Positions 1-50,736 of a stretch of DNA of 50,736 nucleotides are shown here, piece after piece. Position 1 is the stretch's first letter, and each line of letters begins with the position of its first letter. The stretch comes from Baaleninema simplex PCC 7105. Lineage in GTDB: Bacteria > Cyanobacteriota > Cyanobacteriia > Cyanobacteriales > Geitlerinemataceae. Made by a program: the position numbers and the translations under genes. The stretch is taken from the NCBI RefSeq assembly GCF_000332355.1, contig NZ_KB235958.1:30001-80736 (forward strand), read 5' to 3'. The notes under the pieces are model-generated. The model worked only from the letters and a program-made list of their open reading frames with translations. It was not told the origin of the DNA and did no database searches.

Positions 1-56
1 GAACCGCTGACATCCTGCTTGCAAAGCAGGCGCTCTACCAACTGAGCTATACCCCC
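1..56 (-). tRNA. trnA: tRNA-Ala(UGC), 3' end outside window
   Basis: The minus strand reads GGGGGTATAGCTCAGTTGG at the 5' end, then a D-arm, and an anticodon stem CCTGC/GCAGG around a loop with anticodon TGC. The T-arm begins (GCGGTTC) where the window ends, so the acceptor 3' side is not seen. It lies 82 bp downstream of tRNA-Ile inside the 16S-23S spacer, the usual cyanobacterial arrangement. The 23S gene would lie to the left of the window. Confidence 0.95.
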
Positions 57-64
57 ACGATTTC

Positions 65-136
65 AGTTAACAGTCACCAGTCACCAGTCATCAGTTTTCA
101 CTGCTCGCTGTTTGCTGCTCACTGCTCGCTGAATCA
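65..136. repeat. CTCACTG/CACCAGT-type short tandem repeat in rRNA spacer
   Basis: This tract between the two tRNA genes is made of degenerate copies of CAGTCACCAGTCA and CTGCTCACTGCTCGCTG. Related tracts lie at 2649-2680 (before carB), 27557-27610 and 35590-35636. They are low-complexity intergenic repeats of a kind common in filamentous cyanobacteria. No function is evident. Confidence 0.75.
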
Positions 137-138
137 GG

Positions 139-212
<74 letters not shown>

Positions 213-371
213 ACGTTTTTCGGCCTCGTCGAGTTTTCAAAAACTGAAAACCGAGATTCCGAATCCTCGTTCGTTTGAAAGACACGACCGAATACTCTTC
301 GCACGACCTAGGTTGACCTCAATTGAGTGGGCTTATTTATATCCTTCACTCAATTGGGGAACGGTCTCCCT

Positions 372-1860
<1,489 letters not shown>

Positions 1861-1967
1861 AAACTTTGAGTTTGTTGCGTCCGAATTTCTTTACGCTTTT
1901 ACACTCTTTCGAGTCTTTGGCGACTTCTTTCGTCCGACTTCCTGTTAAAGTGTTTTTTGACGAAGAG

Positions 1968-1990
1968 CTAAAGCTTTTTTCAAGCTTTAG
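1968..1990. other. Perfect 9-bp hairpin in the rRNA leader
   Basis: CTAAAGCTT and AAGCTTTAG are separated by a 5-nt T-rich loop, about 110 nt upstream of the mature 16S 5' end. In the rRNA leader such a stem could take part in processing or antitermination. On the minus strand it is followed by GCTCTTCGTC, a loose match to the boxA antitermination motif. The structure is seen; its role is inferred. Confidence 0.5.
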
Positions 1991-2076
1991 GTCGTGCTTT
2001 CAAACGATTCTTTTTTCGAGGTTCGGTGCGCTGCTTGAGGGCGGCGTTGTTTGCCTCTCCTCTCGAGCGCTTAACC

Positions 2077-2105
2077 AATCTAACAAGACCATTAGGGACT
2101 GTCAA
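2077..2105 (-). promoter_or_regulatory. rrn operon promoter
   Basis: On the minus strand a consensus -35 TTGACA (2100-2105) is followed by exactly 17 nt and a -10 TAGATT (2077-2082). The predicted start near 2070 gives a leader of about 210 nt before 16S, a normal length for an rrn leader. This is the best sigma70-type promoter seen upstream of the rRNA genes. Confidence 0.75.
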
Positions 2106-2648
2106 CCCCTTTTCGGAGTTTTTTTTGACTTTTTTGAATGACGATGACTGAAATGCCCACACAGTAAGAGTTTTGGGCTTGGAATTTTTTTTGGATTTTT
2201 TCGAGATCCCCCTCCTCAACCCCTCGATCGCACTCTCAAGGCTTTTCGATCGCTCCCCAAATTTTTGGGCCAGATTCGCACGATCGCGACAGAATGTTTC
2301 GAGGCGAGGCCCCCAGAAGAGCGATCGCTCTCTCTAGGAAGCTTGTATATAGTAGGGAGTCATCAGAAAGACGCTAAAGCGACCCAAACGCCCCAGTTCG
2401 ATCGCACCTCTGCGGGTCGGAAGTCATCAAATCTTGGAAAAGCAACCGTTCGAGTCTCTTTCGCGACTGGCAAAAACCCGTAAAATAGTCTGGATTTACA
2501 ATTTGGTCGTCCCCTATATGGCATTCTCCGGGCTGGGGAGGTTTCGTCCAGCGGCATCGTTGCCCTTTCCAATGGAGAGCTGCCAGGACGGAATCGATCG
2601 TGGGGAACGGTGGGTATCGCCCCACCCCAGACAACTGAAAACTAGCCC
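2106..2648. other. Intergenic region between rrn promoter and carB
   Basis: This stretch holds no credible gene: the frames here lack family resemblance and overlap one another. It contains T/A-rich tracts just upstream of the rrn promoter, several GATCGC-type HIP1 fragments, and a TATATAGT motif near 2347 that could be a -10 element for carB. No terminator or riboswitch is recognised. Confidence 0.5.
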
Positions 2649-2680
2649 CACTGTTCACTGCTCACTGCTCACTGTTCACC
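2649..2680. repeat. CTGTTCACTGCTCACTG repeat before carB
   Basis: Four degenerate copies of ACTG(T/C)TC end ten bases before the carB start codon. They occupy the place where a ribosome binding site would be expected, and no AGGAGG is present. Same repeat family as at 65-136 and 35590-35636. Confidence 0.7.
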
Positions 2681-2689
2681 GAAAAAGCT

Positions 2690-5908
<3,219 letters not shown>

Positions 5909-5946
5909 CGATTGGGGAGAACGGGGATAATGCCTCGTCCCCGTTA

Positions 5947-5977
5947 CCCCGATGTTTTTGCGACATCGGGGTTTTTT
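5947..5977 (+). terminator. Intrinsic terminator of carB
   Basis: CCCCGATGT and ACATCGGGG form a perfect 9-bp stem around a 7-nt loop. The 3' arm runs directly into a T-run (GTTTTTTG). It lies 38 bp after the carB stop, a textbook Rho-independent terminator. Confidence 0.9.
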
Positions 5978-6001
5978 GTGGGGCGATCGCCAAGTCGTGC
6001 A

Positions 6002-6046
6002 ATTTTCTTGGTTTAGAATTGAAAACCAATTTTAAACCAAGAAAAT
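6002..6046. promoter_or_regulatory. Long two-step inverted repeat upstream of the His-rich peptide gene
   Basis: ATTTTCTTGGTTTA (6002-6015) and TAAACCAAGAAAAT (6033-6046) are perfect 14-bp arms. The loop contains a second inverted repeat, AATTG/CAATT. It lies about 165 bp before the His-rich peptide gene. It could be a minus-strand terminator (A-rich left flank) or an operator or RNA element. The structure is seen; the function is unknown. Confidence 0.5.
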
Positions 6047-6210
6047 AAAATAGAGATGAAATCACGATTTTTTGTTAGAAAATAATACTCGCGTACAAAT
6101 AATCTTAAATTTATCAAACAGTTTGTAAGCGACGATCGCATTGAAGACAAAATCGCGCTATCGTGAAATATAGAAGTTTCGATTTAATCTAAATAGGAGG
6201 AAATCGAACC

Positions 6211-6408
6211 ATGTCTAAATCGATTACATTTGGAATTGCTCTCGCAACGATCGCAGGAATGACAATTTTTAGCGTTCCTCAAGTTCGGAGCAATCCGATC
6301 GACGAAACTTACGAAAGTCCTCAAGAACAACTCGACAGCCACCATCACGGTGGCGGCCGCCACGGCGGCCACCGTGGCGGAGGGGGCGGTAACTGTCCGC
6401 GCTGGTAG
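6211..6408 (+). CDS. Small secreted His/Gly-rich peptide (possible metal binder)
   Basis: A 65-residue protein. The start is strongly supported by AGGAGG at 6196-6201 about 9 nt before ATG. Residues 1-27 look like a Sec signal peptide (SITFGIALATIAGMTIFSVPQVRS). The mature part ends in a low-complexity tail with HHHGGG, RHGGHRGGGGG and one cysteine (NCPRW). Clustered His plus a single Cys could bind copper or another metal. The neighbouring genes, converging from the right, are a copper oxidase cluster, which fits that idea but does not prove it. I know no characterised homologue. Transposon left-end sequence begins only 9 bp after the stop. Confidence 0.7.
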   Translation: MSKSITFGIALATIAGMTIFSVPQVRSNPIDETYESPQEQLDSHHHGGGRHGGHRGGGGGNCPRW

Positions 6409-6417
6409 AAAAACTAT

Positions 6418-6897
6418 CAAGATCCGTCGCAGTACTCCGCCTATACCGCGAAGCGGTTAGGGGGTGGTGAAGCGGCGGTGAGTTGAGGTGCGTCCCCTGA
6501 ACAATGCGATAGCGAGAGAAGGGGATAGCGCCGAAACGAGCCATCAAATATAATTGATAAGGTGGTAACACGCTGAAAACATACGGATAGCTCATCCAGT
6601 AGGCAGCCCAGAAGTAACGGTTAAGACACTGGCAACACGGACATCTCACGGTGGCGAACCGAGTTCGCCACCCGTGTCCTCCTGTATAGAGCATAAAGCC
6701 CAAAACCAAAAATCAGATCCGTCCGGCTTGGGGGCACCAAGTGGACGTAAAACAAAAAGCCTGTGGAATCGTTCTGGCGGGGACTTGAAGTTATCTGAGT
6801 TCAAGTCTAGTCAAGAGGTTGAGAAGCAGGAAATCCTTGGTGTGAACCAGGGAATCTCCCTGCATACCCTATCGGGTATGCAGGGAGAGGATGTCAA
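6418..6897 (+). mobile_element. Internally deleted IS200/IS605-family (tnpB-type) relic
   Basis: Its left end (6418 to about 6490, beginning CAAGATCCGTCGCAGT) closely matches the left end of the intact element at 18675. Its right end (about 6810-6897, ending GGGAGAGGATGTCAA) matches that element's right end at 20140. In between, no transposase remains, only a short tail resembling a TnpB C-terminus (about 6674-6897). The right end contains a hairpin CTGCATACCC/GGGTATGCAG. Both copies share ACTAY just left of the left end, a candidate target-adjacent motif. The right end abuts the oxidase gene and supplies its stop codon. Mobilisation would need TnpA and TnpB supplied in trans. Confidence 0.75.
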
Positions 6898-8447
6898 CCA
6901 GGCTGCATATCGATAATTCCCATCATCCCTAAATCTTCGTGATCGAGGATATGGCAGTGATAGACTGTTTTTCCAGCAAAATCTCGAAAACGAACGCGAA
7001 TGCGAACAGTTTCGCCAGCAGGTACTGAAACAACGTCTTTCCAAGTGGGTTGGGAATCGAACTGTCCGTTGCGACTGACGACTTGAAACGGGTTGATGTG
7101 GAGATGAAAGGGGTGGTCGAACGTTCCTTGATTGACGATCTCCCAATCCTCCACATCGCCCAACCGAACTGACGTATCGATGCGATCGCCATCGTAAGCT
7201 TTTCCGTTAATTAAAAACACCATTCCCATACCGGGCTGCATCCCGTGGCTGAGGGTAAAGCGTCGTACTCGTGTCGGTTCGGGAAGGGGAGAAACGGGAA
7301 TTAAACGGCTTGGTAGAGATTGCACGGGAGTTGACCCTTCGTAAGCAAGGGTAGCTAGGGTCTGCGGTTCGTTGAAATCGCGATCGCCGCCCATCATTCC
7401 ACCGTGACGACCGCCCATCATTCCACCGTGACGACCGCCCATCATTCCACCGTGACGACCGCCCATCATCCCGCCGCCGCGACCGCCCATCATGCCCATT
7501 CCACCTCGGTTGTAGGGCAAATTCAACAGACGGAACGACGCAGCAGGCTTGTCACCCCGAATTAAAATATCGGCACGTTCTCCCGGCGTTAACAGCAATT
7601 CCTGTAGTTCCACAGGTTCGGCGATCGCTCCGCCATCAGTCGCCACGAGGTAAAACGGGCGGTCTTCCAAAGCTAAGCGATAAAAACGGGCGTTAGAGGC
7701 ATTTAACAGTCGCAAGCGCAGTAACCCCCCTTCCGGAAAGGTCAAGGTGGGGTTTAACTGGCCGTTAACGGTGACGTATTGTCCCTCACGTCCCCGCATT
7801 CGTTCCATGTGTCCCCAGGTGTTCCCCGTCGGTTCGGTGTCGAAATCCTTCAAAAGCGCAAAGGTTTCGGTGGCGTTGCGGATTTCGGGAATTTCATCAA
7901 ATTCTCCTCGAACGATAAAGAATCCCCCCAATCCGGCGAACACCTGACGGGCGACGAATCCGTGATAGTGGGGATGGTAGTAAAACGTTCCTGCGGGATG
8001 GTCTTGAGGAATGTCGAATTCGTAGAGAAGGGTTTCTCCAGGTGAAACCTTCAAAAAGACATTGTCGGCGTTTCCCGTGGGGGGAACGTGCAGGCCGTGG
8101 TAATGCAGGTTGGTCGGTTCGTCGAGGCGGTTCGTGAAGCGAAGGCGGACGCGATCGCCCGGTTTGGCTTCGAGGCGAGGTGGGGGAAACTGTCCGTTAT
8201 AGGTGTAAATGGGGATCGATCGCCCGTCGAGGTTCAATTGCCCTCGTTGGGCTTCTAACTCCATTTCTACCGTACCGGAACCGGCTTGGTTTGCACCGAT
8301 AACGGGGGTAGATCGGGCGGTGGCGACAGACACCCCAGACGTGTTTTCAGAGGTTTGAGTCTTCAGACAAGCGTTGAGTAATACTGCCCCCAAACTGCTG
8401 GTACTGAAGGTGAGAAATTGGCGGCGGTTGAAATGAAATCGAGACAT
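6894..8447 (-). CDS. Multicopper oxidase with Met/His-rich repeat (CueO/CopA type)
   Basis: Likely an envelope cuprous oxidase in copper tolerance. The 517-residue protein begins with a twin-arginine motif (NRRQFLTF) and a lipobox-like LLNAC, suggesting Tat export and lipid anchoring. Copper ligand motifs are all present: HYHGLH (type 3/2), HPHYHG, HPFHLH and the C-terminal HCHILDHEDLGMMG that ties type 1 copper to the trinuclear centre. An inserted segment at about residues 315-355 is a Gly-Met-His repeat, placed like the Met-rich loop of CueO. It is the last gene of a copA-cupredoxin-VKOR-oxidase run. Its stop codon and last base lie in the right end of the adjacent IS relic, so a few native C-terminal residues may be lost. 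Confidence 0.93.
   Translation of the reverse strand: MSRFHFNRRQFLTFSTSSLGAVLLNACLKTQTSENTSGVSVATARSTPVIGANQAGSGTVEMELEAQRGQLNLDGRSIPIYTYNGQFPPPRLEAKPGDRVRLRFTNRLDEPTNLHYHGLHVPPTGNADNVFLKVSPGETLLYEFDIPQDHPAGTFYYHPHYHGFVARQVFAGLGGFFIVRGEFDEIPEIRNATETFALLKDFDTEPTGNTWGHMERMRGREGQYVTVNGQLNPTLTFPEGGLLRLRLLNASNARFYRLALEDRPFYLVATDGGAIAEPVELQELLLTPGERADILIRGDKPAASFRLLNLPYNRGGMGMMGGRGGGMMGGRHGGMMGGRHGGMMGGRHGGMMGGDRDFNEPQTLATLAYEGSTPVQSLPSRLIPVSPLPEPTRVRRFTLSHGMQPGMGMVFLINGKAYDGDRIDTSVRLGDVEDWEIVNQGTFDHPFHLHINPFQVVSRNGQFDSQPTWKDVVSVPAGETVRIRVRFRDFAGKTVYHCHILDHEDLGMMGIIDMQPG
7387..7506 (-). repeat. 24-bp tandem repeat coding GRHGGMMG
   Basis: Three perfect 24-bp units (7387-7410, 7411-7434, 7435-7458) are followed by two degenerate ones, to 7506. 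Each unit adds eight residues (GRHGGMMG), so copy-number change would lengthen or shorten the copper-binding loop without a frameshift. Confidence 0.9.
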
Positions 8448-8544
8448 GAGAAATTTACTGAAAACAACAATTGAGCGTATGTCAAAAATGCGAGAACGCT
8501 CTCGTCAAATCCACCCGCTAACCCGTACCACCTCGCCTCGCACC

Positions 8545-9447
8545 TTAACGAACGCTGAAGTTCTGAGATCCCGTGTAATCAGACAGTTCGGCGAGGCGAT
8601 CGAGGGTTTTCGTACCGGGATACAACTGACCGTTAATTTCCCAGCTGGGATAACTTTGAATTCCGGCAGCTTGACAGACATCCGGCTGCGGGTTGGTTCC
8701 GCTAGCGTCGCATTCGACGTAGGGAATCGCTTCGGCGGCTTCTTTTCCAAAAAGCTGTTTTTGTTCTAAGCAGTGACTGCACCAAAACGCCCCGTACATC
8801 TTCGCTCCGGTTTCTTCGAGGTGTTGGGCGAGGGCAACGTTGTCTGGTGCCGAAACGGTAGTGATGGCGTAACCGCTGTCAGTTTCGGCTTTGGGGCTGT
8901 GGATGGGAGCGTAAACGGCAAGGGAACCGATGAGGGTGATGAAGGCGACGATAATGCCGGTGAAGATAATTTGTCCGAGATCTTCCCAATCTCTCCCGAT
9001 GAGGGTCAGGACGAACAAGGCGATCGCACAGACTGCCGAACCGATACAGTACAGACACAGGGACTGGATTTCGGCGGTCATGATATACATCAGATAGCCG
9101 CTAAAAACCGCCATAGCCGTACTACTGACGAACAAAAACAGCCAAGTCCAATGTTCGAGGGTGTTGCGGAGCGACTTTTTCGTTTCTGGGTTGGCGAACC
9201 AAGGTAAAACGGCAAAGGTTCCCACGGCCAGATACGCCAGGAAGCCGAAGAGTGCTAGGGGTAAACCGAACACTGTGGCGTAGGGACTTTCCAGAACTTT
9301 GTCACAGCCTTCAGTGGGACAGGCGGCGGTTCCACCCGTGAGTTTGGTGAGGGTGAGATAGGCGGTGATGACGGCACCGAAGGCCGCGATCGCTGCAATG
9401 ACAAAGCGCGATCGCCGTTGAATCCAAGGCTGAGAGCGTTTACGCAT
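8545..9447 (-). CDS. Vitamin K epoxide reductase-thioredoxin fusion (VKOR/LTO1-like)
   Basis: A membrane disulfide-forming enzyme that passes electrons from envelope protein thiols to quinone, the cyanobacterial counterpart of DsbB-DsbA. The 300 residues contain the VKOR domain with about four to five membrane helices (first near 15-33). The loop pair CPTEGC is followed by CLYC, the quinone-proximal CXXC. A soluble thioredoxin-like domain then carries FWCSHC (near residue 222) and further paired cysteines (VECDAS, PDVCQAAG), as in fused bacterial VKORs. It lies 97 bp upstream of the oxidase on the same strand. Whether it folds the copper proteins specifically or serves globally cannot be read from sequence. 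Confidence 0.93.
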   Translation of the reverse strand: MRKRSQPWIQRRSRFVIAAIAAFGAVITAYLTLTKLTGGTAACPTEGCDKVLESPYATVFGLPLALFGFLAYLAVGTFAVLPWFANPETKKSLRNTLEHWTWLFLFVSSTAMAVFSGYLMYIMTAEIQSLCLYCIGSAVCAIALFVLTLIGRDWEDLGQIIFTGIIVAFITLIGSLAVYAPIHSPKAETDSGYAITTVSAPDNVALAQHLEETGAKMYGAFWCSHCLEQKQLFGKEAAEAIPYVECDASGTNPQPDVCQAAGIQSYPSWEINGQLYPGTKTLDRLAELSDYTGSQNFSVR

Positions 9448-9655
9448 CGATAATATGAGGTCGTAGATTTTACGATGTACGATTTTAGGGGAGGATTTGG
9501 GAAATTGGGAATTTCAACGGGACGCGATCGAGAAACAAACTTCAATTCAATCAGATTTTAGATGTGATAAAATTGGAAGATTGGGATTTTTAAATCGAAG
9601 GTTTTAACTGAAGAATTGGCTAATTTGTTGGTGAAGTTTTCCAACGATCGACCTT

Positions 9656-10153
9656 TTAAGACTCGGGCGATCGCACTTCAATTTCGCCGCGAACCATATT
9701 CATGCCACAGTGAAACGAATAGGCTCCGGGTTTTTGGGGTGTAAATTCTACAGATGTCGTCTCGTTTAAAGCTAACTCTATCGATCGCTTGAAATCTGGT
9801 AAAATCACTTGTTCGACACAGGCACTCGGATCTTTGCGATAGAAGTTCAGACGGACGGGTTTTCCGGCTTCGACTACGATGCGATCGGGAGCGTAACCGC
9901 CATCGACAGTAATGTCGATCTGTTGAATTGCAGCATCCGACGTTGCTTTTCGGGCTTGGGTTTTACTGCCGAGAAACCACCACAGTTCTAAGCCAATTAA
10001 AGCGATGCCTCCGAGGGTAACGCCAACCTTCACGGGAAGGGGTTGTTCGATGGTTCTGAACGAATTCTCGTGACTGGGAGCGGTTTTCGGTTCGGCTAGA
10101 GCCGTCGTCGTCGTAAAAACGAACGTACCGAGCAGTGTAAGAAAGAAAGTCAT
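9656..10153 (-). CDS. Membrane-anchored or secreted cupredoxin-domain protein
   Basis: A 165-residue protein with an N-terminal signal or anchor (MTFFLTLLGTFVFTTTTALA). A second hydrophobic stretch (VKVGVTLGGIALIGLELWWFLG) comes next, then a cupredoxin fold (about residues 75-165). Copper-ligand-like features are PSACVEQVILPDF and the C-terminal YSFHCGMNMVRGEIEV, with Cys, His and Met as in cupredoxin_1/EfeO-type domains. I chose ATG 10153 over an upstream TTG (10189) because it gives a clean signal sequence and the TTG has no ribosome site. It lies 98 bp after copA, so it is probably co-transcribed. It may receive or hand over copper outside the membrane. Confidence 0.85.
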   Translation of the reverse strand: MTFFLTLLGTFVFTTTTALAEPKTAPSHENSFRTIEQPLPVKVGVTLGGIALIGLELWWFLGSKTQARKATSDAAIQQIDITVDGGYAPDRIVVEAGKPVRLNFYRKDPSACVEQVILPDFKRSIELALNETTSVEFTPQKPGAYSFHCGMNMVRGEIEVRSPES

Positions 10154-10251
10154 AGTTGTTTCAACGGGATGACGAGATCGGTCGGTCAAGAGAGGAGGAA
10201 AGTTCGTCTTATTCGATCGCCCTTGGCTCCCCTCATCGTTGAAGGTTAGGT

Positions 10252-12492
10252 TTACAAGTCGACACGGCGCAGTCGTAGCGCATTGGTAACCACGGAAACC
10301 GAACTAAATGCCATTGCACCTCCAGCGATCGCGGGATTGAGTAACCAGCCGAGGAAAGGATAGAGAACGCCGGCCGCGATGGGAATTCCGAGGGTGTTGT
10401 AGATATAGGCGAAAAAGAGATTTTGTCGGATGTTTCGCATTGTCGCCCGGCTGAGTCGAACAGACGTGACAATTCCTTGTAAATCTCCTGAAATTAAGGT
10501 GATATCGCTGGCAGACATGGCGACGTCGGTTCCCGTTCCGATCGCAATACCGACATCGGCTTGGGCTAAAGCGGGAGCGTCGTTAATCCCATCCCCCACC
10601 ATCGCGACGATTTTGTCTTCGGCTTGGAGGGCTTTGACGCGATCGGATTTTTGGCCGGGACGGACTTCGGCAAAAACGCGATCGATCCCCACTTGACGGG
10701 CGATCGCTTCGGCGGTTTTGCGGTTGTCCCCCGTCAACATCGCGACTTCTAATCCCATACGATGCAGCTTTTTCACCACGTCCGCCGAGGAAGGTTTCAA
10801 GGTGTCGGCAATTCCCAACAATCCCTCGAGTTTGCCATCGACGGCTATCCAAGCGGTGGTTTTCGCCTCGGATTCCCAGGCTTCCTGTTTGTCTCGCAAT
10901 GGCGAAACGTCGATGTCTAATTCGGACATCCATCGCGTCGTACCGAGTTGTACCCGCTTTCCGTCCACGACAGCTTCGACGCCCATACCTTCTTTAGCTT
11001 CAAAGGCTTCGGCATCGAGTAAAGGAGTCTGGATGTCCTGAGATTTGGCGTAATTGACGATCGCCTCGGCGAGAGGATGTTCGGAGTAGCGTTCGACAGA
11101 CGCCGCCAAACGCAACAGGTCGAGTTCGCTATCGATACCGGAAACAGTCACGTAATTGGTAACGCTGGGTTTGCCTTCGGTGAGCGTTCCAGTTTTGTCG
11201 AGGACGATCGCGTCGATTTTATGGGCGATTTCTAAGCTGTCTGCCCCTTTAATCAAAACGCCCTGCTCGGCACCGAGACCCGTTCCGACCATAATCGAGG
11301 TGGGTGTGGCTAACCCCAAGGCACAGGGACAGGCGATAATTAAAACGCTCACCATCGTCACGGTCGCTAGGGTAAGGTTTCCGGTGACGTTAAACCAGAC
11401 GAGAAAGGTCACGATCGCGATGGCGATGACGACCGGAACGAACCACCCCGTTACGCGATCGGCTAGTTTTTGAATGGGGGCTTTGCTGCCTTGGGCGTCG
11501 CGGACGAGTTGGACGATTTGCGAGAGAACGGTATCTTTGCCGACGCGAGCCGCTCGAAATTGGAAACTGCCGCTTTTGTTGATCGTCGCCCCGATAACTT
11601 CGTCTCCTTTTTGTTTTTGGACGGGGATCGGTTCTCCGGTTACCATCGATTCGTCGATGGTCGAAGATCCCTCGAGAATCTCGCCGTCTACGGGGATTTT
11701 TTCGCCGGGACGGACTAAGATGCGATCGCCGACTTGTACGTCTTCGATGGGAACGTCGATTTCTTCGCCGTCGCGGACGAGGCGAGCGGTTTTTGCTTGC
11801 AGCCCCATCAGTTTACGAATGGCTTCTGAGGTTCGTCCTCGCGCTCGGTTTTCTAGCAATCGTCCTAATAGAACTAAAGCAATAATGACGGCAGCCGGTT
11901 CGTAGTAAACATCGGGTGAAATTCCCTGTTGGCGGAAAAAGTCGGGAAAAAACGTCGTCCATAAGGAATAGAGATAAGCGGCTCCGGTTCCCAATGCAAC
12001 CAAGGTATTCATATCAGCAGCGTGGCGTTTGAACGCTTTCCACGCACCGACAAAAAAGCCCTGTCCGCACCACACCATAACGGGCAAACTCAACACCAGT
12101 TGCAGGAGAGGATGGTGCAGCCACATAGGAATCCAAGGGATCTCTAGCCCCGTCATCATCGGTAAAGAGCCGATGACGAGAACGATGCTGACGATGCAAC
12201 CGAAAATGACTTTACGGGTTAGATCGCGCTGTTCGGCTTCGCGGGCGTCCCGTTCGGCATCGCCGACATCTGTGTCGTCGACGGGTTTAGCACGATATCC
12301 GGCATCTGAAACGGCGTGTTGAATCGTTTCGATGTCGGTCGTGTCACCCTGGTAGCGAACGGTGGCCTGGGCGGTGGCAAAGTTGACGTTGCAGCCTTTC
12401 ACGCCAGGAACGTTGGCGATCGCTTTTTCGATGGCGTTGGCACAAGCGGCGCAGCTCATGCCTTGCAAGCTCAGATTGACAGTTTGAACCAT
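10252..12492 (-). CDS. copA: Copper-translocating P1B-type ATPase
   Basis: It pumps Cu(I) across a membrane using ATP. The 746 residues contain a heavy-metal-associated domain with GMSCAAC (C14, C17). Eight membrane helices are expected; the CPC metal site lies in [12 protein letters not shown] (about residue 390). The phosphorylation motif DKTGT follows (Asp near 432), then the hinge GDGINDAP. The N-terminal domain carries the HP locus ([14 protein letters not shown]). CPC with one N-terminal MXCXXC fits Cu(I) transporters such as CtaA/PacS or CopA. Grouping with a copper oxidase favours detoxification over thylakoid supply, but the two roles cannot be separated by sequence alone. It appears to be the first gene of the minus-strand copper run. 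Confidence 0.96.
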
Positions 12493-12533
12493 GATCGATT
12501 CCGATGGCGTGTTGTTAAGTTCATAATTATTGA

Positions 12534-12551
12534 CATATATAGATTTATATG
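12534..12551. promoter_or_regulatory. AT-rich inverted repeat in the copA promoter region
   Basis: CATATA-N6-TATATG lies 42 bp upstream of the copA ATG, inside the AT-rich stretch most likely to hold its promoter. AT-rich dyads of this size are typical of metal-responsive repressor or two-component response-regulator sites. No metalloregulator gene is adjacent. Tentative. Confidence 0.35.
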
Positions 12552-13083
12552 ATAATCGCGAATTTAAAATTGTATGATGAGGTATCCGTCACCTCAGTCC
12601 GAAAAGCCTTTATTCGGCTCGATCGCAAACCCAAAATTTGGTCTAAATTCCTACTCAAACAGTATTTCAGATGAATTGAGCGTAAAACATCTAACTTAAG
12701 AGAGGTTTTTTCGAGATCGCTAACATTCTCTTGTAAAAACGACAGCAGCACTGGAATACAACATCGATCGGCGATCGTGCATCGTATTATATGAATATAT
12801 TTCGATTTATAGATGAAATGCAAGGGATAGGAAGATTGACACACAACCTTTAATGGTCGCTAGCACGACGGGACAATGCCGCTTGTCTGACAGCGATCGC
12901 CTCCATCATGACGCTCAAATATGAAACACTCGTGAAATCAACTGCATCGAGGGAACTGAAAACGCAAATCCGCGTTCTTTAAATCTCGAGATACAAGCGA
13001 GCAACAGTTATCCGGCTTCGGGATCGCTGAGGTTGAAAAGTGAATACAAATTGAGAAATTCCTAACTTCCTCTAACGTTTATC
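12552..13083. other. Intergenic region between copA and the histidine kinase
   Basis: This is AT-rich with short overlapping frames on both strands: a 41-codon plus-strand frame from 12550 and a 99-codon minus-strand frame at 12545-12844. Neither resembles a family I recognise, has a ribosome site, or shares codon use with its neighbours. It probably holds divergent promoters. No hairpin terminator or known RNA is seen. Confidence 0.4.
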
Positions 13084-15717
13084 GTGCAACACCACAAAAC
13101 AGACCGAATTGGGCAATTTATCAAACAACAGCGGTTGCGTTGGCGATCGACCGTCGCTCGAGTGTTAAAACAAAGCCCTTGGACGACGATCGATCGTCGC
13201 GATCGCTATCTCCCTGTTCGTCTGAGCGCGATCGTCGGTTTGGGTTGTTCGGCGATCGCCGCTGTGTTGGTGTCAGCCTCAGAACGAGGACGAACGGCGT
13301 ACAACTTCGACAAACAGGTCGAGGCGTTAGCCTTGGCTCTCCAACAAGAGATCGATCACTACATCGAAGTTCCCGAAACTCTCGGAACGTTCTACGAAGC
13401 CGCCGATCGCGTCACTGCTGAAAACTTTTCCTTGATTTCAACCTCGTTTTTACAGCGATATCCCGCCATCGAGAGCGTGGCTTGGATCGATCGCGTAGAA
13501 AAAACAGAAAGAGATCTATACGAACGCGCGATCGCGGAACCGAGCATTTTAGCCGAACCCAACCGCGATCGCGCCCTCGACTTTCCCGAGAAACCGTTTC
13601 CCTTTTCCATTTGGGAACTCGACGATCGCGGACGCGCCGTTCCGTCTCCCCCTCGTTCGGAATACTTTCCGATCTCGCATATCGAACCCTCAGCTCAATA
13701 TAGCTCTCAACTCGGATACGACGGACTCTCGAACCGTTCTTTCGAGATTTCCCCCCACCTACGAAACGCAGCGGTAGCGATCGCGTTCGAGACGGATGAC
13801 GAAGGCCAGTTTCGGGTGGTACGCGGCGTGTATCGTTCTGAACCGACGGCGTTCGGGTTAGTCTCGATCGCCTATTCCCGCGATCGCCTAGTTCGAGAAG
13901 CGATTCGAGAGGTCAATCTCAACCATCTGAATTTCGAGATTTTCGATCTGACGGCGATCGCCGGGCGTCAACTGCTCGTCACTTACGACGCAGAACGGCG
14001 AACTCTGACCCCGCCGTCGGATAACGTGCGAATTGCAGATGCGACTTGTGCGGTATATCCCAACTGTACTCGTTCCTTACAGGTCGTCCCGCAAGCTTTC
14101 GACGGCGGACACAACCGAGAATGGCTGTTAGTCGTGCGTCCGCAACCCGAATATCGATCGCAGAGTCGGAAAGTCGAAGCGACTTTTGCAGTAGGACTTG
14201 CGTTAACGACGCTCGTGACGGCGTATTTATGGATGTCGATCCGGCGAACGGTGCAATTGGAAGATGCAAAACAGGCGTTAGAGCGATCGCGAGGGGAGAT
14301 TTACGAACGAGCGCAATGGGAGCGGTCGATCGGTCGCGTGGCGTCGCAGATTCGTAATTTTCTAGATATCGACACGATTCTCGATACGGTGGTTCGGGAA
14401 CTGCGAACGTTATTGAACGTCGAGCGGTGTAGCTTTTGTTGGTATCGCGGCGGCGAGACGCCTCATTGGGAAGTCGTGGCGGAATCTCACCACGTTCTCG
14501 CAGCCAGCGATTTGGGACAGTCTTATTCGGTCGGCGAGATGGGGTTGACGCCAGACACGGTTCGTCAGTTGAAACGCTGTCGTCCCAGCCATCTTCGGAC
14601 GATGTCGGAAGAGGTTTATCGGTCGTTAGTGCGATGCGATCTGGCTTCGGAGTCCGAGACCGATCGCGCAGAACCTTCAGAAAACGCCGTTTCCTGTTTG
14701 ACGCTTCCAATTCAAACTCAGCAGGGAGAATTGGGGGTGTTGGTGTTGGTCGATCGCCAGACGCGCGATTGGTTGGACGTGGAAATCGAGTCGATCGAAA
14801 CGGTGGGAACTCAGTTAGCGATCGCGTTGAACCAAGGGGAACTGTACCAACAAACCCGCACCAAAGCGATGGAACTGGCGCGAATGTTGGAGAAACTGCA
14901 AAGTACGCAGTCTCAACTGGTGCAAACGGAGAAAATGTCGAGTTTGGGACAACTGGTCGCCGGTATCGCCCACGAAATTAACAATCCAGTCAATTTTATT
15001 TCAGGAAATCTTTCCCACGTGGAGGGGTATGCTGAGAGTTTGTCCGAGTTGTTGCAGCGTTATCGAGATCTCTATCCCGATCCGCCGCGATCGCTACAGG
15101 AGTACGCCGACGAAATCGATTTAGCCTTTTTGATGGAGGATTTCCCGAAAATTCTAACGTCGATGCGGGTGGGAACCACTCGGATTCAGGAAATCGTGCG
15201 ATCGATGCGGACGTTTTCTCGAGCTGACGAGGCGGATATGAAGGCGGTCGATCTCCACGCTGGAATTGAGAGTACGTTAACGATCCTTCAGAGTCGTTTG
15301 AAAGCGACCGCCGATCGACCCGCGATCGCGATCGTGAAAAACTACGGTCGTTTACCCGATCGCGTCACCTGCTACGCCGGACTGCTCGGTCAGGTGTTTA
15401 TGAACGTTCTCAGCAACGGGATCGACGCCCTCGAAACTGAGTACAATGGCGAACGACCGACGATTTGGATTTCGACAGAGATAGAGGACGAGGCGCGAGT
15501 CATCGTTCGCATTCGCGATAACGGGCCGGGAATTCCTCCCCAAACGCGCGATCGGCTGTTCGATCCGTTTTTTACGACGAAACCTGTCGGACGAGGAACG
15601 GGTTTGGGACTGTCGATTAGCTATCAGATTGTTGTAGACAAGCACGGCGGCGAGCTTCTCTGCAATTCTCAGCTCGGAGAAGGTACGGAGTTCGTCATCG
15701 CAATTCCTTTGCGGTAG
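13084..15717 (+). CDS. CHASE-GAF hybrid-type sensor histidine kinase
   Basis: An 877-residue membrane sensor kinase. A basic cytoplasmic start leads into one membrane helix (about 48-66). An extracytoplasmic CHASE ligand-binding domain follows (about 75-300, with ETLGTFYEAAD and AWIDRVE), then a second helix (about 370-387). Next come a coiled segment, a GAF domain (about 420-580) and a short coiled coil (about 590-620). HisKA carries the phosphorylation site in GIAHEINNPVNF (His630). HATPase_c has N, G1 and G2 boxes (NVLSNGIDALE, DNGPGIPP, GRGTGLGLSIS). No receiver domain is attached, so a separate response regulator must exist elsewhere. The start is GTG 13084, without a clear ribosome site. 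It lies 53 bp upstream of fraC. Confidence 0.93.
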   Translation: MQHHKTDRIGQFIKQQRLRWRSTVARVLKQSPWTTIDRRDRYLPVRLSAIVGLGCSAIAAVLVSASERGRTAYNFDKQVEALALALQQEIDHYIEVPETLGTFYEAADRVTAENFSLISTSFLQRYPAIESVAWIDRVEKTERDLYERAIAEPSILAEPNRDRALDFPEKPFPFSIWELDDRGRAVPSPPRSEYFPISHIEPSAQYSSQLGYDGLSNRSFEISPHLRNAAVAIAFETDDEGQFRVVRGVYRSEPTAFGLVSIAYSRDRLVREAIREVNLNHLNFEIFDLTAIAGRQLLVTYDAERRTLTPPSDNVRIADATCAVYPNCTRSLQVVPQAFDGGHNREWLLVVRPQPEYRSQSRKVEATFAVGLALTTLVTAYLWMSIRRTVQLEDAKQALERSRGEIYERAQWERSIGRVASQIRNFLDIDTILDTVVRELRTLLNVERCSFCWYRGGETPHWEVVAESHHVLAASDLGQSYSVGEMGLTPDTVRQLKRCRPSHLRTMSEEVYRSLVRCDLASESETDRAEPSENAVSCLTLPIQTQQGELGVLVLVDRQTRDWLDVEIESIETVGTQLAIALNQGELYQQTRTKAMELARMLEKLQSTQSQLVQTEKMSSLGQLVAGIAHEINNPVNFISGNLSHVEGYAESLSELLQRYRDLYPDPPRSLQEYADEIDLAFLMEDFPKILTSMRVGTTRIQEIVRSMRTFSRADEADMKAVDLHAGIESTLTILQSRLKATADRPAIAIVKNYGRLPDRVTCYAGLLGQVFMNVLSNGIDALETEYNGERPTIWISTEIEDEARVIVRIRDNGPGIPPQTRDRLFDPFFTTKPVGRGTGLGLSISYQIVVDKHGGELLCNSQLGEGTEFVIAIPLR

Positions 15718-15770
15718 TTTATAAAACTGATACGCCAAGGAATTTGAATCGTTGAAGGAGGTGAAACTTT

Positions 15771-16304
15771 ATGATTTTGCCGTTGCGAGCAATGGCGTGT
15801 CAAACGTTGTTTCTCTTTGTCGCGATCGCCATTGAATCGACTGTCATTCACCGACAACTTCAAATTACAAAGCGAGCGAGTACGTATTATGCCGTGTCGA
15901 TGAATTTGCTTTGTGTGGCGATCGGTTGGACGATCTTTTTTTATGTTTTCCAAAATTTAGATGCCGATCTACCGTTAAAAGCACAAACCGTTTCTTTTAT
16001 TTTTACCGGGCGCTTGATTCCAGATTTCGGACGCGATCGGGTCGAACCGATTTTAGTCTTGAGTCTCGTCATTGTATTTTTTGTCAGTTTGTTTGTAAAA
16101 TGTCAGGGATTGTATACGTTGCAGCGATTTAAGATCTTACCCGTCGAAAACTTGAGTTTGTACGAGGAAGTAGAGCAATCTCGATCGGAGCGCTTGATTC
16201 GTTACCGAGTTAAAGCCGACCAAAACCGTGCTATTTCGATCGGTCACGCCATGAGTCACGCAAGTATTTTACTGTTGCTCGTTTTGATGGTACTTGTTTT
16301 TTGA
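15771..16304 (+). CDS. fraC: Filament integrity protein FraC
   Basis: A 177-residue integral membrane protein with three or four hydrophobic helices (about 8-25, 44-62, 96-115, 158-177). Length, topology and above all position directly before fraD and fraE identify it as FraC. In Anabaena, FraC with FraD is needed to keep cells joined and for septal junction formation and molecular exchange between cells. ATG 15771 is set by a very strong ribosome site (AAGGAGGTGA at 15755-15764). First gene of a tight fraC-fraD-fraE operon. Confidence 0.85.
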   Translation: MILPLRAMACQTLFLFVAIAIESTVIHRQLQITKRASTYYAVSMNLLCVAIGWTIFFYVFQNLDADLPLKAQTVSFIFTGRLIPDFGRDRVEPILVLSLVIVFFVSLFVKCQGLYTLQRFKILPVENLSLYEEVEQSRSERLIRYRVKADQNRAISIGHAMSHASILLLLVLMVLVF

Positions 16305-16346
16305 CCTCTTTTATGCTTATTTTTAATGCTTTAAAACTTTACGCGT

Positions 16347-17330
16347 ATGGACAACTGGAAATGGGTGCGATCGCAATTCCAACCGCCCAAGTTTGCCTCT
16401 TGGCAAACGCTCATGTTAACCAGTTGGGGAATTTGGTTAATTTCCTTGGCGCTCGTTCTAGCCGAACCGAGTTTTCAGCTTGCAGACTCTCCCATTACGC
16501 GATTGGGGTGGGTGGTTTTTCTCTTCGCGTTGGCGTGGTGGCAAAGTAGCAATCCTTGGAAAATTCTAGGCATTTCTTTAGGACCGGGAATCGTCGCCGC
16601 CGTTCTCTGTACGATGTTTTTTCGCGACGAATCGGGACGGGTTCCTCGCTGGGCGTTCGTCGCGTTTCCCCTCGTAACCAGTACGATCGCCGTTCTACCG
16701 TCCTTCGTCGGAAAACAACGCAATTTTAAAATTCCTTCAGTCGAAAAACGTCCGGCGTTGTTACTGCGAGGATTAATTGCCACGGTTTTCAGTTGTTGGA
16801 TTTACTTCACGTTTCTTCTCCAAGATTGGGTCGCCGACTACCCTGGCGTGCGGTTGGCAGATTTAACGGAAAGTAATTTTATCGTCCGCGTTGCCAGTCC
16901 CTCACAATTGAGAGGTTACGCGATCGCGCGTACAGTCGAAGTTTTTCTCGAGAAGCATTTTAAAGATCGATCGTGGTCGGAAATTGAAAAAATTCTGCTG
17001 AACGTCCGTGCAGATCCTAATTTAGTCCGACGCAACCTCGAACCCGAAATTCAGCAAATCCAAGGCGATCGCCCTTGGGATATTTCCTTGAGAGTCGGCG
17101 GTAACGGTCGGGACGAGTATCGTTTGTTCGTACAATTGTACTGGGAGCGGTACTGGTTAGACGAGAACGGACAGACGATAACCTTAATGTGTCGGGTGAA
17201 GCGTCAGGAGGTTCCCCCGGCGATCGAAGCCCAGCAGCGGGATACGACGGGGTCGCTTCAATGTAATACTGATACGCAAGCGATCTTCACACCCTATACC
17301 GTTTTTGAGGAAAGCCAACCGGAATCATGA
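16347..17330 (+). CDS. fraD: Filament integrity protein FraD
   Basis: 327 residues. Five predicted membrane helices lie in the first half (about 24-43, 54-70, 72-90, 100-118, 145-165), followed by a soluble C-terminal domain of about 160 residues. In Anabaena, FraD is a septal junction component whose soluble part lies on the periplasmic side. It follows fraC by 42 bp, and its stop overlaps the fraE start (ATGA), so translation is probably coupled. It supports a filamentous lifestyle for this organism. Confidence 0.88.
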   Translation: MDNWKWVRSQFQPPKFASWQTLMLTSWGIWLISLALVLAEPSFQLADSPITRLGWVVFLFALAWWQSSNPWKILGISLGPGIVAAVLCTMFFRDESGRVPRWAFVAFPLVTSTIAVLPSFVGKQRNFKIPSVEKRPALLLRGLIATVFSCWIYFTFLLQDWVADYPGVRLADLTESNFIVRVASPSQLRGYAIARTVEVFLEKHFKDRSWSEIEKILLNVRADPNLVRRNLEPEIQQIQGDRPWDISLRVGGNGRDEYRLFVQLYWERYWLDENGQTITLMCRVKRQEVPPAIEAQQRDTTGSLQCNTDTQAIFTPYTVFEESQPES

Positions 17331-18154
17331 TGTCAGAGACTCCAGAAACTCGAACTTCTCGCACGTCCTCCGTCGTCAATTTCAGTCGTTTTGCGGCGAT
17401 CGCTACGAACGTTTTTCGGGAAGTCGTGCGCGATCGCATTCTTTACGTAATTGGATTTTACGTATTGGTTCTCGTTCTTGCGGTGCGTTTGCTTCCCGAT
17501 TTATCGGCGGGGGCATATCCCAAAATCGTTCTCGATCTGGGATTGGGAACGATCGAACTGTTGGGGGTGTTTATTACGGCGTTTGTGGGAACGGCATTAA
17601 TTAATAAAGAAATCGACAAACGAACGATGTTGGTGTTGGTTTCTAAACCGATTTCTCGTGGAGAGTTGATTATCGCGAAGTTTTTCGGACTCTGGGCTGT
17701 GTTGTTAGTTGCGATCGTATCGATGGCGATCGTGACGCTACCGATCGCCGCACTGAGCAACATCGAGATTCCGTTGGGTAGTTTTGCGATCGCCGTGGCG
17801 TTTCTGGGTTTAAAACTGGCGGTTTTAATTGCGGTTGCAATTTTGTTTGGCGTGTTTACGAGTTCGTTACTCGCATCGTTTTTAACGCTTGCAACGTATT
17901 TGGCAGGCAGTTTCAGTCGAGATTTATTACAGTTAGCGGAAACGACAAATAACGAATCGTTCAAACCCATTTCAACGGTGTTATATATCGTTCTGCCCGA
18001 TTTGTTACGATTGGATGTTAAAAACGAAGCCATTTATGGCATGGCAGCGATGTCCGATGCTGGAACGTTGTGGTTGAACGTTCTCTACGGCGTGACTTAT
18101 ATTTTGGTCTTACTGGCACTGGCGATCGCCATTTTCCGACAGCGACAGTTTTAA
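17327..18154 (+). CDS. fraE: ABC-2 type permease FraE
   Basis: 275 residues with about six membrane helices. It starts with a cytoplasmic stretch (ending FREVVRDRILYVIGFY) that leads into helix one, as in ABC-2 permeases. The segment FVGTALINKEIDKRTMLVLVSKPISRGELIIAKFFG is the family's cytoplasmic coupling region. FraE of Anabaena is a permease-like protein in the fraCDE operon needed for filament integrity and heterocyst maturation. No ATPase partner is encoded nearby. ATG 17327 overlaps the fraD stop by four bases. Confidence 0.88.
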   Translation: MMSETPETRTSRTSSVVNFSRFAAIATNVFREVVRDRILYVIGFYVLVLVLAVRLLPDLSAGAYPKIVLDLGLGTIELLGVFITAFVGTALINKEIDKRTMLVLVSKPISRGELIIAKFFGLWAVLLVAIVSMAIVTLPIAALSNIEIPLGSFAIAVAFLGLKLAVLIAVAILFGVFTSSLLASFLTLATYLAGSFSRDLLQLAETTNNESFKPISTVLYIVLPDLLRLDVKNEAIYGMAAMSDAGTLWLNVLYGVTYILVLLALAIAIFRQRQF

Positions 18155-18189
18155 ACTTGGAGAATTTTAAAATCAATTCACCGATTTAA

Positions 18190-18324
18190 AAAAATGGAAA
18201 ATGTATTGGCGATCGCCCTATTTTTCGATTACCTGAAGAGAATGTCGCTTTAGTTTCAGATCGATTTAAAGAGTGTCTCGAACAGCACCAATTAGAAGGA
18301 CTTATTTTTCAAAAAGTGACCTAA
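18190..18324 (+). pseudogene. Fragment resembling the C-terminus of an Imm11/Imm43-type (DUF1629) immunity protein
   Basis: An open frame without a start ends in TAA at 18322-18324. It reads GDRPIFRLPEENVALVSDR, then FKECLEQHQLEGLIFQKVT. The pattern 'VSDRFKE-x3-x-x-LEGLIF' resembles the closing segment of DUF1629-like immunity proteins found beside polymorphic toxins. Only about 44 residues remain of an expected 170-200, with a stop codon just upstream, so this is at best a relic. Assignment is from memory of the family pattern and needs a profile search. Confidence 0.4.
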
Positions 18325-18458
18325 CGATCGCCTGTCTCGAAAACACTTCAAACCGCGAGTACGGATATTTCGACTACAACGTTCGGGATAAGACGCGATC
18401 GCCTCATTTATACTAAAATTAAAAACTATCCCTTCCCGATCGAGAGAGCGAAAAACCG

Positions 18459-18674
18459 ATGCCGTATTTCCATTGGTCGTATCTCGTTTTGATTCCCGGT
18501 ATTCTGTTAATGGTTTGGGCGCAAGCCCAAATCCACAATACCTATCGACGCTACGCTGAAATTCCCTCGACTTTGGGAATGACCGGAGAAGAAGTCGCCC
18601 GTGCAATTCTCGCCAAAAAAGGAATTTACGACGTGCGCGTCGAACCCGTAGGCGGAGAACTCACCGACCACTAC
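18459..18674 (+). pseudogene. 5' fragment of a YugP-type zinc metallopeptidase, cut by an insertion sequence
   Basis: From ATG 18459 the frame reads MPYFHWSYLVLIPGILLMVW and continues AQAQIHNTYRRYAEIPSTLG, the typical N-terminal membrane anchor of YugP family (DUF zinc-peptidase, about 225 residues) proteins. It continues to GGELTDHY at about residue 72 and there meets the left end of the IS at 18675. The zinc site HEVGH, which lies further on in the family, is absent. After the IS right end, one frame reads AVLQLVQLLLMRRD then stop, which could be the gene's last residues, but about 140 residues between are missing. The gene is non-functional. Confidence 0.75.
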
Positions 18675-18794
18675 CAAGATCCGTCGCAGTGCTCCGCCCA
18701 TAGCCGAGGGCTTGGGGGGTGGTGAAGCGACGGGAGGGAGTAGTTCGCTTAAGCCTAGGAAACAAATATTTATTTCATAGGCTATAATAATTTC

Positions 18795-20171
18795 ATGCTA
18801 AACATGACGTGGGAATTCAAGCTAGAGCCAACGGCGGAGCAGGTTTCAGACATCGAACACATTTTGGATGTGTGCCGCAATGTCTGGAATTTTGCCCTGC
18901 GGGAACGTAAGGATTGGCTAAATTCCCGAAAGTCGCCCGTAAATGCGTGTTCGATTCGGCAGGAATTTATCTGGCCTGCGGATGCACTATTTCCCAGCTA
19001 TGCGCGGCAGTGCAAGTCGCTAACTGCGGCCAAAGCTGAATACCCCCGATTAAAGACTGTTAATGCCCAAGTGCTTCAACAAGTCATCCGAAAACTGGAA
19101 GCCTCTTGGGAGTCGTGGCGGTTAAAGCGTTCGGGTCTTCCACGGTTCAAAAAACCCAACCGGATGCGAAGCTTTGTCTTCCCCCAGATGCTCAACGCTT
19201 CGGCTCCGCTCAGCGTTGAGTCCGAGCGGAGTCGAGGACTCAAAAACTGTGTGTCTGATGAGGGTATAAAGCTGCCACAACTGGGATGGGTTCGGGTTCG
19301 GTGGTCGCGGAAAATTCCTGATTTATTCCAGGTTAAGCAAGCTCAAATTGTTCGCAAGGCATCCGGGTACTTTGTCGTGCTTAGCCTTCAGGCTGACGTC
19401 GATATTCCTGCTGTAGCCCCTCACGGACATCCGGTAGGGATTGACGTTGGACTGGAGTACTTTCTTTCAACGTCTGATGGGGAACAGGTCAAGCGACCTC
19501 GCTTTTTCAACAAACTGCACCGCAAGCTGAGATTGCTGCAACGCCGATTGAAGAAAAAGCAGAAGGGGTCAGCTAACTGGCTGAAACTCCAGAAGAAGAT
19601 TGCGAGAGTCCATCAACGGATTGCCGATACGCGAAAAGACTGGCATTTCAAGCTGGCTCATCACCTCTGTGATGGTGCAGGGATGATTTTTGTCGAAGAT
19701 CTCATCCCCCCACCCCCCCTTTTAAAGGGGGGCGAAGGGGGGATAGGAATGTTGGGCAAACACACTCTAGATGCTGGATTGGGTCAATTTGTCAACCAGA
19801 TTCTTCCCTGGGTGTGCTGGAAGCGTGATGTCTTTTACGGCAAGGTGGATGCTCGTGGCACTTCTCAGGAATGCCCAGATTGTGGGGCAGAGGTTCATAA
19901 AGACCTCTCAACTCGAATCCATCACTGTCACAACTGCGGGTCAGTCAAACCCCGTGATGTGGCGAGTGGACAAGTTATCTGTACCCGTGGGCAACGGGGA
20001 ATCGAAACTGCCTGTGGAGGGGAGGCGGCGGGGGCTGAGTTGGCTCAGTCTAGCTGGCACCTGTTGAAGCAGGAAATCTTTGGGGCGACCCAAGGAATCT
20101 CCCTGCATACCCGGAACGGGTTGCTGGGAGAGGATGTCAAGCCGTGCTGCAATTGGTGCAATTGTTGCTGA
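18795..20171 (+). CDS. tnpB: TnpB RNA-guided nuclease (OrfB family)
   Basis: TnpB is an omegaRNA-guided DNA nuclease, ancestor of Cas12, that preserves its element after excision. The 458-residue frame has the N-terminal helix-turn-helix/REC-like region (KLEPTAEQVSDIEHIL). RuvC-I is GIDVGLEYFLS (D217), RuvC-II is MIFVEDL (E301). The zinc finger CPDCG-x17-CHNCG follows, and RuvC-III is PRDVASGQ (D388), so the catalytic triad is intact. Two in-frame additions are visible. Residues 133-148 (LNASAPLSVESERSRG) come from a 48-bp repeat. Residues 304-318 (IPPPPLLKGGEGGIG) come from a G-rich palindrome replacing the usual short linker before MLGKHTLDAG. The last ten residues come from flanking DNA past the right end. 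Activity with both inserts is uncertain. Confidence 0.92.
   Translation: MLNMTWEFKLEPTAEQVSDIEHILDVCRNVWNFALRERKDWLNSRKSPVNACSIRQEFIWPADALFPSYARQCKSLTAAKAEYPRLKTVNAQVLQQVIRKLEASWESWRLKRSGLPRFKKPNRMRSFVFPQMLNASAPLSVESERSRGLKNCVSDEGIKLPQLGWVRVRWSRKIPDLFQVKQAQIVRKASGYFVVLSLQADVDIPAVAPHGHPVGIDVGLEYFLSTSDGEQVKRPRFFNKLHRKLRLLQRRLKKKQKGSANWLKLQKKIARVHQRIADTRKDWHFKLAHHLCDGAGMIFVEDLIPPPPLLKGGEGGIGMLGKHTLDAGLGQFVNQILPWVCWKRDVFYGKVDARGTSQECPDCGAEVHKDLSTRIHHCHNCGSVKPRDVASGQVICTRGQRGIETACGGEAAGAELAQSSWHLLKQEIFGATQGISLHTRNGLLGEDVKPCCNWCNCC
19191..19245 (+). repeat. 48-bp double-hairpin element, copy 1 (inside tnpB)
   Basis: The element starts and ends with CTCAA, offset by exactly 48 bp. It contains CTCAACGCT/AGCGTTGAG (9-bp stem, 12-nt loop) overlapping TTGAGTCC/GGACTCAA (8-bp stem, 12-nt loop). 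The two loops are themselves complementary (one G-T mismatch here). It codes LNASAPLSVESERSRG in frame with tnpB. Removing 48 bp gives QMLKNCV without frameshift. Other copies are at 34467-34519 and 50592-50646. Confidence 0.92.
19704..19744 (+). repeat. C/G-run palindromic repeat inside tnpB
   Basis: ATCCCCCCACCCCCCC, a TTTTAAA centre, and GGGGGGCGAAGGGGGGAT form a long imperfect palindrome. A related copy is intergenic at 34392-34435. Here it is read in frame as IPPPPLLKGGEGGIG right after the RuvC-II glutamate motif of TnpB. Confidence 0.8.
20010..20160 (+). ncRNA. Predicted TnpB omegaRNA (right-end RNA) with flanking guide
   Basis: In IS200/IS605 elements the omegaRNA scaffold overlaps the 3' end of tnpB and the right end, and the guide is the DNA just past that end. 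The conserved block shared with the relic (AAGCAGGAAATC, GGAATCTCCCTGCATACCC, GGGAGAGGATGTCAA) lies at about 20068-20140. The first 20 nt beyond (20141-20160) would be the guide. The 5' limit is a guess. Confidence 0.45.
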
Positions 20172-20218
20172 TGCGTCGAGATTGAGTCGAACCCGATCGC
20201 GAACGAGGGGTAAGTCTT

Positions 20219-20414
20219 AGTGGTGCAGAAAAGTCTTGAAACCCTTGTTAGAAACGATATCGCCGTATTAAAGGGTTGGCCACGAAATCCCAGATCGGTA
20301 AATTGCTGCCGGAGATCCCCGGCATCTCCAAGATGCCGGGGATCTGGCTCGAGCCTAGATACATATTTTATGTGTTTTGTCAATCTCCGATTTTGAAAAA
20401 TTTTCTGCACCACT
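20219..20414. mobile_element. 196-bp MITE-like element
   Basis: Perfect 14-bp terminal inverted repeats, AGTGGTGCAGAAAA (20219-20232) and TTTTCTGCACCACT (20401-20414), extend imperfectly inward. There is no coding capacity. Imperfect direct repeats, GAGGGGTAAGTC on the left and GAGGGGGTAAGTC on the right, flank it. A dispersed palindrome is nested at 20313-20345. It fits a non-autonomous miniature transposon; the parent transposase is not in the window. Confidence 0.75.
20313..20345. repeat. AGATCCCCGGCATCT palindrome, copy 1
   Basis: A perfect 15-bp inverted repeat with a 3-nt centre (CCA). An almost identical copy is at 33624-33656 and a diverged one at 31828-31860. A REP-like dispersed hairpin, here nested in the MITE. 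Confidence 0.85.
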
Positions 20415-20603
20415 GAGGGGGTAAGTCCAAACAACTTACCCCGATCTTTGTTTTAAACTCTTTTTTCTGGGATATTCTTTATCTTTCGGTGGGTTTTCAC
20501 CACACGAGCAATTTCGCGAATGGGATACGCGATACAGAAAAACTTCCCATTGCTTCTCTTTTAAGATTACTCTAAAATTACAACTAGATTACAACAGAAC
20601 TCT

Positions 20604-23030
20604 TTGCCCTCAAACGCTTTGATTCGAGAAGAAACCCTAAACCTCCTAGAATGGCCTCGATTGTGCCAGCATCTCTCCACTTTTGCGGCGACGAAGTTGG
20701 GGTCGATCGCGGCGCGTTCTCTGCCGATTCCCAACGAGCGATCGGAGAGTCTGCACCTGTTAGCGCAAACCCAGGAAGCCTATACGTTGGAAACGACTGT
20801 CGAGGGGGGACTGTCGTTCGGTGGAATTCGCGATATTGGAAGTTCGCTCGATCGCGCGGAAATTGGCGGAATTCTCGATGGAAACGCCCTGCTAGACATC
20901 GCCACAACCTTATATGGGGCGCGACAGCTTCGACGGGCGATCGAAAAAGCCGGACAAAACACCGTTGACAACGCGGATTTGGAGTTTCCCGTTTTAGAGA
21001 GGTTGGTGTCCGAGTTACGGACGTATCCAGAACTCGAACAGGAAATCCATCGCTGTATCGACGATCGCGCAAATGTGGCCGATCGCGCCAGTACAGAGTT
21101 AGAGTCGATTCGCCGCCAACTCAAACAAACCCGCGATCGCATCTACCAAACCCTCAACCGCATGATGCAGCGTCAGGGGGGCGCGTTGCAGGAACAGCTA
21201 ATCACCACGAGAAGCGATCGCTTCGTGCTTCCAGTCAAAGCCCCGCAAAAAGACAAGATCCCCGGAATCGTTCACGATGCGTCTGCGACGGGGGCGACGT
21301 TGTATATCGAACCCAAGGCGATCGTCAACGACAACAACCAACTACGCACCCTAGAACGGCGAGAAAAAGTCGCAGAAGAGGCGGTATTGCGGGCGCTAAC
21401 CGAACGAGTCGCTGAGGTAAAACCCGACTTAGAACGGTTGCTAGCGATCGTCACGACGTTGGATTTAGCCGCTGCGCGGGCGCGATATGGCTTGTGGTTG
21501 GAAGCCAACCCGCCGCGATTCGTAGACACCGAGGAAAATACGACGCTGCGACAGTTACGCCATCCGTTATTAGTGTGGCAGCAGAAACACGAAGCCGGGC
21601 GCGACGTGGTTCCGATCGACGTTACGATGTCGCCTCAGATTCGTGTGGTGACGATTACCGGACCGAATACGGGGGGGAAAACGGTGACGTTGAAAACCCT
21701 GGGTTTAGCCATGTTGATGGCGAAGGTGGGGATGTTCGTTCCGGCGCGAGAACCAGTCGAGTTACCTTGGTTTTCGCAGGTGTTGGCGGATATCGGCGAC
21801 GAACAGTCGATCGAACAGAATTTATCGACGTTTTCCGGTCACGTGCGCCGCATCAGTCGTATTTTAGAGGCGGTGACGGAGGACGATAACGCGTTGGTGT
21901 TGTTGGACGAAGTGGGGGCGGGAACCGATCCCAGTGAAGGCAGTGCGCTGGCGATGTCGCTGTTACAGTATTTGTGCGATCGCGCTGGGTTGACGGTAGC
22001 GACGACGCACTTCGGCGAGTTGAAGGCGTTGAAGTACCAAGACGATCGCTTTGAGAACGCGTCGGTGGAGTTCGACGACGCGAGTTTGTCGCCCACGTAT
22101 CGTTTACTGTGGGGGATTCCGGGGCGATCGAACGCCCTTTCGATCGCCAGACGGTTGGGGTTAACCTCGCAGGTGGTGGACTCGGCGCAAGAATACGTCA
22201 CCTCGGGAATCAGCGTCGATGTCAACGAAACCATCGCCCAGTTAGAAGCACAGCGGCGGCGTCAGGAGACGAAAGCCGACGAAGCCAGTCAAATCGTGGC
22301 GCAAGCGGAACGGTTGAATCAGGAAATTGCGGAAAAAGCCGAACAGTTGCGCCAGCGAGAAGAACGGCTGAAACTGGAACAGGAACGGGCGATTCGGGAA
22401 GCGATCGAGGCGGCGAAGGAAGAAATCGCCAAGGTGATTCGGCGGTTACAGCAGGGAACCCCCACAGCGCAAGACGCGCAGAAGGCGACAGCGGCGATCG
22501 ACGCCATTGCGGAACGGAATTTACCCTCTCGTCGAGAACCGCCGAAACCGAAACCGGGATTTCGTCCGAAGGAGGGCGATCGCGTCCGCATTCCCCGTTT
22601 GGGACAAACAGCGGAAGTCCTCAGCGAAGCAGACAAAGATGGGGAACTGGTGGTGCGGTTTGGTTTGATGAAGATGACGGTTCCCTTAGCGGATGTGGAG
22701 TCGCTGTCTGGGGAAAAACCAGATTTACCGCAACCGAAAGCGAAACCCGCGCCGACGGTGACGATGAAAACTGCGCCTGTGGTGAGAACCTCTAAGAATA
22801 CGTTGGATTTGCGAGGAAATCGCATTCACGAAGCGGAACATACGTTAGAAAATGCGATCGCTGAAGCGGTTCCCGTGGGCGGTGCGTTGTGGATTATTCA
22901 CGGAAAGGGAACGGGAAAATTGCGCGAGGGGGTGCATGAGTTTTTGAAGCGATCGAGTCATATTGACCGGTTTGAGTTAGCGCAGCAGAAGGATGGCGGT
23001 GCGGGGGTAACGGTGGCGTATTTGAAGTGA
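20604..23030 (+). CDS. mutS2: Endonuclease MutS2
   Basis: 808 residues, normal for MutS2. The first half is the MutS core and clamp (lever) region (about 1-330). The ATPase follows, with Walker A GPNTGGKTVTLKTLG (about 352-366), Walker B VLLDEVGAGTDP and the signature STFSGHVRRI. A long coiled coil (about 520-620) leads to a KOW-like segment. The C-terminal Smr nuclease domain has LDLRG (about 733) and HGKGTGKLR. MutS2 lacks the mismatch-recognition domain. It is linked to suppression of recombination and, in Bacillus, to splitting collided ribosomes. The start is TTG 20604; no Shine-Dalgarno is obvious, and an in-frame TTG five codons later is an alternative. Confidence 0.95.
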   Translation: MPSNALIREETLNLLEWPRLCQHLSTFAATKLGSIAARSLPIPNERSESLHLLAQTQEAYTLETTVEGGLSFGGIRDIGSSLDRAEIGGILDGNALLDIATTLYGARQLRRAIEKAGQNTVDNADLEFPVLERLVSELRTYPELEQEIHRCIDDRANVADRASTELESIRRQLKQTRDRIYQTLNRMMQRQGGALQEQLITTRSDRFVLPVKAPQKDKIPGIVHDASATGATLYIEPKAIVNDNNQLRTLERREKVAEEAVLRALTERVAEVKPDLERLLAIVTTLDLAAARARYGLWLEANPPRFVDTEENTTLRQLRHPLLVWQQKHEAGRDVVPIDVTMSPQIRVVTITGPNTGGKTVTLKTLGLAMLMAKVGMFVPAREPVELPWFSQVLADIGDEQSIEQNLSTFSGHVRRISRILEAVTEDDNALVLLDEVGAGTDPSEGSALAMSLLQYLCDRAGLTVATTHFGELKALKYQDDRFENASVEFDDASLSPTYRLLWGIPGRSNALSIARRLGLTSQVVDSAQEYVTSGISVDVNETIAQLEAQRRRQETKADEASQIVAQAERLNQEIAEKAEQLRQREERLKLEQERAIREAIEAAKEEIAKVIRRLQQGTPTAQDAQKATAAIDAIAERNLPSRREPPKPKPGFRPKEGDRVRIPRLGQTAEVLSEADKDGELVVRFGLMKMTVPLADVESLSGEKPDLPQPKAKPAPTVTMKTAPVVRTSKNTLDLRGNRIHEAEHTLENAIAEAVPVGGALWIIHGKGTGKLREGVHEFLKRSSHIDRFELAQQKDGGAGVTVAYLK

Positions 23031-23712
23031 GGAGTTTGAAATACGCAAGCCCGCGATCGTTGGCAAAGTTTAGTCAATTTAACAGAAGCTTACGAAAGAA
23101 AAATCGAATATTTTTTTTTAGGATTTAGGTGTTGAGGCGATCCCAGTCTTGCAATTGAAACCCAACCCATTCTCACATTAATATAGGGAGATCTCAAAGG
23201 ACGTTCGGCAAAGCGCAAAAGGGAAATCCTAAAAAATCGAGATGTTTTCTTCTATCAAACTTATGTTTTTACAAAACTGAGATGTACCCTTTTGCGTTTT
23301 ATTTCCATCTCTGAGTTTTTGTGTCGCCGATCTTATAAATTGTCGACTCAAACAGCTTCAATCTTCTTATCTCGATCGATCCAACATTAAAAACACGACC
23401 GAGCCGCGTTGTTTCTGTATTGCCGAACACGATATCTAAAATAACTTAAGATTAAAACTCTAAAAAAATAATGAATTTTTCACAAGAAATTTAAATCGAA
23501 ATTTTATAAAAGTTTAAACATTAAATTATATCGCAATCCAAAATGAGTCGTCAAAAATTAAAACACCCAAAAAAATCTGATTCCCCGTTCCCCGTTCTCC
23601 GTTCCCCGTTCCCTTTTTGTCTCAATTTTGTTACACAACTGATTTAGGGTTGCTATATTTCTTAAACTCTCGCGAAAAAAATCTCACAAACCTTACACTT
23701 GACTAAAGTTCG
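23031..23712. other. Long AT-rich intergenic region
   Basis: No credible gene. Just after mutS2 a short open stretch reads ARDRWQSLVNLTEAYERKIE and then breaks at stops, which could be a decayed gene fragment, but I cannot name it. The middle (23450-23575) is very AT-rich. At 23582-23617 there is a TTCCCCG tandem repeat. A promoter for the DUF1400 genes follows. Confidence 0.5.
23582..23617. repeat. (T)TCCCCG tandem repeat
   Basis: Five degenerate heptamers of TTCCCCG end in CCCTTTTT. Same family as 27600-27665 and, on the other strand, 47310-47349. Confidence 0.75.
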
Positions 23713-23741
23713 TTGACTTTTCCCGAACCCGGCTATAGACT
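23713..23741 (+). promoter_or_regulatory. Putative promoter of the DUF1400 pair
   Basis: A -35 TTGACT (23713-23718), 17-nt spacer, and -10 TAGACT (23736-23741) lie 55 bp before the first DUF1400 start codon. This is a good sigma70-type match in the expected place. Confidence 0.5.
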
Positions 23742-23796
23742 CAAACCGAATACAGATCCCTAAAACTCCAGAATATATCCAGAATACGATAAAGCC

Positions 23797-24576
23797 ATGC
23801 CTTTCATCCAGAAATCTCGGAAGATTCTGAACGCTGCGGCTCAGATGCTCGGTCGCACTCTCGCGGTAGGAGCGGGTGCGAGCTTGCTGGCGTTTACCGC
23901 CCCTGCCGACGCCCTCGAAACCATTATCATTCGGTACAACCAAGACGAAGTTACCGTCACCCTCGACGATATTCTCGACTTTGCTGCCACCGGAGACCTT
24001 CCAGAACTCGAACAACTCCTCATCGATCAAGAGGACATTCTGCAAGAGGCTGCCGAAGACATTCTCAACGTCCTTCAAGATGCCCTAACCGAAGAAGTTC
24101 GCCTCAGTGCCAGACTACGCGGCGACATCGAAAGTTTTCTCAACAGTACCACTGGGGAATTCTTGCTCACCCAGCTCGAGCAAGTCATCACCCGTGCTGA
24201 CAACACCAGCGATCTCGAATCGATTCGCGCGGCGTTGGTAGACGTATACGAAGAGCAAGACTACGTGTCGGTTCTCACTCTCATTCAGGCATACCCGGAA
24301 GATATCGTCAAAATCAATGCCAGCGGCTTAGAAGGCGTGGTACGCGATGTCGATTCCTTCATCACTGAAATCGAACCCGCCTTGCAAGCGATTAAAGACG
24401 TACTGCAAGACATCATCTGCGATTGTCCACCTCGGGACGAAAGCAACTTACCCACCGACGAACTCCGGGCTGAATGTCGTCCGACGTCCGACTCTCTCGT
24501 CGAAGCTGACATCGAAACCGATGCCAATACCTTATCGGCAGCGAAAGCTGTAAAGCCGAGTAAAGCTGCCCAGTAA
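23797..24576 (+). CDS. Secreted stand-alone DUF1400 protein (first of pair)
   Basis: 259 residues. The signal peptide is about 1-39 (LAVGAGASLLAFTAPADA). The DUF1400 domain follows (about 40-205): LETIIIRYNQDEVTVTLDDI, two helical repeats with TGDLPELEQLL, and the terminal motif IICDCPP (cysteines near 208-210). The rest is an acidic tail of about 50 residues. DUF1400 is normally the N-terminal part of cyanobacterial secreted alpha/beta hydrolases. Here no hydrolase domain follows, nor is one cut off by a frameshift. It probably binds or senses something outside the membrane, but its function is unknown. The second copy begins 18 bp later, so the two are almost certainly co-transcribed. Confidence 0.8.
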   Translation: MPFIQKSRKILNAAAQMLGRTLAVGAGASLLAFTAPADALETIIIRYNQDEVTVTLDDILDFAATGDLPELEQLLIDQEDILQEAAEDILNVLQDALTEEVRLSARLRGDIESFLNSTTGEFLLTQLEQVITRADNTSDLESIRAALVDVYEEQDYVSVLTLIQAYPEDIVKINASGLEGVVRDVDSFITEIEPALQAIKDVLQDIICDCPPRDESNLPTDELRAECRPTSDSLVEADIETDANTLSAAKAVKPSKAAQ

Positions 24577-24594
24577 CGCGTTTGGAGAACATCT

Positions 24595-25230
24595 ATGCCT
24601 GATTCGATATTCCGTCCGCCGTCTTGGTTGCGATCGCCTGCGACGAAATTGCTCTCGGTCGGGTCGGCGTTAGTCCTCGGTGTTGCAGGGATAACAGCCG
24701 ACGCTGCGGCCGCTGACCGACTGGTTTTCACCTACGGGGCTGCCAACCGCGACATCGATATTGCCGATTTAGAAGCCTTAGCTGAAACCGGAGAAATCCC
24801 TCGCGATGCCTCGACGTTGCGGTTTATTGCGAACACCGCCAACCTGAGCGCTGAGGATATGCAGATCGCTCTGACGCAAGAACTCAGTGTCAGCCTGCGC
24901 TTCATCGACGACGTAACCTATTCTCTGCCGGGGGAATACGTTTTGTTCCAAATGGGGCAAGTCTTCCACAACCGAGGTCGCGTCGCGGAAATTCAATCGC
25001 TGCGTGCAGCCTTTATCAACTCCGTCAGCAGTGACGGTCGCATTACCTTACTGGAATTTTTGCAAAACTATCCCAACCGCGACCTCTATATTGACGGAGC
25101 GCGACTCCTCAATGATGCTCAAGACGTCATCGCGTTTGTGCGAGATGTCGGCGATCGCCTCGAAGTTCCTCTCGCTGTCGCCAAAGAGGTTCTCGAAGGC
25201 GTCGTGTGCGAGTGCGAAGTAGAGGAATAG
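24595..25230 (+). CDS. Secreted stand-alone DUF1400 protein (second of pair)
   Basis: 211 residues. The N-terminal signal is about 1-41 (LLSVGSALVLGVAGITADAAAA). A DUF1400 domain follows (ADRLVFTYGAANRDIDIADL, ALAETGEIP, EFLQNYPNRDLYIDG) and ends in VVCECEVEE, paralogous to the CDC motif of the preceding protein. It is shorter because it lacks the acidic tail. A weak ribosome site (TTTGGAGAAC) precedes ATG 24595. The pair looks like an old tandem duplication: the fold-defining positions agree but identity is low. Function unknown. Confidence 0.8.
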   Translation: MPDSIFRPPSWLRSPATKLLSVGSALVLGVAGITADAAAADRLVFTYGAANRDIDIADLEALAETGEIPRDASTLRFIANTANLSAEDMQIALTQELSVSLRFIDDVTYSLPGEYVLFQMGQVFHNRGRVAEIQSLRAAFINSVSSDGRITLLEFLQNYPNRDLYIDGARLLNDAQDVIAFVRDVGDRLEVPLAVAKEVLEGVVCECEVEE

Positions 25231-25313
25231 TAGTTCGTGAGAGGAGGAGATGATGAGGTGATGAGACTTCGTCAGTGAAGAAGGAAGAGTAAAGAGTGGT
25301 GGCAGTTAAAAAG

Positions 25314-25376
25314 TTCTCCCCTTCTCCCCCTCTCCCCCTCTCCTCCTCTCCCCCTCTCCCCCTCTCCTCTTCTCCC
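25314..25376. repeat. CCCCTCTC/CCCCTTCTC polypyrimidine tract
   Basis: About 63 bp of pure pyrimidine on the plus strand, in heptad units of CCCCTCT. It touches the stop codon of the DUF4335 gene. It belongs to the family of purine/pyrimidine tracts at 27478-27536 and 35456-35576. Confidence 0.85.
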
Positions 25377-26722
25377 TACTGAACGAAGGTTTGAACCTGA
25401 CCGTCGTGACCGAGAACCAGCCGTAACCGAACGCCCGAACTCGCAGGCGACACGAACGCTTCGCCGAGGTCGGGCAATTTGGCATTCTCGACAAACTGCG
25501 TCGCGGTCTTGCCGAGGGGAGTGACCGCATCGAGACGACCCTCAGAATCGATCGCCAGGGTATATTCCAAAGTCTGAGTCAATCCCTCGGGGGGTTCCCA
25601 GCGGTCTTGAAAATAGCGTCGGACTTCTGCCACCTGCGGGACGACATCGAACGCCGTCCCTAAATCTCTAGACGCCGATCGCGTTGGCGTCGTCGGTGAG
25701 GGATCGAAACTCGAGCCGGGTTTCGAAACGTCCTCGAAGCGAACTTGTGGAATCGTCGGTGCCACTGGCGAAACTGTCGGTTCTGTGGTGGGTGTCACCG
25801 CCATTGAGGGCGCGTTTGAGGGGGAAGAGGTCGCGCGATTTGTCCCAGGCGAGGCGGTCGTATTACCCGAAGACTCCGAGGTGGCGACGGGCGTGGCTGG
25901 GGTGGGAATTTCGATGGGAGTCGGCGCGATCGCCGTTGGAGGTGGCACGGTGGGACGGCTCAAGGGGGGCGGTGTGGCTAGGTTTTTCGGAGCTGGGGGC
26001 AACGTGCGCTCGGGTGACGCTAACGTGGCGTCGGTCGGGGTAGATTCTAGAGCAGACTGGGAGGTTGCCGTCGGTGCGGGCGATCGCGCGACGTCGAGTC
26101 GTCCGAGCGCGGTGGTCAGTCCCAAGGTGGCGATCGCTCCGGCTGCCGCACTGACCCACAGGGGCAGGCGATCGTGCGTTCCGTCTCGTTCGGGAAGTTG
26201 CCCTAAATCCGCCGCGTACTCTTCCAAGGCCGCCGCCAAATCGAACAGTTGCAGAGTTCCCAAGCGAATCGCCGTTCCGGTCTCTTCGGTCGCCAGCGAC
26301 CCCAAAACTAACTCGTGAGAGACGAAGCCCTTCGGTTGCAGGTATATCGAATCGGAGGTGTAGGGTAACGGCGCGATGCGTGCGGCCGTCACCGGCCAGC
26401 GATCGCCGTGCGATCGCCGATGTCCAGAGGCGACCGTCACCGGTTGCGGGGGTTGCGCCAACAGATGCCCCACATAAGTCGTCACGGCATCACAGAGGCG
26501 ATCGAGTTGGGCCTTATCCCCCCGTAGAGTTTTCTGCTGCTCGTCGGGAAGCCGAGGATCGTCGAAGGACAGCGCGAATCGTACTCGCGACAGCACGGGA
26601 GTTTGCGAGCGAAACCAAGACGCCCCACACTTAGCCGTGACCGATAGCGAACAGGTGGGGGGCGTGTACTGACGGCGGATCGAGCCGCGCAACATAGTAG
26701 CGATGGCGTCAGACGACAGCAT
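25376..26722 (-). CDS. DUF4335 family protein
   Basis: 448 residues, a cyanobacteria-specific family of unknown role. The N-terminal region (IRRQYTPPTCSLSVTAK, RFALSFDDPRLPDEQQKTLRGD) is the family's conserved start. The middle has one hydrophobic helix (about 190-207, LWVSAAAGAIATLGLTTALG). A long Pro/Thr/Ser-rich linker follows (about 210-345), then a conserved C-terminal domain (about 345-448: VAEVRRYFQDRWEPPEGLTQ, LEYTLAIDSEGRLDAVTPLG). An ATG at 26695 would give a start nearer the family consensus. It lies 21 bp downstream of the DUF3038 gene, and the two families usually occur as neighbours, suggesting shared work. Confidence 0.85.
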   Translation of the reverse strand: MLSSDAIATMLRGSIRRQYTPPTCSLSVTAKCGASWFRSQTPVLSRVRFALSFDDPRLPDEQQKTLRGDKAQLDRLCDAVTTYVGHLLAQPPQPVTVASGHRRSHGDRWPVTAARIAPLPYTSDSIYLQPKGFVSHELVLGSLATEETGTAIRLGTLQLFDLAAALEEYAADLGQLPERDGTHDRLPLWVSAAAGAIATLGLTTALGRLDVARSPAPTATSQSALESTPTDATLASPERTLPPAPKNLATPPPLSRPTVPPPTAIAPTPIEIPTPATPVATSESSGNTTASPGTNRATSSPSNAPSMAVTPTTEPTVSPVAPTIPQVRFEDVSKPGSSFDPSPTTPTRSASRDLGTAFDVVPQVAEVRRYFQDRWEPPEGLTQTLEYTLAIDSEGRLDAVTPLGKTATQFVENAKLPDLGEAFVSPASSGVRLRLVLGHDGQVQTFVQ

Positions 26723-26743
26723 AGACGAACGGCAACCTCATGT

Positions 26744-27454
26744 TTACGGCAAGTCCAACTCAGACGGACGCTGCGATCGCGGCAAGTTTCGAGATGGTGG
26801 TTTTCCGCGCTTGTCGCGCGATCGAGGCGTGTCGCTCCCTCGATCGCAGAAGGCGTCCCTCGGGCGTGGAAACGTCGCTTCGGCGTTCTGGGGAAGCATC
26901 TGTGCGACCTCGCGATCGAACAGAGCCAACCACAAGCGACGCGCTCCTTCGGGCCCGCTGTAAAACAACAAGTCTACCAGGAGCTTCAGCGCTAATTGTT
27001 CGAGGACTTGGGGCGACACGCGATCGCCGTCGATCATGCGCTCTTGATAGGCGTCCGTGAAGCGATCGAGATAGTCTCCCAACAACCCCGCCTCGTGGGG
27101 CGGGCGATCGATGGCATCGTACTGTTCCAGCAGCGCCATCGCTCGCCGAATCAGTTCGTGATGTTCCCGAGCTAAAGCGCATACGACTAACACGAGCGAT
27201 CGCGCCTCTTCCACGTCCAGCTTTTTACGTCCCCCCTGACCGTTTCTCAGGGGACTTGACTGTCGCAGTCGCCACAGCGTGACGCGATCGCCGATCGTCT
27301 CCGCTTGTCCCAGTTTCGCCGCCACGCGCAACACGGCGTCCGACCCGATACCGGCCAGCGCCTCCAACGCGAGCAGCGTCAGGTCGAGCTTGGCTCTTAT
27401 ATTCTCCAACTGAGCGAGATCGATCGTTTGCACGACAAGCACATCTTCACGCAT
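26744..27454 (-). CDS. DUF3038 family protein
   Basis: 236 residues, soluble and helical. The core (about 12-190) matches DUF3038 of cyanobacteria: LLALEALAGIGSDAVL, RVTLWRLRQSSPLRNGQ, ARSLVLVVCALAREHHELIRRAMALL. The C-terminal 40 residues are basic and low in complexity. Its function is unknown. It is upstream of and probably co-transcribed with the DUF4335 gene, a conserved pairing in cyanobacteria. Confidence 0.85.
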   Translation of the reverse strand: MREDVLVVQTIDLAQLENIRAKLDLTLLALEALAGIGSDAVLRVAAKLGQAETIGDRVTLWRLRQSSPLRNGQGGRKKLDVEEARSLVLVVCALAREHHELIRRAMALLEQYDAIDRPPHEAGLLGDYLDRFTDAYQERMIDGDRVSPQVLEQLALKLLVDLLFYSGPEGARRLWLALFDREVAQMLPQNAEATFPRPRDAFCDRGSDTPRSRDKRGKPPSRNLPRSQRPSELDLP

Positions 27455-27477
27455 GGGACATCACACACACACACATT

Positions 27478-27536
27478 TTGGAGGGGGAGCCGGGGAGAGG
27501 GGGAGAGGGGGAGAGGGGGAGAGGGGGAGAAGGGGA
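27478..27536. repeat. GGGGAGAG polypurine tract
   Basis: About 59 bp of almost pure purine in GGGGAGAG units, just upstream of the DUF3038 gene. Preceded by (CA)n at 27464-27475. Confidence 0.85.
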
Positions 27537-27556
27537 AAAACTGTCAACTGTCTCCA

Positions 27557-27667
27557 CTGCTTCGTGGCTCACTGCTTCGCGGCTCACTGCTTCGCGGCTC
27601 ACTGTTCCCTGTTCCCTGTTCCCCGTTCCTTGTTCCCCGTTCCCTGTTCCCCGTTCCCCGTTCCCTA
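27557..27667. repeat. Compound repeat: GGCTCACTGCTTCGC and GTTCCC(T/C) units
   Basis: Three copies of GGCTCACTGCTTCGC (27571-27605 region) run into ten or so units of TTCCC(T/C)G. The array ends exactly at the mraY stop codon. Two repeat families are fused head to tail. Confidence 0.85.
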
Positions 27668-28804
27668 TCAACGTATTACCAAAGCGATTAAAGCTAGGAT
27701 AGCGGTTACGCCGTAAAACGTCGCGACGACCTGTAACTCCGACCACCCCGATAGCTCGAAGTGGTGGTGTAACGGTGCCATTTTAAACAGACGTTTTCCG
27801 ATGCCGTCGGGATCCTTCGTCGCTTTGTAATACCCCACTTGGGCGATAACTGATAAAGTTTCGGCAAAAAATAGCCCGCTGAGAACTAACAAGCCAAACA
27901 GAACGTTTGCCAATACCCCGACGGCTGCTAAAGCGCCCCCTAACGCCAAGGAACCCGTATCTCCCATAAATACCCGTGCGGGATTGCGGTTGTGGGCTAA
28001 AAAGCCCAAGCAGGCACCGCTCGCGATCGCGCAAAACAACGCCAAACCGGGAAACGTCGGCGCGACGATCGCCGCCAGTCCCAAAAACGCGATCGCCCCC
28101 GTTCCCCCCATCAAACCGTCGAGGCCGTCAGTCAGGTTAGTGGCGTTGCTTTCGGCCACGAGGACGAACCCTGCTAACAGCCAAAACAGCGCCCCCAAGG
28201 GAAGCGCCCAACCGCCGGGAAACTGTACGGTTTCGCTCTCGGCCAGACCGGGGGTTATTTTCGCCCAGGCACAAAACAGGATGGCGAAGCCGATTTGCAA
28301 CGCTAATTTCGTGCGTGGTGAAATTCCCTTGTTGGATTTGCGGCGCAAGACTTGCCAGTCGTCGAGCCATCCAATAAAGGCGTAAGCCAGGGTCAACGCC
28401 GAAACGCCGACGACCGAGATGCGATCGACCGACGACATTTCCCCGGACAGGAACACCCACGCCCCAGCAACGATCGCGGCTGCGGGAACGAACAGAATTC
28501 CGCCCATTGTAGGCGTTCCCGCTTTTTTAAAATGAGCTTGGGGTCCTTCTTGGCGAATTACCTGACCGGTTTTAAGCTGTTGCAGGACGGGAACCCCCCA
28601 AACGCCGACGATCGCCGACAATGCTGCGCCGACCCACAGCGGTAACGTCAGTGAGAACGCAGGATCGAACAGGCGATCGCCCGAAACGTCAAAACCGATC
28701 GCAGCGAGACTCAAGCCTCCCGCCAACCCCCACGACAGACGCCCTCCTGTGAGGGTCGCTCGTCGGTTTGAAACTTTCGTATCCACAGCACTTCTTTTTG
28801 ACAC
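27668..28804 (-). CDS. mraY: Phospho-N-acetylmuramoyl-pentapeptide transferase
   Basis: MraY moves phospho-MurNAc-pentapeptide from UDP onto undecaprenyl phosphate to make lipid I in peptidoglycan synthesis. 378 residues with ten expected membrane helices. Diagnostic motifs: the conserved KKAGTPTMGG, NATNLTDGLDGL (catalytic Asp pair), ARVFMGDTGSLALGG and the cytoplasmic MAPLHHHFE. The C-terminus is complete. The first 20 residues are polar and not conserved, so the true start might be internal. No other mur genes adjoin it, as is common in cyanobacteria. Confidence 0.97.
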   Translation of the reverse strand: MSKRSAVDTKVSNRRATLTGGRLSWGLAGGLSLAAIGFDVSGDRLFDPAFSLTLPLWVGAALSAIVGVWGVPVLQQLKTGQVIRQEGPQAHFKKAGTPTMGGILFVPAAAIVAGAWVFLSGEMSSVDRISVVGVSALTLAYAFIGWLDDWQVLRRKSNKGISPRTKLALQIGFAILFCAWAKITPGLAESETVQFPGGWALPLGALFWLLAGFVLVAESNATNLTDGLDGLMGGTGAIAFLGLAAIVAPTFPGLALFCAIASGACLGFLAHNRNPARVFMGDTGSLALGGALAAVGVLANVLFGLLVLSGLFFAETLSVIAQVGYYKATKDPDGIGKRLFKMAPLHHHFELSGWSELQVVATFYGVTAILALIALVIR

Positions 28805-28890
28805 TCCCCACCCACACTATGTCGTTGTCGATCGCCGGTTTCGTTCGAGTTCGATCGAGATTCCCAGAGATCGAGCCTGAAAACCAGAAC

Positions 28891-29130
28891 CTACAAGTCG
28901 TCCCCGTCGCTGTCGTCGCTGTCGCTATAACTATCGTCCTCTTCCTCTGCAATCAAACCGATGAATTCTTCTTCTTCGCGAGCGGAAGACTGCTCTCGAT
29001 CGTCGCGAGGAATGATGCGCCCCGAGGCTTTGAGCCATTCCAAAAGAGAAGTTTCGCGATGGGACGGAATGAGTTCCGCCGGTTCGTGACGGGGTAGTTG
29101 ACGCAGAGAGGGATTGATCGGATCGTTCAT
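28891..29130 (-). CDS. DUF3134 family small acidic protein
   Basis: 79 residues. The first half (NPSLRQLPRHEPAELIPSHR, ETSLLEWLKASGRIIPRD) is the conserved core of DUF3134, found in cyanobacteria. The second half is strongly acidic (EEEDDSYSDSDDSDGDDL). No signal or membrane segment, so probably cytoplasmic. Function unknown. Encoded between mraY and a methyltransferase gene, all on the minus strand. Confidence 0.8.
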   Translation of the reverse strand: MNDPINPSLRQLPRHEPAELIPSHRETSLLEWLKASGRIIPRDDREQSSAREEEEFIGLIAEEEDDSYSDSDDSDGDDL

Positions 29131-29253
29131 TCTCGTTTTTGGGACTTTATGGAATTAATTCGTCGTTGAATGGTAACACTTTGCCCGCAATTGCCCGGCT
29201 GTCGTCGAGCAAAAACGCTACAGAACGCAGGCAAGTCGATTACCTCATCGATT

Positions 29254-30423
29254 TTAAAACATTGGTGGCGGCGTTAACCCCTTTAACCGATCGCGATCGC
29301 TCTCTAAGCCTTTGCTTTGAACCAACACGCCGAATCCCCCCAATCCCATCGGGTCGATGAGGGAGTGCAACACTTGGCGACGCTGCATGATGTCGATAAT
29401 CTCCTGTCCGGTAGCTGGACGGTTCTCCTGTCCCAGTTCGGCCAGGCGTTCTCCGAGTCCCAACGCCATTAAAAACAAACCCTGTTGGGTAAAGCCTTCT
29501 GTCGTTAACCCGCAGGCATCTCCTTGACGTTGTAAGGCAGTAAAATCCACGTGAGCGGTGATGTCTTGTTCTCCGATCGCCGTATAGGGATCGTCGTGAT
29601 AGCGATGTTGGCAATAACACTGTAACGTCCCGCGCGATCTCCCGATTGCGTAGTATCGTCGTGCTTCGTAGCCGTAATCGACGGTCAACACGTAACCTCG
29701 GTCGAGTTTGTTCGCAACGGTTTCCATCCAAGAGAGGGCTTGCAGGTTCACCTCGGTTCGATAGCCCTCCCGAAAGTGGCTGGGGTCGATTCCTACGAAG
29801 TCGAAATACGATCGCAGTCGTGGTGCAGACAATTCCCCCGTTACCTCTCGAAACGCGCCCGATTCGTCGAGCGTGGTGTAGATTTCTTGCAACTGACCCC
29901 CTTCGACGGCGATGCGGTGGACGGGAAAGGCATCGACGAGTTCGTTGGAGAGAAAACAGCCGACGATCGACGAATCGGGAATCTCTTCCCAGTCGCACCA
30001 ACGCAGGTTAGCCCCTTGAATTTGTTTCTGATGCGATCGCAAACTCGAGGAGGTTTCGACAATAACGTATTCGATCGCCTCGAAACACCCGAACGCTTCT
30101 CGTTGTAGATATTTCAACAGATCGACGGCTAAAATACCTTGACCTGCCCCCATTTCTACGATCGAAAACGGCTTGGGTTTTCCTAAGATTTCCCACATCT
30201 GACGCAACTGTTTCGCCAGCATTTCCCCAAAATCTGCACTGAGATGGGTTGAGGTGACGAAATCGCCCCCGGCTCCGAATTTCGCTCCACGGGAGTAGTA
30301 GCCGTGTTGGGGGTGATACAAGACCGTTTCCATGTAGTCGGCGAAGGAAATGCGACGGTCGGGCGCGTTTTCGATGCGATGTTGGATCGATCGAACCAGT
30401 TCGGGGTTGGAGTTGGGCGTCAT
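29254..30423 (-). CDS. MidA/NDUFAF7-like SAM-dependent methyltransferase (COG1565)
   Basis: 389 residues from the chosen ATG 30423. An upstream ATG at 30546 would add 41 residues lacking family resemblance. Family features: ISFADYMETVLYHPQHGYYS, GGDFVTSTHLSADFGEMLA, then the SAM-binding motif IVEMGAGQG and FLSNELVDAFPVHR. The mitochondrial homologue NDUFAF7 dimethylates an arginine of complex I; bacterial members are less studied. In a cyanobacterium the NDH-1 complex is a possible substrate (inference). Enough motifs survive for an active enzyme. Confidence 0.9.
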   Translation of the reverse strand: MTPNSNPELVRSIQHRIENAPDRRISFADYMETVLYHPQHGYYSRGAKFGAGGDFVTSTHLSADFGEMLAKQLRQMWEILGKPKPFSIVEMGAGQGILAVDLLKYLQREAFGCFEAIEYVIVETSSSLRSHQKQIQGANLRWCDWEEIPDSSIVGCFLSNELVDAFPVHRIAVEGGQLQEIYTTLDESGAFREVTGELSAPRLRSYFDFVGIDPSHFREGYRTEVNLQALSWMETVANKLDRGYVLTVDYGYEARRYYAIGRSRGTLQCYCQHRYHDDPYTAIGEQDITAHVDFTALQRQGDACGLTTEGFTQQGLFLMALGLGERLAELGQENRPATGQEIIDIMQRRQVLHSLIDPMGLGGFGVLVQSKGLESDRDRLKGLTPPPMF

Positions 30424-30599
30424 GGCCACGAAAATCGAGTTGAAGGATTTATGAAAATGTCGCGATCGATTGTAATACTGTTGCGAGTTAGATTGGGCGA
30501 TCGCATCGAAATTTGACTGTTCTCGCGAATTTAGGCTGGAGTGCAAACGCGATCGATCTTTTGGGCTGGTAACGATTTACCCCCATTTTTTTCTAAAGT

Positions 30600-30615
30600 C
30601 TCTCTCTAGAGAGAG
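30600..30615. promoter_or_regulatory. 16-bp perfect palindrome upstream of aldolase
   Basis: CTCTCTCTAGAGAGAG lies about 80 bp before the aldolase start codon. It could be an operator or part of a 5' leader hairpin. Function is not known. Confidence 0.3.
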
Positions 30616-30695
30616 GCAACGTCTCGATTCAATTGAATACCCTAAAAACAAGACTCGGTTAATGTCTTGAAAGCTGTAAAAATTCAACTATTGAT

Positions 30696-31778
30696 ATGAC
30701 GACTACAGTAAAACGCCCCACCTCGATCGAATCCTATCTCGGCGACGAAGCCGACGATCTCCTTAACTATCAAGCGCGACTTCCCAAGGAGATGTTAAAT
30801 CTTCCTTCGGGAGATGTGGTCGATCGCCTGTTCGTCCAGAGCGATCGCAATCCCCAAGTGTTGCGAAGTCTCCAACAACTCTTCTCCCACGGTCGCCTCG
30901 CCCATACTGGCTATCTCTCGATTCTCCCAGTAGACCAAGGAATCGAACATTCCGGCGCAGCCTCCTTCGCTCCCAACCCCCTCTATTTCGACCCGGAAAA
31001 CCTGGTTCGTCTGGCGTTAGAAGGGGGATGCAACGCGATCGCCACTACGTTAGGCGCGTTGGGGTCGGTGTCTCGCCGCTACGCCCACCGCATCCCCTTT
31101 ATCGTCAAGCTCAACCACAACGAGTTACTGACCTATCCCAACCGATACGATCAAATTCAGTTCGCGTCTGTCGACCAAGCTTGGAACCTGGGGGCGACGG
31201 CTGTAGGTGCGACGATTTACTTCGGGTCTGAAGAATCGACCCGCCAAATCCGCGAAGTCGGCCGTGCGTTCGAGCGAGCCCACGAATTAGGAATGGCGAC
31301 GATTTTGTGGTGTTATCTGCGAAATTCCGTCTTCAAACAGGATAAGGACTACCACACCGCCGCCGACCTCACTGGACAAGCCAACCACATGGGTGTCACC
31401 CTCGAAGCCGACATCATCAAACAAAAACAGCCCCAAAGTAACGGCGGATACGACGCCGTCGCTCGCGGTACGGGCGGAAAATACGGCCGTACTGACGATC
31501 GCGTTTACTCGGAACTCACCAGCGACCACCCCATCGATTTGACGCGATATCAAGTCCTCAATTGCTACGCCGGACGCGCTCCGTTAATTAATTCTGGAGG
31601 CGCTTCGGGAGATAACGATTTCGCCCAAGCGGTACGTACGGCGGTCATTAACAAACGGGCTGGCGGTGGCGGTTTGATTTCCGGTCGCAAGGCGTTCCAA
31701 CGTCCGATGGAAGACGGGGTGAAACTCCTCCACGCCATTCAAGATGTGTATCTGTCACCGGAGGTTTCGATCGCCTAA
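30696..31778 (+). CDS. fbaB: Class I fructose-bisphosphate aldolase (DhnA/FbaB type)
   Basis: It interconverts fructose 1,6-bisphosphate with glyceraldehyde 3-phosphate and dihydroxyacetone phosphate through a Schiff-base lysine. 360 residues. Conserved features: [15 protein letters not shown], phosphate-site and barrel strands ([28 protein letters not shown]), ADIIKQKQP (the likely Schiff-base lysine segment) and the C-terminal phosphate grip ([22 protein letters not shown]). Members of this family occur in cyanobacteria beside the main class II enzyme. Stand-alone gene. Confidence 0.93.
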
Positions 31779-31827
31779 ATTCGCCTAAATTCGCCTTAAA
31801 TTTGCATTAAATTTATCGATCGCGCTG

Positions 31828-31860
31828 AGATCCCCGGTATTTTCGAGATACTGGGGATCT
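31828..31860. terminator. AGATCCCCGG palindrome, copy 2 (between convergent genes)
   Basis: Arms AGATCCCCGGTATTT and AGATACTGGGGATCT pair with a few mismatches around TCG. It lies between the convergent aldolase and MBL hydrolase genes, where it could stop transcription from both sides. Same family as 20313-20345 and 33624-33656, so it is a dispersed repeat that may have been co-opted as a terminator. Confidence 0.6.
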
Positions 31861-31867
31861 GTGAATT

Positions 31868-32647
31868 TCACTGAATTTCCAGTTCGGTCGGACAGCCAAC
31901 CTGTCGTTTTCCGTCGCGGTACTCGGCGACGATTTCCCGAAACCGTTTTTGTCCGAAAATGCGGTAGTGTCCGGGGTAGACGGTTTCGATCGCCATTTTT
32001 TGCAAGCGATCGAAACTCTGTAAATAGCTGGAAATTTCACTTCCGGGGAGGTCGTCGAGGAGGTCGCCGTCGTAGACCACATCGCCGGAAAATAACTCTC
32101 GCTTCTGGGAATCGTACAGCGCGATCGCCCCAGGGGAATGTCCCGGTAAATGCAGTACTTCTAAGGCGCGATCGCCTAAATCCAAAACGTCGCCGTCGTG
32201 GAGAATTTGCGTCGGTTCGGCGGCGTTCAGCTTGTACTCGGTGACGGTAAAGCCAGGATAGGGAAGTTCGGCGAAATGCTCTTCTTGTACCCATCCCGAA
32301 TCGCGATCGCACAGGGCGGCGTGGTTATCTCCCTGTTGTAACGCTTCGGCTTCGCAGGCGTGGATGGCGCGGCGATCGAACTCGTGAATTCCCCCCGCGT
32401 GGTCGAAATGGACGTGCGTGGCGATCGCCAACAGGGGTTTGTCTGTCAGTTCGGCGATGTGATGTCGCAAGCTGGCCACGCCCAGCCCCGTATCGATGAG
32501 TAAATCTTGGGTTTGTCCTTTAATCAGCCAAATATTGGCGCGATTCCACTCCCAATAGAAATCTTCGGTAATGCAGTAGAGTCCGTCGTGGATTGTGCGA
32601 GTTACAAACCACTGTTTCGCAACGGATTTTGGTACTTCTTGAGTCAT
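31868..32647 (-). CDS. MBL-fold metallo-hydrolase
   Basis: 259 residues with a metallo-beta-lactamase fold. The metal motif is HVHFDHAGG (about residues 76-84); further ligands are in HLPGHSPGAIALYD (His near 165), SGDVVYDGD (Asp) and the late YPGHY histidine. A two-metal hydrolase of the glyoxalase II-like class is expected. Substrate unknown. It follows the ABC ATPase gene by 77 bp on the same strand and could be the last gene of that operon. The region holds no strong separating terminator, so a link to the transported substrate is possible but unproven. Confidence 0.85.
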   Translation of the reverse strand: MTQEVPKSVAKQWFVTRTIHDGLYCITEDFYWEWNRANIWLIKGQTQDLLIDTGLGVASLRHHIAELTDKPLLAIATHVHFDHAGGIHEFDRRAIHACEAEALQQGDNHAALCDRDSGWVQEEHFAELPYPGFTVTEYKLNAAEPTQILHDGDVLDLGDRALEVLHLPGHSPGAIALYDSQKRELFSGDVVYDGDLLDDLPGSEISSYLQSFDRLQKMAIETVYPGHYRIFGQKRFREIVAEYRDGKRQVGCPTELEIQ

Positions 32648-32724
32648 CGAGCATTAGTATTTTAGGATTTATAAACAAATTTATATTTAGCTTGACAAAA
32701 TTGAAGATACTCTATAATGAAAAA

Positions 32725-33486
32725 TCAAATATTTCGGAGCGATCGCACAATTTTTCGTTTGATTTCGAGAAACTCCGGTGTTAATTTCATATCCAAGGTT
32801 CGATGAGACGGTAAATTGACAGTTACCTGTTCTTGAATCGAACCGGGGTGAGTTCCCATAACATAAATTCGCTGACAGAGAAAAATGGCTTCTTCGACAT
32901 CGTGGGTAATTGTCAATACAGTAATCTGGGTTTTTTCCCAAAGATCGTGAAAAAATGCTTGAAGCTGTTCTCGTGTTTGTGCGTCTAACGCGCCAAAGGG
33001 TTCATCCATTAACAACACTTCTGGTTCGTTAACTAACGCGCGAGCGATCGCAACCCGTTGTTTCATTCCACCCGAGAGTTGTTTCGGGTAAGCGTTCGCA
33101 AACCGAGTCAATCCAATAATCTCTAAATAATAGGCAATGCGATCGCGCTGTTCGGCTTTTGGCATTCCTTTCAACCGTAACCCAAATCCAATATTTTTCG
33201 CGACAGTCAACCAAGGATAGAGGGTGTAACTTTGAAAAACCATACCGCGATCGGAACCCGGCCCCGGCACCACCTCACCCTCGACGATAACTTTTCCCGA
33301 AGTCGGTTTGACCAACCCCGCAATAATATTTAACAATGTCGATTTTCCACAGCCTGACGGCCCGACAATGCCAACAAACTCGTTTGAATAAAGCTCTAAA
33401 TTAATATCTTGTAAAACTGTCAAAAATTTCCGCTTTTGTCGAAATTTATGAGTGATATTGCGAACCTCTAGCTTCGGCTCGTTCAT
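32725..33486 (-). CDS. ABC importer ATPase (TauB/SsuB/NrtD type)
   Basis: 253 residues from ATG 33486; the frame extends 20 codons upstream but without family resemblance. Motifs: Walker A GPSGCGKSTLL, Q-loop VFQSYTLYPWLTV, signature LSGGMKQRVAIARAL, Walker B LLMDEPFGALD, and switch His in LTITHDVEEA. This subfamily energises uptake of taurine, alkanesulfonates, nitrate or cyanate, and pyrimidine precursors. It works with the permease (34627-35451) and binding protein (35658-36719) on the same strand. A hydrolase gene lies between. Confidence 0.94.
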   Translation of the reverse strand: MNEPKLEVRNITHKFRQKRKFLTVLQDINLELYSNEFVGIVGPSGCGKSTLLNIIAGLVKPTSGKVIVEGEVVPGPGSDRGMVFQSYTLYPWLTVAKNIGFGLRLKGMPKAEQRDRIAYYLEIIGLTRFANAYPKQLSGGMKQRVAIARALVNEPEVLLMDEPFGALDAQTREQLQAFFHDLWEKTQITVLTITHDVEEAIFLCQRIYVMGTHPGSIQEQVTVNLPSHRTLDMKLTPEFLEIKRKIVRSLRNI

Positions 33487-33623
33487 GACTCTCAATCGTC
33501 TAGCAACTCGTAGGTTTAATGGAGGCAAGAAATTCAACACACCCAACTGATGAATTTCAAAAAAAATCTATAGCGATGTTAAATGATTCGTGGCAAAATC
33601 CCCTATCGGTTAAGGGTCGGGTG

Positions 33624-33656
33624 AGATCCCCGGCATCTTGGAGATGCCGGGGATCT
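33624..33656. repeat. AGATCCCCGGCATCT palindrome, copy 3
   Basis: A perfect 15-bp inverted repeat with centre TGG, followed by CTGG as in copy 1. It sits in the 175-bp gap between the hydrolase stop and the ATPase start, where it could reduce read-through or stabilise the upstream mRNA. Confidence 0.85.
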
Positions 33657-33661
33657 GGACA

Positions 33662-34300
33662 TCAACAATTTTTAAAATCTTTCAAAAAATTCACAAAATC
33701 TCGAGAGTCCAAACAAGCATTTTTCTGCAAATAGACCATTGCCTTAATCGCCGCACGATGCGCCTCCCAATCCGAACCAATACAACAATCTTCAAGAACG
33801 AAAAAATGATAATCGTGTTGGTGAGCGTCTACCGCCGTATAATGCACGCAAACATCTGTTAACGCTCCCATCAAAACGATGGTATCAGCTTTCAACCCGC
33901 GTAGTAAAATATCGAGATCTGTCGCAAAAAACGCACTGTATCGCCGTTTGGGGACTGTAAACTCCCCTTCAATTGGCAACAGTTCCGGGTGAAAATCGGT
34001 TCCTGGCTCGTTTTCCAAACAATGAATCGGTTCTGCACCATCTAACTCGCGTCCGAAATCCACTAATTCTTTACGATGAACTTCTTGAGTGTGAATAATA
34101 GGTATCTTGGCACGACGCGCCACCTCTAATACCTGTTTCGCTTTGGGGACGACAACATCTGTTCCAACTGTTGAAACGATCGATTCCATAAAGTCTTTTT
34201 GAAAATCGATCGCCAACAATACAGCATTTTCTAAAATAAGTTTCAAAGTCAGAAAATCTCCATTTTGTACATCATTTGTAGGGTGGGCATTGCCCATCAA
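33662..34300 (-). CDS. Isochorismatase-family cysteine hydrolase
   Basis: Up to 212 residues. The catalytic triad of the family is visible: Asp32 in LAIDFQKDF, the Lys in VPKRRYSAF (near 117) and the nucleophile Cys in GALTDVCVHYTAVDA (near 152). Family members cleave amides or ureides such as nicotinamide, biuret, ureidoacrylate and N-carbamoyl compounds. The ATG at 34300 falls inside a GTGGGCATTGCCCA repeat and the first 18 codons have no family match. The true start may therefore be a TTG at 34246, preceded by GGAG. Its position inside an ABC importer operon suggests that it hydrolyses the imported compound. Substrate not predictable from these motifs. Confidence 0.88.
   Translation of the reverse strand: MMGNAHPTNDVQNGDFLTLKLILENAVLLAIDFQKDFMESIVSTVGTDVVVPKAKQVLEVARRAKIPIIHTQEVHRKELVDFGRELDGAEPIHCLENEPGTDFHPELLPIEGEFTVPKRRYSAFFATDLDILLRGLKADTIVLMGALTDVCVHYTAVDAHQHDYHFFVLEDCCIGSDWEAHRAAIKAMVYLQKNACLDSRDFVNFLKDFKNC
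34278..34300. repeat. GTGGGCATTGCCCA palindromic repeat
   Basis: TAGGGTGGGCATTGCCCATC is a widespread cyanobacterial dispersed repeat. A diverged inverse copy (GTGGGCGATGCTCACCCTAC) is at 34594-34613. It overlaps the annotated hydrolase start. Confidence 0.7.
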
Positions 34301-34391
34301 ACTCTACTAAATTTATCAACTAAATCATACGAGATCCGTCATCCGATAAGCTAGGTTTCAAGAAGTCTTCACCACATTTCCCCTTAGCCCC

Positions 34392-34435
34392 CTATCCCCC
34401 TTCCGCCCCCTTTCAAAGGGGGGTTGGGGGGATAG
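34392..34435. repeat. C/G-run palindromic repeat, intergenic copy
   Basis: CTATCCCCCTTCCGCCCCC, a TTTCAAA centre, and GGGGGGTTGGGGGGATAG form a long palindrome. It is the same family as the copy read in frame in tnpB at 19704-19744. Confidence 0.8.
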
Positions 34436-34466
34436 AGTGACTTGTCGGGTTGGGAAAAACCAGTAT

Positions 34467-34519
34467 TTGAGTCCTCGACTCCGCTCGGACTCAACGCTGA
34501 GCGGAGTCGAAGCGTTGAG
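34467..34519 (-). repeat. 48-bp double-hairpin element, copy 2 (intergenic)
   Basis: Reverse-orientation copy of the element at 19191. It differs at one loop base (CGACTCC for CGGCTCC), which makes the two 12-nt loops perfectly complementary. CTCAA flanks both sides. It is between the hydrolase and permease genes, not in a gene. Confidence 0.92.
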
Positions 34520-34626
34520 ATTTGGATTCTGTATCATTTGGGATTTCTATTGCTTGCTTTTAGAGATTCCAACTTCAAAAAAATTAAGCTGAGGTGGGCG
34601 ATGCTCACCCTACTAAATCTTCATCT

Positions 34627-35451
34627 TTAATTTGAGGTCGGTTCTGCCCAAGGTAATGTTAATTTGAAAATCAACTTAAATAGAAAGTCCAAAATCAGAC
34701 CGATCGCACCAATCACGACAATACAAAACAGCACTTTGTCAGTTTGTAAAAAACGCTGAGAATAAATAATTTTAAATCCCAATCCACTTTGAGCGGCAAT
34801 CAATTCAGAAATCACTAAAAAATTCCAAGCTCCCGCCACGTTTACCCGTAACGTATCGATAATGTTCGGTAACGTTGCTGGAAGAATAACTCGCCAGAGT
34901 AAATCCCATCGCGTCGCACCAAGCGTATACGCAACGTTCAACATTTCGTTCGGAATAAACTTCACTGCATCGGCAATCATAATCGCGTTGTAAAAAACGA
35001 TCCCTAAAAAAACGATGATGATTTTAGCAATTTCTCCCAATCCCGCCCACAATACAATTAAGGGCATAAATGCAGCCACTGGCATATACCGCACCGTCCC
35101 CACAAACGCCCCAAACAGACTTTCCATACTGTGAAACGTTCCCATCGCAATTCCAATCGGAATTCCCACGATCGCAGCCACCAAAAACCCCGCTAACACC
35201 CGTCCGAAACTGGCAAAAATATCGACAATTAAATTTTCTTCGACAAACATCTCGATTCCCGCCTGAAGGACAGCCGTAGGGGTGGGAAGAAAGCGGGGAT
35301 CGACCATTTCGCCGTAACTGAGAACTCCCCAAGCACATAGCGGGATAAATAACGCCAACGCCGTGAGCGTCAAACTCAGCCAGCGAGGGAATCCCTGGCG
35401 GATACTCCAAAACACAGACGGACGAAGATAGCGTTTGCGATCGTCGGACAT
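34627..35451 (-). CDS. ABC importer permease (TauC/SsuC/NrtB type)
   Basis: 274 residues with about six membrane helices (first near 25-45). The coupling (EAA) motif of the family is AYTLGATRWDLLWRVILPATLPNI (split here: AYTLGATRWDL and RVILPATLPNI). RYMPVAAFMPLIVLWAGLGE and LRVNVAGAWNFLVISELIAA are typical of nitrate/taurine-type permeases. It forms the membrane channel for the ATPase at 32725-33486. It precedes the hydrolase gene on the minus strand with a repeat-filled gap of 326 bp. Confidence 0.93.
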   Translation of the reverse strand: MSDDRKRYLRPSVFWSIRQGFPRWLSLTLTALALFIPLCAWGVLSYGEMVDPRFLPTPTAVLQAGIEMFVEENLIVDIFASFGRVLAGFLVAAIVGIPIGIAMGTFHSMESLFGAFVGTVRYMPVAAFMPLIVLWAGLGEIAKIIIVFLGIVFYNAIMIADAVKFIPNEMLNVAYTLGATRWDLLWRVILPATLPNIIDTLRVNVAGAWNFLVISELIAAQSGLGFKIIYSQRFLQTDKVLFCIVVIGAIGLILDFLFKLIFKLTLPWAEPTSN

Positions 35452-35455
35452 AAGC

Positions 35456-35576
35456 AGGGGAGAGGGGGAGAGGGGGAGAAGGGGAGAAGGGGAGAAGGGG
35501 AGAAGGGGAGAGGGGGAGAAGGGGAGAAGGGGAGAGGGGGAGAAGGGGAGAAGGGGAGAAGGGGAGAGGGGGAGAA
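35456..35576. repeat. GGGGAGAA/GGGGAGAG polypurine tract, 120 bp
   Basis: About 120 bp of uninterrupted purines in units of GGGGAGA(A/G), ending AGAAGCTG. It starts four bases before the permease start codon, so it takes the place of that gene's upstream region. Mirror symmetry makes triplex (H-DNA) formation possible. Confidence 0.88.
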
Positions 35577-35589
35577 GCTGTTATCTGTA

Positions 35590-35636
35590 AACTGTCTTCA
35601 CTGGTGACTGAAACACTGTTGACTGCTCACTGTAAA
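35590..35636. repeat. ACTG(T/G)TGACTG tract
   Basis: Degenerate ACTGTCTTCACTGGTGACTG-type units, fused to the polypurine tract between permease and binding-protein genes. Related to 65-136. Confidence 0.65.
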
Positions 35637-35657
35637 AGGCTGGTGGCTGTCGCTACA

Positions 35658-36719
35658 TCACGATCCTTCTTCCATAACCGCTTCGACGAACTTGGGTTCT
35701 AACAACGGCTCGAGATCGGGAATCGTATCGATTTGACCTTGACTCTTTAAAAATTCTGCCAAATCGGTTAGGGATTTGAGTAAATATAGATTGCTTTCGG
35801 GATCGCCTAACATTTCCAAATTCATCTCGGCGTCGGGAAATTGAATCCCTTTGAGATCGGCAGCTAACGCCTCTGGAGTCACTTCAAACTGCTTGGCGGC
35901 AATTTCTAACCCTTCTTCGGGGTTCGTTTCGAGGAACGACAATCCTTTAAAAATTCCTTTAACAAAAGCTTCGGCGATTTGAGGATTCGCTTCGAGAAAT
36001 TCGAGATCGAACGCATAAACGTCGGCGATCGCCATCGGCATTTTCGAGGAATCGTAAATAATACGTCCGTCTTCCTGCGCCTCGTTCGCCCGCTGCATAA
36101 ACGGTGCGTAAGTCACTGCAACATCGATGTTTCCAGCCTGATACGCCGCCGCTGCTGAGGGAGGATCGGCGTTCACGAGTGTCACGTCTGACTCCGATAG
36201 TCCTACCTCCTCCAACACCTGAAGTAAGAAAAAGTGACTGACGCCGCCGCGATCGACGGCGATGCGTTCTCCTTTAAACGCCTCGATACTCTCAATGCGA
36301 TTTCGTGCCAAAATTCCGTCGCCGCCGATGGAGGTATCCTCGACTAACACGATGCGAAAATCTTTCTCTTTCGCGGCTAGGGACACCACCTCAGAGGTGA
36401 CGGGTGCGACTGCATCGATTTGTCCGGCAAGAAACGCCGCCACATAGTCGGAATTGGCACCAAAGCTTTTGAATTCTACCTCGAGACCTAATTCTCGAAA
36501 AAATCCCTTATCTTGGGCAATAAACAGCGGCGTAAGTCCGATCCAAACCGTCGAACCGACAGACAAAGACATCATTTCGGTCGGGGTCGTCTCAGCTCCC
36601 TCGGGATCGGGGGACGTGCAAGCGTGCAAGACAAGTCCTCCAGTCACGCCAGACAACAGTTGAAGAACCCGCCGCCGCGAAAACTGGAACGTCGAAGTAG
36701 AGGTCATAATTTCCGTCAA
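35658..36719 (-). CDS. ABC importer substrate-binding lipoprotein (TauA/SsuA/NMT1-like)
   Basis: 353 residues. A twin-arginine motif (SRRRVLQLLSG) and lipobox (LVLHAC) mark a Tat-exported lipoprotein. The mature domain is a type II periplasmic binding fold of the NMT1/SsuA family: LSVGSTVWIGLTPLFIAQDKG, FFRELGLEVEFKSFGANSDY, FLAGQIDAVAP and VDRGGVSHFFLLQVLEEVGL. It delivers an unknown small, probably nitrogen- or sulfur-containing solute to the permease. As the first gene of the minus-strand operon, its promoter should lie in 36720-36986, which is shared with divergent metH. Confidence 0.92.
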   Translation of the reverse strand: MTEIMTSTSTFQFSRRRVLQLLSGVTGGLVLHACTSPDPEGAETTPTEMMSLSVGSTVWIGLTPLFIAQDKGFFRELGLEVEFKSFGANSDYVAAFLAGQIDAVAPVTSEVVSLAAKEKDFRIVLVEDTSIGGDGILARNRIESIEAFKGERIAVDRGGVSHFFLLQVLEEVGLSESDVTLVNADPPSAAAAYQAGNIDVAVTYAPFMQRANEAQEDGRIIYDSSKMPMAIADVYAFDLEFLEANPQIAEAFVKGIFKGLSFLETNPEEGLEIAAKQFEVTPEALAADLKGIQFPDAEMNLEMLGDPESNLYLLKSLTDLAEFLKSQGQIDTIPDLEPLLEPKFVEAVMEEGS

Positions 36720-36986
36720 GCCTTATGTTAGAACAAACAGAGCGAGAACCGATCCCCACGAATCGAGTCGATTTTAAGGAGTATTTACCCTTACCGCGTT
36801 GGCACAAACTGTAGCCGAAACATCTTTTCTAGATCTTTCCTACCACGATTTGACTCCCATCGAGTCGCGATCGCCTCTCGTTCCCGAATTTTCCCATCAT
36901 CCCATCTACTTCGCCCCTCTGTAACAGACCTCGCCTCAAACTGCCATGTAAAATTGTAAAGCTACTCCTTATGTGTGACTTGGTTT

Positions 36987-39900
36987 ATGAATAGCGCCTT
37001 CCTCGATCGACTCCACAGTCCCGAGCGTCCCGTTCTCGTGTTCGACGGCGCAATGGGAACCAACCTACAAGTGCAGAACCTCACCGCCGACGACTTTGGC
37101 GGCCCCGAATACGAAGGCTGTAACGAATACCTCGTTCACACGAAACCCGACGCTGTCGCTACCGTTCACCGCGCCTTCCTCGAAGCCGGTGCCGACGTCA
37201 TCGAAACTGACACCTTCGGCGGAACCCCAGTCGTCCTCGCCGAATACGACCTGGCTAACAAAGCTTACGACCTCAACAAAGCCGCCGCCAAACTGGCCAA
37301 AGACATCACCGCCGAATACTCTACCCCCGACAAACCTCGCTTCGCCGCCGGGTCAATGGGGCCTGGAACCAAACTCCCTACCCTGGGACATATCGACTTC
37401 GACACCCTCCGCAACGCCTACACCGTCCAAGCCGAAGGACTCTACGACGGTGGTGTAGACCTATTTCTCGTCGAAACCTGCCAAGACGTTCTGCAAATCA
37501 AAGCCGCACTCAACGCGATCGAAGACGTCTTCGCCAAAAAAGGCGATCGCCGTCCCATTATGGTTTCCGTCACTATGGAACAGTTCGGAACCATGCTCGT
37601 CGGTTCCGAAATCGGCGCGGCGTTGACCATCCTCGAACCCTACAATATCGATATCCTGGGTCTCAACTGCGCCACCGGCCCCGACTTGATGAAAGACCAC
37701 ATCCGGTACTTATCGGAACATTCCCCCTTCGTGGTTTCCTGCATCCCCAACGCCGGACTTCCCGAAAACGTCGGCGGTCAAGCGCACTACAAACTCACCC
37801 CCCTCGAACTGAAGATGTCCCTGATGCACTTTATCGAGGACTTAGGCGTGCAAATTATCGGCGGATGCTGCGGAACCCGACCCGAACACATCGCCGCCTT
37901 AGCTGAGATTTCCAAAACTCTCCATCCCAAAGACCGAAAACCGAACTACGAACCCTCGGCGGCCTCGATTTACAATACCCAAACCTACGAACAGGACAAC
38001 TCCTTCCTGATCGTTGGCGAACGCCTCAACGCCAGCGGGTCGAAAAAAGCCAGAACCCTCCTCAATAACGAAGATTGGGACGGGTTGATAGCCTTAGCGA
38101 GAGCGCAGGAAAAAGAAGGCGCTCAAATTCTAGACGTTAACGTGGACTATGTGGGACGCGACGGCGTGCGCGATATGCACGAATTGGTCTCGCGTTTGGT
38201 GAATAACGTCAAACTTCCGTTGATGCTGGACTCGACGGAGTGGGAGAAAATGGAAGCGGGGTTGAAAGTCGCCGGAGGTAAATGCCTTCTCAACTCCACC
38301 AACTACGAAGATGGCGAACCGCGATTTTATAAAGTTTTAGAACTGGCCAAAAAATACGGTGCGGGAATTGTCGTCGGCACCATCGACGAAGACGGGATGG
38401 CGCGAACCGCCGAGAAAAAATTCGAGATTGCCAAACGCGCTTATTACGCCGCCATTGAATACGGAATTCCGGCGCGAGAAATCTTTTTCGACCCCCTGGC
38501 ACTTCCCATTTCGACGGGGATTGAAGAAGACCGAGAAAACGGAAAAGCCACCATTGAATCCATTCGCCGAATTCGCGAAGAGCTTCCAGAGTGTCATATT
38601 ACCCTCGGCGTTTCAAACATCTCGTTCGGCTTGAACGCCGCCGCGCGACAAGTCCTCAACTCCGTCTTTCTCCACGATGCAATGGAAGTCGGATTGGATT
38701 CGGCGATCGTCAGCGCCAGTAAGATTTTACCCTTGGCGAAAATCGATTCCGAACACCAAAAAATCTGTCGCGATCTTATTTACGATCGCCGCGAATTCGA
38801 CGGAGACGTTTGCACCTACGATCCCCTCGGTGTCCTCACCACCCTCTTTGAAGGGAAATCGGCGAAGAAAACCAAACAAATCGACGAAAACCTTCCTATC
38901 GAAGAACGGTTAAAACAACATATCATCGATGGCGAACGGATCGGCTTAGAGGAATCCCTGGAAACTGCACTCAAACAGTATCCACCACTCGAAATTATTA
39001 ACGTTTTCCTCCTCGATGGCATGAAAGTCGTCGGCGAGTTGTTTGGTTCCGGACAAATGCAGCTTCCGTTTGTGTTGCAGTCGGCGCAAACCATGAAAGC
39101 GGCGGTGGCGTATCTCGAGCCTTACATGGATAAAGAAGACGCTGACGACAGCGGAAAAGGCATCTTCTTAATCGCCACTGTAAAAGGGGACGTTCACGAC
39201 ATTGGTAAAAACCTCGTCGATATTATCCTCTCGAACAACGGCTACAAAGTCGTCAACCTCGGCATCAAACAACCCGTTGAAAACATCATTCGTGCCTACC
39301 GCGAACACAACGCCGACTGTATTGCCATGAGTGGGTTGTTAGTGAAATCTACTGCCTTCATGAAAGACAATTTAGAAGTCTTCAACGAAGAAGGCATTAC
39401 CGTCCCCGTGATTCTCGGCGGTGCAGCGTTGACACCAAAATTCGTCAATGAAGATTGTCAGAATTCCTATAAAGGACGAGTGGTTTACGGAAAAGATGCT
39501 TTTGCTGACTTACACTTTATGGACAAGTTAATGCCAGCAAAGGCGGATGGCAATTGGGACGATTTGAAAGGCTTCTTAAACGAAGAAAACGGTAAAGCTG
39601 AAGTCGTCAAAACCACAGACGCTGCTGCGAAGAAGTCAGACCAAGAAAAAACCCAAGCCGCCGAACCCATCGAAGTCGATACGCGACGTTCCGAAGCGGT
39701 GGATGTGGATATTGCACGTCCGAAACCGCCGTTTTGGGGAACGAAAATCCTGCAACCGGAAGACATTCCCCTTGAGGAACTCTACTGGTATTTGGACTTA
39801 CAAGCCTTGATTGCGGGTCAGTGGCAATTTCGCAAACCTCGCGAACAGTCTCGGGAAGAGTACGACGCGTTTTTACAAGAAACGGTTTATCCGATTTTGG

Positions 39901-40535
39901 ACACCTGGAAAAAACGAATCCTCGAGGAAAACTTGCTGCACCCTCAGCTCGTTTACGGCTATTTCCCCTGTCAATCGGAAGGAAACTCGCTGCATCTCTA
40001 TAAACCCGAAGACGCGGAATCGGGACAGTTAACCGAACCCGTCGCTACCTTTACCTTCCCCCGTCAGAAATCGATGCGTCGTCTGTGTATTGCGGACTTT
40101 TTCGCGCCGAAAGAAAGCGGACAAATCGATGTCTTTCCGATGCAAGCGGTGACAGTGGGTCATATTGCCACAGAATTCGCAAACAAACTGTTTGCCGCGA
40201 ACGAGTACACCGATTATTTGTACTATCACGGGATGGCGGTTCAGGTGGCGGAAGCGATGGCGGAATGGATTCACGCGAAGATTCGCCGCGAGTTAGGGTA
40301 CGGACATTTGGAACCGGACAACGTTCGGGATGTTTTGGCGCAACGCCACCAGGGTTCGCGATACAGTTTTGGCTATCCTGCGTGTCCGAAGGTTTCCGAT
40401 CAATACCGTCAGTTGGAGTTGATGGGAGTCGATCGCATCGGAATGTATATGGACGAAAGCGAACAGTTATATCCGGAACAGTCTACCACCGCGTTTGTGG
40501 TCTATCATCCGATTGCGAAATACTTCAGCGCCTAG
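36987..40535 (+). CDS. metH: Cobalamin-dependent methionine synthase
   Basis: MetH transfers a methyl group from methyltetrahydrofolate via cobalamin to homocysteine. 1,182 residues from ATG 36987, which gives the usual [20 protein letters not shown] start; a GTG four codons earlier is possible. Four modules are visible. The homocysteine domain has zinc cysteines in GLNCATGP and GGCCGTRP (near 293). The folate domain has [15 protein letters not shown] and the (D/N)VNVDY-like segment. The B12 domain has [14 protein letters not shown], whose His (near 737) binds cobalt. The C-terminal AdoMet reactivation domain has [15 protein letters not shown]. All are complete. No cobalamin riboswitch is recognisable in the 250-bp upstream gap. 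Confidence 0.97.
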
Positions 40536-40554
40536 GCGTTTTTCGTTTGAGTTT

Positions 40555-40582
40555 CCAGGGCGATCTTTAACGATCGTCCTGG
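40555..40582. terminator. Hairpin after metH
   Basis: CCAGGGCGATC and GATCGTCCTGG pair over 11 bp (one G-T) around a 6-nt loop, 20 bp after the metH stop. No long T-run follows, so it may act as a weak or bidirectional terminator. Confidence 0.5.
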
Positions 40583-40604
40583 CATTCTATCGAGCTTTTG
40601 TATT

Positions 40605-40946
40605 ATGTTTGTTGTTATGAAAATTGAGGAAATCAAGTCGAAAGTTAAAGCTCGACAATATGTTTATACCTCTCATGGAGATACCGAACGTAAAGCAGAT
40701 GGATTAATGGTTAGTCAAGTTCGAGAAGCTATCTTAAATGGAGAAATCTTAGAACAGTATCCAGATACAGGACGAGGAGAAAGTTGCTTGATTTTGGGAT
40801 TTGCAAACAAAATCCCTATTCATATTGTTTGTGGATGGCGTGGTAAAAAAGTTGCAATTATTACAGTTTATATTCCTCGTCCACCTAATTTTTTGAATTC
40901 CCAGATTCGATCGAAAGGAGAAACCAATGGCGAAAGTGAGATGTAA
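40605..40946 (+). CDS. DUF4258 protein (probable toxin of a TA-like pair)
   Basis: 113 residues; an internal ATG at 40617 would give 109. DUF4258 has a small RelE/BrnT-like fold and is often found with a YgiT/MqsA-type zinc-finger partner. Seen here: a basic N-terminus, YTSHGDTERKADGLMVSQV (histidine in the HxxER-type motif), GRGESCLILGF and HIVCGWRGKKVAIITVYIP, the closing strands of the family. It overlaps the zinc-finger gene by 20 bp, so the two are translationally coupled. Toxin-first order is the MqsRA arrangement. Base composition is more AT-rich than metH, fitting acquired DNA. Confidence 0.75.
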   Translation: MFVVMKIEEIKSKVKARQYVYTSHGDTERKADGLMVSQVREAILNGEILEQYPDTGRGESCLILGFANKIPIHIVCGWRGKKVAIITVYIPRPPNFLNSQIRSKGETNGESEM

Positions 40947-41181
40947 CAGTTGCGGAAGTTCTAGATTTGAAGAACGAAAAGTTGACTACCTTTACAGTCA
41001 TCAAGGCAAATATCTAATCGTCCAAAATACACCTGTAGAAGTGTGTTTAGATTGTGGGATGATGTACTATGACGGTGCAGTGCTTGAAGATATTGAAGAA
41101 CAGTTTTTATCGATTTACGAAGGAAATAAAGAGCCAGAGAGCTACATCAAGATTCCTACACAAACCTATTGCAAGCCATAA
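40927..41181 (+). CDS. YgiT-type zinc-finger protein (probable antitoxin)
   Basis: 84 residues. Two CXXC pairs (RCNSCGSS and EVCLDCGMMYY) form the YgiT/MqsA N-terminal zinc finger. The helix-turn-helix domain of full MqsA is absent, so this is the short form that usually pairs with DUF4258 proteins. ATG 40927 overlaps the upstream gene, with GAAAGGAG just before it. Proposed role: neutralise the DUF4258 partner. Confidence 0.8.
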   Translation: MAKVRCNSCGSSRFEERKVDYLYSHQGKYLIVQNTPVEVCLDCGMMYYDGAVLEDIEEQFLSIYEGNKEPESYIKIPTQTYCKP

Positions 41182-41189
41182 CAAACCCC

Positions 41190-41561
41190 ATGAACTACAT
41201 CCCACTCGTCGCGCGTATTTGCCTCGCTACCATCTTTCTGAGAGCGGGAATCAGTAAAATTATGGGATTTGCTGCAACCGCTCAAATGATGGGCGATCGC
41301 GGGTTGCCGATCCCGGAAGTGCTGCTCGTCGGAACCATCGTGTTTCAACTCCTTGGCGGCTTGTCCCTGGTTCTCGGGTACAAAGTTCGCATCGGCGTCG
41401 TTTTATTAATTCTGTTTCTCATCCCCGCCACGATCGTCTTTCACAATCCCACCGATCCCGAACAAACCACCGCGTTTTTCAAAAATCTCGGGTTACTGGG
41501 TGGGTTGTTGATGGCGTTTTATTTCGGTTCGGGACCGGTGAGTTTGGATCGCGGGCGGTAA
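41190..41561 (+). CDS. DoxX family membrane protein
   Basis: 123 residues from ATG 41190 with four membrane helices. Conserved DoxX features: LVARICLATIFLRAGISKIMGF, QMMGDRGLPIPEVLL, GGLSLVLGYKVRIGVVLLILFLIPATIVFH and the C-terminal LLGGLLMAFYFGSGPVSLD. DoxX proteins are small quinone- or thiol-linked membrane proteins of diverse roles. It begins 8 bp after the zinc-finger gene but is probably an unrelated chromosomal gene. Confidence 0.9.
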   Translation: MNYIPLVARICLATIFLRAGISKIMGFAATAQMMGDRGLPIPEVLLVGTIVFQLLGGLSLVLGYKVRIGVVLLILFLIPATIVFHNPTDPEQTTAFFKNLGLLGGLLMAFYFGSGPVSLDRGR

Positions 41562-41568
41562 CTGTCGT

Positions 41569-42075
41569 TTAATACAGCCAACTTCGATAGTCTGGCGAGG
41601 CGTCTTTCATGTCTTCGTACAGCCAAACCATGCGATCGAGAAACCAAAACTTCCCGCATAAGACGAGACAAGTTCCCAGCAGTACGCTCCAAAGATTCAA
41701 CACCACCAACCCCCAAACCAGGAAGGGAAGCCCCAACGCTGAAATGCTGTTGAGGACGTTGGGTGCGTTGCGGTGGTGGCGAGGAACGGGGATTTCGTCG
41801 CGGTTGAGCCACACTCGCTCGCCGAGAACGGCTTTTGACGCCCAGTTATCCGTAGAGGCGGGTTTCTCGAACAGGCGGGGATTAAACCACATCCAGAATA
41901 GGGATAACGCCACCGGAACCATCGCCCACCACCCCAGCCATACCCGACTCCAAATCGCCGCGACGAGCAAGGGTAGAACTGTGGTTCGAGTCCAAACGCT
42001 CCAGGGGTTGGCGTGTCGCTGCCACACCGTCTCGCTCATGCTGAAGGTTTGGGCAATCCGCTGTTCGAGGTTCAT
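41569..42075 (-). CDS. DUF6653 family membrane protein
   Basis: 168 residues from ATG 42075. The family signature follows the start (MSETVWQRHANPWSVWTR). Four membrane helices come in two pairs (about 33-65 and 122-150), joined by a soluble loop (FNPRLFEKPASTDNWASKAV, LGERVWLNRDEIPVPRHH). It resembles DUF6653 proteins of cyanobacteria and haloarchaea; function unknown. Converges on the DoxX gene with an 8-bp gap. Confidence 0.75.
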   Translation of the reverse strand: MNLEQRIAQTFSMSETVWQRHANPWSVWTRTTVLPLLVAAIWSRVWLGWWAMVPVALSLFWMWFNPRLFEKPASTDNWASKAVLGERVWLNRDEIPVPRHHRNAPNVLNSISALGLPFLVWGLVVLNLWSVLLGTCLVLCGKFWFLDRMVWLYEDMKDASPDYRSWLY

Positions 42076-42194
42076 GGTTGCTGATGGCTCTCGATAAGAG
42101 GTTGCTTTTACGGTAGCAAACGGCAACGGCGAACTTGACGCGAGGAGCGATCGGCTAAATTGGAACTATCGCCACACCCGGACAATTCCCGACG

Positions 42195-44888
42195 ATGGTT
42201 CAACTTCCCAAACCCGCTCAAATTCTCGTTCAATGGTTCCCCTCCGGATTGTTTGGAGGCTTGGCCGTTCACTCCGCCATTGCTGGCGATATCCGAGAGG
42301 CTGTCATTTCGACGGCGATCGCTGCTGCGGGTTCCATCTGGGCGAGTTACAGCAAAGGCTTCATGGAAACGATGGAGAAGGGGGCGAACGAACGGGGACA
42401 ACGCACAGCGGAACAGATACTCATCGCCACCGACAAGCTCCCCGGAAAGCTGAAATGGAAGCTGTCGGGATTCCTCGGGAAGTATTACAACAGCCTCATC
42501 GACTACTACTGCGAACTGAAAACCGAGGGATTTAACGTCGGGTTGCCCGTGTTGGATTTAGAGGATGTCTTCGTTCCGTTGCGGGTGGTGCAGGAAATCC
42601 CGCGAAACGTACCGGGAGGTGTGGTGACGCGCCAACCTGTAACCTTGCCAGGTGAAGGCGAAACCCAGCAACTTTGGGATTTTTTGAGGGAAAGTCAAAA
42701 AACCCGAAGCTATCGCCGTATTGCGGTACTTGCGCCGCCGGGTTCGGGGAAAACGACGCTACTCCAGCACGTTACGCTGATTTACGCTCTGAAAAAACAC
42801 GGCAAACACAACGCGCCGAAACGGGTTCCGGTGTTGATGCGGATGCGGGACGTGCGAGATCGCCTCGTGCAGTCAAAACCGCCCAATTTACCGCAATTGA
42901 TTCGAGAGCGAGTTAAAAAATTACCCGCCTGCGAAACCTTAGAACCGCCTGCGGGGTATTTCGAGAACCTGCTGCGAAACGGGCAGTGTTTGGTGATGTT
43001 GGACGGGTTGGACGAGGTGGCGGATGTTAAAGAACGCCAGACGGTGAGCGATTGGGTTAACAAACAGATGCAGCGATATTCCAACGCGACGTTCGTACTG
43101 TCGTCTCGTCCCCACGGCTTCGAGGGGGAACGTCTCAACCACGTGGGAATTGTGCTGGAGGTGCAACCGTTTAACCTGGAACAGATTCGGCAGTTCGTGC
43201 AGTCTTGGTATCGACAAACGGAGATTCGCCAGCGAGGGGGACGAGATACGCCTGCGGTGAGAGCCGATGCGAAGGAAAAAGCGGACAATCTCATCGAGGC
43301 GTTGCTGTTGAATCCCGCGATTCGCAGGATGGCGAGCAATCCGCTTTTGGTGACGATGATTGCCACGGTTCACGCCTTGGGGAACGCACTACCGAGGCGA
43401 CGGGTGGAACTGTATCGAGAAATTTGTGATGTGTTGTTGGGGCGGCGACTGTATGCGAAACGGTTGAAGTTACCACTCGAACCGGAACAGAATCAGAGAA
43501 TTTTACAAGTGCTGGCGTTGGCGTTGATGGAAAAGGGTAAACCGACGTTTGAGTTGAAAGCAGTAGAACCGCTGATTCAAGAACAGTTAGCGAAAACCAG
43601 CGGACAGACATTAACGCCAGCACAGTGGGTGAAGGGGATTAAAGAAGATGTGGGTTTGTTGGTTGAGAAAACGATCGGCAGCTATGAATTCGCCCATTTA
43701 AGCTTTCAGGAATACTTGGCAGCAGTTCAAGTCAAAGAACTGAAGCAAGAAAATCTTCTGCTGCAAAATTTTGAGGATTCGTTTTGGGCGGAAGCCATTC
43801 GACTGTATGCCGCACAAAGTAACGTGTCAAATTTAATTCAATACGCGATCGACAATCAAAACGTCCAAACCTTGAGCTTAGCTTACGATTGTTTGGAAGA
43901 AGGTCGAGAAGTCAATCCGCAGGTGAGACGGAAAATTGAAGAAATCCTAGAAACCGGTTTGTGTTCTGACAATCCAGAAATTGCAGCAATGGCAGCGATT
44001 GTCATGCTATCGCGCCGTTTAAATCGCTTGCTGGAAGATGACGCTGGACTCGCGATCGATTTGTGCTATCTCAATCAAGCGGAGTATCAATTTTTAATTC
44101 ATCAAGGGGACGAAAGCGAAAATAGAGCTGCTTTAACTTTGGAGATGACTCCAGCAGAAGCAAAGAAACCGGCTACCCCGATTGAATATGCCCTCGTCTC
44201 GCAAGCATTAACTCGTTTAAACCAACAGGATTTGCAGTCAGAACAACAAGAAGAGGGAAGTTTTTATTATTATCGACTGCCGACAAGTGAGGAACTATCG
44301 TGTTACCCGGCTAGACATTATCGAAATTTAGCCTGTTGGACAGAGAAAGATTTCGAGACGGGATCGCAGTCCAAAGGAATTCGCATTTTACGAGAGAAAA
44401 TTCCAAAGAAATATGAAACACTGGCGAACTATCTCGCGGCGGGAGCATGGGAAGAGGCAGATAACGAAACACTTGCGGTGATGCTAAAAGCTGCCAATCG
44501 AGAAAGAGAAGGCTATCTAGATAAAGAGTCGATCGAGAATTTTCCCTGTGAAGACCTGCGTGCGATCGATCGACTTTGGGTATACTACAGTAGTAGGCGC
44601 TTCGGTTTTAGCGTTCAGAAGCGAATTTACGAGGAAGTCGGAAAAGACTGGAGTAAGTTGTACGATCGGGTCGGTTGGAATTCTGTACGATATGTGGTGG
44701 ATGCCCCTGTGGGACATCTCCCTTCATCTCCCTTGTGTGGGACATCTCCCTTCATCTCCCTTACTTCAGTATATCCGAGTGGTCTCTCGCGCACATTTCG
44801 AAGCCGCATTGCGGGGGGTCTCTCGCGCGCGTACACCATTAGGCGTGGTACGGCGGGTTGTACTCTTCTCTCGCGCAGCGACTTGTAA
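42195..44888 (+). CDS. NACHT (STAND) NTPase with C-terminal GUN4 domain, frame-shifted end
   Basis: 897 residues. The N-terminal ~60 residues are hydrophobic (LFGGLAVHSAIAGDI, STAIAAAGSIWAS) and may insert in a membrane. The NACHT module starts near 175 with Walker A VLAPPGSGKTTLL (about 178-190), Walker B VMLDGLDEV (near 266) and sensor VLSSRPHGF. A winged-helix/helical arm follows (SYEFAHLSFQEYLAA), then a linker. The GUN4 domain is about 738 onward: LAAGAWEEADNETLAVMLKA, FPCEDLRAIDRLWVYYSS, RFGFSVQKRIYEEVG, VGWN, DAPVGHLPS. GUN4 binds tetrapyrroles. After GHLPSSP the frame is wrong because of a 28-bp duplication (44708-44763); 51 residues of foreign reading follow. Such STAND proteins act as NLR-like switches, and many defend against phage. 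Confidence 0.9.
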   Translation: MVQLPKPAQILVQWFPSGLFGGLAVHSAIAGDIREAVISTAIAAAGSIWASYSKGFMETMEKGANERGQRTAEQILIATDKLPGKLKWKLSGFLGKYYNSLIDYYCELKTEGFNVGLPVLDLEDVFVPLRVVQEIPRNVPGGVVTRQPVTLPGEGETQQLWDFLRESQKTRSYRRIAVLAPPGSGKTTLLQHVTLIYALKKHGKHNAPKRVPVLMRMRDVRDRLVQSKPPNLPQLIRERVKKLPACETLEPPAGYFENLLRNGQCLVMLDGLDEVADVKERQTVSDWVNKQMQRYSNATFVLSSRPHGFEGERLNHVGIVLEVQPFNLEQIRQFVQSWYRQTEIRQRGGRDTPAVRADAKEKADNLIEALLLNPAIRRMASNPLLVTMIATVHALGNALPRRRVELYREICDVLLGRRLYAKRLKLPLEPEQNQRILQVLALALMEKGKPTFELKAVEPLIQEQLAKTSGQTLTPAQWVKGIKEDVGLLVEKTIGSYEFAHLSFQEYLAAVQVKELKQENLLLQNFEDSFWAEAIRLYAAQSNVSNLIQYAIDNQNVQTLSLAYDCLEEGREVNPQVRRKIEEILETGLCSDNPEIAAMAAIVMLSRRLNRLLEDDAGLAIDLCYLNQAEYQFLIHQGDESENRAALTLEMTPAEAKKPATPIEYALVSQALTRLNQQDLQSEQQEEGSFYYYRLPTSEELSCYPARHYRNLACWTEKDFETGSQSKGIRILREKIPKKYETLANYLAAGAWEEADNETLAVMLKAANREREGYLDKESIENFPCEDLRAIDRLWVYYSSRRFGFSVQKRIYEEVGKDWSKLYDRVGWNSVRYVVDAPVGHLPSSPLCGTSPFISLTSVYPSGLSRTFRSRIAGGLSRAYTIRRGTAGCTLLSRSDL
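44708..44763 (+). repeat. 28-bp tandem duplication that shifts the NACHT-GUN4 frame
   Basis: Units 44708-44735 and 44736-44763 differ only in the last base. Each unit itself holds CATCTCCCTT twice. 28 is not a multiple of three, so the copy moves the frame. With one unit removed the gene would read on to TAA at 44893-44895 and end LFSRAATCKL, a typical end of GUN4-effector proteins. Confidence 0.9.
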
Positions 44889-44895
44889 ACTGTAA

Positions 44896-45192
44896 CATAT
44901 AAGCGCCACAGCCGTTTGAGAAAAGTTTGAATTTACAGCTTCTCCGACGAGAAACTTAGTCTTTGCGCGTTTCCATACCTGGCACTCCCCCCTCTCTCTT
45001 CTCTTACTCTTCAAACTGTTGTGCGACAATCTTCGGGTCGTAACAGTTCGCCAACACGAACTGTTTGGCAACTTTACGAATTTCAGAATCGTTCGCTTCC
45101 CATCGATTCCAGGGAAGGCTCATTTGTCCCGGTGACACCTTCTTGTTTTGTCCGGTTACAATTTTAGAGAGTGCTGATAGAGGAAACTGGTT
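44896..45192. other. Gap between NACHT-GUN4 and the second toxin-antitoxin pair
   Basis: It holds no strong gene on the plus strand. On the minus strand there is one 39-codon frame (45004-45123, listed separately). A pyrimidine-rich run (CCCCCCTCTCTCTTCTCTTA) lies at 44989-45006. A possible promoter for the antitoxin gene is near 45160. Confidence 0.4.
45004..45123 (-). CDS. Possible 39-residue small protein or gene remnant
   Basis: The frame from ATG 45123 to TAA 45004 reads MSLPWNRWEANDSEIRKVAK and then QFVLANCYDPKIVAQQFEE. The frame is open further upstream (KIVTGQNKKVSPGQ). The amino-acid mix looks protein-like, not antisense noise, and could be the C-terminal stump of a longer lost gene. 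No family recognised and no good ribosome site. Confidence 0.3.
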   Translation of the reverse strand: MSLPWNRWEANDSEIRKVAKQFVLANCYDPKIVAQQFEE

Positions 45193-45507
45193 ATGGATTC
45201 GACGTTCGCAAAAGCCACGTCACAGTTCGATCGTCACGAAGTCGTTCGAGTTAGTATTACGGAATTTCGGGACAAATTCAGAGAAATTTTACAAGGAATC
45301 CGAGAAAACGACGATTGGGTTGTTCTGACAGAAGACGGAGAAGCTGTCGCCGCAACCATTTCTATAGAGGCGTTTGAGTTTTTCTTGCGGATGTACGAGC
45401 AAGTTGAGGATGAAATTGATTTAGCAGCCGTTCGGAAAGCGAAGGAAGAAAGTGATGACGGTGAGACGATGACGCTTGAGGAATTCAAACGCGAATTGGA
45501 TGACTAG
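45193..45507 (+). CDS. Phd/YefM-type antitoxin
   Basis: 104 residues. The core (about 19-75) has the Phd/YefM fold: VRVSITEFRDKFREILQGIR, WVVLTEDGEAVAATISIEAFE. The C-terminal tail is acidic and helical (DEIDLAAVRKAKEESDDGET, MTLEEFKRELDD), typical of the toxin-wrapping segment. It would bind the operator and neutralise the toxin encoded 9 bp downstream. Confidence 0.9.
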   Translation: MDSTFAKATSQFDRHEVVRVSITEFRDKFREILQGIRENDDWVVLTEDGEAVAATISIEAFEFFLRMYEQVEDEIDLAAVRKAKEESDDGETMTLEEFKRELDD

Positions 45508-45516
45508 GGTGCAGTT

Positions 45517-45777
45517 GTGAGCTATATTGTCGAGTTAAAAGCTGCTCCACAGCGACAGCTTAAAAAACTTGAAAAGCCGATTCGGAATCGAATCCTCAAA
45601 AAACTCGAAGCGTTAGCGATCGAACCTCGTCCCCCAGGGGTTAAAAAACTATCGGGAGAAGAGGAAACTTATCGAGTTCGAGTTGGTGACTATCGCATCA
45701 TCTATCAAATTTTCGATCGCATTTTGCGGGTTTCCGTGATTCAAGTTGGACACCGTCGAGAAATTTACAAAAAGTAA
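45517..45777 (+). CDS. RelE/ParE-family toxin
   Basis: 86 residues from GTG 45517. Classic RelE/ParE features: VELKAAPQRQLKKLEKPIRN, LEALAIEPRPPGVKKLSGEE, YRVRVGDYRIIYQIFDRILR and VGHRREIYKK with the closing basic residues. The likely activity is ribosome-dependent mRNA cleavage (RelE side), judged by RVGDYRIIY and the HRREIY end. It forms a bicistron with the upstream antitoxin. Confidence 0.93.
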   Translation: MSYIVELKAAPQRQLKKLEKPIRNRILKKLEALAIEPRPPGVKKLSGEEETYRVRVGDYRIIYQIFDRILRVSVIQVGHRREIYKK

Positions 45778-45869
45778 ATTCAATAAATTTCAATTTTTGC
45801 TGAATTTTTTTTGAATTTTAATTACATTTTTCAAAAATGTAAAATCAATAAAATCTTAAATCATTTGTT

Positions 45870-46460
45870 ATGAAAACTCCTACTCAAACCCGATATTATA
45901 CGCCGCAAGAATACCTCGAACTCGAAGAACAATCCGAGGACAAACACGAATATCGAGATGGGGAAATTGTGCCAATGGCAGGAGGGACAACCAATCACAA
46001 TAAAATTGCGTTGAACTTTTGTCGCCAATTTCCCCTCAGTATTGGTGACATCGATTACGAGGTGTATTTGGGAGAAGTCAAACTGTGGATTCCCAAATAT
46101 CGACAGTACACTTATCCCGATGTCATGGTCATTGAAGGGGAGCCGATTTACGAAGGAACGGGAACGACGACGGTTATTAATCCGACGTTAATTGTTGAGG
46201 TGTTGTCGAATTCAACGCGCAATTATGACCAAGGGGATAAGTTTGATTTCTATCGATCTCTCCCTCAGTTTCGCGAATATCTCCTCATCTGTCCGGACGA
46301 AGATCGCGTCAAACAGTTTTCTAAAACCTCGGAAAATCAATGGTTGCTGACGGAATATCGAAACCCCGAAGATGAAATTCAATTGAGAGCGATCGCGTTT
46401 CAGATTTCGCTACGGGAAATTTACCGACGAGTCAATGTTCGGGAAACCTCAAAAAATTGA
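45870..46460 (+). CDS. Uma2 family (DUF820) putative endonuclease
   Basis: 196 residues with a PD-(D/E)XK-like fold. Family marks: YYTPQEYLELEEQSEDKHEY, RDGEIVPMAGGTTNHNKIA, then YPDVMVIEGEP (catalytic Asp region), NPTLIVEVLSNSTRNYDQGD (Glu of the E-x-L motif) and KFDFYRSLPQFREYLLI. Uma2 proteins are very abundant in cyanobacteria; their role is still unclear, though a nuclease and mobile-element link is proposed. AT-rich upstream region. Confidence 0.92.
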   Translation: MKTPTQTRYYTPQEYLELEEQSEDKHEYRDGEIVPMAGGTTNHNKIALNFCRQFPLSIGDIDYEVYLGEVKLWIPKYRQYTYPDVMVIEGEPIYEGTGTTTVINPTLIVEVLSNSTRNYDQGDKFDFYRSLPQFREYLLICPDEDRVKQFSKTSENQWLLTEYRNPEDEIQLRAIAFQISLREIYRRVNVRETSKN

Positions 46461-46531
46461 TTCTGGCTCAAACTCCAAGGGTGGAAATCCTTGCAATTTC
46501 GCTTTGCTAAGGAGAGGTGTCGGCGGATGTC

Positions 46532-47311
46532 CTAGCGCAAGCGCGTTAACTGTACGCGGTAGCGTTGTTTCTTCGTAATCGCCACTTCTCCCACTTCCAA
46601 ACGTCCTTTTCCTCGAATCGCGATGAGATCGCCGGATTTCACCGTGTAACTCGACTGTTTGGCTGCTTTCCAATTCACACGCACGTCACCGCTACTAATC
46701 AGCGATGACATCTTGCTGCGAGACATTCCAAATCCCGCCGAAGCGATCGCATCGAGACGCATCGACGCTTCTACCGTAGTCATTTCCTTCTTCTTCGGGG
46801 GACGAACGCGCAATTCTGTCAGGGCGATCGCCTGGGTTTTCACCGGAACCGATCGCACTTGCGTCAAATTCATCTCTAAAAATTCTACGAGGTCGGGAAC
46901 CACGATCGCCTGAGCGCCTCGCTCTCCCAACACGAGAATATCCCCGGTTTTCTCCCGCACGATTCCCGTTCCCAACATCGCCCCGAGGAAATCTCGGTGT
47001 GTGGCGGTGTCGAAGAGAAAATTTCCCGCCATTTCAACGGCGACGACTTCCACGTTCGCGGTATCGAGGGGAAGTTCCGATCGCGCGATCGCGAGTCGCT
47101 GGCGTTCGGCTTGCGGATATCCCCCCCAGGCGACAGCACGAACCTCGGTCAAGCGAGAAAATATCTCGAGGGCTTCCATTAATTCCGGCGGCGATAGAAA
47201 ATCGGTCTGGGCAATTTCCCAAGTTTTCAACGCATCTTCGGCGCGATCGAGAATCTTTGCTACAGCCTCTCGATTTTCGACACTATTTAATAATTCGTCT
47301 CTCGGTAGCAT
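46532..47311 (-). CDS. Photosystem II S4 domain protein (YlmH-like)
   Basis: 259 residues. The N-terminal part (about 1-175) is YlmH-like (ALEIFSRLTEVRAVAWGGYP, DFLGAMLGTGIVREKTGDIL). The C-terminal S4 RNA-binding domain is about 180-245: MRLDAIASAGFGMSRSKMSS, LISSGDVRVNWK, VKSGDLIAIRGKGRLEV. It matches the cyanobacterial and plastid family named for photosystem II, where it has been linked to RNA binding and photosystem or cell-division related functions. Start ATG 47311, next to a GGGGAAC repeat. Confidence 0.92.
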   Translation of the reverse strand: MLPRDELLNSVENREAVAKILDRAEDALKTWEIAQTDFLSPPELMEALEIFSRLTEVRAVAWGGYPQAERQRLAIARSELPLDTANVEVVAVEMAGNFLFDTATHRDFLGAMLGTGIVREKTGDILVLGERGAQAIVVPDLVEFLEMNLTQVRSVPVKTQAIALTELRVRPPKKKEMTTVEASMRLDAIASAGFGMSRSKMSSLISSGDVRVNWKAAKQSSYTVKSGDLIAIRGKGRLEVGEVAITKKQRYRVQLTRLR

Positions 47312-47349
47312 ACGGGGAACGGGGAACGGGGAATAGGGAACGGGGAATA
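47310..47349. repeat. CGGGGAA tandem repeat
   Basis: Five or six units of CGGGGAA/AGGGAAC in the 57-bp gap between two minus-strand genes; the first base overlaps the S4 gene start codon. Same family as 23582-23617 in the other orientation. Confidence 0.8.
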
Positions 47350-47368
47350 AAGAGACAGCGATCGACTC

Positions 47369-47878
47369 TCAATTATTTTCTTGATAGCCTTGTAAACTTT
47401 CGGGTTTGAAGCGTCGCAGAATAGGGGTGGCCTCTTGAATCTGAAATCGCGAACCGCTGACGACGACGATATATTTTCCGCGACGCAGGCGATTGCGGTA
47501 GGGGAGGGCGTCTCCTGCGCCGATAATGGCACCGACACCGCCTCCAACGAACACACCACCCATCGCACCGGCGATCGCGCCCAAAAAACCGCCGATAATC
47601 TGATTTCCCACGACGCCCGCCCAAGGAAACGTCTGCAATCCTGTAATCGTATCGAACGCAAATCCCCCAAAAAATCCAAAGGGAACGAGCCACGTTACCA
47701 TTTGCAGCGCCCGTCGTTTGGCGGTTTCGTTGGGGTCGATGAGTCCGAACTCGTCAGCACTTTTGTAACCCGCCCCCAGAATCGCGAGGGTGTCTGAGGG
47801 CAAACCCGCTTTTTCGAGTTCTGTATAGGCGGCTTCCGCTTGGATGCGATCGGGTAAAACGGCAACTAAGTATTCCAT
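47369..47878 (-). CDS. Glycine-zipper general stress (17M-like) protein
   Basis: 169 residues from ATG 47878; the open frame upstream lacks family resemblance. The N-terminus (MEYLVAVLPDRIQAEAAYTE, LEKAGLPSDTLAILG) is the heat-shock/general-stress 17M-like fold. A glycine-rich membrane-interacting core follows (about 85-130: IIGGFLGAIAGAMGGVFVGG, GVGAIIGAGD). The C-terminus is a soluble strand repeat (RGKYIVVVSGS). Function unknown; proteins like this are often stress-induced and membrane-associated in cyanobacteria. Confidence 0.8.
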   Translation of the reverse strand: MEYLVAVLPDRIQAEAAYTELEKAGLPSDTLAILGAGYKSADEFGLIDPNETAKRRALQMVTWLVPFGFFGGFAFDTITGLQTFPWAGVVGNQIIGGFLGAIAGAMGGVFVGGGVGAIIGAGDALPYRNRLRRGKYIVVVSGSRFQIQEATPILRRFKPESLQGYQENN

Positions 47879-47972
47879 CGGGCTGTCTCGAACGGTAAAA
47901 CCTGCTGCTTTCCAGCGTAACAGTTTGCGTCTGCCTTGATTTATAGTCAAACAAGAGTTCGATTGAAAACGA

Positions 47973-48770
47973 GTGCCAGACATGGACGCCGAGGACGCAC
48001 GCCAACGCAATTTCGAGGTCGCGATCGCCTTCGTGCGAGAGACCGAACAGCAGTATCCCGACGCCTCCCCTCACGAAATCGCGAACCGACTGCGACGTCA
48101 CACGCGACCGTCTTATACGGAAATGCTGTTCGATATCGCGACGTTCTCTCGTCAGCCCCATCTCGACAATCGCCTGGATTTAACGGTGTCTCTAGCCGGT
48201 CAAGTTACGGACTTCGCCCACTTCGTCGCCTCGCTGTCCGACCAGTTGCGCTTACCGCCTTGGGCGCAGTGGTTCGACGCCGCGACCCGCTGGACGGGAA
48301 AACACAGTTCTTGGGCTGGAGATCTCGGTCAAGCGGTCGTGGACTACCGCAATCGCCGGTTTTCTTCGTTGGACGAGGCGCTGGCTGCGGATGCCTCGTT
48401 TCCCGATTTGGCGGCGGACGTGGCGGCGGTTTGCATCGGCGATCGCCTCAACAGCCCGTTTCCTCCGACTGTATCTGAGGCGATCGGGCAGTTCGATCGC
48501 CGGCCTTACGAGGAAAGCGTGCGTCAGTTCCTCGAAGCAGAATTGAAAAGTGAGTTTCGGGGGCGAATCTTATGGAATTACAGCGACGTTCTCGAAACCA
48601 TCGGTCGCGGTGTGGCTGAGTTTTTGATGTTTGTCGAGTTAAAACAAATTGCCAAAACCCGGCGCGTAGACGCCCGAATTTTGGAATTTTCCGAACGGTA
48701 TCACCCCGATGTCGAGCAAGCTTCAGCTTATTTTGCAACGTATCTTAAAGAACGCAGTCACTCAATCTAA
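47973..48770 (+). CDS. Conserved cyanobacterial hypothetical protein
   Basis: 265 residues, soluble, mostly helical, no signal or membrane segment. Sequence stretches include EDARQRNFEVAIAFVRETEQ, PSYTEMLFDIATFSRQPHLD, DFAHFVASLSDQLRLPP and RPYEESVRQFLEAELKSEF. I do not recognise a family. Codon use and GC content agree with the neighbours, and the frame is long and without a rival, so I take it as real. It diverges from the stress-protein gene across 94 bp. Confidence 0.7.
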   Translation: MPDMDAEDARQRNFEVAIAFVRETEQQYPDASPHEIANRLRRHTRPSYTEMLFDIATFSRQPHLDNRLDLTVSLAGQVTDFAHFVASLSDQLRLPPWAQWFDAATRWTGKHSSWAGDLGQAVVDYRNRRFSSLDEALAADASFPDLAADVAAVCIGDRLNSPFPPTVSEAIGQFDRRPYEESVRQFLEAELKSEFRGRILWNYSDVLETIGRGVAEFLMFVELKQIAKTRRVDARILEFSERYHPDVEQASAYFATYLKERSHSI

Positions 48771-49066
48771 GTCCGAATAAAAAAAAGAATTGTGCTAAAA
48801 TAGAGTGACTATTTTTTTCAAAAAACGCTTTCATAAAAAATGAAGAAAACAGGGATTTGCTCGCGATCGAGACCGATAGAGCCGTATAACAATCTCTCGA
48901 TTCTCAACATTTCGAGTTTCTTCAAAGGCATCCTTTCCCTTCGGGCGATCGCTCGATTTCGAGCCGTTGTGAACGAGATGCCAGCCGCGACGCGACGGGA
49001 GAGCGCGACCGACCCCGCGATCGCCTCCTGGGTAGACAATTGCATCTGAAGATCGGAGCGTTGTCG
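48771..49066. other. Intergenic region upstream of the M28 peptidase
   Basis: An A-rich stretch follows the hypothetical gene. It contains an extended -10-like TGCTAAAAT (48793-48801), a possible promoter for the peptidase with a leader of about 260 nt. The small frames in this stretch on either strand are not convincing. No terminator with a T-run is seen. Confidence 0.4.
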
Positions 49067-50128
49067 ATGCCGCGAGTGTTTCGTGTCAGTCTCGCGATCG
49101 TCGGGTTTTGGACGGTCGTGCTGTTGGGCTGCACCCGAATCCACGACCCCTTAACGGTGTCGTTACCCGATCTGGCAACGGGAGGACGAGTCCTCGGCGC
49201 GATCGCCAGTACCGTTAGTCATACCGTCGCCTCAGAGAACGCTGTCGAGATGCCCCAAATCGACGGCGATCGCCTGTTCCGCCACGTCGAAGCCCTCGCC
49301 TTTCCCCGGAACGACCGTCGCGATCGTCGCCGAGTCCGTCAGTATCTCTTAAACGCGCTGAGAGAGGCGGGATGGTCGCCCGAATTACGAGCCTTCGACG
49401 GCGGAGCGAACGTCGTGGCCACCCAGGCGGGAACCGACCCAGACGCCGGAACCGTACTCGTCGGCGCTCACTACGACACCGTTGCCGACTCCCCAGGGGC
49501 TGACGATAACGCCAGCGGCGTGGCGACCCTCTTAGAACTGGCGCGAGTCTTGCGATCGAATACCCACCAACGCCGTTTGACATTGGTACTGTTCGATCGC
49601 GAAGAAGACGGCCTCTTAGGAAGCCTGAATTTCGTCGCTCCCGAGACCACCGCCGACTTACAAGGGGCGATCGTCCTCGAAATGACCGGGTATGCCTGCT
49701 ATGAAGTCGGCTGTCAAACCTATCCCTCCGGACTTGGGCGCGACTTCCCCAAAACGGGAACGTTTCTCGCCGTGGTGGGAAACGTCGCCGCAGCCGAATC
49801 GATCGCCGCCTTCTCCGAGCGCCGAGAGGCCGATCGTCGAGGGACAGACTTACCCGACGTCGAAACGCTGACGGTTCCGTTCGATGGCGTAGTGTTTCCC
49901 GACCTGTTGCGAAGCGACCACGCTCCGTTTTGGCTGGCGGGACTCCCGGCGGTGATGGTGACAGATACCGCCAACTTTCGCAATCCGAACTATCACCGTC
50001 CCAGCGATACCCCCGAGACGCTCGATCGCGCCTTCTTCACCGGAAGCGCCCAACTCGTCGTCAACGCAACGGCAACGTTACTCGAACCCGAAACGCTCGC
50101 ATCGCGATCGCGCGTCCAGTTTCCCTGA
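49067..50128 (+). CDS. M28 family zinc aminopeptidase-like lipoprotein
   Basis: 353 residues from ATG 49067, preceded by GGAG nine bases upstream; an upstream in-frame TTG (49040) is less likely. A lipobox (VVLLGCTR) marks an exported lipoprotein. The M28 zinc-site order is seen: GAHYDTV (His, Asp), ADDNASGVATLLELA (bridging Asp), VLFDREEDGLLGS (Glu-Glu) and the last His in NYHRPSDTPETL. DHAPFWLAGLPAVMVTDTA is the conserved pre-site. It should cleave N-terminal amino acids from peptides in the periplasm. Just downstream lies the IscB element. Confidence 0.93.
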   Translation: MPRVFRVSLAIVGFWTVVLLGCTRIHDPLTVSLPDLATGGRVLGAIASTVSHTVASENAVEMPQIDGDRLFRHVEALAFPRNDRRDRRRVRQYLLNALREAGWSPELRAFDGGANVVATQAGTDPDAGTVLVGAHYDTVADSPGADDNASGVATLLELARVLRSNTHQRRLTLVLFDREEDGLLGSLNFVAPETTADLQGAIVLEMTGYACYEVGCQTYPSGLGRDFPKTGTFLAVVGNVAAAESIAAFSERREADRRGTDLPDVETLTVPFDGVVFPDLLRSDHAPFWLAGLPAVMVTDTANFRNPNYHRPSDTPETLDRAFFTGSAQLVVNATATLLEPETLASRSRVQFP

Positions 50129-50170
50129 CCTGCTTCCATCCGACTCGAGTTCGCTCGGTATCATAGATAA

Positions 50171-50420
50171 CGTCAACAACCCGCCGTCAAGCCTGTTAGC
50201 TATGACGGGGGCTTGAAAAAGCCCACAAGTTGACCAGCCTAAGTCTTCCGAAGACTACGTTACGTCCGAGAGTTTAAGTTCCTACCGACGAGTACGTTGC
50301 CAGCTTGTCGCTCTAGAACTGAAAAGTTAAACAGCTTAAAACGGGTTAAGGCAGTGCTTTTCAGAGAGTACCGAGACGTAACCTTGGCGAGGCAAACGTT
50401 ACCCCTTTTGGGAGTTGTGT
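50171..50420 (+). ncRNA. HEARO / IscB omegaRNA
   Basis: HEARO RNAs are encoded directly before iscB and guide its nuclease. Seen here: an outer stem GTCAAC (50172-50177) with GTTGAC (50229-50234), enclosing a CCGTCA/TGACGG stem and a hairpin GGGCTT-GAAA-AAGCCC. Next come CAGCCTAAGTC, hairpin GTCTT-CCG-AAGAC, then TACGTTACGTCCGAGAG and TTTAAGTTCCTACC, blocks I associate with the family. The guide would be the ~15 nt left of the scaffold (about 50155-50170). Exact ends are approximate. Confidence 0.75.
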
Positions 50421-50423
50421 ATT

Positions 50424-50736
50424 ATGCACGTTTTCGTTCTAGACAAAGACAAAAACCCCCTAGCACCATGCCATCCAGCCAAGGCGCGGCGGCTCCTGAA
50501 ATCCGGTCGTGCTTCGGTGTTTCGTCCCTATCCATTTACCATTATCTTGCACGAGATTGAAGCCAAAGATTGTGTCGTTCCGGAAACTCAACTCAACGCT
50601 TCGGCTCCGCTCAGCGTTGAGTCCGAGCGGAGTCGAGGACTCAAAATCGATCCCGGCTCGCAAACAACTGGGTTGGCTATCCTGTCCGAAAACCGAGTCA
50701 TTTGGGCGTCCGAACTCAGCCATCGCGGACAGCAAA
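50424..50736 (+). CDS. iscB: IscB RNA-guided nuclease, N-terminal part
   Basis: The frame is open from ATG 50424 to the window end (104 codons seen). IscB is the transposon-encoded ancestor of Cas9. Diagnostic sequence: MHVFVLDKDKNPLAPCHPAK, ARRLLKSGRASVFRPYPFTI (the PLMP domain), then KIDPGSQTTGLAIL (RuvC-I; catalytic Asp is D75) and SELSHRGQQ. The bridge helix, HNH and other RuvC motifs lie outside. Residues 57-72 (LNASAPLSVESERSRG) are an insert from the 48-bp element; without it the protein reads ETQLKIDPGS, the usual join. The insert lies two residues before the catalytic motif, so an effect on activity is possible. Confidence 0.93.
   Translation, partial: MHVFVLDKDKNPLAPCHPAKARRLLKSGRASVFRPYPFTIILHEIEAKDCVVPETQLNASAPLSVESERSRGLKIDPGSQTTGLAILSENRVIWASELSHRGQQ
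50592..50646 (+). repeat. 48-bp double-hairpin element, copy 3 (inside iscB)
   Basis: Identical over 55 bp to the tnpB copy at 19191-19245 and in the same reading frame, coding LNASAPLSVESERSRG. CTCAA occurs at both ends with a 48-bp offset. Removing 48 bp restores a continuous iscB. Confidence 0.93.

Follow-up and report, generated by a model that had tools for sequence, protein, structure and literature searches.

The window analysed here is a stretch of 50,736 nt from the genome of Baaleninema simplex PCC 7105, and it carries five genes that encode, in this order and all on the minus strand, a periplasmic substrate-binding lipoprotein (SBP), an ABC permease, an isochorismatase-like cysteine hydrolase (HYD), an ABC ATPase and an MBL-fold metallo-hydrolase (MBL; Table 1). 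An ORF check confirmed this gene set, which had been proposed in the initial annotation. The genes are loosely packed, with intergenic gaps of 206, 326, 115 and 77 nt from SBP to MBL.

Table 1. Genes and sequence elements of the locus, in window coordinates.
Feature	Position	Strand	Evidence
Periplasmic substrate-binding lipoprotein (SBP), NMT1/SsuA-TauA-like	35658..36719	-	ORF and profile matches
ABC permease, BPD_transp_1, TauC/SsuC-like	34627..35451	-	ORF and profile matches
Isochorismatase-like cysteine hydrolase (HYD), D32-K118-C151	33662..34300	-	ORF, profiles, alignment, structure model
ABC ATPase, ABC_tran; Walker A, LSGG signature and Walker B located	32725..33546	-	ORF, profiles, motifs
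MBL-fold metallo-hydrolase (MBL), Lactamase_B	31868..32647	-	ORF and profile matches
Permease-HYD gap, about two thirds interspersed repeat	34304..34620	.	Own-genome match search
G-rich 8-bp tandem array, in and around the 206-nt SBP-permease gap	35437..35607	.	
15-bp perfect palindrome with 3-nt loop, in the 115-nt HYD-ATPase gap	33624..33656	.	
GTA-N8-TAC, perfect match upstream of SBP	36781..36794	-	

HYD belongs to the isochorismatase superfamily, scoring 152 bits against Isochorismatase PF00857 (gathering score 27). The complete D-K-C triad ascribed to it was borne out, as D32, K118 and C151 (numbered from the TTG at 34300) align with D36, K142 and C175 of the biuret hydrolase BiuH and are kept in 21/21 aligned HYD orthologs. 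The first ~22 residues of the protein started at this TTG are not conserved among the orthologs, and since the conserved homology begins near 34234, the TTG is probably not the true start. When an AlphaFold model of HYD (pLDDT 83.8) was compared with solved structures, the best 50 chains were all isochorismatase-like enzymes (Z 22.8-26.1) with no subfamily set apart. RutB (25.2), maleamate amidase (24.8), N-carbamoylsarcosine amidase (24.2) and BiuH (24.1) lay within about one Z unit of each other, and fold comparison did not decide between subfamilies. The top structural match, 3hb7 (Z 26.1), is an isochorismatase-like hydrolase of Alkaliphilus metalliredigens with no function in its title; it is 33% identical to HYD over 177 residues and has the KRR(H/Y)S motif in common with it, but lacks in the alignment the GRELDG stretch of the cyanobacterial HYD family.

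The known substrate classes fared poorly. HYD falls far short of both enzymes named initially as bearers of the triad, with 97 bits against the BiuH model NF050097 (cut-off 370) and 63 bits against the nicotinamidase model PncA PRK11609 (cut-off 174), and the ureidoacrylate hydrolase RutB is likewise rejected (55 bits; TIGR03614 cut-off 378). The likeness to BiuH is real, since the two have the fold, the triad and, in cyanobacteria, ABC importer neighbours in common, and BiuH (PDB 6azo) is the best solved relative of HYD by sequence, barely ahead of 3hb7. However, the BiuH ligands K145, T171 and Y47 are replaced in HYD (K145 by Tyr and T171 by Leu, the latter site being Leu or Met in five aligned relatives), while the counterpart of Q215 is ambiguous by one alignment column. 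HYD also lies in a separate clade with 100/100 support, and two separate cyanobacterial genes, which adjoin another importer type, do pass the BiuH cut-off, at 385 and 384 bits. A biuret hydrolase is thus ruled out by cut-off, ligand residues and tree.

HYD orthologs (>240 bits) were found in 21/291 genomes, a count that leaves out matches at 38-44% identity, two of which were tested and both pass the BiuH cut-off. The 21 loci fetched around these orthologs include the permease 19 times, the ATPase 18 times, the SBP 16 times and MBL 12 times. Their strand arrangement varies, and the genes are associated around HYD more often than expected by chance. By script, the permease stands on the same strand within 400 nt upstream of HYD at 15/21 loci, and direct reading of L042 and L045, where the ORF calls overlap, raises the pairing to 17/21. 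The neighbours are thus consistent among relatives, the point on which the initial annotation had staked its proposal. HYD and MBL occur together in 15 of the 291 genomes (Fisher p 5e-16, phylogeny ignored; intersections compiled by hand from match tables). HYD relatives at 45-57% identity immediately follow ABC permease genes in Streptomyces, Paracoccus, Ruegeria, Sulfitobacter and Roseovarius plasmids. A HYD relative in Yoonia does not adjoin an ABC importer.

Related transporter or MBL loci that lack HYD carry other genes of interest, each example coming from one genome. An aliphatic amidase (705 vs 427 bits) lies beyond a type III glutamine synthetase fragment at L104, where several reading frames are broken; at L077 a type III glutamine synthetase, here intact (592 vs 470 bits), stands between SBP and permease; and another isochorismatase-like enzyme stands between SBP and MBL at L103. 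A desaturase-type membrane enzyme (query c5), matched in 22/291 genomes at E<=1e-50, was not matched in the genome of the window even at E<=1e-5 and hence lies outside the window locus.

The best clue to the substrate of HYD is hinted at by the relatives in which it adjoins a full split nitrile hydratase (alpha, two beta halves and accessory gene), namely G231, a Gloeocapsopsis dulcis plasmid (G134) and Elainella saxicola; in Vasconcelosia minhoensis the accessory gene alone adjoins HYD. The neighbouring alpha subunit passes the nitrile hydratase model TIGR01323 (302 bits; cut-off 250), its best PDB relatives by sequence are cobalt-type nitrile hydratases, and a thiocyanate hydrolase is rejected because the subunit fails that model (190 vs 291). 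Nitrile hydratases yield open-chain amides as a rule and, in three relatives, HYD sits beside the subunits where an amidase would be expected, but it has the isochorismatase fold, whereas known partner amidases are of the amidase-signature or nitrilase type, with other folds. Among the literature matches listed, no paper connects nitrile hydratase clusters with an isochorismatase-like enzyme, and none describes this cyanobacterial operon. Full-length alpha subunits (>250 bits; weaker and partial matches, 107 bits or less, were left out) occur in 23/291 genomes, i.e., in 9/21 genomes with HYD against 14/270 others (Fisher p 4e-6, phylogeny ignored), and in 7 of those 9 the nitrile hydratase is on another contig. 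The window's genome (G000) has no alpha match. The adjacency is confined in the tree to one HYD branch, where the importer is a different SsuA-like set, and the window's substrate may therefore differ.

Taken with these neighbourhoods, our preferred reading, which we hold with moderate confidence, is that the locus is a nitrogen-scavenging module in which a small amide is imported and cleaved by HYD to an acid and ammonia, with MBL as an auxiliary enzyme. The SsuA/TauA-type ABC importer would bring in a small organic nitrogen compound, and HYD would attack its primary amide through Cys151, with Asp32 as the base and Lys118 as the third triad residue, to give a carboxylic acid and ammonia that could feed glutamine synthetase. 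In some relatives the neighbouring nitrile hydratase would make the amide from a nitrile; in the window's strain, with no nitrile hydratase match, the amide would be taken up directly. The initial proposal of import and cleavage of an amide or ureide is supported in its amide part, by the conserved neighbourhoods and by the swapping of transporters and amide enzymes at related loci, while biuret and the other known substrates tested are not supported.

MBL has the full metal motif (H78-x-H80-x-D82-H83, H170, D189 and H227, positions read from the translation). It falls under the cut-off of all 22 NCBIfam families listed, including glyoxalase II, beta-lactamases B1-B3 and AHL lactonase, and its best score against a curated family is 63.5 of 280. 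At E<=1e-50, 21/291 genomes have an ortholog, and in 19 of these it is free of internal stops. MBL might act on the next intermediate, as initially suggested, but some orthologs accompany the transporter where HYD is lacking, and two (G298, G267) have neither transporter nor HYD in the stretches read around them. MBL may instead assist this import system as an auxiliary hydrolase and, at a guess, would act on a part of the imported compound other than the amide.

Distant relatives of MBL sit with polyamine or guanidino genes. Among the 11 whose surroundings were read, an agmatinase-type SpeB gene is present in the stretch around 4, and 7 directly adjoin genes for ABC importers, several of which carry a polyamine-type annotation. 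Urea carboxylase and allophanate hydrolase lie near one of the 11. In Pseudomonas aeruginosa a protein 43% identical to MBL lies in a cluster with SpeB and 5-guanidino-2-oxopentanoate decarboxylase, presumably the gbuA cluster, and this stretch, unlike the window locus, has no annotated isochorismatase-like hydrolase. These contexts lend some weight to a rather unlikely alternative, that the substrate of HYD is a ureide or an N-carbamoyl compound (one resembling N-carbamoylsarcosine or ureidoacrylate, or one derived from a guanidino compound) and that the locus supplies nitrogen metabolism based on urea or guanidine. It is further in keeping with a weak match of SBP to the urea/guanidine SBP model TIGR03427 (96 of 334 bits) and with one genome (G090) in which an SBP-permease-MBL-ATPase-desaturase cluster adjoins genes for urea (guanidine) carboxylase and the two UAAP proteins, each of which passes its cut-off. 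However, the carboxylase adjacency comes from that one genome, which has no HYD ortholog; no guanidine riboswitch was found in window positions 28000-40000 or in 15 related loci including G090; and HYD fails the BiuH and RutB models, with the biuret ligands replaced. Judged from gene context, the nitrile hydratase neighbours would favour a primary amide over a ureide.

It is improbable, despite the transporter's family, that sulfonates or taurine are what it imports and that HYD and MBL are neighbours outside any shared pathway. SBP, permease and ATPase match Tau/Ssu/Sao families best, and like TauABC and SsuABC the system has one binding protein, one permease and one ATPase. SBP begins with a twin-arginine plus lipobox-like stretch (SRRRVLQLL...LHAC, by eye), has the taurine-binding protein 6ssy as its best solved relative by sequence, and has orthologs 50-77% identical at 15 other HYD loci. 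The permease has orthologs in 47/291 genomes at E<=1e-80, including 28/270 genomes without HYD, and in several other genomes SBP and ATPase accompany it while HYD and MBL are absent. Nevertheless, SBP stays just under the SsuA cut-off (TIGR01728; 156.5 vs 163.5 bits) and far under that of TauA (TIGR01729; 94 vs 304), and the pairing of permease and HYD has survived the rearrangements noted above.

We consider it very unlikely, given the open-chain products generally expected of nitrile hydratases, that HYD is a lactamase/imidase-type enzyme for a cyclic amide (or for what the opening of its ring yields) and that a polysaccharide-deacetylase-like neighbour in some relatives opens an imide or ureide ring. 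PMC5353710 describes an isochorismatase-like enzyme with gamma-lactamase activity, and 3/21 HYD loci have an upstream gene for a PuuE-like deacetylase, which scores 100 of 425 bits against allantoinase PuuE. However, neither the window locus nor any of the 17 other HYD loci, within the stretches fetched, has such a deacetylase.

Returning to the amide reading, we suggest, more tentatively, that the cyanobacterial HYD family may be an uncharacterised isochorismatase-fold amidase, serving as the second nitrile-breakdown enzyme beside the split cobalt nitrile hydratase. The locus would then be a modular one for scavenging amides and nitriles, with the importer, the amidase (HYD, another isochorismatase-like enzyme or AmiE), MBL and the desaturase-type membrane enzyme swapped between lineages, and the window would carry a branch of it that has no nitrile hydratase. 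If this is true, an unnamed cyanobacterial branch of the isochorismatase superfamily gains a testable function tied to nitrile hydratase, some cyanobacteria would harvest amide and nitrile nitrogen with dedicated importers, and the co-occurring MBL and desaturase-type enzyme are supplied as further candidates.

The intergenic regions were also inspected for regulatory elements. The GTA-N8-TAC match upstream of SBP is not claimed as an NtcA site because this motif is not clearly enriched at the cluster genes of relatives, where the 97 regions upstream of such genes from 25 loci (19.1 kb) hold 12 sites, against 24 for 195 other genes (44.8 kb), and NtcA control was rejected. Riboswitch control was rejected as well: no guanidine, thiamine or other riboswitch reached the gathering threshold in the 15 related loci, and the two matches in window positions 28000-40000, at E 0.7, are far under gathering scores. 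The gaps in the Baaleninema simplex PCC 7105 locus are broken up by repeats. The interspersed repeat of the permease-HYD gap has at least 64 whole or partial matches in its own genome, itself included, from a search in which 40 of 248 candidates were scored, and the 31-bp element of the palindrome recurs in the other orientation at 20314-20344, with a diverged copy at 31828-31860.

Family scans identified the five genes of the locus as an SsuA/TauA-like substrate-binding protein (SBP), a permease, an isochorismatase-like cysteine hydrolase (HYD), an ABC ATPase and an MBL-fold metallo-hydrolase (MBL), and ORF calls bore out the single strand and the order given in the initial annotation. The borders are clear, since the nearest flanking genes, encoding a class I fructose-bisphosphate aldolase and the methionine synthase MetH, both lie on the opposite strand. 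The intergenic gaps (206, 326, 115 and 77 nt) hold an 8-bp tandem array, an own-genome repeat and a palindrome recurring elsewhere in the window. In 16 of the 18 permease-bearing relatives, the permease-HYD gap in the fetched loci ranges from an overlap to 164 nt, the exceptions being 973 nt and 6.7 kb. Given these short gaps in most relatives, widening by repeats, as appears to have happened in the permease-HYD gap, is the likelier account here; the genes may be co-transcribed in this genome. The palindromes are a repeat family, their exact pattern having 0 occurrences in 100 shuffles. The first ~22 residues of the HYD frame, read from TTG, are not conserved and overlap, by eye, sequence resembling a common cyanobacterial repeat, so the true start is probably downstream. 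Riboswitch searches of window positions 28000-40000 and of 15 related loci gave none, and NtcA-like sites were not enriched upstream of the cluster genes.

Positions of features in the window and in related loci
Feature	Positions	Remark
SBP	window 35658-36719 (-)
Permease	window 34627-35451 (-)
HYD	window 33662-34300 (-)	TTG at 34300
ABC ATPase	window 32725-33546 (-)
MBL	window 31868-32647 (-)
Unconserved HYD N-terminus	window 34235-34300
Interspersed repeat	window 34304-34620	permease-HYD gap; 64 whole or partial match rows in own genome
Palindromes of one kind, GATCCCCGG...CCGGGGATC	window 20314-20344, 33624-33656, 31828-31860	two identical, one diverged
Nitrile hydratase, beta subunit as two genes	L111 8001-8698	alpha nitrile-hydratase-like
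Streptomyces HYD relative's neighbourhood	L085 8986-18567	two phosphotriesterase-family proteins, annotated RidA
Second desaturase-family protein	L066 5198-6172	adjoins transporter cluster
BiuH-group locus	L096 6826-7506, 9604-10335	locus also holds an ABC ATPase ORF of ~520 residues

A co-occurrence analysis, as the initial annotation had proposed, covered 291 genomes of the order and found HYD orthologs (>240 bits) in 21. Their fetched loci carry the permease in 19 cases, the ATPase in 18, the SBP in 16, and the MBL and a fatty-acid-desaturase-family protein (PF00487) in 12 each. The permease lies directly upstream of HYD, on the same strand and within 400 nt, in 15/21 loci by script, or 17/21 once manual reading of two loci whose ORF calls overlap is included; the strand of the ATPase, SBP and MBL varies between lineages, with proximity to HYD kept. 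Of the 21 genomes with an MBL ortholog, 15 also have HYD; MBL stands without the transporter in G298 and, over the 12-kb stretch covered, in G267. The sister genome G114 has the genes on two contigs, one with permease-HYD and the other with ATPase-MBL. All counts in this comparison ignore phylogeny. Overall, the locus forms a conserved module for import and hydrolysis; HYD, its enzyme, is most probably an isochorismatase-fold amidase, new at the sub-family level but of a kind already known.

The proposed import and cleavage of an amide or ureide holds in outline, with a ureide the less likely of the two substrate classes. Biuret, one of the substrates put forward for testing, is rejected: HYD scores 97 bits against the cut-off of 370 for biuret amidohydrolase (BiuH), and although D32, K118 and C151 align with the BiuH triad, the biuret ligands K145 and T171 (BiuH residues from PMC5806882) are replaced in the window by tyrosine and leucine (methionine in some relatives), respectively; the counterpart of Q215 is ambiguous by one alignment column. 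The AlphaFold model (pLDDT 83.8) matches many isochorismatase-like enzymes, amidases included, at Z 23-26, with no clear preference among the matches listed. On five plasmids, from the Roseobacter/Paracoccus group and Streptomyces, a HYD relative at 45-57% identity immediately follows an ABC permease gene, mostly accompanied by RidA, ornithine cyclodeaminase or a DMT transporter; a Yoonia relative is the exception.

The order also has another isochorismatase group, 38-44% identical to HYD and separated from it with full support in the tree; both members tested pass the BiuH cut-off (385 and 384 bits). A distant ABC ATPase is found in 8/9 of its short loci and is a single ORF of ~520 residues in 4/6 longer ones. 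Just beyond the BiuH-group gene, 4/6 loci carry one more isochorismatase-like hydrolase, which in L096 reaches 252 of the 370 bits required for BiuH. These loci (L096, L098, L099 and L100) likely represent an operon for biuret or a related compound in other cyanobacteria.

In Gloeocapsopsis dulcis the HYD gene is plasmid-borne: on one side of it are the genes of a different SsuA-like importer and an AsnC-type regulator, on the other the four genes of a nitrile hydratase (alpha, beta in two halves, accessory protein). The neighbours are the same in G231 and Elainella saxicola, and Vasconcelosia minhoensis retains the importer and accessory gene, with no alpha or beta found in its 20.5-kb locus. 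The alpha subunit passed the nitrile hydratase model and failed that of thiocyanate hydrolase; among solved structures it is closest to nitrile hydratases of the cobalt type; the split beta resembles thiocyanate hydrolase or toyocamycin nitrile hydratase. Nitrilase-family genes occur in two of these four loci. Nitrile hydratases yield amides, and an amidase classically comes next in the pathway; here HYD is the enzyme in this position. Since these four HYDs form one group among the cyanobacterial ones with that of L056 (support 81/91), whose 12.2-kb locus showed no nitrile hydratase gene, the link covers one branch and would reach the window by orthology (64-65% identity). About 8 kb beyond the Streptomyces relative in L085, an annotated aldoxime dehydratase and carbon-nitrogen hydrolase form another nitrile-theme neighbourhood.

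In genomes that lack HYD, other nitrogen enzymes are found alongside the transporter or MBL, each arrangement in a single genome. G415 (desaturase, SBP, another isochorismatase-like enzyme, MBL, ATPase, permease) has an enzyme at 192 bits to BiuH, under its cut-off; in G176, the desaturase, ATPase and MBL pieces, with MBL and desaturase frames interrupted, precede an aliphatic amidase (705 bits, cut-off 427) and a fragment of type III glutamine synthetase (301 bits, cut-off 470). G241 has a glutamine synthetase of type III, at 592 bits, between SBP and permease, and in G090 a urea (guanidine) carboxylase and two urea-amidolyase-associated proteins adjoin an SBP-permease-MBL-ATPase-desaturase group. 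Several further genomes have the permease with only SBP and ATPase alongside. The second desaturase-family protein in L066 weakly matches the guanitoxin L-arginine hydroxylase model (55 of 380 bits), a hint that such neighbours may hydroxylate small nitrogen compounds, not lipids.

The window MBL has a complete metal motif and falls below the cut-off of all 22 curated MBL families listed. Plasmid relatives (38-43% identity; 59 records matched) were read in 11 places: ABC importer genes directly adjoin MBL in seven, aldehyde dehydrogenase genes occur in six and an agmatinase-type SpeB gene in four, while one Streptomyces stretch lacks all three. These neighbours tie MBL in Proteobacteria to amine or guanidino compounds, on which the window MBL may also act. 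In three genomes without MBL (L038, L040, L041), a PuuE-like polysaccharide deacetylase, an AsnC/Lrp-type regulator and, by eye, a short-chain dehydrogenase flank the HYD cluster; a deacetylase 36% identical to the PuuE-like one is also close to the Bosea MBL relative (L093), and a gene annotated as polysaccharide deacetylase is close to the one in Paroceanicella (L108).
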